IMG/VR virus record: IMGVR_UViG_3300033273_000078
Coordinates: 1-47,810 of that record
DNA: 47,810 nucleotides
Direction: 5' to 3' (one strand)
Origin: a virus
The notes under the pieces are model-generated. The model was not told where the DNA came from. It searched no databases and worked only from the letters and a program-made list of their open reading frames with translations. Both the position numbers and the translations under genes were made by a program. Positions 1 to 47,810 of the stretch are shown in pieces (the stretch's first letter is position 1; each line of letters starts with the position of its first letter).

Positions 1-2
1 AT

Positions 3-557
3 GCTCCCATACCGGGAATGTCATTGACGACAGAACCGGGCAATCGTCCGTGGGAGAATCCACCACAGTTTGCTGAGATTGAGCAAGTCATCGAATATTA
101 CATGGACCGCTTAAGTGATGAAGAGCGACAGGATGAGTTGCTTGCAATTGTAGAAGAGGGCTTCCCTGTCAATATGTTGGTTGATTCTACTGTGACAACT
201 GGTGTCATGTCAGGACTTCATACAGTCGAAGCTGGCCTGCTTGCCGCTCCTGTCTTATCTGAGTTCATACAAGCACTGGCTGATATTGAAGGAATTACAT
301 ATAAAGTTTCACCAGATGAAGGCAAGAAAGGTTTATCTCCTGCAATGCAACGTAAAGCTGAGAAGATGATCCAGAAAGAATTGCAAGAAGAATTAGAACG
401 TAAGTCCATGCCTGCACAGGAACAGCAAGATACAACGGTAGAAACGGAAGAAAGCGAGATGAAAGTTCCTAAGCGTGGATTAATGGCTCGTCCTGTTGCT
501 ATGTTAGCTGAGGTGGCTGAAGTCGAATTGTCCGAAGAAGAGGGAGAGCAAGAATAA
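3..557 (+). CDS. virion-associated hypothetical protein, 5'-partial
   Basis: The reading frame is open from the left window edge through an in-frame ATG at 18, and no ribosome binding site sits at a normal distance from that ATG. The true start is therefore probably outside the window. The visible part is acidic. Residues of the ORF from ATG 18 at about 20-60 (EQVIEYYMDRLSDEERQDEL) are helical, and the C-terminal half is rich in Glu and Lys and looks like coiled coil or disorder. There are no catalytic motifs. The stop overlaps the ATG of the next gene (TAATG), which indicates late-operon coupling. Position before two internal-virion-type proteins and after a tail fibre (across the edge) suggests a structural or assembly role. 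I do not recognise a named family. Confidence 0.7.
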   Translation, partial: APIPGMSLTTEPGNRPWENPPQFAEIEQVIEYYMDRLSDEERQDELLAIVEEGFPVNMLVDSTVTTGVMSGLHTVEAGLLAAPVLSEFIQALADIEGITYKVSPDEGKKGLSPAMQRKAEKMIQKELQEELERKSMPAQEQQDTTVETEESEMKVPKRGLMARPVAMLAEVAEVELSEEEGEQE

Positions 558-2131
558 TGGGATTTAGTTTAGGAAACCTCAGCTTTGGTAATGTGCTTGC
601 AGGCTTTGCTGAGCGAGATATTGAACTGCGGGACAAAGCCCGTGAGGATTCGTTAAAGCTTGCCAAGGATACTCTGAATTATCGTGCTGAATTAGGCATG
701 TCTCGTCGTAAAGAGAAAAGAGAAGAATTAAAGAATGCGGTCAGCAAAGGCCGTAGATTGATGCAGAATCATGGGTTCAGTATGCAACAGGTAGGTGTTC
801 TTGCATCACAGGGTAAACTAGACGAGGTAGTAGATCTGTACAAAAAAGCGTCTGTTGATCCTGATTTTAAGGGTGAACTACCAGATGCAAATACTGTCGT
901 ATCTCTCATGGAAGAAAAACCTGTTGAGATGACATTTGAACAGTACATGAGAAATATTGTTATTGGTGAAGTCGATACATCTCGTAGTTTTGAAAGAGAT
1001 ATTGGTGCTGGTGCAAAGCCATCAGATGCCTTCTTCCGTTTAACTGGATTCGATCCGTTTGAAGATGCACGTAAATACCAAACAGAGTATGAGCGTTCAT
1101 TGGGTATGACTGCAGATGAGTTAGGTGCATACGCATTCGATACATTTGTACCTGAGCGAGTTGAAGGTCAAGTAGATATTACTGGATTTAGAACAGCGCA
1201 AAAGGGGGCACGTGGGGATATTCTATTCCGTAACGCAAAAAACGAACTTGCAGATACTATCGCTAATTCAATGGGATTGAATAGTGATTTTCAAGCATAT
1301 GGAGATCAAAGAATATTCTTAGGTATTCTGGAAAAAGGCGAACGTGCAAACCAAGCCGCTATCATTATTGATCAAGCCGCTCGTGCTGTTGAAGATATAG
1401 TCACAGAAAAAGGTCCAGAATTTTTTGGTCAGGCTGTAGCTGAAATTAGACCGAAACTACTAGACCCCCGTTTCCGTCAGGAATTATACAATAGAGCAAC
1501 TGGTGCAGGGGAAGGAACTCCACTTCCAGATGTAAGTGTCCGTACAGATGGCCGTGGTGCAACAGGTTTCATGGATGAAGAAACTGTTACATTAATTAAT
1601 GAAGCTCAAGACGAACAGGCATTACGTAAGATAATTGCTGACATTTCTTCTCGTCCGGGAGCGAGACAAGAGATGGAAAGAATTAGACAAATCTTACGCA
1701 ATCGTAACTTGTCCCTTGAAGAAAAGAAAAAACAAATAATTCAAAGTTCATCTGCACAAGAGCCTTCAGTGGAGCCATCTGAAAGCCCAGAGAGACGCTA
1801 CGACAGAAGGGGAAGGGCTATTGATGAAACACCTTCAGTGGAGCCATCTGAAAGCCCAGAGAGACGCTACGACAGAAGGGGAAGGGCTATTGATGAAACA
1901 CCTTCAACTGAAGAAGTTGCAACTGCACGAAGGGAACTTGAAGCTCGTGGTGTAGACACAATGGATAAGAATGCTGTCAAGACTGCGATGCTCGCACAGA
2001 CAAAACCAATGGTTGATGTCGCAAGAAAAGAGTTTACTGGAACAGATACAGAATTCTTCCAGATGTTAGGCCGTGAGTATGGTGTACTCGCTCAGGCAAT
2101 CGTTGATGACGCACAAGGGGGACTTGTTTAA
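557..2131 (+). CDS. putative internal virion / structural protein with 23-residue tandem repeat
   Basis: A 524-residue, mostly helical, charged protein without signal peptide or membrane segment. An N-terminal Lys/Arg-rich coiled coil (residues about 20-75) precedes a globular middle region. Residues 403-448 consist of two perfect copies of a 23-residue unit starting PSVEPSESPERRYDRRGRAI, encoded by an exact 69-bp DNA duplication. The start is the ATG overlapping the previous stop. It lies between two other late structural genes in a contiguous + strand block, so a virion or ejection role is likely by context. I recognise no catalytic family. Confidence 0.7.
   Translation: MGFSLGNLSFGNVLAGFAERDIELRDKAREDSLKLAKDTLNYRAELGMSRRKEKREELKNAVSKGRRLMQNHGFSMQQVGVLASQGKLDEVVDLYKKASVDPDFKGELPDANTVVSLMEEKPVEMTFEQYMRNIVIGEVDTSRSFERDIGAGAKPSDAFFRLTGFDPFEDARKYQTEYERSLGMTADELGAYAFDTFVPERVEGQVDITGFRTAQKGARGDILFRNAKNELADTIANSMGLNSDFQAYGDQRIFLGILEKGERANQAAIIIDQAARAVEDIVTEKGPEFFGQAVAEIRPKLLDPRFRQELYNRATGAGEGTPLPDVSVRTDGRGATGFMDEETVTLINEAQDEQALRKIIADISSRPGARQEMERIRQILRNRNLSLEEKKKQIIQSSSAQEPSVEPSESPERRYDRRGRAIDETPSVEPSESPERRYDRRGRAIDETPSTEEVATARRELEARGVDTMDKNAVKTAMLAQTKPMVDVARKEFTGTDTEFFQMLGREYGVLAQAIVDDAQGGLV
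1763..1900 (+). repeat. perfect 69-bp tandem duplication
   Basis: Two identical, directly adjacent 69-bp units (1763-1831 and 1832-1900), followed by the first six bases of a third (CCTTCA). The unit is 23 codons, so the frame is kept. The lack of any difference between the copies points to a recent duplication. Confidence 0.97.
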
Positions 2132-2133
2132 TT

Positions 2134-5103
2134 ATGGCGGCTCGTGCATATGAATTCATGTCGGATGAAGAACTGACTGAAGAGGTATTATTGCAAGACG
2201 ATGACTTCCTAACGGATGCATCTAACTTTCTGTACGAACGTACAGGTGAAGAATACTACGAAGCTGAAGAGATTATGGATGCATTCCTATCTCAAATGCG
2301 TTCAGGTACAGTCAATGAAGTTAGTATGTACCGTGATTTAGAGTACGCACAAAATGCAAACGAAGAAGGTAAAGAACGATTCGGTAGATTGATCGATACC
2401 TTTGATCGTATGGATACTGACTTTAACTTAGGTACTATCGGTGATTATGCGGCAGGCATTGCAACTGCACCATCAACATTGATTGGTTTCGGTGTTGGTA
2501 AGATAGGCTCTCAGGTTGCCATACAAGCCGGTAGACAGGGCCTTAAGCAAATGCTACTACGTGGCCTCACTAAGCCCGGTATCAGCGCAGGTGCGGCTCG
2601 TGCGGCGGCTGTAGAGGCACCATTGGGTGCAATCAGTGAAGACGTTGCTCAACGTACCCGTGAAGAAGTTGGATTAGGCTACGATGCTGGTGCTGTTGCT
2701 GGTGCCGCTGTAGGCGGTGCAGTATTCGGTGGAGCACTGGGTGGTGTAGCTGGTTACTTCGGTAAGCAAGGTGCGGAGAAGGCAGGTAAGTTAGCTGAGA
2801 CTGCTCAGCGTTCTGTCAAAGAAAGAAAACTCGCACAGCAGGCTATCAACGCAAAAGAAAAAGAAAAATTAATGCAGTTAAATCCTGAGTTAGTCAAAGA
2901 GGGTGAACGTATTCTCAAAGAGATGAATGAGAATACAACTCTTTCTGCATCTCTCCCTGATGAAACAATTGAATCCGTAGTGACTGCAGTTACTCGTATG
3001 GGTGCTAACATTGAGATCAAGCAAGGACAGCGTATTACTGAAGCTGTTGCTGATGCAATCATTGAAGGTAAGATTACAGGCGAAGACTTTAACAAAATCC
3101 TTGATGAACACAAACTAACTAGCAATCAATTTAGTGCAGTGTATGTTGCAGATATTTCTGAAGCGGCACGGAAGCTTGGTCGTCAGTCTCAGTTGTATAG
3201 GAGACTTAAGGATCTTGCATCGAAAGGTGTAGTAGAATTAGAAGATCAAGAGATTGAAGAAGCACTCCGTAAGCCTAATAGATTCTTTGAGTTTATGCGT
3301 TCAATGGACCGCTTACGTTTAGGTGCGATGACATCTCAGTTAGCGACTACCGTACGTAACACAATCGGTGGTGGATTCCGTTTAGGCGTTGATGTGATGG
3401 ATCAAGGATTCATGGCATTGTCTGATGTTGTTCGCGGCAATAAAAAAGCAAGCGAAGCATTCAGAGATGCAATGTCAACTTCTCGCTACTTCTTTAATCA
3501 GAAAGAAGCACGTGTCATTCAAGATATATTTAGTGATCAGATGCCAGCAGAAGCACAGAAGTTATTCTTCTCTGCCGCTAGTGCTGAGTCACGTGTCGGC
3601 TCAACTACTTTCTTAGGTAAAGTAGGTAATGCACTAAATTTTGCGAATACCTTCTCTGATGGTTTATTCAAAAGAGCAATGTTCTCATCGACTCTGGATC
3701 GTCGGTTGCGTGAGACACAGGGACGTAGCCTGAATGACATTGTCGCCGCTGGTGAATTCAATATGATTGACAAGAACATCATCAAAGAAGCTATCGATGA
3801 GTCATTGTACTTCGCATATCAAAAACCGCCAGAAGGAGATTTCGGCAGGGGATTAATTAATCTTCACCGTAAAGTTCCTTTCGTTGTTTCTGCGGTAATA
3901 CCTTTCCCACGATTCATTATGAATCAGATGAAATTTGTATACGAGCATACACCCGGTCTTCCTGCAATCGTAGATGGTGTTAATGGCAAATTGATTTCAA
4001 AAGAATCCGCCGCTAAACAAGTGAGCGGTATTTTCATGTTACTTGCCGCCACCATGTTCCGTGCTCAACAAGAACCTGATACTCGCTGGGATGAAGTTAA
4101 AGACGCACGTGGTAATACAGTTAATCTTGCCGCTGTATATGGACCATTTGCCCCATTCATGATTGTTGGTGATTTCATTACTCGTGCAATCCTCCGTGGT
4201 GATCCAATCGATTCACTCAGTAAATATCTGCGAGAAACTGCTGAGGCATTAGGTACACCACGATTCAAGGGTAACTTTGGTTTGCCACCAATTGATCGTA
4301 TGTATGACGATTGGAAAGATGGCAAGGTCGATAGGGCAGTTGGGAAGCTAATAGGCGATGTGATTGGTACATACACAATTCCAATTGCAATGGTTAAGGA
4401 TATCCATTCAGCATACAAAAGAGATGCTCGATTCATACAAGATATGGATACAATCCTTCCGACAACTGGAGAAGATAATCCTTTCATTGATATTTTCGAT
4501 TACGCAATACATTATTCACAGAAGTACATACCGCAATGGAATGGTGTCCGTCCTGAAGATCGTAGATACTCAGCAACTACTGGACGCTTAGAACGTATCT
4601 CTCCACTTGAGAAACAGTTAACTGGTATTACCAGATACACGCCTAAGAATGCATTCCAGTCTGAGTTGGATCGATTGCAGATTGATCGTTGGAGAGTGTA
4701 CGGAACAGATCCTGATCCTATTCGTAATGCACTGAATCAATTTGTTATTGGTTCTTATCTGCCATCCCGCATGAATGCATTCTTAATCTCTGATGAGTAT
4801 CAAGCAATGGATGATGAGACACGTGCTGATCAGATTATTGCGAGAGCGAAAGGATTCATCAACAATGATGAGATCAAAGGATACGTTGATGAGATGATGG
4901 AAGATCTTGTTGGCGAAGATAAATACTTCTTGTATCGTCAAGCGTTCCGTGAGAAGTACGAAGAGTTGCCTAAAGAAAGGCGCAGACTTCTTGAGAAGAT
5001 GTGGAAAGATTCAGATCTGTACAATGGTATGTCCATCAATGAATCTGGTGCGTATCACTGGGCAATCGAAACACATTCCGGTCTTGGAAGAATTATCGAG
5101 TAA
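2134..5103 (+). CDS. large internal virion (ejection) protein-like
   Basis: A 989-residue protein, the last gene of the left late block, starting 3 nt after the previous stop. Residues about 100-140 and 180-212 are Gly/Ala-rich and hydrophobic (GAVAGAAVGGAVFGGALGGV), the kind of segment seen in podovirus ejection proteins that insert into membranes. The remainder is long, helical and charged. Size and position (after the tail genes, end of the late operon) match large internal virion proteins of T7-like and HMO-2011-like phages. No lytic transglycosylase motif was found, so any peptidoglycan activity is not supported. The functional call is inference from context and composition. Confidence 0.65.
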   Translation: MAARAYEFMSDEELTEEVLLQDDDFLTDASNFLYERTGEEYYEAEEIMDAFLSQMRSGTVNEVSMYRDLEYAQNANEEGKERFGRLIDTFDRMDTDFNLGTIGDYAAGIATAPSTLIGFGVGKIGSQVAIQAGRQGLKQMLLRGLTKPGISAGAARAAAVEAPLGAISEDVAQRTREEVGLGYDAGAVAGAAVGGAVFGGALGGVAGYFGKQGAEKAGKLAETAQRSVKERKLAQQAINAKEKEKLMQLNPELVKEGERILKEMNENTTLSASLPDETIESVVTAVTRMGANIEIKQGQRITEAVADAIIEGKITGEDFNKILDEHKLTSNQFSAVYVADISEAARKLGRQSQLYRRLKDLASKGVVELEDQEIEEALRKPNRFFEFMRSMDRLRLGAMTSQLATTVRNTIGGGFRLGVDVMDQGFMALSDVVRGNKKASEAFRDAMSTSRYFFNQKEARVIQDIFSDQMPAEAQKLFFSAASAESRVGSTTFLGKVGNALNFANTFSDGLFKRAMFSSTLDRRLRETQGRSLNDIVAAGEFNMIDKNIIKEAIDESLYFAYQKPPEGDFGRGLINLHRKVPFVVSAVIPFPRFIMNQMKFVYEHTPGLPAIVDGVNGKLISKESAAKQVSGIFMLLAATMFRAQQEPDTRWDEVKDARGNTVNLAAVYGPFAPFMIVGDFITRAILRGDPIDSLSKYLRETAEALGTPRFKGNFGLPPIDRMYDDWKDGKVDRAVGKLIGDVIGTYTIPIAMVKDIHSAYKRDARFIQDMDTILPTTGEDNPFIDIFDYAIHYSQKYIPQWNGVRPEDRRYSATTGRLERISPLEKQLTGITRYTPKNAFQSELDRLQIDRWRVYGTDPDPIRNALNQFVIGSYLPSRMNAFLISDEYQAMDDETRADQIIARAKGFINNDEIKGYVDEMMEDLVGEDKYFLYRQAFREKYEELPKERRRLLEKMWKDSDLYNGMSINESGAYHWAIETHSGLGRIIE

Positions 5104-5129
5104 TAAAAAGCCCCTCATTGCGAGGGGCT
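5104..5129 (-). terminator. rho-independent terminator, end of leftward block
   Basis: AGCCCCTC / GAGGGGCT form an 8-bp stem with a 5-nt loop (5109-5129). On the minus strand it is followed by five T (the A run at 5105-5109). It sits between the converging + block (stop at 5103) and the leftward RMF-like gene. On the + strand it lacks a T tract, so it mainly serves leftward transcripts. Confidence 0.85.
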
Positions 5130-5159
5130 GTTAGAATGTAGCCTATACGGATGTACAGA

Positions 5160-5336
5160 CTAGCGGGTGGGACTGTGTGTCAATGCATCAAAATATGCGG
5201 CATTAAATCCACGTTCCCATTCCCTAGTCTGAATATCATCCTTACGCTGGTATGGGTTCTTCGTGAATCCACGCCTAAACGCTTGGTAGCCTTTTTCAAA
5301 CTGAATCTTCAAAGGGGCAGAGCGTACTTTTGACAT
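5160..5336 (-). CDS. RMF/CrpP-like small ribosome-hibernation protein
   Basis: A 58-residue basic protein with the spacing of ribosome modulation factor: GYQA (residues 16-19), G23, NPYQ (27-30), W40, GF (43-44) and A46. E. coli RMF has GYQA, G, PYQ, W, G and A in the same order. Known RMF binds 100S ribosome dimers in stationary phase, and phage and plasmid relatives (Rmf/CrpP family) exist. The ATG follows a strong GGAGG (GGAGGTAAAATCA then ATG). It is the last leftward gene, has its own consensus promoter just upstream (5355-5382) and ends before a terminator, so it is a single-gene unit. Similarity is judged by eye. The function in this phage is inference. Confidence 0.72.
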   Translation of the reverse strand: MSKVRSAPLKIQFEKGYQAFRRGFTKNPYQRKDDIQTREWERGFNAAYFDALTHSPTR

Positions 5337-5354
5337 TGATTTTACCTCCGTATA

Positions 5355-5382
5355 GTTATATTCAGATTATAATAAATGTCAA
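5355..5382 (-). promoter_or_regulatory. sigma70-like promoter for the RMF-like gene
   Basis: On the minus strand, TTGACA (5382-5377), a 16-bp spacer, then TATAAC (5360-5355) followed by TA. It shares the extended GAATATAACTA form with four other promoters in the window. It drives only the RMF-like gene, whose ATG is at 5336. Confidence 0.85.
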
Positions 5383-5397
5383 GTTTTTATGCAAGTC

Positions 5398-5499
5398 TTA
5401 TTTGCGCATCTGCCTTTTCATGTATCTGATGACTGCCTCCATCTCTCTGATTTTGTTTTCAAGTTCTTCAAATTTCTTCTTCACCTGATCAGAACTCAT
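5398..5499 (-). CDS. 33-residue coiled-coil microprotein
   Basis: Starts with ATGA overlapping the nrdB stop codon, so it is translationally coupled to nrdB. The sequence (MSSDQVKKKFEELENKIREM and on) is a short amphipathic, highly charged helix with heptad-like spacing. No family is recognised. It could be a small partner of NrdB or a by-product ORF. The overlap favours a real gene. Confidence 0.5.
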   Translation of the reverse strand: MSSDQVKKKFEELENKIREMEAVIRYMKRQMRK

Positions 5500-6458
5500 G
5501 CGGCTTGCCACCCCCAATCATCCCCATCCATACCTGCGGCATTGTAATCTGTCACAACACCTTCAAAGAAATTCTTGTGAGAATCTCCTGCAATGACCCA
5601 ATCCACCCACGGAAGCGGGTTTTCTTTGGCTTTGTAGTTACCTTTAAGCCCGAGCATAATGAGCCGTCTGTCCGCAATGTATCGGATATAAAGCTTAACT
5701 TCCTCTCTCGACAAGCCTTCCAAGTCACCCATCTCATACGCCAAGTCAATAACCTTGTCTTCCAGAGACACAGCGTCCCTGACCATTTGATAGATATCTG
5801 ATTTAAATTCATCTGTTACAATTCTTGGATGTTCCTCGCAGAATGTGCGGAACAGTTTTGTCATGCCTTCACAATGCATTGTCTCATCACGAATGCTCCA
5901 CTCAACAATCTCACACATACCTCGCATCTTACCGAAGCGTTGGTAGTTGAGTAGCATTACAAATGCGGAGAACAATGACATCCCTTCATTAATTACAGAA
6001 CGTGCTACCGCTTTAGCTAGTCCTGACTGTGAGTTCACATCGATGTCAGCCATGAACTCAATCTTATCAGCCATCTGCTGATACTCTAAAAATGCTGAGA
6101 ACTCTTCTTCTGGCAATCCTAATGTGTCATTGAGTAAAGCGTAAGAACGCTGATGAACAAATTCACGATTAGCAAAGCTAGTAAGCATAGCCCGAATCTC
6201 GTTATTTTTAAATTTAGGTATGTAAGATTCCAAGTAGTTAGTTCCAACTTGGACATCCGACTGCGTAAAGAGTCTAAGGATCTGCGTAATATGATTTCTT
6301 TCGACATCTGATAACTTCCCGTTGTTCCACTGAGCCACATCATCCTGTAGCTTAGCTTCCCATTCACCCCAATGTACCTTCTCATGGGAGATGGCTTTCT
6401 CCACAGCCCATGGATATTGAAAAGGCTTGTAGGTTTTTGATTCTTCTAGTAATGGCAT
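5496..6458 (-). CDS. nrdB: class I ribonucleotide reductase, small (beta) subunit
   Basis: A 320-residue radical-generating subunit of aerobic RNR, partner of the alpha subunit at 7566-9329, which reduces NDPs to dNDPs for phage replication. Visible di-iron ligands are D68, E99, H102, E158, E192 and H195. E99-x2-H102-x3-Y106 matches the ligand/radical-tyrosine motif, so Tyr106 is probably the radical site (class Ia type). I chose ATG 6458 because GGAG lies 9 nt upstream. A longer frame to 6515 would translate through a terminator stem and has no binding site. Upstream lie a consensus promoter (6522-6549) and, between promoter and gene, a terminator-like hairpin (6485-6510), so expression may be attenuated. 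The C-terminus (WGWQAA) is short. Confidence 0.93.
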   Translation of the reverse strand: MPLLEESKTYKPFQYPWAVEKAISHEKVHWGEWEAKLQDDVAQWNNGKLSDVERNHITQILRLFTQSDVQVGTNYLESYIPKFKNNEIRAMLTSFANREFVHQRSYALLNDTLGLPEEEFSAFLEYQQMADKIEFMADIDVNSQSGLAKAVARSVINEGMSLFSAFVMLLNYQRFGKMRGMCEIVEWSIRDETMHCEGMTKLFRTFCEEHPRIVTDEFKSDIYQMVRDAVSLEDKVIDLAYEMGDLEGLSREEVKLYIRYIADRRLIMLGLKGNYKAKENPLPWVDWVIAGDSHKNFFEGVVTDYNAAGMDGDDWGWQAA

Positions 6459-6484
6459 TGCACCATACTCCATATTATTAATGT

Positions 6485-6510
6485 AAAAAAAGCCCACTGT
6501 GAGGTGGGCA
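6485..6510 (-). terminator. leader terminator/attenuator upstream of nrdB
   Basis: GCCCAC / GTGGGC stem (6492-6509, 6-nt loop) followed on the minus strand by seven T. It lies only about 12 nt after the -10 box of the promoter at 6522-6549 and before the nrdB ATG. It could stop transcripts from upstream as well as those newly started at that promoter. Confidence 0.75.
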
Positions 6511-6521
6511 ACCAAGGGGTA

Positions 6522-6549
6522 GTTATATTCAATCTTAGAAATTAGTCAA
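6522..6549 (-). promoter_or_regulatory. sigma70-like promoter for nrdB
   Basis: Minus strand: TTGACT (6549-6544), 16-bp spacer, TATAAC (6527-6522) then TACC. It has the same GAATATAACTA extension as the other promoters in the window. It lies directly after the stop of the 69-residue gene at 6550. Confidence 0.8.
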
Positions 6550-6759
6550 CTAGTTTTTGTTGCGAAGTTGATTAACTTGTAACATTAAATCTTTAACTTG
6601 TTGTTCTAATTCAGAAATCCTATCTGCGGCTTTTTGTGCTAGTGCATCAGGCACTACTTTAGTCTGCCAGCCGTTGTCAGTTTCTTCAACCATTTCAAGT
6701 GCTTGCGAGTCACGCAAGGCTTTTACGAGATCAAACTCCTCATCAAAATCTTTACTCAT
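6550..6759 (-). CDS. small acidic coiled-coil protein
   Basis: A 69-residue protein. The N-terminus is acidic (MSKDFDEEFDLVKAL) and residues about 42-69 form a heptad-like helix (ISELEQQVKDLMLQVNQLRN), probably a dimerising coiled coil. It overlaps the upstream 48-residue gene by ATGA. It is the last gene before the nrdB promoter. No family recognised. Confidence 0.7.
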   Translation of the reverse strand: MSKDFDEEFDLVKALRDSQALEMVEETDNGWQTKVVPDALAQKAADRISELEQQVKDLMLQVNQLRNKN

Positions 6760-6902
6760 CTACCCTGTCCTCTATATGCTTTGAAGCTACGTTTCTTTGA
6801 TTTGTTCATTGAGGATGTCTTCAGCATCCCATTGCCAATGCTAGTCCCCTTAATGGTAGTCTCTGGCCTCCACGATTGACCAGTCGTAGCTTTCTTAGCC
6901 AT
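6756..6902 (-). CDS. 48-residue basic microprotein
   Basis: ATG at 6902, stop overlapping the next start (ATGA). The product is very basic, with a Lys/Arg-rich C-terminal half (NKSKKRSFKAYRGQGR), so nucleic-acid binding is possible. A GGAG lies 8 nt before the ATG. Gene spacing and coupling support it. Function unknown. Confidence 0.65.
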   Translation of the reverse strand: MAKKATTGQSWRPETTIKGTSIGNGMLKTSSMNKSKKRSFKAYRGQGR

Positions 6903-6993
6903 CTTTATTCTCCAGTTCTAATTGAATCAGCTTAGATTCTATCTTCGCTATCTTCTTAGAGTTTCTCTTGACCGAAGCTTTCAACAGCTTCAT
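6895..6993 (-). CDS. possible 32-residue basic ORF overlapping two genes
   Basis: Starts within the end of the 6956-7276 gene (ATGGATG context) and stops inside the start of the 48-residue gene. The sequence MKLLKASVKRNSKKIAKIES is a basic amphipathic helix. It fills the otherwise empty gap at 6903-6955, but no good binding site is seen. Weak call. Confidence 0.35.
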   Translation of the reverse strand: MKLLKASVKRNSKKIAKIESKLIQLELENKDG

Positions 6994-7276
6994 CCATAGC
7001 TTTAGTAATTTCTTCTGCACGTTTGTGTTCACTATTAAATACTCCATTGCTTAGACAACTCTCAAATGTATTCCAGAGGCTCTCAAAACGCATGTCAGCG
7101 AAGATCTGCAGTCCATGTAGGGCAGAGAACATCTGATCCTCATTCATGTATTCTGAGCGTTCTACAAGAAGCTTGAGATCATCTACAACATGCCATACTT
7201 CTAAGATCTTTTGTTCAAGGTCAAACCTGTCAATCGGCCTGCCTTTATCATTCATGTGTACGCCATTAATTATCAT
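6956..7276 (-). CDS. hypothetical protein
   Basis: A 106-residue helical acidic protein. A longer frame reaches 7336, but ATG 7276 has AAGGG about 10 nt upstream and overlaps the stop of the zinc-ribbon gene by only 11 nt, so I prefer it. No motif is recognised. Residues such as RFDLEQKILEVWHVVDDLKL suggest a helical bundle. Part of the short-gene run between nrdA and nrdB. Confidence 0.6.
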   Translation of the reverse strand: MIINGVHMNDKGRPIDRFDLEQKILEVWHVVDDLKLLVERSEYMNEDQMFSALHGLQIFADMRFESLWNTFESCLSNGVFNSEHKRAEEITKAMDEAVESFGQEKL

Positions 7277-7526
7277 AGTCTTCATACCCTTCATGTTCAT
7301 CATCGGAACATCCATGTAGCTGTGTAAAGAACTCATCTAATCCTGAATAACACATAGCGCAGAATGCTACAGGTAATATACCTAAGTACCCATCAATGCC
7401 ACCCTCTAATTCAATGTCGAACTCGCAGTGACACACAGAGCAGACTAGCTCATTGTGACTTCTATCTTTCTCTGTGCTCACTTTCTCTATCGGTCCTATT
7501 GAAATGTGTAACTGTTTTTTTCTCAT
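7266..7526 (-). CDS. small zinc-ribbon-like protein
   Basis: An 86-residue protein with two Cys pairs (CSVC and CAMC) separated by about 26 residues, typical of a treble-clef or zinc-ribbon fold. The tail is very acidic (DDEHEGYEDYDN). It lies 40 nt downstream of nrdA. A redox partner for RNR is conceivable, but there is no thioredoxin or glutaredoxin pattern, so the function is open. Confidence 0.65.
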   Translation of the reverse strand: MRKKQLHISIGPIEKVSTEKDRSHNELVCSVCHCEFDIELEGGIDGYLGILPVAFCAMCYSGLDEFFTQLHGCSDDEHEGYEDYDN

Positions 7527-7565
7527 TGGGACTGTATTCCCATTATTGATTACAAACTAGGAATA

Positions 7566-9329
7566 TTATCCCTGACAGGAGATGCACTCATCTCCATCTT
7601 CCTGTGATGCAAAGTCTTTCAATGCGTCACGTTCAATTGATGCGCCGACTTTGTCCGCACTCACACCGGCATTGGTGCGAAGGTAATACAATCCTTTGAG
7701 ACCCTCCTTCCACGCCTTAATATGTACGGAGTTGACGTATGACTTCGGACTGCCCGCAGGAAAGAATAAATTAACGCTCTGTCCTTGACAGATGAATTCC
7801 TGACGCTTGGCCGAATGTTCCACAACCCACGCTTGGTCAAGTTCAAACGCAGTACGAAAGATCTTACGTTCTTGCTCACTGAGGAATTCCAGATGCTGTA
7901 CTGACCCTTCATTCGCAATAATGCTTTTCCATGTATTTTCAGTATTTTCACCATGCTCCTCCAGTACTTTCTCTAGTGCTTTGTTCTTAACCAGATGCGC
8001 ACCTGCACGTGTTCTGTGCGTATACGCATTCGACTTGATAGGTTCAATAGACGCTGAGCACCCGCATATGATAGACGAGTTAGCATTCGGAGCAATCGCA
8101 AGTAGGTGAGCATTACGACGTCCTGTGCCCGCCATATCAGGTGCTTCACCTCTCTCTGTAGCCAGTTCATGTGTAGACTCCAAAGCATCTTCTTTGATCT
8201 TCTTGAACATCTGGTAGTTTTCACTAGCCGCTTGCCAAGATTCCCATGCGATGCCCTTGTTCTGCAAGTAGCCATGGAAGCCCATCGCACCTAAGCCGAT
8301 GGACCGTTCCATGTATGCGCTAAACTTAGCCTTCTCTAACTCTTCGGGCGCATTTCTGATAAAGAATTTAAGTACGTTGTCCAAGAGTCGGACCAAGTCT
8401 TGCACCATTCTTGTATCTCGCCACTCGTCATAGGCTTCAAGGTTGACGGAGGAGAGACAGCAGACTGCTGTGCGCTCTTCACTTGTTGCGAGATGTATCT
8501 CGTTACAGAGGTTAGACCCTCTAATTGATAGTCCAATAGCTTTTTGACTGTCTGGTAATGCACGGTTGGCTGTGTCGATAAAGTTGAGGTAAGGGCTACC
8601 AGTTCTGAAGCGAGCTTCAAGTATTCTTTGCCACAATTCTCTAGCTTGGATTGTATGTCTGATAGCTCCTGAGTGTGGACATCTAAGTTCCCATTGTTCT
8701 CCATTTTTTACTGCCTCCATAAAATCGTCAGTAATGTTAACTGCATTAAATAAATTAAAGCATTTACGGTTAATGTCCCCTCCAGTAGGGACTTTAAAGT
8801 TTACGAACTCAATGATCTCTGGATGTGATACATCAAGGTATGCGGCATATGATCCTTTACGGGTCTTGCCTTGTTTGTAGGCTGTCATCTGTGAGTCAAC
8901 AACCTTCATGAACGGAATGACACCCGGTGCTTTGTCAGAGACGGGGCGAACAGAAGACCAATGCCCTCCTACGCCTCCACCCTTTACACTGAGCCAAGCA
9001 ACTTCTGCATTATGCTCAATGAGACTATCGAGAGTATCACCCACGTAAGTAAGAAAACAAGATATTGGCAATCCGAGTGGTTTATTCTCAGGCAAAGGTG
9101 CATTGCTAAGTACTGGGCTGGCAAACATAAACCAGCGATTAGAAGCATAATCATAAATCCGCTGAGCAAAATCATAGTCACCCTCACAATATGCAACAGC
9201 CGCACGTGCAAAAGCCATCTGTGGAGATTCTTCACCTTCCACTAGATAGTAGTCACGTAACAGCGCAATAGCCTGTTCAGTTAATTCATTGTCTCTTTCG
9301 AGATCAATATTGATACCTAAGTATTCCAT
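7566..9329 (-). CDS. nrdA: class I ribonucleotide reductase, large (alpha) subunit
   Basis: A 587-residue catalytic subunit of aerobic RNR. Visible active-site residues are Cys91 (PISCFLT), the N273-C275-E277 triad (NLCNEI) and Cys290 (AVCCLSSVNL), which pairs with Cys91. The C-terminal shuttle pair is C582-x2-C585 (CISCQG). It is short for the family (E. coli 761) because the N-terminal ATP-cone is missing, so dATP feedback is probably absent, as in many phage enzymes. I chose ATG 9329, which overlaps the upstream stop (TAATG). A TTG two codons earlier is the alternative. The small subunit lies about 1.1 kb downstream, separated by five short ORFs. Confidence 0.95.
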   Translation of the reverse strand: MEYLGINIDLERDNELTEQAIALLRDYYLVEGEESPQMAFARAAVAYCEGDYDFAQRIYDYASNRWFMFASPVLSNAPLPENKPLGLPISCFLTYVGDTLDSLIEHNAEVAWLSVKGGGVGGHWSSVRPVSDKAPGVIPFMKVVDSQMTAYKQGKTRKGSYAAYLDVSHPEIIEFVNFKVPTGGDINRKCFNLFNAVNITDDFMEAVKNGEQWELRCPHSGAIRHTIQARELWQRILEARFRTGSPYLNFIDTANRALPDSQKAIGLSIRGSNLCNEIHLATSEERTAVCCLSSVNLEAYDEWRDTRMVQDLVRLLDNVLKFFIRNAPEELEKAKFSAYMERSIGLGAMGFHGYLQNKGIAWESWQAASENYQMFKKIKEDALESTHELATERGEAPDMAGTGRRNAHLLAIAPNANSSIICGCSASIEPIKSNAYTHRTRAGAHLVKNKALEKVLEEHGENTENTWKSIIANEGSVQHLEFLSEQERKIFRTAFELDQAWVVEHSAKRQEFICQGQSVNLFFPAGSPKSYVNSVHIKAWKEGLKGLYYLRTNAGVSADKVGASIERDALKDFASQEDGDECISCQG

Positions 9330-9646
9330 TACCAATTTATTCCTTCACACTTCTTTGCGTTCTTAATCCATCGATGAGCATACCAAACTGTCTTCTCCAT
9401 GTTCTTGATCGCATCACCCTTTGTCCATAAACGGTGTCCAGTGTATTTTAAAATGTTACCATGACAGTACATACAAGCATGGTACGGCCCAAGCACATCT
9501 TCGATGTACTCAATTGTTTCGATCTCACCTTGATTATAATGCATTGGACTATTGATGTCATCGTACATTTCGTCATCAACCATATCCTCAATCAAAGAAT
9601 TGACATCGTCAGTTAAATGTTCACGGATATCCTTTAGGCTCATCAT
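9329..9646 (-). CDS. DUF3310 family protein (T7 gp1.7-like)
   Basis: A 105-residue protein containing the DUF3310 signature: SPMHY (residues 33-37), ETIEYIEDVLG, GNILKYTGHRLW and KNMEKTVWYAHRW. In T7 the gp1.7 protein with this domain is a nucleotide kinase acting on dTMP/dGMP, so a role in nucleotide supply fits its place directly before nrdA. It overlaps both neighbours by a few bases. The family call is confident from the motif. The activity is inference. Confidence 0.82.
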   Translation of the reverse strand: MMSLKDIREHLTDDVNSLIEDMVDDEMYDDINSPMHYNQGEIETIEYIEDVLGPYHACMYCHGNILKYTGHRLWTKGDAIKNMEKTVWYAHRWIKNAKKCEGINW

Positions 9647-10002
9647 GCGTTCCCATGTGTCTTCGTATTAAAATTAAGATTAATAACTTTACCATCTTCA
9701 CTCCGTGTAAACGATGGTAATGGATTATCTTCAATGAACTGATCAATTAATGCTTGATAGTTATCTATAAAATAATCACGAACATACTCCATAAATTCTG
9801 CATCGTTTTCCATTAGGGTAAGTGTTGAAGCCATCATACCACAAACACTTCGGATCTGATTCAATTGATCGATATCTAAATCATCATGAACATCTTCTTC
9901 CATGTGTGCTGTGACTGTTCCTGCCCACTCGCCTTGCTCATTGAACTCAGGCTCAAGCACAATTGCGAATTGTGAGCATACGTTTTCTTTATCTTCTGAC
10001 AT
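9643..10002 (-). CDS. acidic hypothetical protein
   Basis: A 119-residue, strongly acidic protein with no recognisable motif. AAGGTAG lies 7 nt before the ATG. The stop overlaps the next start. Position between endonuclease I and the DUF3310 gene places it in the nucleotide-metabolism group. Function unknown. Confidence 0.65.
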   Translation of the reverse strand: MSEDKENVCSQFAIVLEPEFNEQGEWAGTVTAHMEEDVHDDLDIDQLNQIRSVCGMMASTLTLMENDAEFMEYVRDYFIDNYQALIDQFIEDNPLPSFTRSEDGKVINLNFNTKTHGNA

Positions 10003-10008
10003 ATATAA

Positions 10009-10485
10009 CTACCTTTGTATTTTATCTAATGGAAATGCGATAAATTCTTGTGGCATGAGCTTAACAGGTTTTTTCTTTTCGTCAAGCCATTCCTGCGGGA
10101 CATCCTTGTCCGCATACAGGAATCCATGTTTAGCGCACCAGTCGCCGTAGCTGGACTTTGCACCCTTACGGAGTTTAGCCCTGCTGTTTGTAAATACAAA
10201 ACGAATGTCTATCTCTGGGTGTTGCTTCTTAATTGCTAGATGTTTCATCCTATCCTCTGGCGTAAACCGTCCTTTGGTTTCGATGATGATTCCATTCGGA
10301 AGCAAGAAGTCTGGAGTGTATGTCCTGTACGCCAGATCTTCCCACTCAATTTTAAGACATTCATACTTTGCATTACACTTTCGTTCTTTCAGGGAATCCA
10401 ATACTAAGTTTTCCAATCCAGAACGATAGCCATGTCGAAGAGCATTAGTCCTTGTCTTGCTCTTCTGTACTCTCTTTATACTCAT
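10009..10485 (-). CDS. T7 endonuclease I-like Holliday junction resolvase
   Basis: A 158-residue protein that closely follows T7 gp3. Catalytic residues visible are E25 (SGLE), D59 (YTPDFLLPNG), E69 and K71 (IIETKG), followed by the conserved DRMKHLAIKKQHPEIDIRFV region and SYGDWCAKHG near residue 112. The T7 enzyme resolves branched DNA and degrades host DNA. Its N-terminus overlaps the end of the exonuclease gene by 41 nt, so the two nucleases are coupled. The call is firm from the linear motif match. Confidence 0.93.
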   Translation of the reverse strand: MSIKRVQKSKTRTNALRHGYRSGLENLVLDSLKERKCNAKYECLKIEWEDLAYRTYTPDFLLPNGIIIETKGRFTPEDRMKHLAIKKQHPEIDIRFVFTNSRAKLRKGAKSSYGDWCAKHGFLYADKDVPQEWLDEKKKPVKLMPQEFIAFPLDKIQR

Positions 10486-11335
10486 CAGCTATCTCTACGT
10501 ATGCAACGATAGGCGGATCTTTCGCCTGCGATGCAAGTGAGGGTAGCTCTTGTAATGAGGGCCAGCACTTGTACCTGTATTTACACCAACCGCATTCATC
10601 ACCTAAGATTTTATTTCCGGTTGGTTTCTTACGGAATGTTTCTTCAATAGGTTCAAAGCAACGCTTGAACTGATTACGTTCTAGTTCATCTGCTTTGTTC
10701 TTAATTGAATCAATGATGTCATCGACTTCAACCTTCATGTCCCATGCGGATATATATTTAAACTCACCGCTTCCTTTGTTGATGACCCACCATCCACCCG
10801 GCTCAACACCTAAAGCTTTGGCGTAGCCAGCAAGCTGACCGATATAGCCGAAGGAGTCATGATGTTTTAAAGTCGCATAATCTTTGAACTTGTTTTTAAA
10901 TGACCACGGAGAGGCAGACTTAATATCATCTACCTTCCTGTTCATGATCAGATCATGTGTACCATCAATCTTATGTTTGCCTGCAGTCAATGTTGACTTG
11001 AATCCATCACTGAATTCGACACCAGCTTCAGACAATATACCTTTAAAGATTGCTTCAACAATATCGCCTAACATCATGTTCATTAAGAAGTTAGTAGGCA
11101 TGTCAATGCCAGACTGCGGATCATTTTTATCGAACCACAACTGGCATGTCGGCCTGCCAACATTAGACATACGCAATGTGAACTTACGCTCACTCTGATT
11201 GAACTGTTTACGTACGGCTTCCTCTACATCACGAACGATACGAGCAATGGTGGCATCTGACATGCCACGCTTTGCTTTGGTTACATCCTCAAGATACCGA
11301 TAGACTTTAACTTCGGCAGGATGATTTACATTCAT
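10445..11335 (-). CDS. Cas4/RecB-like PD-(D/E)XK exonuclease with Fe-S cysteines
   Basis: A 296-residue protein. Nuclease motifs in order are G90-D-I-V-E94, D128 (GTHD), D137-I-K139 (DDIKS) and Q167-x3-Y171. Four cysteines (C64, then C248-x2-C251-x5-C257) have the Cas4/AddB arrangement for a 4Fe-4S cluster that staples the N- and C-termini. It probably processes DNA ends in recombination and host-DNA breakdown, doing the job of T7 gp6. It overlaps endonuclease I downstream and the putative SSB upstream (ATGA type). Family confident, substrate inferred. Confidence 0.85.
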   Translation of the reverse strand: MNVNHPAEVKVYRYLEDVTKAKRGMSDATIARIVRDVEEAVRKQFNQSERKFTLRMSNVGRPTCQLWFDKNDPQSGIDMPTNFLMNMMLGDIVEAIFKGILSEAGVEFSDGFKSTLTAGKHKIDGTHDLIMNRKVDDIKSASPWSFKNKFKDYATLKHHDSFGYIGQLAGYAKALGVEPGGWWVINKGSGEFKYISAWDMKVEVDDIIDSIKNKADELERNQFKRCFEPIEETFRKKPTGNKILGDECGWCKYRYKCWPSLQELPSLASQAKDPPIVAYVEIADEYKESTEEQDKD

Positions 11336-12213
11336 GCTTCGTCCTCAACCTCAATCTCGATGAAGTCATCTACGATTTCCCTCTCGTCTGACTGAGTGCG
11401 CTTTTCATTCCAAGCGTTTACAATGTAGTCATTGTAATTATTAATCCACTCAACGAAGTCTGAGAATGTTGTTTGATCTCCTTCAGTCAGATCAATCTGA
11501 TTCTCAAAATCGATTGTCGCATTAGGCAGGAAGAAAGATGCTCCTGTAGGCAAGCTACGCTCCTCTGTGCCTACTTCGATGTAGTGCTGTACGGGGAGAC
11601 GCTTCTGCTTAGAAAGCATCGTGAACGGCTGTCCCATCGTCTTGAAGGCATCCTTGTTATCGATCTCCCAAATGAATAGGTGTGACTCGACAGCAACTTC
11701 ATTGCCTTCACCGTCAACTGGATTGATGAGTTCAACCTCACCTAACAATACACGAACACGCTTGATCTGTTTGATCAATGCTTTCATGTCATCAGGCAAA
11801 GCCTGAAAGTCTTGAATGTATCCTGCTGGCTTACCGCAATTAAGACCACCAGTGTTATCCTTCAGATCCCCATTGAGATCTTCAGCCATCAATGTCTTGA
11901 CGTAGTTCTTTGCGTCAGCATCGTAACGCTTGTACATAAAACGCTGAACGAATACACGGATACGTGCAGACTCACCATATATAAAGCTACCGTCAGGCAT
12001 TTGCAAACGATACATACCTGCAGGTACAACCTCCATGTTCTTCGTCTTACCTTTAACTTCAACCTGTCCCATGACTGGCTGATTCCAGATACGTAATCTA
12101 GGCAAAGTCGATGACTTCGCTTTGTTATCTTTAGCCATGTCAACTGACATGCCCATGGCCTTAGCCATCTCTGCGTAATTACCGCTGTTTAGTGTTGCTA
12201 GTTCTGTTGTCAT
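11332..12213 (-). CDS. putative single-stranded DNA-binding protein
   Basis: A 293-residue protein with a strong AAGGAGG 7 nt before the ATG, hence highly translated. The C-terminus is a conspicuous acidic tail (DDFIEIEVEDEA), as in T7 gp2.5 and bacterial SSBs, where it contacts replication partners. The central region is beta-rich with basic and aromatic residues (VFVQRFMYKRYDAD). It lies between polymerase and exonuclease, where HMO-2011-like and T7-like phages carry their SSB. I see no diagnostic OB-fold motif, so the call rests on context, tail and expression signal. Confidence 0.6.
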   Translation of the reverse strand: MTTELATLNSGNYAEMAKAMGMSVDMAKDNKAKSSTLPRLRIWNQPVMGQVEVKGKTKNMEVVPAGMYRLQMPDGSFIYGESARIRVFVQRFMYKRYDADAKNYVKTLMAEDLNGDLKDNTGGLNCGKPAGYIQDFQALPDDMKALIKQIKRVRVLLGEVELINPVDGEGNEVAVESHLFIWEIDNKDAFKTMGQPFTMLSKQKRLPVQHYIEVGTEERSLPTGASFFLPNATIDFENQIDLTEGDQTTFSDFVEWINNYNDYIVNAWNEKRTQSDEREIVDDFIEIEVEDEA

Positions 12214-12214
12214 A

Positions 12215-14266
12215 TCAGACCTCCTTTTGGTTCAGCCAGTTTACACCAATTTTTGCTTCAAGTAAAAGGGGTACATTAAAATTTATTTTAAATTTATCAT
12301 CTATAAGTGATTTTAATTCACTATTAATATCACTTATAAGTGATATTACTTGTTGCTCCTCATCCGGATGGATGTCAATCACGATAGAATCGTGTACTGA
12401 ATTCACAATCTTAGACTGCATATCCATCATGCGCTTCTCTATCTGTAATAGAACAGTAGGTACAATATCTGCAGTTGCAAATGATTGCACGGGATAGTTC
12501 TTGATAGCAGTGAAGTTAGTCACTGAGCCATCTCTCCTTCTCCGTACGTCAGGGAATGCAAACTTCCTGCCACTGGGAGTGGAGATTGTTTTATGTGTCA
12601 GCACCTCCTTCGCTAACTCTCTGTGCCATCTTGCGATTCCTTTGTACTTCTCTGTGAAGTGTTCGTAGTATCTTGCTTCGGCTGGTGTTCTTCCGTAACC
12701 CGTTGCTCCATAGAGAGGAGCGAATGTGTGTGCCTTCGCCTCCTGCCTTGTAGTTGCCTGACCCGCTTCCGAAATGACTTTTGCGGTGTACGCATGGACA
12801 TCGAATCCCTCCTTTACTTCCTTGATTGCAGTCTCATCCTGAGATAAGAATGCCGCTACACGAAACTCTAGCTGAGCAAAGTCAGCCTCCATGATCTTGC
12901 CTCCTGTAAATCTGGAGATGAATACCCGTTTTACAGGAAACGTACCACCACGTGGCATGTTCTGCATATTCGGATCACGCCCTGAGAATCTTCCAGTTGA
13001 TGTCATGTGCTGTGTCAGCCTGACATGTAGCTTGCCATCATCCTTGAGAAAAGTATAGATGCCGTCAACGAAACTAGAAAGATAGCTGTCCAGTGCAGAT
13101 ACCCTGCGAATTTTAGATAGAAATTGCGCCGCTTGTTCCATGCCTTTTGAATGTGCAACACGCTCAAGAAACTCCAGATTTCCTTTCGATGTGCTAAATC
13201 CATTAGCACTATGCCACTTCGCAGTGGGCGGAGTAAACTTCAAGCCTGCAAGTTTGTCCAGTTCATCGAGCACGTAGCCACGTGAAAGACATGTTGGACA
13301 CTTCGTAGGTTTCTTGAAATCACTACCATCCTTTTTCTTCTTGAAGAATGTACCATGACCGTTACATGCAACGCACTTCTTTGCTTTTGTTTTACGCACA
13401 GGATTTGATGATTCATTTATGAATCGTTTGTAGTCCTTATGACTCATAAACGGATCAGCACCCATGGCCCACTGAGTTTTATCTTTAGGCTTACGCGAGT
13501 AGACAACCCACGACAATTGCTCAGGCGAGTTAAGATTGATTGGTGTGTCTCCCATCAAGTCCTTGATATCTAAGTTCAATTCTTGTTCAAGCTTTTGCTT
13601 CTCGTTCTGGAACTCAGTCCGTACTTCTTCAAGGGCTTTTGTATCTACAGTAAATCCTGTTCTGTATATACGAGACAGGGCAACACATGTTTCCATAGTC
13701 AAATCAATGACAGGATATAAGGTGCGGTTGATGTCATCCCTTAGATCCAGTTCCTGTTCGTAGTACAGGGACATGGTCGTTTGAAGATCAGCGTACAGGT
13801 ACTCCTTCAGTTCTTCGTAGGGTATCTCATTGATCTGATACCCGCGCTTCATGTATTCCTTCAGGGTGTCTTGCTTTTTAAATTGCAAATCTCTACGTTC
13901 AGCAATTGCCTCAAGAGACAGTGGTTCTTTGACACCCTTCTGCAGTACATACTCAGCAAGCATGGTGTCCCAGATTAAACCATCGTATTTAAAACCAGTC
14001 TCCCATAGCCACATCAGATCGTGCTGTGCATTATGTGCAATCAACAGAGTAGTTTTACTCAGTATGTCTTGTATTTCGTCGCAGTCTTTTTTTCTGTACT
14101 CATACTTACAGTCATACTCAATGTGATCAAACGTGTAATGTTTCGGCTCTTCTCCTTCGATTAGCAATCCAACCATCACCAAACTATTTGTGGGTGTGAA
14201 TGGATCAAGATGTAGTTTGTTGTCACGTTTAGTAACTGTATTCTCTACGTCAAGAACTAACTTCAT
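12215..14266 (-). CDS. polA: family A DNA polymerase with DnaJ-like zinc insertion
   Basis: A 683-residue replicative polymerase. The 3'-5' exonuclease has D6/E8 (LDVENT), D83 (HNAQHDLMW) and Y156-x3-D160. Between exonuclease and palm, residues about 296-331 carry CVACNGHG and CPTCLSRG, two DnaJ central-domain CxxCxGxG-type units (C298, C301, C323, C326). I recall the same insertion as the hallmark of SAR116 phage HMO-2011. Polymerase motifs are A (D462, MEADFAQLEFR), B (R507, K511, F515, YG519-520) and C (H625-D626-S627). F515 equals E. coli F762. Motif C has Ser where E. coli has Glu883. The ATG has GGAAGG 9 nt upstream and overlaps the previous gene by 17 nt. Confidence 0.95.
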   Translation of the reverse strand: MKLVLDVENTVTKRDNKLHLDPFTPTNSLVMVGLLIEGEEPKHYTFDHIEYDCKYEYRKKDCDEIQDILSKTTLLIAHNAQHDLMWLWETGFKYDGLIWDTMLAEYVLQKGVKEPLSLEAIAERRDLQFKKQDTLKEYMKRGYQINEIPYEELKEYLYADLQTTMSLYYEQELDLRDDINRTLYPVIDLTMETCVALSRIYRTGFTVDTKALEEVRTEFQNEKQKLEQELNLDIKDLMGDTPINLNSPEQLSWVVYSRKPKDKTQWAMGADPFMSHKDYKRFINESSNPVRKTKAKKCVACNGHGTFFKKKKDGSDFKKPTKCPTCLSRGYVLDELDKLAGLKFTPPTAKWHSANGFSTSKGNLEFLERVAHSKGMEQAAQFLSKIRRVSALDSYLSSFVDGIYTFLKDDGKLHVRLTQHMTSTGRFSGRDPNMQNMPRGGTFPVKRVFISRFTGGKIMEADFAQLEFRVAAFLSQDETAIKEVKEGFDVHAYTAKVISEAGQATTRQEAKAHTFAPLYGATGYGRTPAEARYYEHFTEKYKGIARWHRELAKEVLTHKTISTPSGRKFAFPDVRRRRDGSVTNFTAIKNYPVQSFATADIVPTVLLQIEKRMMDMQSKIVNSVHDSIVIDIHPDEEQQVISLISDINSELKSLIDDKFKINFNVPLLLEAKIGVNWLNQKEV

Positions 14267-14744
14267 GTATCGATGCCTTCCATAAATTTTCGATTGATAA
14301 ATTATAACAGCTAGACTTCACGACATACCCATTGTCTGGGTCAACATCCCCTTTGTTCATGTACCGAGCAACTTTATAATACTGAAGTCGAGGTATCATA
14401 CCTAAAAACCACGCAACGCTGTAGTCATTTTTTACCCGGACAAATGCAAAATTGTCACATGATTGATGTGTACTTAATTTAGCGACACTGCAATCGTAAT
14501 GGGGTAGCGGTGTCACGGAAGTTCTCTTCGTCTTCACATCAACTGTCTGACCATTAATTAACACAAGATCATAGTCGTATGTGTTTTGTTGTGTAGCACC
14601 CAGCAGTTCAGCAGTCACAATCTCACCAACGAAGCCAGCAACATTGCCTTGGCCTTTCGTAATGCTGTTGTTGAGTTTACCCATGTCAACAGCCTGCTTC
14701 CTTGCTTTCAATAACGCCTCATCTGATACTGGTATCTCGATCAT
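14250..14744 (-). CDS. putative PD-(D/E)XK nuclease-like protein
   Basis: A 164-residue protein with a restriction-endonuclease-like core: E41 (GFVGEIVTAELL), then YDYDL (D57/D59), and D69-V-K71 (QTVDVKTKR). Similar small proteins are common next to polymerase in phages. They may be structure-specific nucleases or inactive DNA-binding relatives. It overlaps helicase upstream by ATGA and polymerase downstream by 17 nt. Motif call moderate, function inferred. Confidence 0.65.
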   Translation of the reverse strand: MIEIPVSDEALLKARKQAVDMGKLNNSITKGQGNVAGFVGEIVTAELLGATQQNTYDYDLVLINGQTVDVKTKRTSVTPLPHYDCSVAKLSTHQSCDNFAFVRVKNDYSVAWFLGMIPRLQYYKVARYMNKGDVDPDNGYVVKSSCYNLSIENLWKASIHEVSS

Positions 14745-15964
14745 ACTTCGTACCTTCCGATGTGATAATTTAAATTACATGTGATGTAGCCGTGCCACCC
14801 ACTCAATTTATTTTTCACGATGTTAATGTGTCTTTGATAGTCTTCTTCCTCCTGCCCATCGACTGGTGGATTTTTACTTATCAATAGCATGAGATCAGCC
14901 TCCGATGCTTTACCTGTCTTGCTTCCTTCCATCATGGATTGGTTCAGATGTATCCTGCCTTCTGCCTCAGCGGATAGCTGTGACATGTAAAAGATTGCAC
15001 ACCCGTACTCTTTCGCAATCATACGTGCGTGTATAGCACAGGACTTCAGAGACTCATGTTGAGATGTGAAGCCTGATGATTCGGCAAACTTGTCGCCCAT
15101 GTCGAGTACGACAATGTCAGGATTAAATGTTTTGCAGATCGACTCAACCCAATACATATCTTTGCCTGTCGCATCTTTGATACGTATCTTTTCTTTGAGT
15201 CTGTTCCATCGTTGATGTGCTTGTCTTGGATTGACCTTGATCTCTTTGAGAGTCATGCCACTTGCCGCAGTCAAGTAACGAGCACCGACACGGTGAGTGC
15301 CTTCTTCGTTACATAGAACAATACAGTTCGCCCCTTGTTCGGCAAAGCCGTGTGGCCCTGCAATCATGGATGCATGGAAGGATGTCTTACCCGTATTCGG
15401 TCTAGCTCCTCCAATGATTAAATGTCCTGCATTGACACCCTCGATGCGTTCAGCCAACGTCGGTATATTAAAATGCCAACGTGCTTCCAGATCATTTTGA
15501 TTTAACAATGTTTCAATCTCCAGATCATCCCACTCGACGCTGACATCTGGGATGAAGTCATCTCTGTAGTTATCAAGCATATTACGTAGCGGCTCAAGAG
15601 ATACCTTGTCCCCATTGACATAATCGAATCCGATGTTTGCTATTTCCTCACCAAGATACTGCCGGAACAAAGAGGATAGAATATCCTGTGCTACGTCATG
15701 GCCTATCGCCTGTTCCTTGCGTAGTTTGTCAAACAGCATGCGGAACTGATGCTTCTGTGCTGTTGTCATGGACGGATCAGCAGAGAAAAACAAAGCCTCG
15801 ACTTCATCGACTGTCAGGTCACGCTGATATTTGTGCATGGCCTCATCGATCATGGTCTTTACTTTAGATAAATCCTTCGGGAATATCTTGGCGGGACATC
15901 GACTGCCACGGTAATCATCATAGAACTCTTTATTCAGTAGGCTTTTTAGTATTGCTAGTTCCAT
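14741..15964 (-). CDS. DnaB-like replicative DNA helicase
   Basis: A 407-residue RecA-fold helicase. Walker A is at 186-194 (GARPNTGKT) and Walker B at 284-288 (DIVVLD), followed by a Q/S-rich motif (YMSQLSAEAEGR) and a DnaB-type motif 4 region (MEGSKTGKASEADLMLLIS). The N-terminal 150 residues are helical and resemble a DnaB N-domain. I start it at ATG 15964, with GGAG 6 nt upstream. A longer frame to 15997 has no binding site. The primase is encoded separately upstream, unlike the fused T7 gp4. Confidence 0.9.
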   Translation of the reverse strand: MELAILKSLLNKEFYDDYRGSRCPAKIFPKDLSKVKTMIDEAMHKYQRDLTVDEVEALFFSADPSMTTAQKHQFRMLFDKLRKEQAIGHDVAQDILSSLFRQYLGEEIANIGFDYVNGDKVSLEPLRNMLDNYRDDFIPDVSVEWDDLEIETLLNQNDLEARWHFNIPTLAERIEGVNAGHLIIGGARPNTGKTSFHASMIAGPHGFAEQGANCIVLCNEEGTHRVGARYLTAASGMTLKEIKVNPRQAHQRWNRLKEKIRIKDATGKDMYWVESICKTFNPDIVVLDMGDKFAESSGFTSQHESLKSCAIHARMIAKEYGCAIFYMSQLSAEAEGRIHLNQSMMEGSKTGKASEADLMLLISKNPPVDGQEEEDYQRHINIVKNKLSGWHGYITCNLNYHIGRYEV

Positions 15965-16106
15965 TCTTTTCTCCAAAGATACGATCCCAACCATCACGAT
16001 ATTTTTGGTTAGAAACTTTAGTTACAATTTCTTTAGGTTTCTCACGACTGTTGATCCAGTCTTGATTGCGCTCATTCATAGCGTCACGCCAGTGCTTTGT
16101 ACTCAT
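15930..16106 (-). CDS. 58-residue hypothetical protein
   Basis: Starts at a TGATG overlap with the stop of the zinc-ribbon gene and ends 35 nt inside the helicase start region. The product is charged (HWRDAMNERNQDWINSREKP) with no known motif. It fills the gap upstream of helicase and carries the helicase binding site within its frame. Confidence 0.6.
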   Translation of the reverse strand: MSTKHWRDAMNERNQDWINSREKPKEIVTKVSNQKYRDGWDRIFGEKNGTSNTKKPTE

Positions 16107-16348
16107 CAATTTCTATCCCACTCATGACCACACTCCGGGCACTTCCAATGTGTAGTCATGTCCTTTTCCATGTCGTAAATAGCGATACGCTTACCCCACT
16201 TGCCTGTAGTGCGTGTTGCACCGTAGGCTTTAGCATATTCATCAGCCCGTTCTTCATCGCCGTGCATCTCCATGCCAGTCTCCCAGATGAGACCACCGTC
16301 AAAGTCCATGCCGCAGTTAGGGCAGTAGCCGTGTTCGTTATTGCTCAT
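16106..16348 (-). CDS. zinc-ribbon protein
   Basis: An 80-residue protein with CPNC near the N-terminus (residues 9-12) and CPEC-GHEW near the C-terminus (70-76), a classic two-knuckle zinc ribbon. GGAGGAG precedes the ATG. Probably binds nucleic acid or a host protein. It lies in the run of small genes between primase and helicase. Confidence 0.7.
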   Translation of the reverse strand: MSNNEHGYCPNCGMDFDGGLIWETGMEMHGDEERADEYAKAYGATRTTGKWGKRIAIYDMEKDMTTHWKCPECGHEWDRN

Positions 16349-16365
16349 GGTGTGTTCTTCTCCTC

Positions 16366-16566
16366 CTATTTTAGAAAAACAGTACTGTTTTCCTGAAAAT
16401 CATACGGGATCACATACCCTGCACCACGCAGGAAGTTGTGGAATTCAGTTGTCGCCTCTTCCCATGAGACATGATCCTTGAGTTCCATTGTAATTCCTTT
16501 CACGGGCGATGGGTCTTCATAGTTTGCGAAGGTGCCTTTAGGCGGTTCATAAGTAAGCCTAATCAC
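16366..16566 (-). CDS. hypothetical protein
   Basis: A 66-residue protein starting MIRLTYEPPKGTFANYEDPS, probably a small alpha/beta fold. No motif is known to me. GAGGAG lies upstream of the ATG and a short gap separates it from its neighbours. Confidence 0.6.
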   Translation of the reverse strand: MIRLTYEPPKGTFANYEDPSPVKGITMELKDHVSWEEATTEFHNFLRGAGYVIPYDFQENSTVFLK

Positions 16567-16586
16567 GATAAGCCCTCCTCGTCTTG

Positions 16587-16856
16587 TTACTCCTGTGCAC
16601 AGGGTGCAGGGTTGATGTATTCACGTGCATTGTACTTGTTAATCTCTTCTTCAAGCGCAGGGTAATGTACACTAGCTGGAATAGCTACGCCAGCCTTCGG
16701 TGTCAATGTTTCAGCCATGGCTTTGAACTTATCATATTTAATATAGTCATCTGCCATGTCAGCTTCGTTAGTTAAGAAGAGTGCCCACAGGTATGCGCAC
16801 TCACCTGTCAAGCCTATGCCACCATAGGCACGTTCGATGTACGGAACTTTACTCAT
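16587..16856 (-). CDS. hypothetical protein
   Basis: An 89-residue protein. A longer frame to 16916 exists, but ATG 16856 has a perfect AAGGAG 8 nt upstream and overlaps the previous stop as ATGA. It begins MSKVPYIERAYGGIGLTGEC. No known motif. A pair of cysteines is not in metal-binding spacing. Confidence 0.62.
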   Translation of the reverse strand: MSKVPYIERAYGGIGLTGECAYLWALFLTNEADMADDYIKYDKFKAMAETLTPKAGVAIPASVHYPALEEEINKYNAREYINPAPCAQE

Positions 16857-16999
16857 TTCTTTTGCTCCTTGTATGTACCATGTACAGGTTTCTTTCCGTG
16901 TTGTTTTATCCAACACCTAGCACAATAGTACGTAGGCTTGTCACCTTCCTTAGCATCAGCTTTGCTATCGCAGAAATCACATTTAGGTGTAGTACTCAT
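16853..16999 (-). CDS. 48-residue zinc-finger microprotein
   Basis: CDFC (residues 7-10) and CARC (28-31) form a compact four-cysteine zinc site with a basic tail (KQHGKKPVHGTYKEQKK). Both ends overlap their neighbours as ATGA, a strong sign of a genuine translated gene. Possible nucleic-acid-binding regulator. Confidence 0.65.
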   Translation of the reverse strand: MSTTPKCDFCDSKADAKEGDKPTYYCARCWIKQHGKKPVHGTYKEQKK

Positions 17000-17277
17000 G
17001 CGACTGACCTCAACTGTTTTGTTCTGAAGAACCCATCGTACTGCGGGTACATATCATGGAAATGTCTAGCGTAATAGGCTCGATGATTATTACTTAACTT
17101 AAATGGTTTACCTGTTGTTTCGATATCCGTATGCCAGCGGATACGTTCAAACACAGCATTGACACTGTAGTTTTTACGTCCTGTATTGATTACATCAAAT
17201 GTAAACTTCACGAAGAGTTCCCACACTTGTGGGTTCTCCTTGTGAAACTTATGGAATTCATCTTGCAGTTTACTCAT
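16996..17277 (-). CDS. conserved phage hypothetical protein
   Basis: A 93-residue protein starting at ATG 17277 (MSKLQDEFHKFHKENPQVWE), coupled to the HTH gene's stop. The longer frame to 17406 lies inside that gene and is rejected. The pattern NYSVNAVFERIRWHTDIET, SNNHRAYYARHFHDMYP and GFFRTK is one I recall from many phage hypothetical proteins near replication genes. No biochemical role is known to me. Confidence 0.68.
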   Translation of the reverse strand: MSKLQDEFHKFHKENPQVWELFVKFTFDVINTGRKNYSVNAVFERIRWHTDIETTGKPFKLSNNHRAYYARHFHDMYPQYDGFFRTKQLRSVA

Positions 17278-17632
17278 TGACTGCCTCCTCTTGTTCCATT
17301 TGCTCACGCTGTTCATCCGTGAGCTTCCATAGCTTAGTGATAGTCCAGTGACCAAAGGGTACAGCCCCTTGGTACTCACGGTCAAATGCAGATGGCTTCT
17401 TGCCACCTTTCGCTATTGTATCAATGCGTTTCTGGGCAATGTCTTGCCTGTCACGATATGGGATATCCATACCCCGCTTACGCAAAGATGTAACCTTCGC
17501 TTTGGTTGATGCATGTGAGATACCAATCTTCAAAGATATCTCCTCGAAAGTTAAGCCCTCTTTGTAGAGCTTAACAAGCTCGTCTATTTGCTCTTGTGTC
17601 CAATGAACAAGAGGTCTTTTTGCTTTAGCCAT
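17270..17632 (-). CDS. helix-turn-helix DNA-binding protein
   Basis: A 120-residue protein. Residues about 10-55 (WTQEQIDELVKLYKEGLTFE and EEISLKIGISHASTKAKVTS) match a Myb/GcrA-like HTH. The C-terminal half is basic, then acidic. It overlaps primase by 8 nt. It could be a transcriptional regulator of the phage and is the only clear HTH protein in the leftward block, so a candidate for lysis/lysogeny control, but nothing here proves that. Confidence 0.7.
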   Translation of the reverse strand: MAKAKRPLVHWTQEQIDELVKLYKEGLTFEEISLKIGISHASTKAKVTSLRKRGMDIPYRDRQDIAQKRIDTIAKGGKKPSAFDREYQGAVPFGHWTITKLWKLTDEQREQMEQEEAVNE

Positions 17633-18422
17633 ATAGCATCTCCGCTAAGTTATCTAAATCTTCAGGACGTTTATACTTCAAATCATCACGCAAATTCAAT
17701 GCCTTGCCACCCAACTCCCTTGCAATCTTAATTGATTTGTCACGGGCATCAGGATCAAGTGCCACGATTACATTATCCCAGTACTTTTTTATGTACTGTT
17801 TGTGGAATGCAGTCAGTTGTGTACCTAGCAATGCTAAGCCAGTGCAATCCATACGGAACGCACTGCCTACAACATAAGCACTGACTGCATCCTCAACAAT
17901 TACAACTGTGTTTGAATCGAATCCCCATGTGTACGGTACAGGGGACGATGCATAGCGTAGCCATTTCGGTTGCCTACCAGTCAACGATCTACCAACTGCA
18001 TCCACTACCTCCAACTCTTCAGACAGGACAATAAACACAAGCCTGTCTTGTCGGATATCGTAGTGAACATCTTCTGGATCAATGTCGTATCGCTTTAAAA
18101 ACATGGGATCTATGGGGGTAGCCACCTCAGTGTATGGTATGACATAGGGAGGTACTGAATACCCACGTAGATCCCATCCAGAATCGCTCTCAGAGGGTGT
18201 TTCAGCACCGTTGCTCAGTAGTTGTTTGATTGTCATGGCATCCATGTTTTTATGTACAGAACCAGACAGACTGCAACTGTTTTTGTAGCAGTTGTATAGT
18301 ACATTCCCATAGCTACGGGTGACAGTGAACGTGTTCTTTCCCCTGCACACAGGGCAATCGCCTCTGTACGTTTCATCGACAGATAGATCTAACGTGTCGA
18401 TAAAATCAGTTAATTTCGACAT
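17625..18422 (-). CDS. DNA primase (zinc finger + TOPRIM)
   Basis: A 265-residue stand-alone primase. The N-terminal zinc ribbon has C23-x2-C26 and C45-x4-C50 (CPVC, NCYKNSC), as in the T7 gp4 primase zinc-binding domain. The TOPRIM fold has E177-D178 (VVIVEDAVSAY) and D223-x-D225 (VIVALDPDARDKS). It makes RNA primers and should act with the helicase at 14741-15964. First of the replication genes after the integrase in transcription order. Confidence 0.9.
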   Translation of the reverse strand: MSKLTDFIDTLDLSVDETYRGDCPVCRGKNTFTVTRSYGNVLYNCYKNSCSLSGSVHKNMDAMTIKQLLSNGAETPSESDSGWDLRGYSVPPYVIPYTEVATPIDPMFLKRYDIDPEDVHYDIRQDRLVFIVLSEELEVVDAVGRSLTGRQPKWLRYASSPVPYTWGFDSNTVVIVEDAVSAYVVGSAFRMDCTGLALLGTQLTAFHKQYIKKYWDNVIVALDPDARDKSIKIARELGGKALNLRDDLKYKRPEDLDNLAEMLYG

Positions 18423-18484
18423 AACATGTGCCTTACATACTAACTATTAAAATAACTATAATTAATTCAATCATTTATATGTAC
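18423..18484. other. AT-rich gap between integrase and primase
   Basis: 62 bp, very AT-rich, with a directly repeated TAACTAT. It could hold a promoter for primase or part of attP, since it adjoins the integrase, but I see neither a tRNA fragment nor a consensus promoter. Confidence 0.4.
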
Positions 18485-19582
18485 CTATTGCCGGTGTGCA
18501 TTGCGGAGCGTACACGCCTGTGTCGCAGATGTCAATGTATTTTTCATGTACGGCTTGACTGATTGTGGATTCGCATGGCCGGTCACTGCCATGATCTGTG
18601 CCATACCTACCCCTGCCTCAACCATTTCCGTTGTAGCCGTTCTCCGTAGGTCTGAGATACGTAAATCATCAGGTAGTCCCGCCTTCTTAATTAAGCGACG
18701 AGCCGCATGGCTGAGTGAGTGTACAGTGTACACACTGAAACCAGATCGACTCTTCGCATTGACATTGGGTGCGACATACTTCTGCCATCCGAAGTCATCG
18801 AACTGATTACGCAATACCTCAAGCAGATCATCGCTGATTGGTATCTTGACCTGCGCTCTACGCTTCGACTGGATCATGGTCAACTTACCATTGTCTAAGT
18901 CGAGACAATCCCATGTCAGTTCTCTCATGTCACCGACACGTTGCGCCCACTCATACGCCATGTGTACAATCAATCCCAGATTGCGAGTGGAGAACTCAGA
19001 GTATGCAGTCTCAAGGTATGTCTTGACATGGTCGGGAGTCCACACAGTCTTGCGAGACTCCTCACTGTACGTGTCCATGTCACGCCATGGATTACGATCC
19101 GCATGGCCGAACTTTAATCCATATGAGAATACCTTTCGTATCGCAGAGAGTGTGCGGTTAGCAAATGGGATACCTCTTTTACATAAAATTTCATAGACCT
19201 TCTGGCACATGGGCTGTGTGATTCTATCGATATCGTACTTGCCGAGTAGCTTTCCATTCACTTCAGTCAGCACAATCATGGACAGTTGATACTTATAAAT
19301 TTTCTTGGTTTCTTCCTTAAGCTTTTGATAATCAAGGGAATTATAATATTCTTGGATGAGTCCACGGACTGTATGATCATACGTATGGACTTGTGATTTC
19401 TCCTCACGCCACGCATCAATCTGCTGATTGAATCTTTCAGCTTGATTGAATGCAGTTTCCTTTCTGTCTGAAAGGTAGATGCGAGATACAACTCCCGCAT
19501 CGACAGCATCCTGCGGGGGATTGTAACGCCAACGCTTCACGCCTCCTCGCATGGTCTTTTGTACATACCTTGGCTTGTTCAT
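18485..19582 (-). CDS. int: tyrosine recombinase / phage integrase
   Basis: A 365-residue site-specific recombinase. There is an N-terminal arm-type region, a SAM-like core-binding domain (about 66-165), and a catalytic domain with R215 (AQRVGDMREL), K240, R313 (SDLRR), H336 (TGHA) and nucleophile Y345 (VKPYMKN). The usual first His of the HxxR box is Ser310 here. AAGGAG precedes the ATG, which overlaps the 53-residue gene upstream. Indicates capacity for lysogeny. No repressor is recognised in the window. Confidence 0.92.
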   Translation of the reverse strand: MNKPRYVQKTMRGGVKRWRYNPPQDAVDAGVVSRIYLSDRKETAFNQAERFNQQIDAWREEKSQVHTYDHTVRGLIQEYYNSLDYQKLKEETKKIYKYQLSMIVLTEVNGKLLGKYDIDRITQPMCQKVYEILCKRGIPFANRTLSAIRKVFSYGLKFGHADRNPWRDMDTYSEESRKTVWTPDHVKTYLETAYSEFSTRNLGLIVHMAYEWAQRVGDMRELTWDCLDLDNGKLTMIQSKRRAQVKIPISDDLLEVLRNQFDDFGWQKYVAPNVNAKSRSGFSVYTVHSLSHAARRLIKKAGLPDDLRISDLRRTATTEMVEAGVGMAQIMAVTGHANPQSVKPYMKNTLTSATQACTLRNAHRQ

Positions 19583-19740
19583 AACTTAAGTATCTCCTTA
19601 GCTTTGGTTCGTAAGCTGTTGACTTTCTTGGAATCTAATTTGTACTTAGTCTCAATCATGGTCAGAGCTTCTTCAAGTTTCTCCTTGATCTGTTCCTCTG
19701 ACCATTTTGATTTAAAGAATCCTGCAACTACATTACTCAT
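19579..19740 (-). CDS. 53-residue basic protein upstream of integrase
   Basis: ATG at 19740, stop overlapping the int start (TTATGA). The helical basic product (GFFKSKWSEEQIKEKLEEAL, then KYKLDSKKVNSLRTKAKEIL) is co-transcribed with int. The position is where an excisionase might be, but I see no winged-helix motif. Unassigned. Confidence 0.6.
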   Translation of the reverse strand: MSNVVAGFFKSKWSEEQIKEKLEEALTMIETKYKLDSKKVNSLRTKAKEILKL

Positions 19741-19924
19741 ACATTCTTCGCTCCAGATTGACTACGGCAGAGCGAAGGCTGTTACCCATTCCCATGTAAT
19801 CCTCAGTCGTAGCAACCCATCGCCTGCCCACGTAACGCACGGACACCTTATGATTACTCATGAAGTTTATCAGTGATGTGTCACTACGCTTACGTTCAGT
19901 AGCCATCTCATGTAGATCACTCAT
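19733..19924 (-). CDS. hypothetical protein
   Basis: A 63-residue protein with GAGGAG 9-10 nt before ATG 19924 and short overlaps on both sides. Residues VSVRYVGRRWVATTEDYMGM suggest a small beta-sheet domain followed by a helix. No known family. Confidence 0.6.
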   Translation of the reverse strand: MSDLHEMATERKRSDTSLINFMSNHKVSVRYVGRRWVATTEDYMGMGNSLRSAVVNLERRMYE

Positions 19925-20126
19925 AGGTTTCTAGCTCCTCGATCAGGTTGAATCCAATATGCTCAGCGGCTAAGCGCAAGCGTCTAGCACAGTACTCACG
20001 TTGTCGATCCTTACGGCTGAAACGATCACGTACAAGGTTAGCAATCTTGTCAGCATCTTCAGAATTAACTAAGGCTTCTTGGATCATCTCGACGATTTCA
20101 TTATCAGAGTAATATGTACTATCCAT
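19917..20126 (-). CDS. hypothetical protein
   Basis: A 69-residue protein with an acidic N-terminus and an Arg-rich middle (RDRFSRKDRQREYCARRLRL). Overlaps both neighbours by 8 nt. No family recognised. Confidence 0.6.
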   Translation of the reverse strand: MDSTYYSDNEIVEMIQEALVNSEDADKIANLVRDRFSRKDRQREYCARRLRLAAEHIGFNLIEELETYE

Positions 20127-20403
20127 TCTCTTTCTTCTGCTTCTGTGAATTCATGTATTGAGTGATCCGAGCAGGGATCACAAGGTTTGTATCGCAATAC
20201 TCGCAACACTCTCCAGTGTCAGCGAGCGGTGATGGGTTCGCACCCATGCCGTAGAACTTACCTCCACAGAGAACACATTGATTCCGATCGAGTTCTGCTT
20301 GTTGCATAGAACCACTCCTTTTTAATTCACGTTTACGATCTATGTGAGTAGCGGGACGCAGTCTTTGCGCACTGTGTTTATGTACATAATTTCTACGTCC
20401 CAT
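20119..20403 (-). CDS. zinc-ribbon protein with two in-frame starts
   Basis: A 94-residue form from ATG 20403, with AAGGAG 7 nt upstream. A second in-frame ATG at 20307 also has AAGGAG 7 nt upstream and would give a 62-residue form. The C-terminal part has CVLC and CEYC (residues 43-46, 67-70), a zinc ribbon. The N-terminal 32 residues are Arg/Lys/His-rich and would add a nucleic-acid-binding arm. Both forms may be made. Function unknown. Confidence 0.62.
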   Translation of the reverse strand: MGRRNYVHKHSAQRLRPATHIDRKRELKRSGSMQQAELDRNQCVLCGGKFYGMGANPSPLADTGECCEYCDTNLVIPARITQYMNSQKQKKENG

Positions 20404-20414
20404 CTCTTCACTCC

Positions 20415-20651
20415 TTATTTAATACGCAGGAAGACATACTTGTCTTTCTGGTCAGGGTGCATGTAAAGGCTGTACTTACCTTTCAGATACGCACTGCCTG
20501 CCGCACCAAGACGATGGTGATACTCTTTGCCAACAACAAACCAATCACCTACCTTCATGGATTCAAACAGAAGTTTCCAATTAGATCTGCCATGTGCATA
20601 CTTGCGGCGGGGTGCAGTCTTGTTACGCTCAATTTTAATTAACTCAATCAT
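20415..20651 (-). CDS. conserved small phage protein
   Basis: A 78-residue basic protein. The pattern W-K-L-L-F-E-S-M-KVGDWFVV, then an Arg-x-Gly-Ala-Ala stretch and a terminal beta-hairpin (KYVFLRIK), resembles a small phage family I have seen but cannot name. No catalytic residues are evident. Confidence 0.6.
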   Translation of the reverse strand: MIELIKIERNKTAPRRKYAHGRSNWKLLFESMKVGDWFVVGKEYHHRLGAAGSAYLKGKYSLYMHPDQKDKYVFLRIK

Positions 20652-20661
20652 GATAGACTCC

Positions 20662-20943
20662 TTAGTCTAGGTTATAAAAGATGTTGTGTATCCAAGCATC
20701 CTTGCCTTTGTTGAGGGCTAGCTTCTTACCATCCCAATCATAGTACCCATGGATCTTCGTGCGTCCAGTGCGCTTACTGATCTTCAGGATACATACCTCA
20801 CGGACATTGTCCATGTTCTCGTTGGTACGCAGTACCCAATCCTTGACGTTAGCGATGGTCTTGAATGTAGGCAAGATACTCATGCGCTCACTCCAGAAGT
20901 CATCGTCATCTTTGTAATGAATCTGTGCTGTGTAATTAGACAT
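20662..20943 (-). CDS. hypothetical protein
   Basis: A 93-residue protein, beta-alpha with a basic patch (ILKISKRTGRTKIHGYYDWD). Overlaps the start of the next gene by 8 nt. No recognised family. Confidence 0.6.
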   Translation of the reverse strand: MSNYTAQIHYKDDDDFWSERMSILPTFKTIANVKDWVLRTNENMDNVREVCILKISKRTGRTKIHGYYDWDGKKLALNKGKDAWIHNIFYNLD

Positions 20944-21127
20944 CTTTTATCTCCACTGTTGTGTGTATTTCTTCTTCCATTTCTTCCTCGTCTTCCTCTA
21001 CGCCAAGCTCCTCAGCATAGTTCAAGCTCCAGAATTTATGGTTGGCTTCTACTTCATTGTCCGCTTCAATCTCAGCACTGTAATATTTAGTTACAGTTGC
21101 ACCAACAAAATACTTAGGCATCTTCAT
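20936..21127 (-). CDS. small acidic protein, DpnD-like pattern
   Basis: A 63-residue protein starting MKMPKYFVGATVTKYYSAEI, with an extremely acidic second half (EEDEEEMEEEIHTTVEI). The pattern of a beta strand followed by an E-A-E-x-E-x-E-A helix resembles DpnD/PcfM-like small proteins and the product of 21241-21411. Possible DNA mimic or adaptor. Function unknown. Confidence 0.6.
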   Translation of the reverse strand: MKMPKYFVGATVTKYYSAEIEADNEVEANHKFWSLNYAEELGVEEDEEEMEEEIHTTVEIKDV

Positions 21128-21248
21128 TCTCCTCTTCGTCTTCTATTATAGGAAAAGACACTGCAACAAAATCACACTCATCAGCGGTGCATTCCCACTT
21201 GTGGGTTGGGCACGTTTCGAGCCACTCAAAAAATTCTTTCCTATTCAT
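21114..21248 (-). CDS. 44-residue acidic protein
   Basis: ATG 21248 has GGAGG 6 nt upstream. The longer frame to 21320 overlaps the neighbour and is rejected. Starts MNRKEFFEWLETCPTHKWEC. Three Cys and two His could bind zinc. The tail is acidic (EDEEENEDA). Confidence 0.58.
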   Translation of the reverse strand: MNRKEFFEWLETCPTHKWECTADECDFVAVSFPIIEDEEENEDA

Positions 21249-21411
21249 TGACTGCCTCCTTGATCTCATAGACCTCACGCTCAATGTACTCAGTGCGCAC
21301 AGGCTCTGAGTACCCTTCATCTACGATGTCGTACGCATCATCTTCTGTCTCAGCTACAATCTCATACACAGAGACTATAGTCGCTGACTCATACACCATG
21401 AACTTAGGCAT
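21241..21411 (-). CDS. 56-residue acidic protein, DpnD-like pattern
   Basis: Starts MPKFMVYESATIVSVYEIVA, then AETEDDAYDIVDEGYSEPV. It has the same strand-then-acidic-helix layout as the gene at 20936-21127, so the two may be paralogues. Overlaps both neighbours by 8 nt. Confidence 0.6.
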   Translation of the reverse strand: MPKFMVYESATIVSVYEIVAETEDDAYDIVDEGYSEPVRTEYIEREVYEIKEAVNE

Positions 21412-21595
21412 CTCTAATCTCCTTGATTGTTGACCATGTATCAGATTGGTGGTTCATCTTGTCTAGTTTAATTGCGAGATCACGAAGCTCCTGCTTCGCA
21501 AGCTCACGCCCTTCTGCATCCCCATGCTCCATAGTGTGAATGAGGAGATTCATTGCTGTACACCATGAAGGTGTTGCGTCGATGTATTTAGTCAT
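21404..21595 (-). CDS. hypothetical protein
   Basis: A 63-residue helical protein (MTKYIDATPSWCTAMNLLIH). Eight-nt overlaps with both neighbours indicate a coupled operon. No family recognised. Confidence 0.6.
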   Translation of the reverse strand: MTKYIDATPSWCTAMNLLIHTMEHGDAEGRELAKQELRDLAIKLDKMNHQSDTWSTIKEIRDA

Positions 21596-21818
21596 TGACA
21601 GATACCTCTGTGATTTCGTAGTCGTTCATTCCAATGCAATCAATTAGATTGTCGGGATCTTCTTCAATGAAGTAATCCTTGATGTGTTCATCTAAAATTG
21701 CATCTGTCTTAGACAGGTCATACCTGTAGCGAATTTCGTCATACACATCTGGATCAAAGTCATCTAGCGTGAAGCTCACTTCACACTGCATCTTCACAGT
21801 AATTCTCTTTGTACTCAT
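21588..21818 (-). CDS. acidic hypothetical protein
   Basis: A 76-residue protein, MSTKRITVKMQCEVSFTLDD then strongly acidic, with a C-terminal strand (YEITEVSV). The layout is loosely like the two DpnD-like neighbours. First gene downstream of the terminator at 21835-21860, so it should have its own promoter or rely on read-through. I saw no consensus promoter in the 56-bp gap. Confidence 0.6.
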   Translation of the reverse strand: MSTKRITVKMQCEVSFTLDDFDPDVYDEIRYRYDLSKTDAILDEHIKDYFIEEDPDNLIDCIGMNDYEITEVSVND

Positions 21819-21834
21819 AGTTCATTTCCTTATT

Positions 21835-21860
21835 TAAAAAATCCCCCACCGAAGTGGGGG
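21835..21860 (-). terminator. rho-independent terminator after the DUF932-type gene
   Basis: CCCCCAC-CGAA-GTGGGGG on the + strand (CTTCGG-type loop on the minus strand), followed on the minus strand by six T. Lies 14 nt after the stop of the 21875-22744 gene. Confidence 0.9.
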
Positions 21861-21874
21861 CATTGGAGAAAGTA

Positions 21875-22744
21875 CTAAGCGGCAAGCCCAGTCAACTGTT
21901 GGAAGGCTCTGCCTTGCACGATACTCGATACTTGATCTTCGATCCGTATCTGCTTACGAGCGAGGTCTGTACCCTCACGGCCAGTGACATGAGTACCGAT
22001 GTGAGTCAGTACATTGTACAAACGGTAGCCGGTGTCACCGAGACTGGAATAGTCATTCCAGATGCGAGCGAACTCCTCAACAGATTTCTCATTGACCTTG
22101 ATACCTGAAGCAACACGATAGGTTGCTACCTCAGCACGGGCAAAGGCAATTGCCTGATCCTTAGTGACACGAGTATCCATCATCTGTTTGTACAGATGAG
22201 CTTCATTCTCTAAGCGAGAAGGATACTCAGCAACGACAGCACCGAGCTTCTCAGGATCAGAAAGCATTGTATGCTTCTGCTTCACAGCGAGACGCTCACC
22301 GACAGTGACCATGCCATTGGTGCAAGCCAGTCGCATAATCATGCAACGGATATCACGGCGGAATGACATATCGTGTGAGTCGATGATACGCATCTTCATC
22401 TGTGTGGCTTCACCAACGATACGTTCGTAGTCGTACTGAGCGAACACAATGTCAGCAGAGAATGCCGCACCACACCGAGCCACACCGAACTTGATCTTGA
22501 GATCAGATGTATCGACACCGGACTCAGCGATACCCTCACGGAAAGAATCCCACATATGTTTGTAATTCACAGGGTTGTGATTCTTACCTGATGGCTTATC
22601 GTTGATAAGCTCATCCGTGTTAGGGTTGACGATCCAATACTGATCAGGAACTTGCATACCCTTACGGTACACAGGCTCACGAATAGGATCGAAGTCCAGT
22701 TCAACTGGAAGTGCAGGGACAGAATCAAAGTTTTCGTATTTCAT
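21875..22744 (-). CDS. DUF932 family phage/plasmid protein
   Basis: A 289-residue protein. The start ATG 22744 has AAGGAG 6 nt upstream. The frame upstream to 22762 is rejected. The conserved centre of the family is visible: a DSHD-x-SFRR segment and RLACTNGMV. DUF932 proteins are common on plasmids, ICEs and phages, and I know of no proven biochemistry. A stand-alone unit ending at a terminator and preceded by a 42-bp gap, so probably a well expressed early gene. Confidence 0.8.
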   Translation of the reverse strand: MKYENFDSVPALPVELDFDPIREPVYRKGMQVPDQYWIVNPNTDELINDKPSGKNHNPVNYKHMWDSFREGIAESGVDTSDLKIKFGVARCGAAFSADIVFAQYDYERIVGEATQMKMRIIDSHDMSFRRDIRCMIMRLACTNGMVTVGERLAVKQKHTMLSDPEKLGAVVAEYPSRLENEAHLYKQMMDTRVTKDQAIAFARAEVATYRVASGIKVNEKSVEEFARIWNDYSSLGDTGYRLYNVLTHIGTHVTGREGTDLARKQIRIEDQVSSIVQGRAFQQLTGLAA

Positions 22745-22786
22745 AACTTGCTCCTTAAGCAAATGTAAATTTAGTAATTTAAAATA

Positions 22787-22966
22787 TTAATCTAAAGCAA
22801 CAGCGTAGTCAACTGTTGTTTCACAATCAGCAAGACGCATCTTGTCAGATGCATCGCTGTCAGCGACAGAGCGTAGCTTGTCAATGACAAGATCAATCGC
22901 TTCGTCTACATTGTTACAATCATCCACATAGAATGTGTGGTATGAGCCAATAGCTAGTTTAACCAT
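22787..22966 (-). CDS. 59-residue acidic protein
   Basis: GGAGG precedes ATG 22966. The product MVKLAIGSYHTFYVDDCNNV is small, acidic and of unknown function. The DNA contains several short perfect inverted repeats (for example CTTGTC-AAT-GACAAG and GCATCT-TGTC-AGATGC), like the denser array at 25.3-26.6 kb. Confidence 0.65.
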   Translation of the reverse strand: MVKLAIGSYHTFYVDDCNNVDEAIDLVIDKLRSVADSDASDKMRLADCETTVDYAVALD

Positions 22967-22969
22967 CAG

Positions 22970-23119
22970 TTAATTTCCTCCAGTTATGGTAAGTAAAAGA
23001 CGGGTAGCTTGTTCAGCTACCCAGATTGTGCCGAAGAATATAAACACTCCGACTAACGAGTGGATAAACCTTTTGACAAAGGCTTTCCGTATATCAATAT
23101 CTTGATCATCAAGCTTCAC
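22970..23119 (-). CDS. 49-residue single-pass membrane protein
   Basis: GTG start at 23119 with GGAG 6 nt upstream. After a charged N-terminus, residues about 19-36 (HSLVGVFIFFGTIWVA) form one transmembrane helix, followed by a short tail. An 8-bp hairpin (GGGTAGCT / AGCTACCC) lies inside the gene. It could be a small holin-like or superinfection protein, but the location among early genes does not favour lysis. Confidence 0.6.
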   Translation of the reverse strand: MKLDDQDIDIRKAFVKRFIHSLVGVFIFFGTIWVAEQATRLLLTITGGN

Positions 23120-23120
23120 G

Positions 23121-23837
23121 TTACACTCCAACTGCAATCGCTTCAGGATTATTTACAATGAAAGGATTGTCAAGATCTTTGACAGCCCTACCTTTTGCAC
23201 GTAGGCCAATGATGACACGCCCAGCCTGCACATTGTCAATGTCAGAACGATCACCGTCAATGACGACACGCTTCATGAATCGCATGGGCAAACCATGCCT
23301 GAAGACCACTGATATTGGAACATCTGTCTTCAGAGCTTCGTTGACTTGCTTCGCAAAGTCAGGACTCGCAGAGAAGCTGAACATCAGCTTGTAGTTAGGC
23401 GGAGTGCGGCCAATCCTGTGGGGTAGCTTGGTGTAGTCATACAGGAATGCATCAGCAAACTCACCACCGATATCGAGATGATTTTCCCACGGGATATCAG
23501 AGACAGTGTTCAATCTGAACACAGGCTTTTTGCCTTGCCGCTGACATAACTTGATAAAGTTATGCATCTCGTGACGAAGTTTCGTCAGGAAACTGTCTCG
23601 ATCAGACAGCCACCAGTCAGTCTTAGCTTGTCTGGAATCTTGGACAGAGTCCATGTTACCTCTGCCTGACGTATTGAGGCACGGCTCTTTGCACATAGCG
23701 AGATCCTGTGCAGGACAAATCCGCTTGTCTGATGGACGCATTGACAGTGAAGCAATGCGAACCTGATCACTACCGAGTATCGACTTGGTAGACTTAGCAA
23801 TCTTGGGATTGCCACCATTTGTATTTAACAAATCCAT
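23121..23837 (-). CDS. conserved phage protein, DUF7227-like
   Basis: A 238-residue protein. The N-terminal Cys cluster C41-x7-C49-x3-C53 (CPAQDLAMCKEPCLNTSGRG), then NMDSVQDSRQAKTDWWLSDR and RLNTVSDIPWE, matches a phage family I remember with the same CPG-C-x3-C-L-N-T-AGRG pattern. The family function is unknown. Cysteines could bind metal or Fe-S. The C-terminal region is alpha/beta. Next gene starts 2 nt downstream. Confidence 0.68.
   Translation of the reverse strand: MDLLNTNGGNPKIAKSTKSILGSDQVRIASLSMRPSDKRICPAQDLAMCKEPCLNTSGRGNMDSVQDSRQAKTDWWLSDRDSFLTKLRHEMHNFIKLCQRQGKKPVFRLNTVSDIPWENHLDIGGEFADAFLYDYTKLPHRIGRTPPNYKLMFSFSASPDFAKQVNEALKTDVPISVVFRHGLPMRFMKRVVIDGDRSDIDNVQAGRVIIGLRAKGRAVKDLDNPFIVNNPEAIAVGV
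23571..23588. repeat. palindromic repeat copy 1 (TGACGAA-GT-TTCGTCA)
   Basis: 18 of the 21 bases shared with the copies at 24791, 25461 and 26250. It lies inside the DUF7227-like gene. A second hairpin (CATAACTT-GATA-AAGTTATG, 23545-23564) sits just beside it. Confidence 0.75.
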
Positions 23838-23850
23838 AGTTCATTTCTCC

Positions 23851-24120
23851 TTACGGGTGGTTCGCTTCAGCGGCGGCTTCAGCCCAATCTTGCAACGTCT
23901 TTCTGTGGAAATTTGGTGCGAAAGATTGCACGGAATCATCACACTCAGCCAATTTCGTAAGAACTTCTTCAAGTTCTTCGACTAGCTCAGCATTGAAATG
24001 ATACCGAGCTTTCAGCTTGATAATTAAACACTGAGCATCTGCCGCATCAGACCACGATGAATACAAAGCCATCTTGAAATCATCAGGCTCACCGAACACA
24101 TTTAACAAATCGTTTTTCAT
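23851..24120 (-). CDS. hypothetical protein
   Basis: An 89-residue protein from ATG 24120, with GGAG 7 nt upstream. The longer frame to 24162 runs into the terminator and is rejected. Helical and acidic (ELVEELEEVLTKLAECDDS). An 8-bp perfect inverted repeat (AAGAACTT-CTTC-AAGTTCTT) lies in the gene at 23959-23978. Confidence 0.6.
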   Translation of the reverse strand: MKNDLLNVFGEPDDFKMALYSSWSDAADAQCLIIKLKARYHFNAELVEELEEVLTKLAECDDSVQSFAPNFHRKTLQDWAEAAAEANHP

Positions 24121-24135
24121 TTGAACTCTCCAGAT

Positions 24136-24159
24136 AAAAAGAACCCCACCGAAGTGGGG
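24136..24159 (-). terminator. rho-independent terminator
   Basis: CCCCAC-CGAA-GTGGGG stem-loop (24144-24159) with T tract on the minus strand, 20 nt after the stop of the 24179 gene. Nearly the same cassette as at 21835-21860. Confidence 0.88.
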
Positions 24160-24178
24160 CAAATGCCGAGGGAAACTA

Positions 24179-24694
24179 TTAGCTAGCTCTGGCTAGCTTC
24201 GCTTTGCGATCTGACATGATGATGCCCACATTCGCACGGATGTTTTGGATGTTGGACATACTCCACCAGTCGCCGGTGTGTTGCTTTGGAAAAGCATACA
24301 CATTTGCTGTGACTCTGCCGAACGTATCGAGTACAACTCGATCCGCATAGTGGATGGACTCTTCAGTCAATTCCGCATCCACAAAGGACGAAGTCCAGTA
24401 CGGATTGTATGTGACGGGTATTGAGTACAATACCTCCCACTCTCCGAGATTGGCAGGCCGAATCTCTCTGCCACGGAATGGCTTGAACCTTACGGTATCA
24501 AGCAACGTGCCACGGATAAACGCATGGACATTCTTGACACGCTCTTTGAGTACACGCTGTCGCCCTGCTTCATGGACTACGAACTCAGCATGGCCTAAGA
24601 CCACAGTCTCAGCATGGCCGAGTACATAGCCAGATTCAGAATCACGGATGCTCCACTTGCCATTGTTCAGGTTACGATACACTTCTACATTCAT
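24179..24694 (-). CDS. hypothetical protein
   Basis: A 171-residue protein from ATG 24694, with GGAGG 8 nt upstream. The longer frame to 24709 is rejected. A local duplication VLGHAETVVLGHAEFVV is near residues 23-39. Mixed alpha/beta, with no catalytic motif. It forms its own unit between the attenuator-like element at 24749-24789 and the terminator at 24136. A 7-bp inverted repeat marks the stop region (24181-24198). Confidence 0.62.
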   Translation of the reverse strand: MNVEVYRNLNNGKWSIRDSESGYVLGHAETVVLGHAEFVVHEAGRQRVLKERVKNVHAFIRGTLLDTVRFKPFRGREIRPANLGEWEVLYSIPVTYNPYWTSSFVDAELTEESIHYADRVVLDTFGRVTANVYAFPKQHTGDWWSMSNIQNIRANVGIIMSDRKAKLARAS

Positions 24695-24748
24695 GGTGTT
24701 GACCTCCATTTGGTCGGGTTGTCGCTTGTGTTATTCCATTAGAGACAT

Positions 24749-24789
24749 AAAAAAATCGGGGTGTCAACCCCCTTTATGGGGGTTGTTTT
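24749..24789 (-). terminator. overlapping alternative hairpins, attenuator-like
   Basis: On the minus strand an 8-bp hairpin (CAACCCCC-ATAAA-GGGGGTTG) is followed by a second stem (GGGGT-TGAC-ACCCC) whose 5' arm is the 3' arm of the first. A G-A and seven T then follow. The second is a standard terminator. The first, formed earlier, would block it. In the + direction the first stem is followed by TTTT. Confidence 0.75.
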
Positions 24790-24790
24790 A

Positions 24791-24811
24791 GTGACGAACA
24801 TTCGTCAGTAG
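24791..24811. repeat. palindromic repeat copy 2 (TGACGAA-CA-TTCGTCA)
   Basis: 21-bp element with the two central bases changed (CA for GT), stem intact. It overlaps the stop codon of the 24805-25047 gene. Confidence 0.78.
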
Positions 24812-25047
24812 CGTCTCTCCTTTCGCTGATCCCAGTACGCATTCCACATCACATCCCACAGACCTAAGTCCATGCCTAAACCACCCAGAGTCAGAGCCTC
24901 ACGGTCGAGTTCTGCATAGCGCATCTTATTGTATGCTTTGGTGTCAGCATCTACGTTATCCTTGGATAACTTGTATCTGTACCACTCAGTCAGGTTTTTA
25001 ACCTGAATGAAACGATCAATGATTACTTTTCTTTCACGTTTAGTCAT
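24805..25047 (-). CDS. basic hypothetical protein
   Basis: An 80-residue protein starting MTKRERKVIIDRFIQVKNLT, helical, with a tryptophan-rich end (LWDVMWNAYWDQRKERRY). The DNA includes hairpins GTTATCC-TT-GGATAAC (24955-24970) and TCAGGTT-TTT-AACCTGA (24990-25006). It ends at the palindromic repeat and the attenuator-like element. Confidence 0.6.
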   Translation of the reverse strand: MTKRERKVIIDRFIQVKNLTEWYRYKLSKDNVDADTKAYNKMRYAELDREALTLGGLGMDLGLWDVMWNAYWDQRKERRY

Positions 25048-25050
25048 GGC

Positions 25051-25254
25051 TTAAGCCTCCTCTCCGAACACGGCATCCCACTCTTCTGGAGTGACACCGG
25101 AAATTAAAAACTCTCTGTCTTCAGGACAGAGTTCTGGCATGGCATCCTGTATGAAGCCATGGCCTGACATCCACTCTCTGAGCTTATGCTCAGTGACAGG
25201 AATGTCTCTGGTATGTTCAATACCAGTCAGTTTAGAAGTTTTTGTAACTAACAT
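25051..25254 (-). CDS. conserved small phage/plasmid protein
   Basis: A 67-residue protein. The layout LTGIEHTRDIPVTEHKLREW, QDAMPEL, EDREFLISGVTPEEWDAVFG is one I recognise from many phages and plasmids as an uncharacterised conserved protein. The function is unknown to me. Three short perfect hairpins lie in it (25113-25131, 25188-25203, 25208-25226). Confidence 0.68.
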   Translation of the reverse strand: MLVTKTSKLTGIEHTRDIPVTEHKLREWMSGHGFIQDAMPELCPEDREFLISGVTPEEWDAVFGEEA

Positions 25255-25280
25255 AATAATTTACTCCGTAAATTTGGGAC

Positions 25281-25306
25281 GAAAAAAAGGGGACTTATGT
25301 CCCCTT
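25281..25306 (-). terminator. rho-independent terminator after the hairpin-array gene
   Basis: AAGGGGAC-TTAT-GTCCCCTT (8-bp stem, 25287-25306), followed on the minus strand by a T tract. It isolates the 25327-26043 gene as its own unit. Confidence 0.9.
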
Positions 25307-25319
25307 GTGGTCAGGAAAA

Positions 25320-26018
25320 CTAAGTCTTACGACTTAGCTTCCAGAATGTCCAGAACCTTATCGAAGATAAGGTCAACATCGAGATCATTCTTACGAATGA
25401 TGTCAGCCAGTTTGACAGCTACGCTGTCCTCAGTGTACTCAGTCTTTGACTGAGTTTGTTGTGACGAAGTTTCGTCAGTAGCTTTCTGCTTCGCAGAAGT
25501 TTTAGGCTCAGTCTTCGACTGAGACTTTGACTTTGACTTACTAGAAGACGAAGTCTTCGTAGTAGTCTTGGGCTGTTCTGACTTCGTCAGAGAGCGGTAT
25601 TGATCCGTAAGGATCTTCGCTGAAGTCGAAGACTTCATCTTGCCATCTTTGATGGCAGTCTGGATTGCATCCCAGTTCTCAGCTAGCTTCATCAGGACAT
25701 ATCTGTCCTGACGAGAGATCGCTTTCAGTGGAGTTTTCTCCACTGCTTTACCGAACTCTTTGTCAGACTCAAAGAGTCTGCGAGTTTCCAAGATGACATC
25801 TCCGATGTCTTTCATCTCTTTGAGATGTTGACGCTGAGTCTTCTGAATCGCTGTAAAGCGATTTGCGGCCTTGGTCTGACGATCTTTCAGATCGTTGAAC
25901 TCAGCGGAAGCTGAGATCTTTGTACCTTGCGAAGCAAGGACTCTCCGTTGACGGCCTTTGGCCGACTTGCTTTTTCTAGCCAACTTGTTGGCTGAGTTGT
26001 TCTCAAAATCTACGATTT
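25320..26018. repeat. array of about 25 short perfect inverted repeats within a gene
   Basis: Stems of 5-8 bp and loops mostly of 3-4 nt. Positions: 25320-25337, 25355-25373, 25384-25401, 25414-25428, 25437-25455, 25462-25477, 25484-25498, 25507-25523, 25544-25558, 25577-25591, 25602-25615, 25621-25637, 25641-25657, 25692-25711, 25726-25745, 25764-25780, 25795-25809, 25813-25827, 25846-25863, 25879-25895, 25900-25915, 25925-25939, 25952-25964, 25978-25993 and 26006-26018. Loop classes repeat: GAA/TTC (8), AAA/TTT (5), GTAA/TTAC (4), GTA/TAC (2). Most close with C-G. Starts fall in all three codon phases. Confidence 0.9.
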
Positions 26019-26043
26019 CGGCGGTGTTTTTTGAAGCGTTCAT
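25327..26043 (-). CDS. low-complexity basic protein encoded by the hairpin array
   Basis: A 238-residue protein, the first gene of the leftward block, with AGAGGAAAG before the ATG. Residues 1-45 are Lys/Arg-rich. Residues about 58-125 (KEMKDIGDVILETRRLFESD, FGKAVEKTPLKAISRQDRYV) are helical and loosely resemble DUF3102-type phage proteins. Residues about 155-205 are a Ser/Lys/Thr/Gln low-complexity linker, and residues 206-238 an amphipathic helix. The whole coding sequence is built of short perfect inverted repeats, so the protein sequence may be shaped by the nucleic-acid structure. A role in replication initiation or as an RNA/DNA scaffold is possible but unproven. Confidence 0.65.
   Translation of the reverse strand: MNASKNTAEIVDFENNSANKLARKSKSAKGRQRRVLASQGTKISASAEFNDLKDRQTKAANRFTAIQKTQRQHLKEMKDIGDVILETRRLFESDKEFGKAVEKTPLKAISRQDRYVLMKLAENWDAIQTAIKDGKMKSSTSAKILTDQYRSLTKSEQPKTTTKTSSSSKSKSKSQSKTEPKTSAKQKATDETSSQQTQSKTEYTEDSVAVKLADIIRKNDLDVDLIFDKVLDILEAKS
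25461..25481. repeat. palindromic repeat copy 3 (TGACGAA-GT-TTCGTCA)
   Basis: 21 bases identical to the copy at 26250. It is one element of the in-gene hairpin array. Confidence 0.8.
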
Positions 26044-26052
26044 TTTGCTTTC

Positions 26053-26145
26053 CTCTATCTATTTGTTTCACTATAAGAGGATTTTTATTCCCCTCTCACT
26101 TCGTTCGAGGGGTAAAAATACTCTGTGAAACATAATAGATGAGAG
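26053..26145. repeat. long imperfect stem-loop upstream of the leftward gene
   Basis: Outer arms pair CTCT/ATCTATT with AATAGAT/GAGAG, then TGTTTCAC with GTGAAACA, AGAG with CTCT, TTTTTA with TAAAAA and CCCCTC with GAGGGG around a short loop. About 35 pairs with small bulges. It occupies the 5' leader of the 25327-26043 transcript. Confidence 0.8.
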
Positions 26146-26161
26146 TCAGGTCGGCTGTCAA
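26132..26161 (-). promoter_or_regulatory. candidate leftward promoter
   Basis: Minus strand TTGACA (26161-26156), 18-bp spacer, TATTAT (26137-26132). It is the only good match upstream of the leftward block. It differs from the 16-bp-spaced family and overlaps the stem-loop. Confidence 0.5.
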
Positions 26162-26599
26162 CCAGCCCAATTTTCCAGACCAGCTAGTACTACACAAATA
26201 TATGCCAACAATAGTTGTCATAGTATTTGTTGTTGTAGTACTGCTGTTAGTGACGAAGTTTCGTCAGTAGAGTTGATATGAAATATCAAAGTGACCAGAA
26301 AGATGCATGGGTCGTTACTGTGTAACGACTCGGTGGGGATCTACCTGTTGAAACAGCAAAAATGCCTAGCAAATGATATTAAATCATTTGTTGAGCAGAG
26401 CTAAGCCTATGATTTACAACGTAAATCTATGCGCAGTGTGAACACATAGCGTAGCGCAGAGCTTCACACGCAGTCAGCGAGTGCATTATGCACGGGTAGA
26501 CAGTGCGTTTGTGGGGGCAGGGGCGAGGGACACCCCCCGTTAGGGGGTACGTGTATATAGCCTAATACACAGAAGGGGAAAATGAAGTGTTAACCACTT
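26151..26599. repeat. continuation of the inverted-repeat array in non-coding DNA
   Basis: Perfect or near-perfect stems at 26153-26167, 26181-26246 (long, AGTACTACA / TGTAGTACT), 26251-26266, 26273-26289 (TTGATAT-GAA-ATATCAA), 26311-26329 (GTCGTTAC-TGT-GTAACGAC), 26345-26356, 26370-26390 (CAAATGAT / ATCATTTG), 26411-26427 (GATTTAC-AAC-GTAAATC), 26430-26458, 26481-26493, 26532-26548, 26551-26570 and 26585-26599. The array stops before the first rightward promoter. Confidence 0.82.
26250..26270. repeat. palindromic repeat copy 4 (TGACGAA-GT-TTCGTCA)
   Basis: Identical over 21 bp to the copy at 25461 and located in non-coding DNA, which shows the repeat is not maintained by protein coding. Confidence 0.82.
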
Positions 26600-26712
26600 T
26601 ACGTACACAATCGTTTTATATACACAATGAAGCGTGATTTAACCATCGTAATAAAAACAATGACTTATAAGCAAAAGCGTAAGGGCATTTAAACTGTACC
26701 ACTAAAAAGTAC

Positions 26713-26740
26713 TTGACAAGGTTTTAAAAATGGATATAAC
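26713..26740 (+). promoter_or_regulatory. rightward sigma70-like promoter 1
   Basis: TTGACA (26713-26718), 16-bp spacer ending GGA, TATAAC (26735-26740) then TACG. It belongs to the shared promoter family and faces the late block. A GTCC-GTA-GGAC mini-hairpin follows at once. Confidence 0.85.
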
Positions 26741-26757
26741 TACGTCCGTAGGACATA

Positions 26758-26843
26758 TACATATGATATGCGTTCACTCGCCTTCGGCTCCCTCACCAAA
26801 AAAGATTTAAAATTCATAAACAAATGCTTGCATATCATATGTA
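26758..26843. repeat. 14-bp inverted repeat, arms 58 bp apart
   Basis: TACATATGATATGC at 26758-26771 is the exact reverse complement of 26830-26843. It lies between the two rightward promoters and could be a repressor operator pair, recombinase arm sites, or an RNA stem in the promoter-1 transcript. Confidence 0.85.
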
Positions 26844-26894
26844 CCCTATGATACTCTCGGATGGTACTATTCTGTACATTCCAATAAAAATGTC

Positions 26895-26922
26895 TTGACA
26901 TTTCCTCAATTACGAATATAAC
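26895..26922 (+). promoter_or_regulatory. rightward sigma70-like promoter 2
   Basis: TTGACA (26895-26900), 16-bp spacer, TATAAC (26917-26922) followed by TATGG. It is the closest promoter to the rightward operon. The ATG of the next ORF is only 1 nt after the -10 box, so this promoter's RNA would start inside that ORF. Confidence 0.85.
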
Positions 26923-26923
26923 T

Positions 26924-27157
26924 ATGGATACTTCTGTACAATTCTCAGCACAGTATGTGCGATCCCGTGAGGGATTATTAGAAACAATATATAGCTGTCT
27001 GGAAGATGACACTCCTCTGGACACTATTCATATTCCCCATTCCGATGTCTTCTTCGTACGAGAAGCTCTGGAAGATCGATTTAATTGTTCCTTATCACTA
27101 GCGCAAGTGGAGGAATACATGAAAGAAGCAGGATGGCGTGACAGTGGCGATACCTGA
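26924..27157 (+). CDS. small hypothetical protein, start uncertain
   Basis: A 77-residue frame, MDTSVQFSAQYVRSREGLLE, overlapping the next gene by 20 nt. The sequence looks like a real globular protein (FFVREALEDRFNCSLSLAQV). However, ATG 26924 abuts the -10 box of promoter 2 and has no binding site, so it can be used only by RNA from promoter 1. A GTG at residue 12 is an alternative. No family known. Confidence 0.5.
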   Translation: MDTSVQFSAQYVRSREGLLETIYSCLEDDTPLDTIHIPHSDVFFVREALEDRFNCSLSLAQVEEYMKEAGWRDSGDT

Positions 27158-27437
27158 AAGAGTAAAAAACAAAATGAAGGAAGAAGGACTTGAAGGTGTT
27201 AATAAGCCGAAGAGAGATCCTGATCATCCAACAAAGTCCCACAAGGTCATGGCGAAAGAAGGTGATACGTATAAATTCATTCGCTTCGGTCAGCAGGGAG
27301 TAAAAGGGGCTGGTAAAAGTCCTACCACAGCTAAAGATAAAGCACGTAAGCGTTCGTATTATGCTCGCCATAATGCGCAAGGTAAACCCACCAGTAAGCT
27401 CTCAGCGAAGTACTGGTCACATAAGGTTAAATGGTAA
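27138..27437 (+). CDS. conserved small basic phage protein
   Basis: A 99-residue protein with GTG start and AGGA about 5 nt upstream. The C-terminal half YKFIRFGQQGVKGAGKSPTT, then RKRSYYARHNAQGKPTSKLS, AKYWSHKVKW is a conserved phage pattern I recognise without a known role. Very basic. First solid gene of the rightward block, upstream of the LysM protein. Confidence 0.7.
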   Translation: MTVAIPERVKNKMKEEGLEGVNKPKRDPDHPTKSHKVMAKEGDTYKFIRFGQQGVKGAGKSPTTAKDKARKRSYYARHNAQGKPTSKLSAKYWSHKVKW

Positions 27438-27443
27438 TTTAAT

Positions 27444-28442
27444 ATGGCGGCACAACTCGGCATAGCGGCAGTCATGGGAATCATGCGATTCGCCGCATCT
27501 AAAGGCGTACAAGAAGCAATAAAGAAATATGGTAAGTCTGCATATAATGAAGCAGTTGCTATGGCTTCTAAAGCGGATAAGATGGGTGATCAGATTCGTA
27601 CCCAACTGAATCGTTTAAGTAAGGAAGTAAAGGCTGGCTTACCAGCGAAGATTCGTAACTCCTTACCGTCTGTGACATCACAAGCAGGTAAGTCCCCAGC
27701 TATTCGTGGTGGACGTTCACGTGCCGTGCAAAAGAAATCAGTCGAAGGTGAGTACATTCCTAAGTCCCAGAGAAGTGGGGCACCTTCGACTGAGTCTCGT
27801 AGAGGTAGCACCTACGAAGGCTCAACTGGAGGTGGCGGTAAGGAGCCACCACTTCGTGCTAATCCATCTGACCGTTTTGGTGGGGGCAGAGGCCAAGGAC
27901 CACAAGGTCGTATGCCTAAGCGTTCCGCAGTGGCGGCTGGAGTAGTTGCAGGTGCGGCGGCTACATCGACAGGTGATAGCACCTCAAAGTCATCAAAGAC
28001 ATCAAGTTACACAATCAAGAGTGGTGATACACTGTCAGGAATCGCCAAGCGTTCAGGAGTAAAATTAGCTGAACTTCGTGATGCGAATCCACAGATTAAA
28101 GACTTAAATAAAATTATGCCCGGTCAGAGAATTAAAGTACCGAAGGCTTCGATTAAAGGAACTGGTCGTTCAATCTATGAAGGCATGACGAAAGCTGAAA
28201 TGGAAAAGATGGCGATGAAGCAGAAGTCACGTGCTGGCAGAGGTGGACGAGATGTATCATCAAAGGAAGAAGCAGATATACTCGCAATGCTCCGTCAGGA
28301 AAAGCTACGCCGTCAGAATAAAGAGAAGACAGCACGTAAAGCGAAAGGTGGTATGGCTAAGAAGAAGTACAATAAAGGTGGCTACGCTAACTGCGGTGCT
28401 TCCATGAAGCCAGCACAACAATCTAGTAAGAAGGGTAATTAA
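27444..28442 (+). CDS. LysM-domain virion-associated protein
   Basis: A 332-residue protein. Residues about 188-233 form one LysM domain (SYTIKSGDTLSGIAKRSGVK, then MPGQRIKVP), which binds peptidoglycan or chitin-like glycans. N-terminal helices (1-60), a Gly/Ser/Arg-rich linker, an Ala/Val-rich hydrophobic stretch (163-173) and a basic tail follow, ending in NKGGYANCGAS. There is no peptidase or muramidase domain, so it is not an endolysin by itself. It may be a virion component that contacts the cell wall. It shares the KGG-type tail motif with neighbours. Confidence 0.75.
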   Translation: MAAQLGIAAVMGIMRFAASKGVQEAIKKYGKSAYNEAVAMASKADKMGDQIRTQLNRLSKEVKAGLPAKIRNSLPSVTSQAGKSPAIRGGRSRAVQKKSVEGEYIPKSQRSGAPSTESRRGSTYEGSTGGGGKEPPLRANPSDRFGGGRGQGPQGRMPKRSAVAAGVVAGAAATSTGDSTSKSSKTSSYTIKSGDTLSGIAKRSGVKLAELRDANPQIKDLNKIMPGQRIKVPKASIKGTGRSIYEGMTKAEMEKMAMKQKSRAGRGGRDVSSKEEADILAMLRQEKLRRQNKEKTARKAKGGMAKKKYNKGGYANCGASMKPAQQSSKKGN

Positions 28443-28443
28443 T

Positions 28444-28863
28444 ATGGCAACAAGCAGAGTCGATGCAGAACGTGCTTCATTCATCCGTGATGTTCAAGAA
28501 CAAAAAGCTGGATACGAAAAAGAGCTACGCGCTAATCCAAATGATAAAGCCGCACAAGAAAATTTGAGAAGGGTTAACAGTATTCTACGGCGTTTCGGAG
28601 TGAATGTACCGGAAGAGGAAGGTACAAAAAAATTAGATCGTGATCCTTTCTCAAGACCAAAGCCGTATACTGGAGAAGAGTCAGAAGCCGTTAAGGACGC
28701 TATGGAGAAAGACCCTAAGCCATATGACCCGAATAAATCCGCAAATATGACAATGATCAAAGCTAAAGATGGTGGCATGGCTCGTGGCAGAGGCGGTAAA
28801 ATGTATCAACATAACTACGCTACAGGTGGTTTTGTAGTCGATCACATTAAGGGTAATAAGTAA
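28444..28863 (+). CDS. small virion-block protein with GGMA/KGG motif
   Basis: A 139-residue charged protein. The N-terminal helix (RVDAERASFIRDVQEQKAGY) and Pro-rich middle precede a C-terminal motif GGMARGRGGKMYQHNYATGG that recurs in variant form in nearby genes. Starts 2 nt after the LysM gene's stop and overlaps the next gene by TAATG. Function unknown. Confidence 0.65.
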   Translation: MATSRVDAERASFIRDVQEQKAGYEKELRANPNDKAAQENLRRVNSILRRFGVNVPEEEGTKKLDRDPFSRPKPYTGEESEAVKDAMEKDPKPYDPNKSANMTMIKAKDGGMARGRGGKMYQHNYATGGFVVDHIKGNK

Positions 28864-29072
28864 TGGCATATTGTAAAGGTTGTAAATCAAAGACTAAATG
28901 TAAAGCGGCAGGTAAGTGCCTTGCAACTGGCAAGAAGTTAAAGATGGCAATGGGTGGTACAGCCCTGAAGAAAGCACCAGCAAGTGCTAAAGGTTTAAAT
29001 AAATTACCTACTGCCGTACGTAACAAAATGGGTTACATGTCCAAGGGCGGCAAGGTAACTAAGAAGAAATAA
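28863..29072 (+). CDS. small Cys-containing basic protein
   Basis: A 69-residue protein. The N-terminus (CKGCKSKTKCKAAGKC) has four cysteines that could bind zinc. The C-terminus has GYMSKGGKVTKKK, again the KGG motif. Strongly basic, so nucleic-acid binding or packaging is possible. Coupled by TAATG to the upstream gene. Confidence 0.65.
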   Translation: MAYCKGCKSKTKCKAAGKCLATGKKLKMAMGGTALKKAPASAKGLNKLPTAVRNKMGYMSKGGKVTKKK

Positions 29073-29075
29073 TTA

Positions 29076-29828
29076 GTGGCGATCTTTTCTTACCCTACAC
29101 AATCGTCGATCACTTCAGTATCCTCTGATTTTTATTTGGAGGTTGCGAAGGGTAACATTCCCGGACATTCGATTATAAACAAGTTTGGGTTTAACCCAGA
29201 CATTGATAATACCTCAGAGCCTGAAACAGTCTGGAGTGCAGGCGGCTTGTATCCTTGGTCATCGCTCACTTCTGCCCAGACTTTGTATGTAAAGAGTTCC
29301 GACTCTGGAGATACAGAAGATCTGACGATAGAGGGCTTGGACTCTAATTACAATCTACTAACAGAAGTAATTACCCTAACAGGAACGACTGCAGTTACAA
29401 CAAACAATGACTTCATCAGAGTATTTCGTATGTCCTACGATGGAAGCTCTGAAAATGCAGGTGACATTACTGCACACGTGACTAACGCAACTGGCACTGT
29501 AGTAGCACAGGTTGATGAAGGTCTAGCGCAGACTCTTATGACGCTGTATACAATCCCAGCAGGATACACAGGCTACTTACTACAATTTGATATCTCCGTG
29601 CAGAAAAACAAGGATGCCCAAGTTAAATTATTAGCGCGGGAGCCTAACGGTGCTTTTAGAGTAAAGCAGGTTGCGGAAGTGCATGAAGCGTCTAAGACCT
29701 ATGCATTTCCAGTACCGCTACTATTCCCAGAAAAGACAGACCTTGAAGTTCGTGTTCACGATGTTGAGAGTAACAACACGAGGGTAACTTCTAACTTTGA
29801 TTTATTGCTGATACAAGATGGCTACTAA
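29076..29828 (+). CDS. beta-rich structural protein
   Basis: A 250-residue protein with GTG start 4 nt after the previous stop. Beta-strand-rich, with repeated Thr/Val/Gly stretches (TGTTAVTTNNDFIRVFRMSY) and NKFGFNPDIDNTSEPETVWS, a pattern typical of phage head or neck decoration proteins. No catalytic motifs. Paired with a smaller beta protein at 29839. Confidence 0.65.
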   Translation: MAIFSYPTQSSITSVSSDFYLEVAKGNIPGHSIINKFGFNPDIDNTSEPETVWSAGGLYPWSSLTSAQTLYVKSSDSGDTEDLTIEGLDSNYNLLTEVITLTGTTAVTTNNDFIRVFRMSYDGSSENAGDITAHVTNATGTVVAQVDEGLAQTLMTLYTIPAGYTGYLLQFDISVQKNKDAQVKLLAREPNGAFRVKQVAEVHEASKTYAFPVPLLFPEKTDLEVRVHDVESNNTRVTSNFDLLLIQDGY

Positions 29829-29838
29829 AGAGAACTAG

Positions 29839-30180
29839 ATGGCTGAAGGTGTAAAGAATCGTGCGTTAGCGAAAGAGCTAACAACAAGCAATCAGGATAT
29901 CTATACAGTACCGGGACACTTCGTGTCTAAGGTGTATAGTATCATCATTGCAAATAGTGCATCGACGACTGAGACATTTACATTGGAATGGTATGATTCA
30001 GCATCAACTACGTACTTCCCTATTGGCGGTACAGTAGAGATGAAGAAGAACAGTATCATCCAGATTAATGACGTAATGTATTTGCAGAGTGCAGATAAGA
30101 TCCGTGCTCTCGCATCGAGTAATAGCGCAATCACAGTAACTGTATCTGTGGAAGAAACATTCCGCTTATCGGAGTTATAA
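29839..30180 (+). CDS. small beta-rich structural protein
   Basis: A 113-residue protein of alternating strands (VYSIIIANSASTTETFTLEW), similar in style to head-closure or decoration proteins. Sits in the structural block just before the terminase genes. Family not named. Confidence 0.63.
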   Translation: MAEGVKNRALAKELTTSNQDIYTVPGHFVSKVYSIIIANSASTTETFTLEWYDSASTTYFPIGGTVEMKKNSIIQINDVMYLQSADKIRALASSNSAITVTVSVEETFRLSEL

Positions 30181-30181
30181 T

Positions 30182-30502
30182 ATGCCATATAAATCCCGTG
30201 CCCAACAAGCCGCTGTCGCAATTTCAATGAAGAAGGCAGGCAAGTCACCAAAAGAAATCAAGAAGCATATGATGGGTGGTGGTATGGCGAAAAGCGGTCC
30301 ATACAATGCAGTCACTAAATATGCAAAAGGTGGGAGCACTGTTAATGCGGCTGGAAACTATACTCAACCAACAATGCGCAGAAAATTATTCAACCAGATT
30401 AAAGCAGGCGGAAAGGGCGGTGCCCCCGGTCAGTGGAGCGCACGTAAAGCTCAAATGCTCGCCAAACAGTATAAAGCAAAGGGTGGCGGATACACATCAT
30501 GA
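30182..30502 (+). CDS. small basic phage protein with PGQWSARKAQ motif
   Basis: A 106-residue basic protein: an N-terminal helix PYKSRAQQAAVAISMKKAGK, the GGGMAKSGPYNAVTKYAKGG motif in the middle, and a conserved GGAPGQWSARKAQMLAKQYK end. The last motif is widespread in phages, with no role known to me. Overlaps the next gene by 4 nt. Confidence 0.68.
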   Translation: MPYKSRAQQAAVAISMKKAGKSPKEIKKHMMGGGMAKSGPYNAVTKYAKGGSTVNAAGNYTQPTMRRKLFNQIKAGGKGGAPGQWSARKAQMLAKQYKAKGGGYTS

Positions 30503-30753
30503 AAGCACCACAAAAGTCACTGAAAGCTTGGACAAAGCAAAAGTGGCGTACCAAGAGTGGCAAGCCATCAACTCAGGGACCAAAGGCAACGGGAGAGCGT
30601 TACCTTCCGGAGAGGGCAATCAAGGCACTATCAGCCAGCGAGTATGCCGCTACTACGAAAGCCAAACGAAAGGGGAAAGCATCGGGCAAACAGTTCGTTG
30701 CACAGCCTAAAGCAATTGCTAAAAAAACTAGAGCATACAGAAAGGTAAAGTAA
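30499..30753 (+). CDS. conserved small basic phage protein
   Basis: An 84-residue protein: W-T-K-Q-K-W-R-T-K-S-G-K-P, then RYLPERAIKALSASEYAATT, KAKRKGKASGKQFVAQP. It is a conserved short family in many phages, often near terminase. Highly basic. Function unknown to me. Confidence 0.7.
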   Translation: MKAPQKSLKAWTKQKWRTKSGKPSTQGPKATGERYLPERAIKALSASEYAATTKAKRKGKASGKQFVAQPKAIAKKTRAYRKVK

Positions 30754-30755
30754 GA

Positions 30756-31127
30756 ATGGCACGTACACTCACAGAAAAGCAACAGAAGTTTCTGGACGTA
30801 CTCTTTGATGAGGCACGTGGCGATATTCTGCAAGCTAAAAAATTAGCTGGGTACTCTACATCCAACTCCACCAATGATATTATTAATTCATTAAAAGAAG
30901 AAATATTAGAACGTACTAACATGTACCTCGCCAGAAATGCCCCCCGTGCGGCAATGGCTATGGTTGGTGCAATCGTCGATCCTACTGAATTGGGCATCAA
31001 GGAAAAAATGAATGCCGCAAAGGAAGTGATGGATCGTGTCGGTATTATTAAGTCTGAGAAGGTACAAGTCGAAGCAACAGGCGGTGTGATGATTCTCCCA
31101 CCGAAACGTGTAGAGGATGACGACTAA
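30756..31127 (+). CDS. terS: putative terminase small subunit
   Basis: A 123-residue protein. The opening LTEKQQKFLDVLFDEARGDI, LQAKKLAGYS has the layout of terminase small subunits (helix-turn-helix that binds the packaging site). An acidic tail (KRVEDDD) may contact the large subunit. It lies two genes before the large subunit, separated by another DNA-binding-type gene. Moderately firm. Confidence 0.7.
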   Translation: MARTLTEKQQKFLDVLFDEARGDILQAKKLAGYSTSNSTNDIINSLKEEILERTNMYLARNAPRAAMAMVGAIVDPTELGIKEKMNAAKEVMDRVGIIKSEKVQVEATGGVMILPPKRVEDDD

Positions 31128-31557
31128 TCGATCAGCAGGTAAATGGATATTACCACAACCTGAAAACACAATTGCAGATGAGGACTTTTTACCTATACCA
31201 AGAATAGCTCGTACTGTTCCTTTTGGTTATGAAGAAGATCCAAACGATTCAGATATGTTATTTCCTATTCCAAGAGAACTCAGGGCATTAGAAAAAGCTA
31301 AAGAATACTTAAAGCAATATAGCTATCGGGAAGTTTCTATCTGGTTAGAAAAACAAACTGGAAGAAGTATTTCTCATGTAGGATTAAAGAAGCGCATAGA
31401 AAGTGAGCAATCCAACAAAAGACGAAGTGCAACTCTCCGCGAATGGGCCAGAAGGTACAAAGCGGCAATCGAAAAGGCGGAGGAAATCGAGAGGACGAGG
31501 CTCGGCGCAAGACGCATCACGCAGACAACCGAAGATCCAGAGCCAGCCATCGATTGA
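31117..31557 (+). CDS. helix-turn-helix protein overlapping terminase
   Basis: A 146-residue protein. SYREVSIWLEKQTGRSISHV, GLKKRIE (residues about 69-95) resembles a resolvase-type HTH. A long basic helix follows. Its last 155 bp overlap the start of terminase in another frame. It may act as a packaging co-factor. Similar genes precede terminase in marine podoviruses as far as I recall. Confidence 0.68.
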   Translation: MTTNRSAGKWILPQPENTIADEDFLPIPRIARTVPFGYEEDPNDSDMLFPIPRELRALEKAKEYLKQYSYREVSIWLEKQTGRSISHVGLKKRIESEQSNKRRSATLREWARRYKAAIEKAEEIERTRLGARRITQTTEDPEPAID

Positions 31558-33013
31558 AGTTCGTGAGAATGTTCACGAAGAACCTGAGTTTGAACCAATA
31601 CGTCCTGAAGAATCAGAACATAATGTTATCTTCAAACCGAATCCCGGACCTCAGACTGAGTTCTTAGCGTCAGGTGAAAGGGAGGTACTGTATGGAGGTG
31701 CCGCTGGCGGTGGCAAGTCTTATGCTATGTTGGCTGACCCGTTACGATTTATGGGTCACCCCAGTTTCAGCGGATTGCTACTACGTCATACAAACGAAGA
31801 ACTGAGAGAACTTGTTTGGAAGTCTCAGGAAATGTATCCGAAGATCTGGCCCGGTATCAAATGGTCAGAGAGGAAGATGCAATGGACCGCTCCATCGGGT
31901 GCGAGATTATGGTTCTCGTATCTCGATAGAGATGAAGATGTCATGCGCTATCAAGGTCAGGCATTTAGCTGGATTGGCTTTGACGAATTAACACAGTGGC
32001 ATAGCCCGTTTGCGTGGGATTACATGCGTTCACGTTTACGGAGTACTGCCGCTGATTTGCCTATTTATATGAGGGCAACGACAAACCCCGGTGGCCCCGG
32101 TCACCAATGGGTTAAGAAAATGTTTATTGATCCTGCGCCAGCAGGTAAAGCATTTTATGCGACAGAGATTGAATCTGGGAAAACTTTAGTGTATCCTTCT
32201 GGTCACAGCAGGGCCGGTGAACCATTATTCAAAAGAAGATTCATACCTGCAATGTTGACCGACAACCCCTATCTGTACGATCAGGGTGATTATGAAGCGA
32301 TGCTCCTATCCCTGCCTGAGCATCAACGTAAACAGTTGCTAGAGGGTAATTGGGATGTTGCAGAGGGTGCGGCGTTTCCTGAGTTCGACAGAACCATACA
32401 TACTATTCAGCCTTTTGATATACCTCGTAATTGGGTTAAATTTAGGGCTTGCGATTATGGGTATGGCTCTTTTTCTGCTGTTGTTTGGTTTGCCTGTACT
32501 CCTGACGAACAGCTTATTGTCTATCGTGAGTTATACGTTAGTAAAGTTTTGGCAACTGATCTTGCCGATATGGTTCTTGAGCTTGAAGAAGATGACGGGA
32601 ATATCAAGTACGGCATACTAGATAGTTCCTGTTGGCATAAGCGTGGTGACATTGGACCATCACTTGCTGAGCAGATGATTCAGAGGGGCTGTCGATGGAG
32701 GCCATCAGATCGTTCAGCGGGATCACGTAAAGCAGGTAAAAACGAATTACATAGAAGACTGCAAGTAGATGAGTTCTCAGAAGAACCTCGATTGGTTATC
32801 TTTGATAACTGCACGAATATAATTGCACAGCTTCCCAGCTTGCCACTGGATAAAAAGAATCCTGAAGATGTGGATACTAAGGCAGAAGATCACTTATATG
32901 ACGCATTGCGTTATGGAATCATGAGTAGACCAAGATTCTCAATATGGGATTACGATCCATCTAACTCACCGACATCTCAATTTATTCCATCAGACTCAAC
33001 CTTCGGATATTAA
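31403..33013 (+). CDS. terL: terminase large subunit
   Basis: A 536-residue DNA-packaging motor. Walker A is at 98-106 (GGAAGGGKS), Walker B at 190-195 (WIGFDE), and a coupling region TTNPGGPGH (226-234). The nuclease domain has D351 (RACDYGYGS), D407 (GILDSS) and D496/D500 (DHLYDALRYG). The frame opens with a GTG at 31403, 155 nt inside the preceding gene. Residues 1-70 are basic low complexity and probably unstructured. A later start codon is not obvious in this frame. Followed 2 nt later by the portal gene. Confidence 0.93.
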   Translation: MSNPTKDEVQLSANGPEGTKRQSKRRRKSRGRGSAQDASRRQPKIQSQPSIEVRENVHEEPEFEPIRPEESEHNVIFKPNPGPQTEFLASGEREVLYGGAAGGGKSYAMLADPLRFMGHPSFSGLLLRHTNEELRELVWKSQEMYPKIWPGIKWSERKMQWTAPSGARLWFSYLDRDEDVMRYQGQAFSWIGFDELTQWHSPFAWDYMRSRLRSTAADLPIYMRATTNPGGPGHQWVKKMFIDPAPAGKAFYATEIESGKTLVYPSGHSRAGEPLFKRRFIPAMLTDNPYLYDQGDYEAMLLSLPEHQRKQLLEGNWDVAEGAAFPEFDRTIHTIQPFDIPRNWVKFRACDYGYGSFSAVVWFACTPDEQLIVYRELYVSKVLATDLADMVLELEEDDGNIKYGILDSSCWHKRGDIGPSLAEQMIQRGCRWRPSDRSAGSRKAGKNELHRRLQVDEFSEEPRLVIFDNCTNIIAQLPSLPLDKKNPEDVDTKAEDHLYDALRYGIMSRPRFSIWDYDPSNSPTSQFIPSDSTFGY

Positions 33014-33015
33014 AT

Positions 33016-35118
33016 ATGGAAGATAACGATCTCATTATTGAAGATAGTGCCATCACATTAGAAGATGTCACTAATTATTCAGATGAAGACCCATCTGCAC
33101 ATCGATTGATGCAGTACGTCAACGAGCGATTCACGAAAGCTGAAAACACTCGTAGGACGGAAGAAGAACGCTGGTTACAATCTTACCGTAACTATCGTGG
33201 CATTTATGGACCGAATGTTCAGTTTACTGATTCAGAGCGTTCACGTGTATTTATTAAAGTAACGAAAACAAAAACACTGGCCGCATATGGACAGATCGTT
33301 GATGTTTTGTTTGCTGGACAGAAGTTCCCATTATCCATTGAGCCAACTGTTCTTCCTGAAGGTGTAGCTACGGCAGTCCACTTTGATCCACAAAAACCTG
33401 AAGGTGTGGATGAAGGAATACAAGAACCAAACAAGCTGACTGAGTCTCCGTATGGATACGCTGGTGATGGTAGAGATATACCTCCCGGTGCAACATTAAA
33501 GGATCTGCTGGGTCCATTAGCTCCTAAGCTACAAGATGTAGAAAATCTTCAAGAAGGTGAAGGAGTTACACCCTCTTCACAAACATTCTTCCCTGCGATG
33601 TACGCCGCAAAGAAGATGGAAAAGAAGATTATGGATCAGCTAGAAGAATCAAGTGCATCGAAGAAGCTACGCAGTGCCGCATTTGAAATGGCATTGTTTG
33701 GCACTGGCATTATGAAAGGTCCATTTGCGATTGATAAAGAATATCCTAGTTGGGATGATGAAGGCAACTACAGCCCCACAATCAAAACGGTTCCTTTCGT
33801 TGATCATGTGTCTATCTGGAACTTCTATCCAGATCCAGATGCAGACAATATGGATGAAGCACAGTTTGTGATTGAAAGACATAAGATGTCAAGAACACAA
33901 GTTCGTGCCCTCAAGAAACGTCCGTTCTTCCGTGAGGCTGTCATTGATGATGTCATCGAGATGGGAGAATCCTATGTTAAGAAATATTGGGAAGATGACT
34001 TAAACGATTTTGATATTGAATACGACATCAATAGATACGAAGTACTTGAGTATTGGGGATCAATTGATGTTGAGCTATTGAAGGAATCAGGAGTAGATGT
34101 TCCTGAAGAATTTGATGATGTCGATGAGCTACAAGCGAATATCTGGATCTGTAATGATCGCATTATTCGTGCTGTACTCAATCCGTTTAAGCCTGCCCGT
34201 ATTCCATACTACGCAGTACCATACGAGTTAAATCCTTACTCTTTCTTTGGTGTAGGTATCGCAGAAAACATGGACGATACTCAAACACTGATGAATGGTT
34301 TCATGCGTATGGCGGTGGACAACGCAGTCTTGTCTGGTAACTTGCTCATTGAAATCGATGAGACTAACTTGGTTCCGGGGCAAGATCTCTCAGTATATCC
34401 GGGTAAAGTATTCCGCAGACAAGCGGGAGCACCCGGACAGGCTATCTTCGGTACGAAGTTCCCGAATGTATCCGCTGAGAATATGCAATTGTTTGACAAA
34501 GCCCGTGTCCTAGCGGATGAGTCAACAGGCTTCCCCTCATTCGCACATGGACAGACTGGAGTAGCTGGTGTAGGTCGTACTGCTAGTGGCATTTCAATGC
34601 TGATGAATGCGGCGGCTGGTGGCATCAAGACTGTCATTAAGAACATTGATGACTACATGCTACGTCCACTGGGAGAGGCATTGTACGGATTCAATATGCA
34701 GTTTGATTTCGATCCTGAGATCAAAGGCGATTTAGAAGTTAAAGCTCGTGGTACTGAGTCGCTGATGGCGAATGAAGTACGTAGCCAACGTCTCATGCAG
34801 TTCATGCAAGTTGCATCGAATCAAGTACTCGCACCTTATGCGAAGTTCCCATACATCATGCGTGAGATTGCGAAGGCAATGGATCTTGATCCTGACAAAG
34901 TCACCAATTCAATTGAAGAGGCGGCTAGACAGGCTGAACTTTATAAGCAAGAGAATCCACAGCCTGAAGCACCACAAGCAGGTGGTGTTCCGGGCGTAGC
35001 TGATACTGCTGGCACAGGCGGCGGTAATATCGGCATGGGCCAAGCCCCGATACCGGGAGAACAAGGTTTCACAGGTAATGAACAACCAGCAGGAACTCCG
35101 CAAGCAGGCGGTCAGTAA
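33016..35118 (+). CDS. portal protein
   Basis: A 700-residue protein directly after terminase, the size of P22-type portals. Conserved style: WLQSYRNYRGIYGP (residues 53-66), VPFVDHVSIWNFYPDPDADN near 255-275, YYAVPYELNPYSFFGVGIAE near 396-415, and a Gln/Gly/Pro-rich C-terminus. Portals form the dodecameric DNA channel at one capsid vertex. The call rests on order (terminase-portal-scaffold-capsid), length and local patterns. Confidence 0.87.
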   Translation: MEDNDLIIEDSAITLEDVTNYSDEDPSAHRLMQYVNERFTKAENTRRTEEERWLQSYRNYRGIYGPNVQFTDSERSRVFIKVTKTKTLAAYGQIVDVLFAGQKFPLSIEPTVLPEGVATAVHFDPQKPEGVDEGIQEPNKLTESPYGYAGDGRDIPPGATLKDLLGPLAPKLQDVENLQEGEGVTPSSQTFFPAMYAAKKMEKKIMDQLEESSASKKLRSAAFEMALFGTGIMKGPFAIDKEYPSWDDEGNYSPTIKTVPFVDHVSIWNFYPDPDADNMDEAQFVIERHKMSRTQVRALKKRPFFREAVIDDVIEMGESYVKKYWEDDLNDFDIEYDINRYEVLEYWGSIDVELLKESGVDVPEEFDDVDELQANIWICNDRIIRAVLNPFKPARIPYYAVPYELNPYSFFGVGIAENMDDTQTLMNGFMRMAVDNAVLSGNLLIEIDETNLVPGQDLSVYPGKVFRRQAGAPGQAIFGTKFPNVSAENMQLFDKARVLADESTGFPSFAHGQTGVAGVGRTASGISMLMNAAAGGIKTVIKNIDDYMLRPLGEALYGFNMQFDFDPEIKGDLEVKARGTESLMANEVRSQRLMQFMQVASNQVLAPYAKFPYIMREIAKAMDLDPDKVTNSIEEAARQAELYKQENPQPEAPQAGGVPGVADTAGTGGGNIGMGQAPIPGEQGFTGNEQPAGTPQAGGQ

Positions 35119-35302
35119 ATTAAAACCGATGATCACAACGAAGCGTCAATGGGACGCTTTCTGTGAGTACTTAGACATCATGATATCCGAACAGCAGACT
35201 AAACTAGAGAAGTCGGACAACATAGTATCCATTCATCGAGCACAGGGAGCGATAGACGCTCTACGTTATCTTAAATATCTCAGAGAAGAGGCATCCGAAT
35301 AA
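35078..35302 (+). CDS. small helical protein between portal and next gene
   Basis: A 74-residue protein overlapping the portal end by 41 nt and the next start by 1 nt (TAATG). WDAFCEYLDIMISEQQTKLE and IHRAQGAIDALRYLKYLREE are two amphipathic helices. Perhaps a minor head or assembly factor. No family recognised. Confidence 0.65.
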   Translation: MNNQQELRKQAVSKLKPMITTKRQWDAFCEYLDIMISEQQTKLEKSDNIVSIHRAQGAIDALRYLKYLREEASE

Positions 35303-38300
35303 TGTCAGCAATAGGTCGATTACTTGGCAGACAAATGGGAGATGTATTCGGTGAATACGTCCTGAAGTCACGTGAGTCTGTGGAGCAATCCGCCAGAGGT
35401 CGAACCAAGCCAAAGCCTGCCGCATCATATATCAAAGAGATGCAAAGGGAAGGTGTGCCGACAGAAGAGATGAGGGACTTAGGATTACTTGACGATTACG
35501 ATCCTAAGACTGGGCTGGATCGTCAGAAGCTAATGACAAAAGAGGAGATGCTCAGTGAGATTGATCGTCGTCGAGCGGAGCGATTAGAAAGTCGTGGTGT
35601 ATATCGAGGCGATATACCTCCTCCGATAGGAGAAGAGGAGACAGTTAATCCACGCTTCGTCGGAGGTAAAAAAATAATTAAGAAGTCTCCTCCTCCTCAG
35701 TTTGAGTCGCCTGAGCCGATAATAGGGCCAGAATCTAAACAAAGAACTCCAATGACTCGTTATAATATTCATCAACAAGACATTGGTGATCCAGATACAT
35801 ATGAAGAAATTACGTATGGTTTGCGGGAAGGTCCAGAAGGAAAGAGAGCCGCTAGACGTATTGGAGAAGTTTCAGATCGTTCAGTTGCTGGATTTTATTC
35901 CAGATCGCCAGACGAAATAGGTCTTCATTTCCCAGAAAGGGATCAATTATTCCATCTCCGTTTGAATCGTGGAAAAACAACAGACGGTGAAGGTGTAACT
36001 AACTTATTAGAATTGCAATCTGATATCCAGCAACGTGCGCAAAAAGGAACTCCATTAGAATTAGAAGCGGAAGAAGCAAGACCATTTGCCACTGCAAAGC
36101 CTGAGTATAGAGATCCAAATCTTCCAATGGTACATAACTGGGAAGTACTGGGAGTCAAGGAAGCTGTCAGAAGAGCAGTTCAAAACGGTGATCGATATTT
36201 AGCAATTACACCCGGCAGAGAAATTGGTAGAGCGGTAGGGGCAGTTGAAGCCATTTCAACTGAAGAGCCGTTGAAAGCTATACTTGCAAGAAGTCAATCA
36301 GGCAAAATTGATATAATTTTTACGGGTCTTGATATACGTAAAGAATTTGCAGATTTGCAAAATATAGATGATTTAGATATCGTTAATCCCAAGATGTCTC
36401 CAGATGTCGAAGAGATATTATCTGGTATGGGGTACGAAGAATATTTAAATAATCCAATGGAATTTTCTGGATATTTAGATGATATCGAAAACGCTAGATT
36501 TGAAAATAATTTATCTATTTTAGCTCGTGCGATGGTTACTGTTCAGTTTTATGACTTTGGATATAAAACTCTTGATGATGAAGGCATCCGGTACACAGAA
36601 AAGTTAGTTGACGATTTCATGGATTCACTCGTTGATTATGCTGTTGATGTCGGTGGTGATGTAGAGGATTTCGTAGCAGAAATAACTGAAGATCCAATCC
36701 AAGTTTATTCATTAGTATTGCCTGAGTCTATTATCGATAGAATGCTTACTATCCGTTCCTCACTAGAAGATTCAGAAGCTATTGCTGACGAAGTTCTTCA
36801 GCGTATGTATACAGATGAACAAGTTGCCAAAGCATTAAATATAAATGTCGGTGAAGTAAGACGTTTAGCTGATAGCGGGGAAACAGTTGAAATTACACCA
36901 GAAATGGAATTTGGTGGAGAGGGCGTTATTGATTTTTACGATAAACAACTTATCAGTGAAAAGCGTCTTCAGAAATACGGTGCTCCACTTGTAGAAATAG
37001 AACAAACTCGCCCAGACGGAACTACTGTTACTACAAATGCACTAGACCTAAAAACATTTATAGATGAAAAGAAGAAAAACAAAAAAGCAAAAATACCATA
37101 TTCTCTTTACAGTGCAGTTCTTGGTATTCCCCTTGCAGGAAAATTAGGGTCGATGGCACTTTCACAGGAACAAACAACAAACGAGGAGCCGCAAGCAATG
37201 GCTGAGGGCGGAATGTTAGACGAAGGTGGTACAGTCGATCCTGTATCAGGTAATGATGTACCGGCAGGTTCTCTGCAAGAAGAAGTCCGTGATGACATCG
37301 ATGCGAAGCTCAGCGAAGGTGAATTTGTTTTCCCTGCTGACGTAGTCCGTTATATTGGTCTTGATCGTCTTATGGAGCTTCGCCAAGAAGCGAAACAAGG
37401 TCTGCAGAAGATGAATGACATGGGGCAGATGGGTAATTCTGAAGAAGCCATTATGCCTGATACAGTCCCGCACGAGGCGATGGAATTCCAACAAGGTGGT
37501 ATAGTACCTGCATCTAATATTCCTTCGTTCTACGGACAGCAACAGCCTTCCTACATGCAACCCGGTGCAGTACAGACTGCTGTTCGTTATGCTGGACAAC
37601 AACAAGCTCCAACACAATCTGTTTATCAACCTTCACAGTTTCAACAGGTTGCACCAATCGGACCTCAGCCAGTTCCCCAGCCTGTACAGCCAACTCAACC
37701 AACACAGCCAGCGCAGGCACCAATTCAGCAAGTAGCACCGACAGCTAAAGTACCATATGAAATGAAGCGGTTTAGGAATGCTGAAGGTAATGTTATTTAC
37801 ATACCTTTTATGAGTGGTGTCCCACAATTCCCTATTCCTGAAGGCTATTCAGAACAGAGTCGGATGGAAGCGATTACTGGCGAAGAAGAAACAACAACTG
37901 AGCCAACACCTACTGAAACTAAAGTAGAAACTGCATCTGTTAGAGATGATGGTGGAGATGATGGCATAGATACCACTACAACGGGAACTGCAAAGACAGA
38001 TCCTGTGATGGGTATTGCTCGTGGATTCGCTGAAACTAATCCAAATAGTACCGTCGCTACGAACGTCGATAAATATAAATCAGCACAGATAAAAGGACTC
38101 GCTGGTGCGGCGTTAGGTTTGTTTTCAGGAAATATCTTAAGTACTGGTATTGCATTGTACCGCATGAACCAGAAGATGGATGAATATAAGAATGCCGCAT
38201 TTGAAGGATTGCCAGCTCCAGTCAAGCAACAGCTTCAAGTGACTACCGGAGCAGGACAAAAAGAATTTATAACATCTGATCAATTTACAGATGCTCAAGC

Positions 38301-38922
38301 ACAGGAAGCATTTAAAGAAGCAAAAGCGGCTGGTGCATCTGATGCATATGCAACGGCACTTGCAGTTTCGACAGGAGCTTTCCGTGGTGAAGGGACCGGC
38401 ATGGATCTCGGTGCATATGAACGTGCTGTTTCAGAAGGATTGCGAACTGACGTTGGCACTGCACAAACTGCAATGCTGGCAGAGCAAGAGTTAGGACTCT
38501 TTGATTCAGCAGAAGATCGTGCGGCATTTTATGGACAAGAGGCGCAAACAATTGAAAGAGATGAAGGACTTTCAAATGATGAGGCTGTTAGTGTAGCGCA
38601 ACAAAGATCTAAAACAGTAGAGGCTGTAGGAGCTACCGCAAGTCAAGATCCATCAGAAGAAGGTAGTATGGGAGTAACTCAACGCGGGCGAGATATCACT
38701 GCTGAAGTAAGAGCGGAACTTGCGGAGCGAGGATTGAGTACGTCAACAGATGATCAAGATTCAGAAGATTCTGGAGTCAGTGGTGGCGCGGGAACTTCCA
38801 GTGGAGAATCTGCAAGTGATCTAAGTGGAACAGGGTATGACGGTGGTTTTTCATCTCCATTCTCCAAAGGCGGAGCAGTACAACAAACTAAACGTGCACT
38901 GAAATCATCACGTAAAAAGTGA
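35302..38922 (+). CDS. 1206-residue composite virion-block protein
   Basis: Three parts are visible. Residues 1-130 are charged. Residues about 150-610 form an inserted-looking, AT-richer region whose first part (HLRLNRG, LLELQSDIQQRAQKG, NWEVLGVKEAVRRAVQNGDR) resembles an uncharacterised domain of large phage polyvalent proteins. Residues about 640-720 hold MAEGGMLDEGGTVDPVSGND then LSEGEFVFPADVVRYIG, a pattern I know from marine phage structural-block proteins. A Gln/Pro-rich linker, an Ala/Gly hydrophobic stretch (about 928-950) and a Ser/Gly tail ending SSPFSKGGAVQQ follow. Lies between portal and scaffold. Virion ejection or scaffold-associated role is inference. Confidence 0.7.
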   Translation: MSAIGRLLGRQMGDVFGEYVLKSRESVEQSARGRTKPKPAASYIKEMQREGVPTEEMRDLGLLDDYDPKTGLDRQKLMTKEEMLSEIDRRRAERLESRGVYRGDIPPPIGEEETVNPRFVGGKKIIKKSPPPQFESPEPIIGPESKQRTPMTRYNIHQQDIGDPDTYEEITYGLREGPEGKRAARRIGEVSDRSVAGFYSRSPDEIGLHFPERDQLFHLRLNRGKTTDGEGVTNLLELQSDIQQRAQKGTPLELEAEEARPFATAKPEYRDPNLPMVHNWEVLGVKEAVRRAVQNGDRYLAITPGREIGRAVGAVEAISTEEPLKAILARSQSGKIDIIFTGLDIRKEFADLQNIDDLDIVNPKMSPDVEEILSGMGYEEYLNNPMEFSGYLDDIENARFENNLSILARAMVTVQFYDFGYKTLDDEGIRYTEKLVDDFMDSLVDYAVDVGGDVEDFVAEITEDPIQVYSLVLPESIIDRMLTIRSSLEDSEAIADEVLQRMYTDEQVAKALNINVGEVRRLADSGETVEITPEMEFGGEGVIDFYDKQLISEKRLQKYGAPLVEIEQTRPDGTTVTTNALDLKTFIDEKKKNKKAKIPYSLYSAVLGIPLAGKLGSMALSQEQTTNEEPQAMAEGGMLDEGGTVDPVSGNDVPAGSLQEEVRDDIDAKLSEGEFVFPADVVRYIGLDRLMELRQEAKQGLQKMNDMGQMGNSEEAIMPDTVPHEAMEFQQGGIVPASNIPSFYGQQQPSYMQPGAVQTAVRYAGQQQAPTQSVYQPSQFQQVAPIGPQPVPQPVQPTQPTQPAQAPIQQVAPTAKVPYEMKRFRNAEGNVIYIPFMSGVPQFPIPEGYSEQSRMEAITGEEETTTEPTPTETKVETASVRDDGGDDGIDTTTTGTAKTDPVMGIARGFAETNPNSTVATNVDKYKSAQIKGLAGAALGLFSGNILSTGIALYRMNQKMDEYKNAAFEGLPAPVKQQLQVTTGAGQKEFITSDQFTDAQAQEAFKEAKAAGASDAYATALAVSTGAFRGEGTGMDLGAYERAVSEGLRTDVGTAQTAMLAEQELGLFDSAEDRAAFYGQEAQTIERDEGLSNDEAVSVAQQRSKTVEAVGATASQDPSEEGSMGVTQRGRDITAEVRAELAERGLSTSTDDQDSEDSGVSGGAGTSSGESASDLSGTGYDGGFSSPFSKGGAVQQTKRALKSSRKK

Positions 38923-39023
38923 TTTCATTATAACTGGCTACCTAACGCCCCTAAGCGAAGCTGATTCTCAGCGAGCATACTCGCTTGCGAGGCTACCGTT
39001 AGCCCCAGACAAAGGATGAAACA
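38923..39023 (+). other. chain of mini-hairpins in the leader of the scaffold gene
   Basis: Contiguous short stems: GCTGA-TTC-TCAGC (38960-38972), AGCGAG-CATA-CTCGCT (38970-38985), CTCGC-TT-GCGAG (38980-38991) and GGCTA-CCGT-TAGCC (38991-39004), plus the heptamer GCGAAGC at 38955. Same style as the array at 25.3-26.6 kb. AAAGGA before ATG 39024 remains free. Confidence 0.7.
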
Positions 39024-39935
39024 ATGTCTACAACTACAACTGAAATGACTCAAAAAGTCGAACAAGTAAAAGTCGCATCTGGCTTTGGTAAGAGAAACGC
39101 AAACAAAAAGCGTATTGAAGAAGAAGAAGCTGAGCTTGAGGCACTACTCAAAGCGAATAATCCTTCTGAAGAAGATGAAGAAAATCAACAAGTTGAAAGT
39201 GATTCTTTAGATGAAACCTCAGAAGATTCTGAACCTGAGAGTGCAGAGGAAAAAACCTTTAAGAAAAGGTACGGCGATTTGCGCCGACATGCGCAGAAGA
39301 AAGAGAATGACCTTCAAAAACAAATTGATGAATTAAAACAACAACTTGAAGCATCAACTAAGAAAGAACTTAAGTATCCAAAATCAGAAGAAGAGCTTTC
39401 AGCTTGGATGGAAAAGTATCCAGACGTTGCAAAGATTGTAGAAACAATTGCAATGAAGAAGGCGAATGAGACTGCCTCAGATTACGAAAGTAAGTTTAGA
39501 CAGATTGATGAGATGAAGTTGGAAGCTCAGCGTGAAAAAGCTGAAGCTGAACTAATGCGCATCCATCCAGATTTTGAACAGATCCGTGATACTGATGAAT
39601 TCCATAATTGGGTTGAAGAACAGCCAAAATGGATTCAAGAAGCGTTATATGATAACGATACGGATGCTATGTCTGCTTCCCGTGCAATCGATTTATACAA
39701 AGCAGATAAAGGAATTACTAAAAGTAAAAAGTCATCTAAAGATAAAGATGCCGCTAAAGCAATTGGTACGAGATCAGAGCGTTCTTCTCCGGAAGGAGAT
39801 GAATCAAAGTCTTACATCAAGGAATCTGATGTAGCACGATGGTCAGCAGTTGAATATGAAAAACGTGCAGACGAAGTTGCTGAAGCAATCCGTACCGGCA
39901 AATTTATTTATGACTTAAGTGGATCAGCACGTTAA
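39024..39935 (+). CDS. capsid scaffolding protein
   Basis: A 303-residue acidic, helical protein. Glu-rich N-terminus, then a coiled coil (KKENDLQKQIDELKQQLEAS, residues about 90-110), and a basic linker (about 230-250). Composition and position immediately before the major capsid gene are typical for podovirus scaffolds. It has its own leader with mini-hairpins. No sequence family motif, so context carries the call. Confidence 0.8.
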   Translation: MSTTTTEMTQKVEQVKVASGFGKRNANKKRIEEEEAELEALLKANNPSEEDEENQQVESDSLDETSEDSEPESAEEKTFKKRYGDLRRHAQKKENDLQKQIDELKQQLEASTKKELKYPKSEEELSAWMEKYPDVAKIVETIAMKKANETASDYESKFRQIDEMKLEAQREKAEAELMRIHPDFEQIRDTDEFHNWVEEQPKWIQEALYDNDTDAMSASRAIDLYKADKGITKSKKSSKDKDAAKAIGTRSERSSPEGDESKSYIKESDVARWSAVEYEKRADEVAEAIRTGKFIYDLSGSAR

Positions 39936-39948
39936 TTTAAAAAATGTG

Positions 39949-39976
39949 TTGACAAATAAGATTTTCTGGATATAAC
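39949..39976 (+). promoter_or_regulatory. sigma70-like promoter for the major capsid gene
   Basis: TTGACA (39949-39954), 16-bp spacer ending GGA, TATAAC (39971-39976) then TATG. Same extended form as promoter 1 at 26713. It gives the most abundant virion protein a private transcript with a leader of about 240 nt. Confidence 0.88.
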
Positions 39977-39982
39977 TATGTT

Positions 39983-40213
39983 CAGAATATTGTGGCCCCG
40001 TAAGGACACCCACGCTTAACCAATAGTAAGATGAACCGTTATTTTAACTTCAGGCCAGTTGTTAAATTAGCGGGAATTCTTATTATGCCTTCACAGAACA
40101 CCCAAACTACGCAGGCCGTACTTTCACTTTGGCCGGTGAATTTACCACCCTGATGCTAGATGGCCTCTGCCGAAGTTACAATAGAAACCTTAACCCTATG
40201 CTATTATAAGGAG
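39983..40213 (+). promoter_or_regulatory. long structured leader of the capsid transcript
   Basis: About 230 nt between promoter and capsid binding site. Several stems are possible: ATTT(T)AAC with GTTAAAT near 40042-40068, TTCAC with GTGAA near 40124-40141, and CCTTA (40188-40192) with TAAGG (40207-40211), the last covering part of the AAGGAG site. May control stability or translation. Two tiny overlapping ORFs lie inside. Confidence 0.5.
40031..40153 (+). CDS. possible 40-residue leader ORF
   Basis: MNRYFNFRPVVKLAGILIMP and on, ending in TGATG where an 18-residue ORF begins. That second ORF ends with TAA (40207-40209) inside the capsid AAGGAG site. Weak upstream binding site. Translation through these could open the capsid start. 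Low confidence as a gene. Confidence 0.3.
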   Translation: MNRYFNFRPVVKLAGILIMPSQNTQTTQAVLSLWPVNLPP

Positions 40214-40221
40214 TGTCTCAC

Positions 40222-41298
40222 ATGGCATTTACTAGCGCATCGGGCTACGGTAACCTTCCTAATGGTAACTTTAGCCCTGTAATTTACTCAAAGCAGGTAC
40301 AGCTTGCTTTCCGTAAGTCTTCTACTGTAGAAGATATCACTAACAACGATTATTTCGGTGAAATCGCTCAGATGGGTGATTCAGTGAAGATCATCAAAGA
40401 GCCTGAAATTTCAGTTCGATCTTACACTCGTGGTTCACAAATCACAGCGCAAGATCTTGACGACGAAGATTTCTCTTTGACAATCGACAAGTCTAATTAC
40501 TTCGCATTCAAGATCGACGACATTGAAGAAGCGCACTCACACGTGAACTTCATGCAGATGGCTACTGATCGTGCGGCATACCGTCTTCGTGACCAGTATG
40601 ACCAAGAAGTAATGGCTTACATGTCAGGTTACGCTCAGTCTGCTTTGCATTCTGTGGGTAACACAGTCAATACAACTGTCAATGGAACTAAGGCAGTCTC
40701 TACTGCAGGTTCTGACGAATTGTTGGCATCAATGAAGATTGACGCTACTGACTTCAACCTCAATGACGGCGGTGCCGCTGTTGCTGGTGAAGCAATTGTA
40801 GTTGTCCCACGTTTACCGGGCGTATCTTCACTTCCAACAGCTAACGCTTCACCTCTTCAGGTGATTGCTCGTATGAGCCGTTTGTTGGATCAGCAGTTCG
40901 TTGACACCCAAGGTCGTTGGTTGGTCATTGACCCAGTCTTCGCTGAAACTCTGAAAGATGAAGACTCTCGTCTCTTCAACTCAGACTTCGGTGGTTCAGG
41001 TCTTCAGAACGGTCTTGTTATTAACAACTTGCACGGATTCCGTGTATATGTTTCTAACAACATGCCTGCTGTTGGTACTGGTCCTGCTGTAGGTAATTCT
41101 ACACTCCAGTCTTCTAACTATGGTGTGATCACTGCAGGTCATGACTCAGCGGTTGCTACTGCACAGCAGATCAACAAGACTGAAACTTACCGTGATCCAG
41201 ACAGCTTTGCTGACATCGTTCGTGGTATGCACCTGTACGGTCGTAAGATCCTTCGTCCAGAAGCTATCGTAACTGCACGTTACCAAACTGGCTATTAA
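40222..41298 (+). CDS. major capsid protein
   Basis: A 358-residue protein. ATG 40222 has AAGGAG 8 nt upstream. An earlier in-frame GTG at 40213 overlaps that site and is rejected. The N-terminus MAFTSASGYGNLPNGNFSPV, then DYFGEIAQMGDSVKIIKEPE and VIDPVFAETLKDEDSRLFNS near residue 235, is the pattern of HK97-fold coat proteins in marine podoviruses. Dedicated promoter, scaffold upstream and beta decoration protein downstream all agree. Codons are the regular, highly expressed type. Confidence 0.9.
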   Translation: MAFTSASGYGNLPNGNFSPVIYSKQVQLAFRKSSTVEDITNNDYFGEIAQMGDSVKIIKEPEISVRSYTRGSQITAQDLDDEDFSLTIDKSNYFAFKIDDIEEAHSHVNFMQMATDRAAYRLRDQYDQEVMAYMSGYAQSALHSVGNTVNTTVNGTKAVSTAGSDELLASMKIDATDFNLNDGGAAVAGEAIVVVPRLPGVSSLPTANASPLQVIARMSRLLDQQFVDTQGRWLVIDPVFAETLKDEDSRLFNSDFGGSGLQNGLVINNLHGFRVYVSNNMPAVGTGPAVGNSTLQSSNYGVITAGHDSAVATAQQINKTETYRDPDSFADIVRGMHLYGRKILRPEAIVTARYQTGY

Positions 41299-41313
41299 TA
41301 GGAGGATTTACTA

Positions 41314-41724
41314 ATGGCACTTTCATCAACAGTAGCTCCACAAGCTCGTCTTGTAGAGAAGGAAGTAACAATGCCTACTGCTTCAGGTACAGTAGAAGGC
41401 ATTTCGCTCGACGCAAATACTATGGTAATTGCGGCAGGTGCAGTTGTTACTGAAGCGGCGGCAGGTTCAACTGCTCACACATTTGACCTTTCGATTGGTT
41501 CAAATGATGTGATCTCAGCAGTAACCTTCCAAGGTGTAGCTGTAGGCGCAAGCATCAGTGAGCCTTGCATCCCACAAGTTGTCGGTTCTTCTGCGGATAC
41601 ACTTGATGTTGTATCTACAGTAACTGGAACTGGTACTGCGGGTAAGATCCGTGTATGGGCACTCGTAGCAGACGCTACATTGCCACGTGCGGCGGATGAA
41701 GTTGATCGTGATCAGATCGCGTAA
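41314..41724 (+). CDS. putative head decoration protein
   Basis: A 136-residue beta-rich, Ala/Val/Thr-rich protein with AGGAGG before the ATG, directly after the capsid gene. Sequence style (GTVEGISLDANTMVIAAGAV) suits a small surface-decorating or head-closure beta domain. No family named. Ends before a hairpin at 41739. Confidence 0.62.
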   Translation: MALSSTVAPQARLVEKEVTMPTASGTVEGISLDANTMVIAAGAVVTEAAAGSTAHTFDLSIGSNDVISAVTFQGVAVGASISEPCIPQVVGSSADTLDVVSTVTGTGTAGKIRVWALVADATLPRAADEVDRDQIA

Positions 41725-41738
41725 GTAACCCTGAGTGC

Positions 41739-41758
41739 GGGGGATTGTATGGTCCCCC
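41739..41758 (+). terminator. terminator-like hairpin after the capsid genes
   Basis: GGGGGA / TCCCCC stem with an 8-nt loop, followed by an interrupted T-rich run (CTCTTTTACTTTT). Probably a partial terminator or 3' stabiliser that lowers expression of downstream tail genes relative to capsid. Confidence 0.6.
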
Positions 41759-41788
41759 AATCTCTTTTACTTTTGAAGGATTTAATAA

Positions 41789-42226
41789 ATGGCAATTACA
41801 ACTGCAATGTGTACAAGTTTTAAGCAGGAGTTATTGGGCGGCACTCATGACTTGGACACAGATGTACTTAAGCTTGCATTAATTAAGGCAACTCCTACTG
41901 GAACGTATGGTGCGGCTACAACAAATTATTCAGATGTTACTGGCAATTCAGATGAAGCTTCAGGTACAAACTACACTGCAGGTGGTCAGAACTTAGACGG
42001 TGCAACTATCTCTACGGATGGGACGACTGCTATCGTAGATTTTACTGATGAAGTATTTGCCGATGTAACTGTTTCTGCTGATGGTTGTATTATTTACAAT
42101 TCATCACAAGCAAATAAAGCAATTGCAGTCATTGACTTTGGTGGTACTGTTTCTGCAACTGCTGGTGATTTAACAATTGAATTCCCTGCGGCTGACGCAT
42201 CAAATGCTGTCATCCGTATTGCCTAA
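41789..42226 (+). CDS. beta-rich structural protein
   Basis: A 145-residue protein, beta-rich with Gly/Thr/Asp loops (SDVTGNSDEASGTNYTAGGQ). Looks like a minor head or decoration protein in the block between capsid and tail. Function inferred from context only. Confidence 0.62.
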   Translation: MAITTAMCTSFKQELLGGTHDLDTDVLKLALIKATPTGTYGAATTNYSDVTGNSDEASGTNYTAGGQNLDGATISTDGTTAIVDFTDEVFADVTVSADGCIIYNSSQANKAIAVIDFGGTVSATAGDLTIEFPAADASNAVIRIA

Positions 42227-42236
42227 GAGATAACTC

Positions 42237-42998
42237 ATGGCTGTTACTGTCAATGCCGCCGTTTACGGGACTGGTGTATACGGGACAGCCAGATACGGCA
42301 AGGTTATTGTTAGTAACCTTGATCAAGCGACAGCCACAGGTGCTGTAACTGCCGTACAAGCTAACACAGCCGCTGGTTTAACAGGGGTATCTGCAACTGG
42401 TACTATTGCTCAAGTAGTTGCAGGTGGCTTTGAAGTTGATGTATCAGAACGCTTAGATAGCGTTAGTGCAACAGTTTCCGTAGGAACTGTCAATGCATTT
42501 ATAAAGGTCACATTAACTGGCGTATCGGCTACTGGCGCAGTTAATACTGTAACTGAACACGTAAGCACTTTAATTGCTGGTGTTGTCGGTACTGGCGCAG
42601 TTAATACTGTCGAAGAACAACCAACAGAAGTTCTCAACAGTGTCAGTGCAACCGGATCAGTTAATACTGTCCAAGTTAATTTAAAAGCTGAGATTAGTGG
42701 TGTTGTTGGTACTGGAAGTATCGGCACACTTGAACATAGTAATACAGTTACCTTAACTGGCGTTCAAGGAACTGGGGCTGTCAATCTTGTTGAAGAGAAA
42801 CCTACTGAGGTTCTCAACAGTGTCAGTGCGACTGGTGCAGTCAACGGAGTCACTGTCCATGTACTGGAAGCATTAAACGATGCACCAGCGACTGGAACAA
42901 TCGGTGAACCAACAGTGACAGCCGTTGTATTTGATTTCCAAGCAGTGCGTGAGCAATACAGTCGCCATAGGACAGTACTCATACCGAGGGCGGCATAA
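42237..42998 (+). CDS. beta-repeat structural protein
   Basis: A 253-residue protein made largely of about nine copies of a degenerate 17-20-residue unit around L-x-G-V-S-A-T-G-A-V-N-T-V. It opens with YGTGVYGTARYGKV, a motif echoed near the end of the tail protein at 44252-46435. Probably a beta-solenoid or fibrous head/tail part. The repeats are also visible at DNA level and could recombine. Stop overlaps the next ATG (TAATG). Confidence 0.65.
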   Translation: MAVTVNAAVYGTGVYGTARYGKVIVSNLDQATATGAVTAVQANTAAGLTGVSATGTIAQVVAGGFEVDVSERLDSVSATVSVGTVNAFIKVTLTGVSATGAVNTVTEHVSTLIAGVVGTGAVNTVEEQPTEVLNSVSATGSVNTVQVNLKAEISGVVGTGSIGTLEHSNTVTLTGVQGTGAVNLVEEKPTEVLNSVSATGAVNGVTVHVLEALNDAPATGTIGEPTVTAVVFDFQAVREQYSRHRTVLIPRAA

Positions 42999-43177
42999 TG
43001 TCTTTATCTTCGTATGATAGGACAGTCATCGTTCCTGCAGAGAGTCGCATCGTGTTTATTCTTTCAGATGTAGCAAGCACAGGAAGAATTGTTTACGTGG
43101 ATGCTGAAGATAGAACTGTTTACATTCTAGCGGATACAACTTCAGCAGAACGCACAGTTTACGTAACAGAGGATTAA
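42998..43177 (+). CDS. 59-residue RTVYV-repeat protein
   Basis: Starts at the TAATG overlap. Short repeats DRTVIV, RIVFI, GRIVYV, DRTVYI and ERTVYV (spaced 12-16 residues) suggest a small beta-stack. Similar RTVYV repeat proteins occur in marine phage structural blocks as far as I recall. Ends 2 nt before the next gene. Confidence 0.68.
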   Translation: MSLSSYDRTVIVPAESRIVFILSDVASTGRIVYVDAEDRTVYILADTTSAERTVYVTED

Positions 43178-43179
43178 GA

Positions 43180-43527
43180 ATGAGCTTTCGCTGGCCTGCC
43201 AAAGACCCCGATGAACAATTAGATTACAGTGTAGACTGGTCACGTTTTTTAGGAACTGCAACTATTTCATCTGTTACTTGGTCTGTAAAATCAAAAGCCT
43301 ACAATACAAAAACTACATTGGCTTCTGGTCAAACACTAGCAGTAGCTTCTGGTAGTGCGACTACCGACACAATACAAAATGTATCTCAGACGAATACAAA
43401 TACTGTCGCTACAATTAATATCGGTGGCGGCACAAACAATGAAGAGTATACATTTTTCTGCAATATGATTGATTCTACGGGAAGCCAAGCAGAACGTAGT
43501 ATTAAATTAAAAGTGAAGGAAAAGTAA
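43180..43527 (+). CDS. small structural protein, Ig-like
   Basis: A 115-residue protein opening SFRWPAKDPDEQLDYSVDWS, then strands typical of an Ig-like domain. The DPDE-x-LDYSVDW opening is a conserved phage pattern. Probably a head-tail joining or decoration part. Confidence 0.65.
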   Translation: MSFRWPAKDPDEQLDYSVDWSRFLGTATISSVTWSVKSKAYNTKTTLASGQTLAVASGSATTDTIQNVSQTNTNTVATINIGGGTNNEEYTFFCNMIDSTGSQAERSIKLKVKEK

Positions 43528-43528
43528 T

Positions 43529-44251
43529 ATGGCGTATGATTTCTTGGGATTAGTCAATGATGTCAACGCTCGTTTAAATGAAGTTCAATTGACTTCATCT
43601 AACTTTGCTAGTGCTGTTGGTTTTTACCAGCAAGGCAAAGATGCAGTTAATTCAGCTATCCGTCATATTAACCAGTCGCAGTTTGAATGGCCGTTTAATC
43701 ACGTAGAGCAAGAAGATGTTTTAACTGCCGGTACAACTCGTTACGGCTTTCCGACAGACATGAAAACTCCAGATATGGATACATTCCGTATTAAGAGAGA
43801 TGATTCTTTAGGTAACGATACACGTAAACTTCGCATCCTTTCATACGAAGAATATCTCGAAAAGTTTGTCGATCAAGAATACAACACAAGTACAGGACAG
43901 CGTGGTGTTCCTGAATATGTTTTCCGTGCGCCAAGTAATGAATACGGTCTTGTGCCAGCACCGGATAAGGCATACACGCTTGTTTATGAATATTTTAGAT
44001 TCCCTGTTGATTTAGAAAATGCAACAGATGTTCCAAATATTCCAGAACGGTTCCGTTATATTATTGTCGATGGGGCAATGTACTATGCGTACTTGTTCCG
44101 TAGCAACTCACAAGATGCTGTGTTGATGCGTGATAAGCTAGAGGAAGGTATTAAGAATATGAGAACTATTCTCATCAATCGCACTGAATATCTTCGTTCT
44201 ACTGCAGTTAATCGAACTCGTGCTTCGGATGCGTATATAGGTAGACTATAA
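43529..44251 (+). CDS. tail tubular protein A-like / head-tail adaptor
   Basis: A 240-residue protein. An N-terminal helical part (LGLVNDVNARLNEVQLTSSN, AVNSAIRHINQSQFEWPF) and a later IPERFRYIIVDGAMYYAYLF segment match podovirus tube/adaptor proteins (T7 gp11-like position). Adjacent to the 727-residue tail protein with no gap, the usual A-B pair. Confidence 0.78.
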   Translation: MAYDFLGLVNDVNARLNEVQLTSSNFASAVGFYQQGKDAVNSAIRHINQSQFEWPFNHVEQEDVLTAGTTRYGFPTDMKTPDMDTFRIKRDDSLGNDTRKLRILSYEEYLEKFVDQEYNTSTGQRGVPEYVFRAPSNEYGLVPAPDKAYTLVYEYFRFPVDLENATDVPNIPERFRYIIVDGAMYYAYLFRSNSQDAVLMRDKLEEGIKNMRTILINRTEYLRSTAVNRTRASDAYIGRL

Positions 44252-46435
44252 ATGGCTCAAGACCAATGGGGCACGTATCAGTTTGAATTTGGTGGGGGGT
44301 TACTGACTAACCTTTCACCTTTACAGTTGGGTAGTCGTTTTCCCGGATCTGCAAGAACGCTACGTAATTTTGAACCATCTGTCGAAGGTGGCTATCGTAG
44401 GATTGAAGGATTCAGTAAATACAACACAGACCATGTACCACCATACGGTGATCCAAGAGTACAGGGTAGTAGCCAGACAGGTACGACATTAAATATTGCG
44501 AACATCTTTACTGAGCCGCAAGATGATGATACCCTTATTCTGACACACGCCACTGCTGATGTTAATGGTGCAACGACAGATTCTACAACAGTTGTTGTTG
44601 ATAACATCTCAGGCACTATCTCTGCAGGTATGATTGTAGAAGGTTCAGGTATTGCATCTGGTGTGACTGTTTCTTCATTTGATGGGGGAACTAGCACAGT
44701 TACATTATCTACACAACTCTCACTTACAGATAATTTAGAATTAACTTTTAAATACGAATACACAATTGCCACTGGCGGTGTCACATACAGTTCAGCAAAT
44801 AAATCTGCAACGCTGACAATCACAGAAGCATTAAAAAGCTCACCTGCTGATCAATCGTTGGTAGAGTTCGGCAACACGACAGATATCATTGAAGGTGTTG
44901 CATATTTTAGATCAAGAGCGATTGCGTATCGAAACTCTGATCTATTTGAATCGAGTGGTTCTGGGTGGACTAAGATTAATGTACCAGACTACGGAACTGT
45001 GTTAGTCAACGGCGGTAGCCAGACAGGAACATCACTCGCAGTTGATGGAATTGATACCACACCACAAATAGGTGATACATTCACTGTTGCTGGTATCGAA
45101 CAAGTATATACCATCACTGCCGCAGTGACTGTAACGTCCGGTGCGGCTACATTAACAATCAATCCAAGTCTTGCGTCTAGCCCAGCCGACAATGCGGCAT
45201 TGACATTTTTGTCAACTGGCAGACCAAGAACAGCAGGAAAGAAGCATCGGTTTATTAAATACCGTTTTGCGAGTACAGACAAACTGTTATTCGTTGATGG
45301 CACCAATGCTCCAGCTTATTATGATGGTAACACATTTGTATCTATGGATGATGCACCATCAGCAGTGATTGGTGCTGACCATGTCGCAATGTTTAAGAAC
45401 CATGCATTCTATGGAAAAGACAATCAACTGACTTTCAGTTCTCCGTATGATGAAGATGGGTTTAACCCGGCAAATGGTGCAGGCGACATTGATGTAGGCT
45501 CTGCAATTACAGGGCTAGTTGTTTTCAGAGAGCAGTTAATTATCTTCTGTGAACAACGCATCATGCGACTAGCTGGTAATACGATTGCAGATTTTCAGTT
45601 GCAGTCAATCACCGATGATATCGGATGTATTGAGACAGACACGATTCAAGAAGTTGGTGGTGATATCATCTTCCTTGCACCAGACGGATTGAGAATGATA
45701 TCTGGTACTGAACGAATTGGTGACTTCGGATTAGCCGTTATATCAAAAGTCATTCAGTCTGAGTTTGATAATTTTATTACAAAGTCTACGTCATACTCTT
45801 CTGTTGTTGTTCGTGAAAAATCACAATACCGACTATTTGGATACAACGAAAATATTACTGAAGAATCTGCCGTTGGTATTTTAGGTACTCAGTTCTCAGG
45901 CCAAGGCGGTGAGAACATGGCATGGGCAGAACTCCGTGGTATTAGGGCGTATGTTGCATATTCTGTTTACACGAATACGACAGAGACAATTCTGTTTGCG
46001 AATGTTGATGGGTATGTGTATCAGATGGAGAGCGGAAACAGCTTTGATGGTGAAGACATTATTGCAACATTCTCAACACCGTTTGTTTCAATTAATGATG
46101 ATCCACGGATTCGTAAAACATTTTATAAATTATTTTTATATGCTGATCCACAAGGGTCAGTCACAACAAACGTCAGCTTAAAGTATGACTTCGATACAGA
46201 AGGTACAATTCAGCCAACGCCGATTGAATTAAGTAATGCAACAGGTGCAGTTGGTTTTTATGGTGACGCAGTATACGGTTCAACAAGATATGGAACGAAG
46301 TTGAAGAAATTATTTGGAACGCAGGTAATTGGCAGTGGATTCACAGTATCCCTGCAATTTATTTCTGAGGGGACTGATCCTCCATTCTCTTTAGATGCAA
46401 CAACCCTAGAATACGCAGTACACGGGAGACGATAA
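44252..46435 (+). CDS. tail tubular protein B-like
   Basis: A 727-residue protein in the position and size of T7 gp12-like tail nozzle proteins. LSPLQLGSRFPGSARTLRNF and GGYRRIEGFSKY near the N-terminus are typical of this group. Two related segments (SSQTGTTLNIANIF and GSQTGTSLAVDGID) indicate repeated beta domains. Residues near 685 carry FYGDAVYGSTRYGTK, a motif shared with the repeat protein at 42237. The stop overlaps the HNH gene ATG. Confidence 0.82.
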   Translation: MAQDQWGTYQFEFGGGLLTNLSPLQLGSRFPGSARTLRNFEPSVEGGYRRIEGFSKYNTDHVPPYGDPRVQGSSQTGTTLNIANIFTEPQDDDTLILTHATADVNGATTDSTTVVVDNISGTISAGMIVEGSGIASGVTVSSFDGGTSTVTLSTQLSLTDNLELTFKYEYTIATGGVTYSSANKSATLTITEALKSSPADQSLVEFGNTTDIIEGVAYFRSRAIAYRNSDLFESSGSGWTKINVPDYGTVLVNGGSQTGTSLAVDGIDTTPQIGDTFTVAGIEQVYTITAAVTVTSGAATLTINPSLASSPADNAALTFLSTGRPRTAGKKHRFIKYRFASTDKLLFVDGTNAPAYYDGNTFVSMDDAPSAVIGADHVAMFKNHAFYGKDNQLTFSSPYDEDGFNPANGAGDIDVGSAITGLVVFREQLIIFCEQRIMRLAGNTIADFQLQSITDDIGCIETDTIQEVGGDIIFLAPDGLRMISGTERIGDFGLAVISKVIQSEFDNFITKSTSYSSVVVREKSQYRLFGYNENITEESAVGILGTQFSGQGGENMAWAELRGIRAYVAYSVYTNTTETILFANVDGYVYQMESGNSFDGEDIIATFSTPFVSINDDPRIRKTFYKLFLYADPQGSVTTNVSLKYDFDTEGTIQPTPIELSNATGAVGFYGDAVYGSTRYGTKLKKLFGTQVIGSGFTVSLQFISEGTDPPFSLDATTLEYAVHGRR

Positions 46436-46935
46436 TGTCTCTCCGAAAACATGCAATAGAAAATAAATTATCGACGTACGCCGCTACTAAACCCTGTAGG
46501 AATTGTGGTGAATATATAAAGCACACGTGTAATTCTGGGTGTAAAAATTGTTCAGATTCAAGACCTGTTCACATAAAACATCCTGAATATACTGCAAAGT
46601 GGCGAAATAACAACAAGGAAAATAAAAGAGACTATCAGAAAGAGTACCAGTCTCGACTAGAAGTTAAAGCCGCTAGAGCAAGAAGACAAAAAGAAAGAGA
46701 GTGTTTGAAAAGAAATGCTACCTTTATAACAGACCAAGATTTGCACGATTTAATTATGAATGAAGTTTATTTAATTGCAAGTTTGCGCACAAAAACAACT
46801 GGAGTTAAACATCACGTGGATCATATCATCCCCCTAAAAGGAAAAAGCGTTTGTGGGTTTCACTCATGGAATAACATTAGGGTAATCCCTGCTTCAGAAA
46901 ATATCAGCAAATCAAATAAGTTGATTGAGGAATAA
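46435..46935 (+). CDS. HNH endonuclease
   Basis: A 166-residue protein. N-terminal Cys cluster C21-x2-C24, C32, C36-x2-C39, then a Lys/Arg-rich helix, then the HNH core H126-H-V-D-H130 (HHVDHIIPLKGK), N147 and N156-x2-K159 (ENISKSN). It is a likely free-standing homing-type endonuclease between two tail genes. It is AT-richer than its neighbours yet fits the operon with a TAATG overlap upstream. Its target may be the allelic tail region of related phages. Confidence 0.85.
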   Translation: MSLRKHAIENKLSTYAATKPCRNCGEYIKHTCNSGCKNCSDSRPVHIKHPEYTAKWRNNNKENKRDYQKEYQSRLEVKAARARRQKERECLKRNATFITDQDLHDLIMNEVYLIASLRTKTTGVKHHVDHIIPLKGKSVCGFHSWNNIRVIPASENISKSNKLIEE

Positions 46936-46938
46936 ATT

Positions 46939-47810
46939 ATGAGTGGTTATACCCGTAACGACACCGCCAATAACATTGCAGATGGGAACATCATCAATGC
47001 TTCGGATTTAGACGGAGAGTTTGATGCGGTCCAATCGGCCTTCAATGCCTCTACAGGCCATACACACGATGGCACAAGTGGTGAAGGCGCACCGATTGAG
47101 AAAGTTGGTCCAGTACAAGATCTAGTTATTACTGCCAGTGAAGTCAAGCCTAAGACAACCAATACGTTAGATTTAGGTACAAGCTTACTTCAGTATAAAG
47201 ATCTGTATGTTGACGGCTCTGCGTATATCGATGGTTTGGGCGAAACCATGCTGGTTGCTGGATCATCTTCGATTCAATTCCGGGATACTGCACTTGCAAT
47301 TAATTCATCGACAGATGGTCAACTCGACATCATTGCCGACACTGAGCTAGAACTTACGGCTCCTACTGTTGATATCAACGCATCAACTTCCGTCAACATC
47401 TCCAATGACCTCAAGCTCGACAGCGACTCTGCCATCCTGTCTCTCGGGGCGGACTCCGAAGTCACCCTCACACACCTCCACAATGTCGGTACTGAACTCA
47501 AGGTTGTCAACTCAACCACAAGTTCTGTCACTGACATCCTCGATCTCCAAGTTGAATCTTCAGGCACTCCCGCGGTAGGCATCGGTACTGGCCTCACGTT
47601 CTCTGTTGAGACAGCAGGGGGCAATGTTGAAACTGCGGGCGCAATCCGTGCTGTTGCGACTGGCCTCACACCAACAGACGAAGAAATTGACCTCGTATTC
47701 TCCACGATGCGCAATGGTAGCCTCACGGAGGCGTTCCGGTATGACAGCGCACAGGACCGTTTAGAAATCACGGGGGGTGCGTCGGTTACTGCGGATGTGA
47801 ACTTCGGCGA
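46939..47810 (+). CDS. tail fibre protein, 3'-partial
   Basis: Open from ATG 46939 to the right edge (290 codons visible). N-terminus SGYTRNDTANNIADGNIINA, GHTHDGTSGEGAPIE and LGTSLLQYKDLYVDGSAYID are characteristic of marine podovirus tail fibres (N-terminal virion-attachment region followed by beta repeats). From about 47340 onward the codon use turns C-rich, unlike the first 400 bp, suggesting a swapped distal region. Determines host range. Confidence 0.82.
   Translation, partial: MSGYTRNDTANNIADGNIINASDLDGEFDAVQSAFNASTGHTHDGTSGEGAPIEKVGPVQDLVITASEVKPKTTNTLDLGTSLLQYKDLYVDGSAYIDGLGETMLVAGSSSIQFRDTALAINSSTDGQLDIIADTELELTAPTVDINASTSVNISNDLKLDSDSAILSLGADSEVTLTHLHNVGTELKVVNSTTSSVTDILDLQVESSGTPAVGIGTGLTFSVETAGGNVETAGAIRAVATGLTPTDEEIDLVFSTMRNGSLTEAFRYDSAQDRLEITGGASVTADVNFG

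Follow-up and report, generated by a model that had tools for sequence, protein, structure and literature searches.

The window analysed here, a 47.8-kb viral contig from an HMO-2011-type podovirus, a marine phage, contains dozens of short perfect inverted repeats (stems of 6-8 bp with loops of 3-4 nt and differing sequences) that are maintained by selection and that are densest within the coding sequence of one early gene, termed gene-1. That these stems form an array at the level of the DNA is well supported by sequence comparisons, and the locus is most likely a structure-based nucleoprotein site, probably of the origin type and embedded in the gene of its own binding protein. The chances appear about even that the locus represents an undescribed cis-acting DNA element, in which tens of sequence-unrelated mini-hairpins maintained by selection, along with a long promoter-proximal palindrome and a gene-1 protein recognising their shape, would make up a site of replication or partition in a widespread group of phages. 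None of the papers found in a search of the open literature describes a comparable array, and the paper defining the HMO-2011-type group mentions neither hairpins nor palindromes (PMC9038755).

Genomic setting and extent of the array

The window is composed of a leftward arm (5.5-26 kb) that encodes RNR, a Cas4-type nuclease, endonuclease I, PolA, a DnaB helicase, a primase and an integrase, and a rightward arm (27-47 kb) that includes the terminase, portal and virion genes. The related DNA polymerase (62% identity to the HMO-2011 counterpart), portal and terminase as well as the gene order place the phage among the HMO-2011-type podoviruses. In gene content, the replication arm and the structural arm of the window agree with this group, whereas several of the isolates tested are devoid of both gene-1 and the array. 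Among the other coding regions, 17270-17632 (-) specifies a protein of 120 aa that weakly resembles GcrA, a cell-cycle regulator of alphaproteobacteria (E 1e-4, under the Pfam cut-off), and 35302-38922, located between the portal gene and later virion genes, is an ORF of 1206 aa without Pfam or PHROG match.

Gene-1 (25327-26043, minus strand) is the leading gene of the leftward arm and encodes an early protein of 238 aa. The deduced protein consists of a disordered N-terminus, a confidently predicted all-helical domain at about residues 52-156, a low-complexity linker and a C-terminal helical hairpin, and the all-helical model of the conserved domain reached a mean pLDDT of 95. Relatives of gene-1 were detected neither in Pfam nor in PHROG or the PDB. 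Since PDB structure searches with the predicted fold yielded no significant match (best E > 1), a DNA-binding role of the gene-1 protein is a guess. A likeness to VirB/ParB-like HTH proteins (TM 0.40) was rejected as too weak to count as evidence. The gene is preceded by a sigma-70-type promoter at 26132-26161 (-), TTGACA-18-TATTAT, that matches 11 of the 12 consensus positions and is also present in the related loci L012 and L013. At the gene end, a stem followed by a T run (25280-25306 (-), with the stem at 25287-25306) is kept in L003-L005 and reads as an intrinsic terminator of gene-1.

The first-pass annotation had described a coding region of about 25 perfect stems lying end to end at 25320-26018, and this description was reproduced in its details. 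Twenty-five non-overlapping stems with arms of 5-8 bp and loops of 3-4 nt were found in this interval; they cover 59% of the bases with loops included, where more than half had been claimed, they start in all three codon phases (11/8/6) and they are mostly closed by C-G (19 of the 25), as had also been stated. Codon-preserving shuffling, the check suggested at that time, placed the observed number far above expectation: gene-1 contains 21 stems with an arm of at least 6 bp and a loop of 3-5 nt, compared with a mean of 1.6 (sd 1.2, maximum 6) in 1000 shuffles of the gene, and 11 stems with an arm of at least 7 bp, compared with a mean of 0.4. The excess is confined to loops of 2-5 nt with a peak at 3 nt, and loops of 0-1 nt or of at least 6 nt, which provide an internal negative control, remained at background. 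With respect to arm length, the excess comprises arms of 6-8 bp and is lacking at 9 bp or more. The occurrence of stems in all codon phases and the result of the shuffles rule out a by-product of a repeated peptide. A genome or host that is rich in palindromes in general is ruled out as well, as the rest of the genome is at background and phage CRP-2 is without an array on the same host as an array carrier.

The core of the array extends from 25320 to 25993 and consists of perfect stems with arms of 6-8 bp and loops of 3-4 nt, the centres of which are about 18-53 bp apart. The view of an array in a single gene held only in part, since the stems are dense in gene-1 but continue into the intergenic region at 26251-26427 and into about 4 kb of downstream genes. 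The stem densities between 22 and 27 kb amount to 8, 12, 9, 27 and 7 per kb, with a genome background of about 1.5 per kb. The upstream part of the array is located upstream of the gene-1 promoter, is kept in relatives and comprises five stems (26251-26266, 26273-26289, 26311-26329, 26370-26390 and 26411-26427), three of which have altered arms that still pair in relatives. The downstream tail (21480-25274, with genes at 21875-25254) shows a lower stem density and is weakly conserved in the wider family; one of the downstream genes (23121-23837) contains 10 stems versus 0.9 expected from codon shuffles. An identical, stem-containing 21-mer, GTGACGAAGTTTCGTCAGTAG, is present in gene-1 (25461-25481) and upstream of the promoter (26250-26270). 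This 21-mer is the sole exact long repeat of the array, the stems otherwise not being copies of one another.

Distribution among relatives and maintenance by selection

When the neighbouring gene GP88 was used as the query, a stem peak was revealed at the equivalent place in highly divergent contigs, and the stem-rich ORF at this peak belongs to the gene-1 protein family. Profiles of gene-1 were used to collect 62 distinct homologues, 50 of which, distributed over 19 lineage clusters, showed a stem excess at the threshold of z >= 2.5. The lineage-weighted stem density rises from a background of 0.6 per kb to 11 per kb at -300, dips at -100 to 0, forms a plateau of about 14 per kb through gene-1, is abruptly halved to 5 per kb at the end of the gene and is back at background by +4 kb. 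Across lineages, the array spans gene-1 along with about 1 kb of upstream DNA and fades over 4 kb downstream.

Gene-1 and the array were also found in the cultured phages HMO-2011 (gp74), CRP-1 (gp01) and CRP-345 (gp01). A direct profile comparison of gene-1 with gp74 of HMO-2011 gave a probability of 4%, the profile being shallow, whereas a deeper HMM connected the two proteins (7e-6). In the regions examined of CRP-2, CRP-13, CRP-207, CRP-603 and HTVC033P, both a dense array and a recognised gene-1 are absent. CRP-1 and CRP-2 share the same host, Roseobacter strain FZCC0023, and have related polymerases, and only CRP-1 carries gene-1 and the array. Dense arrays were seen only alongside the gene-1 protein family, with exceptions in the other direction, namely L045 and, as regards the body of gene-1, L081, in which the protein is kept and the stems are missing. 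No array was detected in the Vibrio phages VP2 and VpV262 or in the roseophage SIO1, and a profile search of genome contigs returned just distant high-GC matches without arrays. The relatives without gene-1 (L018-L044) possess unrelated first genes and a stem density that is only mildly raised near GP88 (1.6 versus 0.9 per kb). In HMO-2011 (NC_021864), a near-identical hairpin, agtccg-ACAG-cggact or its complement, recurs at positions 60, 1260, 1926, 53877 and 54807 around the array, which contrasts with the non-repetitive stems elsewhere.

The dip in stem density in front of gene-1 is filled in most lineages by an imperfect palindrome of 90-110 bp. In the window, this palindrome (26053-26145) has arms of about 40 bp and a DNA fold of -24.7 kcal/mol (z -6.25) and reaches from a point just past the promoter -10 box to the Shine-Dalgarno sequence of gene-1. 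A long palindrome is also present in CRP-1, CRP-345 and HMO-2011, and z values of the DNA fold between -4.4 and -9.8 were obtained for 16 of the 25 upstream regions tested, the other nine being without a clear palindrome. Its sequence varies by lineage, whereas the pairing persists, as 199 of 349 double changes are complementary. An apical motif, CCCC-TTGAAC..AAGTGAAA-GGGG, is common to the palindromes of the window's clade, L046, L050 and HMO-2011.

The first-pass annotation had proposed that structure is conserved without sequence identity, and had named compensatory changes in homologues as a check. Both points were confirmed by stems that differ in their arms and are retained through complementary double substitutions. 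Three relatives with about 82% identity of the protein retain most of the stems, many of them altered in both arms, for instance TTCTGC-GAA-GCAGAA / TTCCCC-AAA-GGGGAA and, upstream of the promoter, TCGTTAC-ACA-GTAACGA / TTGGTAC-AAA-GTACCAA / TTGTCAC-TAT-GTGACAA. Comparison of the window with L012 showed 35 double changes in stem pairs, 28 of them complementary, whereas about one double change in all would be expected under independent change, as estimated from the single-change rate. In 176 aligned locus pairs, complementary double changes accounted for 58% in gene-1 (326/557), 51% in the intergenic upstream region (117/228) and 39% downstream, compared with about 33% for random double changes, with all counts derived from pairwise alignments that ignore shared ancestry and from loci that are mostly metagenomic fragments. 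The downstream tail is therefore just weakly kept.

Moreover, synonymous third-position changes in the window's clade were less frequent within stems (13/213, 6%) than outside (66/327, 20%) when the stems were defined in a sequence excluded from the counting of changes, which corresponds to an about threefold slower evolution of synonymous sites within stems in close relatives. Synonymous changes in stems were lower in five of six clades, clade G being not slower, and the slow-down weakens with distance as stems turn over. The slower synonymous sites argue for selection and against a mutational hot spot.

Loop chemistry and the level of folding

The loops mainly consist of three bases, GNA or AAA, enclosed by a C-G pair, and triloops outnumber tetraloops. 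C-G is the closing pair of 130 of the 206 triloops versus 37 expected, whereas G-C closes 9 versus 31 expected. The cGNAg hairpin occurs 41 times (3.2 expected, 13-fold) and its reverse complement 22 times (2.6 expected, 8-fold), giving 63 occurrences of cGNAg/cTNCg with 5.8 expected, so that the likeness to N4-type C-GNA-G mini-hairpins that had been noticed earlier is apt. The N4 early promoters have a short perfect stem of 5-7 bp, a 3-nt loop, C:G closing and a 5'G..3'A loop, all of which the array matches, and C:G closing along with the 5'G...3'A loop permits extrusion at physiological supercoiling (PMC4496689). The preferences for loops and closing pairs also match those of the extraordinarily stable DNA mini-hairpins d(GCGAAGC)/cGNAg. 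The latter are known from in vitro work and from single sites, whereas a naturally selected array of them was not found in the papers searched.

According to an alternative that we consider unlikely, it is the gene-1 mRNA that is densely structured, for protection from RNase or Rho or for control of translation, the long palindrome forming a stem-loop at its 5' end. RNA helices are expected to favour G-U on the transcribed strand. For gene-1 alone, the single-change stems indeed comprise 29 GT versus 12 AC, and purine triloops are over-represented on the sense strand (56:15 versus 591:444, OR 2.8); likewise, the palindrome runs from just past the -10 box to the Shine-Dalgarno sequence, as the stem of a 5' UTR would. 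On the other hand, the kept stems as a whole comprise 28 GT versus 35 AC in a pairwise test, the wider set of loci gave 69 versus 55 in total with 6 versus 11 in the intergenic and 34 versus 32 in the downstream parts, and just 3.8% of the pairs in the long palindrome are G-U when read on the sense strand, a share that is higher on the antisense strand. An early hint of G-U tolerance in a count of near-perfect stems (about 31 GT versus 14 AC) was gone in the cleaner pairwise test. A structured mRNA is also opposed by the prevalence of triloops over tetraloops, by the complete lack of cTTCGg (cUUCGg), by the strand symmetry of GNRA loops (5 sense versus 6 antisense), by the five conserved stems located upstream of the gene-1 promoter and by an Rfam scan at the gathering threshold that returned no matches. 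The loop energies of ViennaRNA are insensitive to the triloop sequence and therefore do not discriminate between the two levels of folding. The RNA scaffold and the shielding of an RNA, both suggested in the first-pass annotation, are disfavoured by the missing general G.U tolerance and by these loop properties.

An action of the hairpins at the DNA rather than the RNA level is favoured because G.T is not generally better tolerated, because the loops are of the DNA type with an N4-like chemistry and because stems are situated upstream of the promoter, while, given the mild sense-strand signals within gene-1, an RNA contribution or folding of the non-template strand only would be conceivable. 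Selected nucleic-acid structure in genes is usually taken as RNA; the coding sequence of gene-1 looks shaped for DNA hairpins, as supported by the compensatory evolution, the DNA-specific loop chemistry and a position that is constant in 19 or more lineages, cultured marine phages among them.

Proposed function and alternative explanations

We tentatively propose, at somewhat less than even probability, that gene-1 and its flanking DNA constitute a module whose DNA folds and is bound by the gene-1 protein according to its shape, and that this module is most likely an origin situated within the gene of the initiator. The hairpins would extrude under negative supercoiling, caused by gyrase or by transcription from the gene-1 promoter, or whenever the region is single-stranded, and might thereby hold the region open or hairpin-punctuated. 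The gene-1 product, as the leading protein of the replication operon, would bind the hairpins by shape and nucleate a nucleoprotein complex, with the loading of helicase and primase and the initiation of replication as the most likely output. Among the roles considered in the first-pass annotation, a lytic origin is possible and represents the leading reading, whereas a packaging signal is unlikely, as the terminase gene is located about 5 kb from the array and the array travels with gene-1.

The replication-initiation reading is based on position, on precedent and on the lack of another recognised initiator, as none was recognised in the phage although a primase, a DnaB-type helicase and PolA are encoded. 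The GC-skew minimum near 25-26 kb would suit an origin, although gene orientation confounds this signal. Inverted-repeat sites within the coding sequence of an early protein, as found here, are a feature of the lambda type: the lambda origin and those of Stx phages consist of inverted-repeat sites in gene O, where the replication region starts (PMC7466680). The array resembles the lambda origin in this placement within an early gene, whereas the lambda iterons are near-identical 19-bp elements bound by sequence, and the arms of the array differ with only the pairing being kept. Similarly, the pT181 double-strand origin in repC and the pSK41 origin in rep lie within the initiator's own gene, where they encode a dispensable linker, and the pT181 origin extrudes a cruciform upon Rep binding (PMC5703833). 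These plasmids possess one cruciform or four Rep boxes, compared with tens of stems in the array, and gene-1 has no detected similarity to Rep proteins.

Several observations weigh against the origin reading. The same enzymes are used for replication by HMO-2011-type phages that lack gene-1, and the array therefore cannot act as the origin throughout the group; in L045, and in L081 for the body of gene-1, the protein is kept without the stems, the long palindrome is unclear in 9 of 25 upstream regions, the stems of clade G are not slower, the gene-1 fold has no significant PDB match and the mild sense-strand signals in gene-1 are usable by an RNA or non-template-strand model. The dispensability of the module in CRP-2, CRP-207 and CRP-603 and the spread of the array beyond gene-1 would both be explained by a partition, regulatory or counter-defence site, at which the gene-1 protein coats the array for purposes other than the start of replication. 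Early phage genes are often counter-defence genes. Such coating might serve segregation, autorepression, supercoil buffering or the decoying of host DNA-structure enzymes; taken jointly, these roles seem somewhat unlikely, and in sequence alone they would look the same as an origin.

Strict Watson-Crick pairing, double changes and small loops that are good for DNA hairpins would also follow if single strands folded during replication and a local template-switching (quasipalindrome-correcting) process made perfect palindromes without function. This mutational origin of the stems is improbable in view of the synonymous stem sites being slower rather than faster, the halt of the arms at 6-8 bp without further growth, the background level in the remainder of each genome, the complete difference between CRP-1 and CRP-2 on one host strain with related polymerases, and the tracking of one gene family by the array across 19 lineages. 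The hairpin geometry, the C-GNA-G loops as in N4 early promoters and the location at the start of the early operon would finally be consistent with N4-type single-stranded hairpin promoters or Frpo-like single-strand promoters for the host or a virion RNA polymerase, an explanation that had been hinted at earlier and that appears highly improbable here. N4 has a handful of promoters that share a conserved sequence and are read by the virion RNA polymerase (PMC4496689), whereas the array comprises dozens of stems within a gene that share none. Furthermore, no RNA polymerase domain, and nothing recognisable as an N4/T7-type enzyme, was found in the large unassigned ORFs scanned, a search of the whole record with PF00940 gave no match with the positive control likewise silent, and a conventional TTGACA promoter is present.

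Under the origin reading, a dominant group of marine phages would gain candidates for both its initiator and its origin. The array makes the in vivo extrusion of DNA-hairpin arrays testable, as well as the use of DNA shape alone as the address of a protein, and CRP-1 with and CRP-2 without the array represent a natural pair for such experiments on the same host. The phage that harbours this cruciform-prone region also encodes a junction resolvase, the T7-type endonuclease I at 10009-10485 (-) (PF05367, E 2e-49), which raises the question of how the two coexist.
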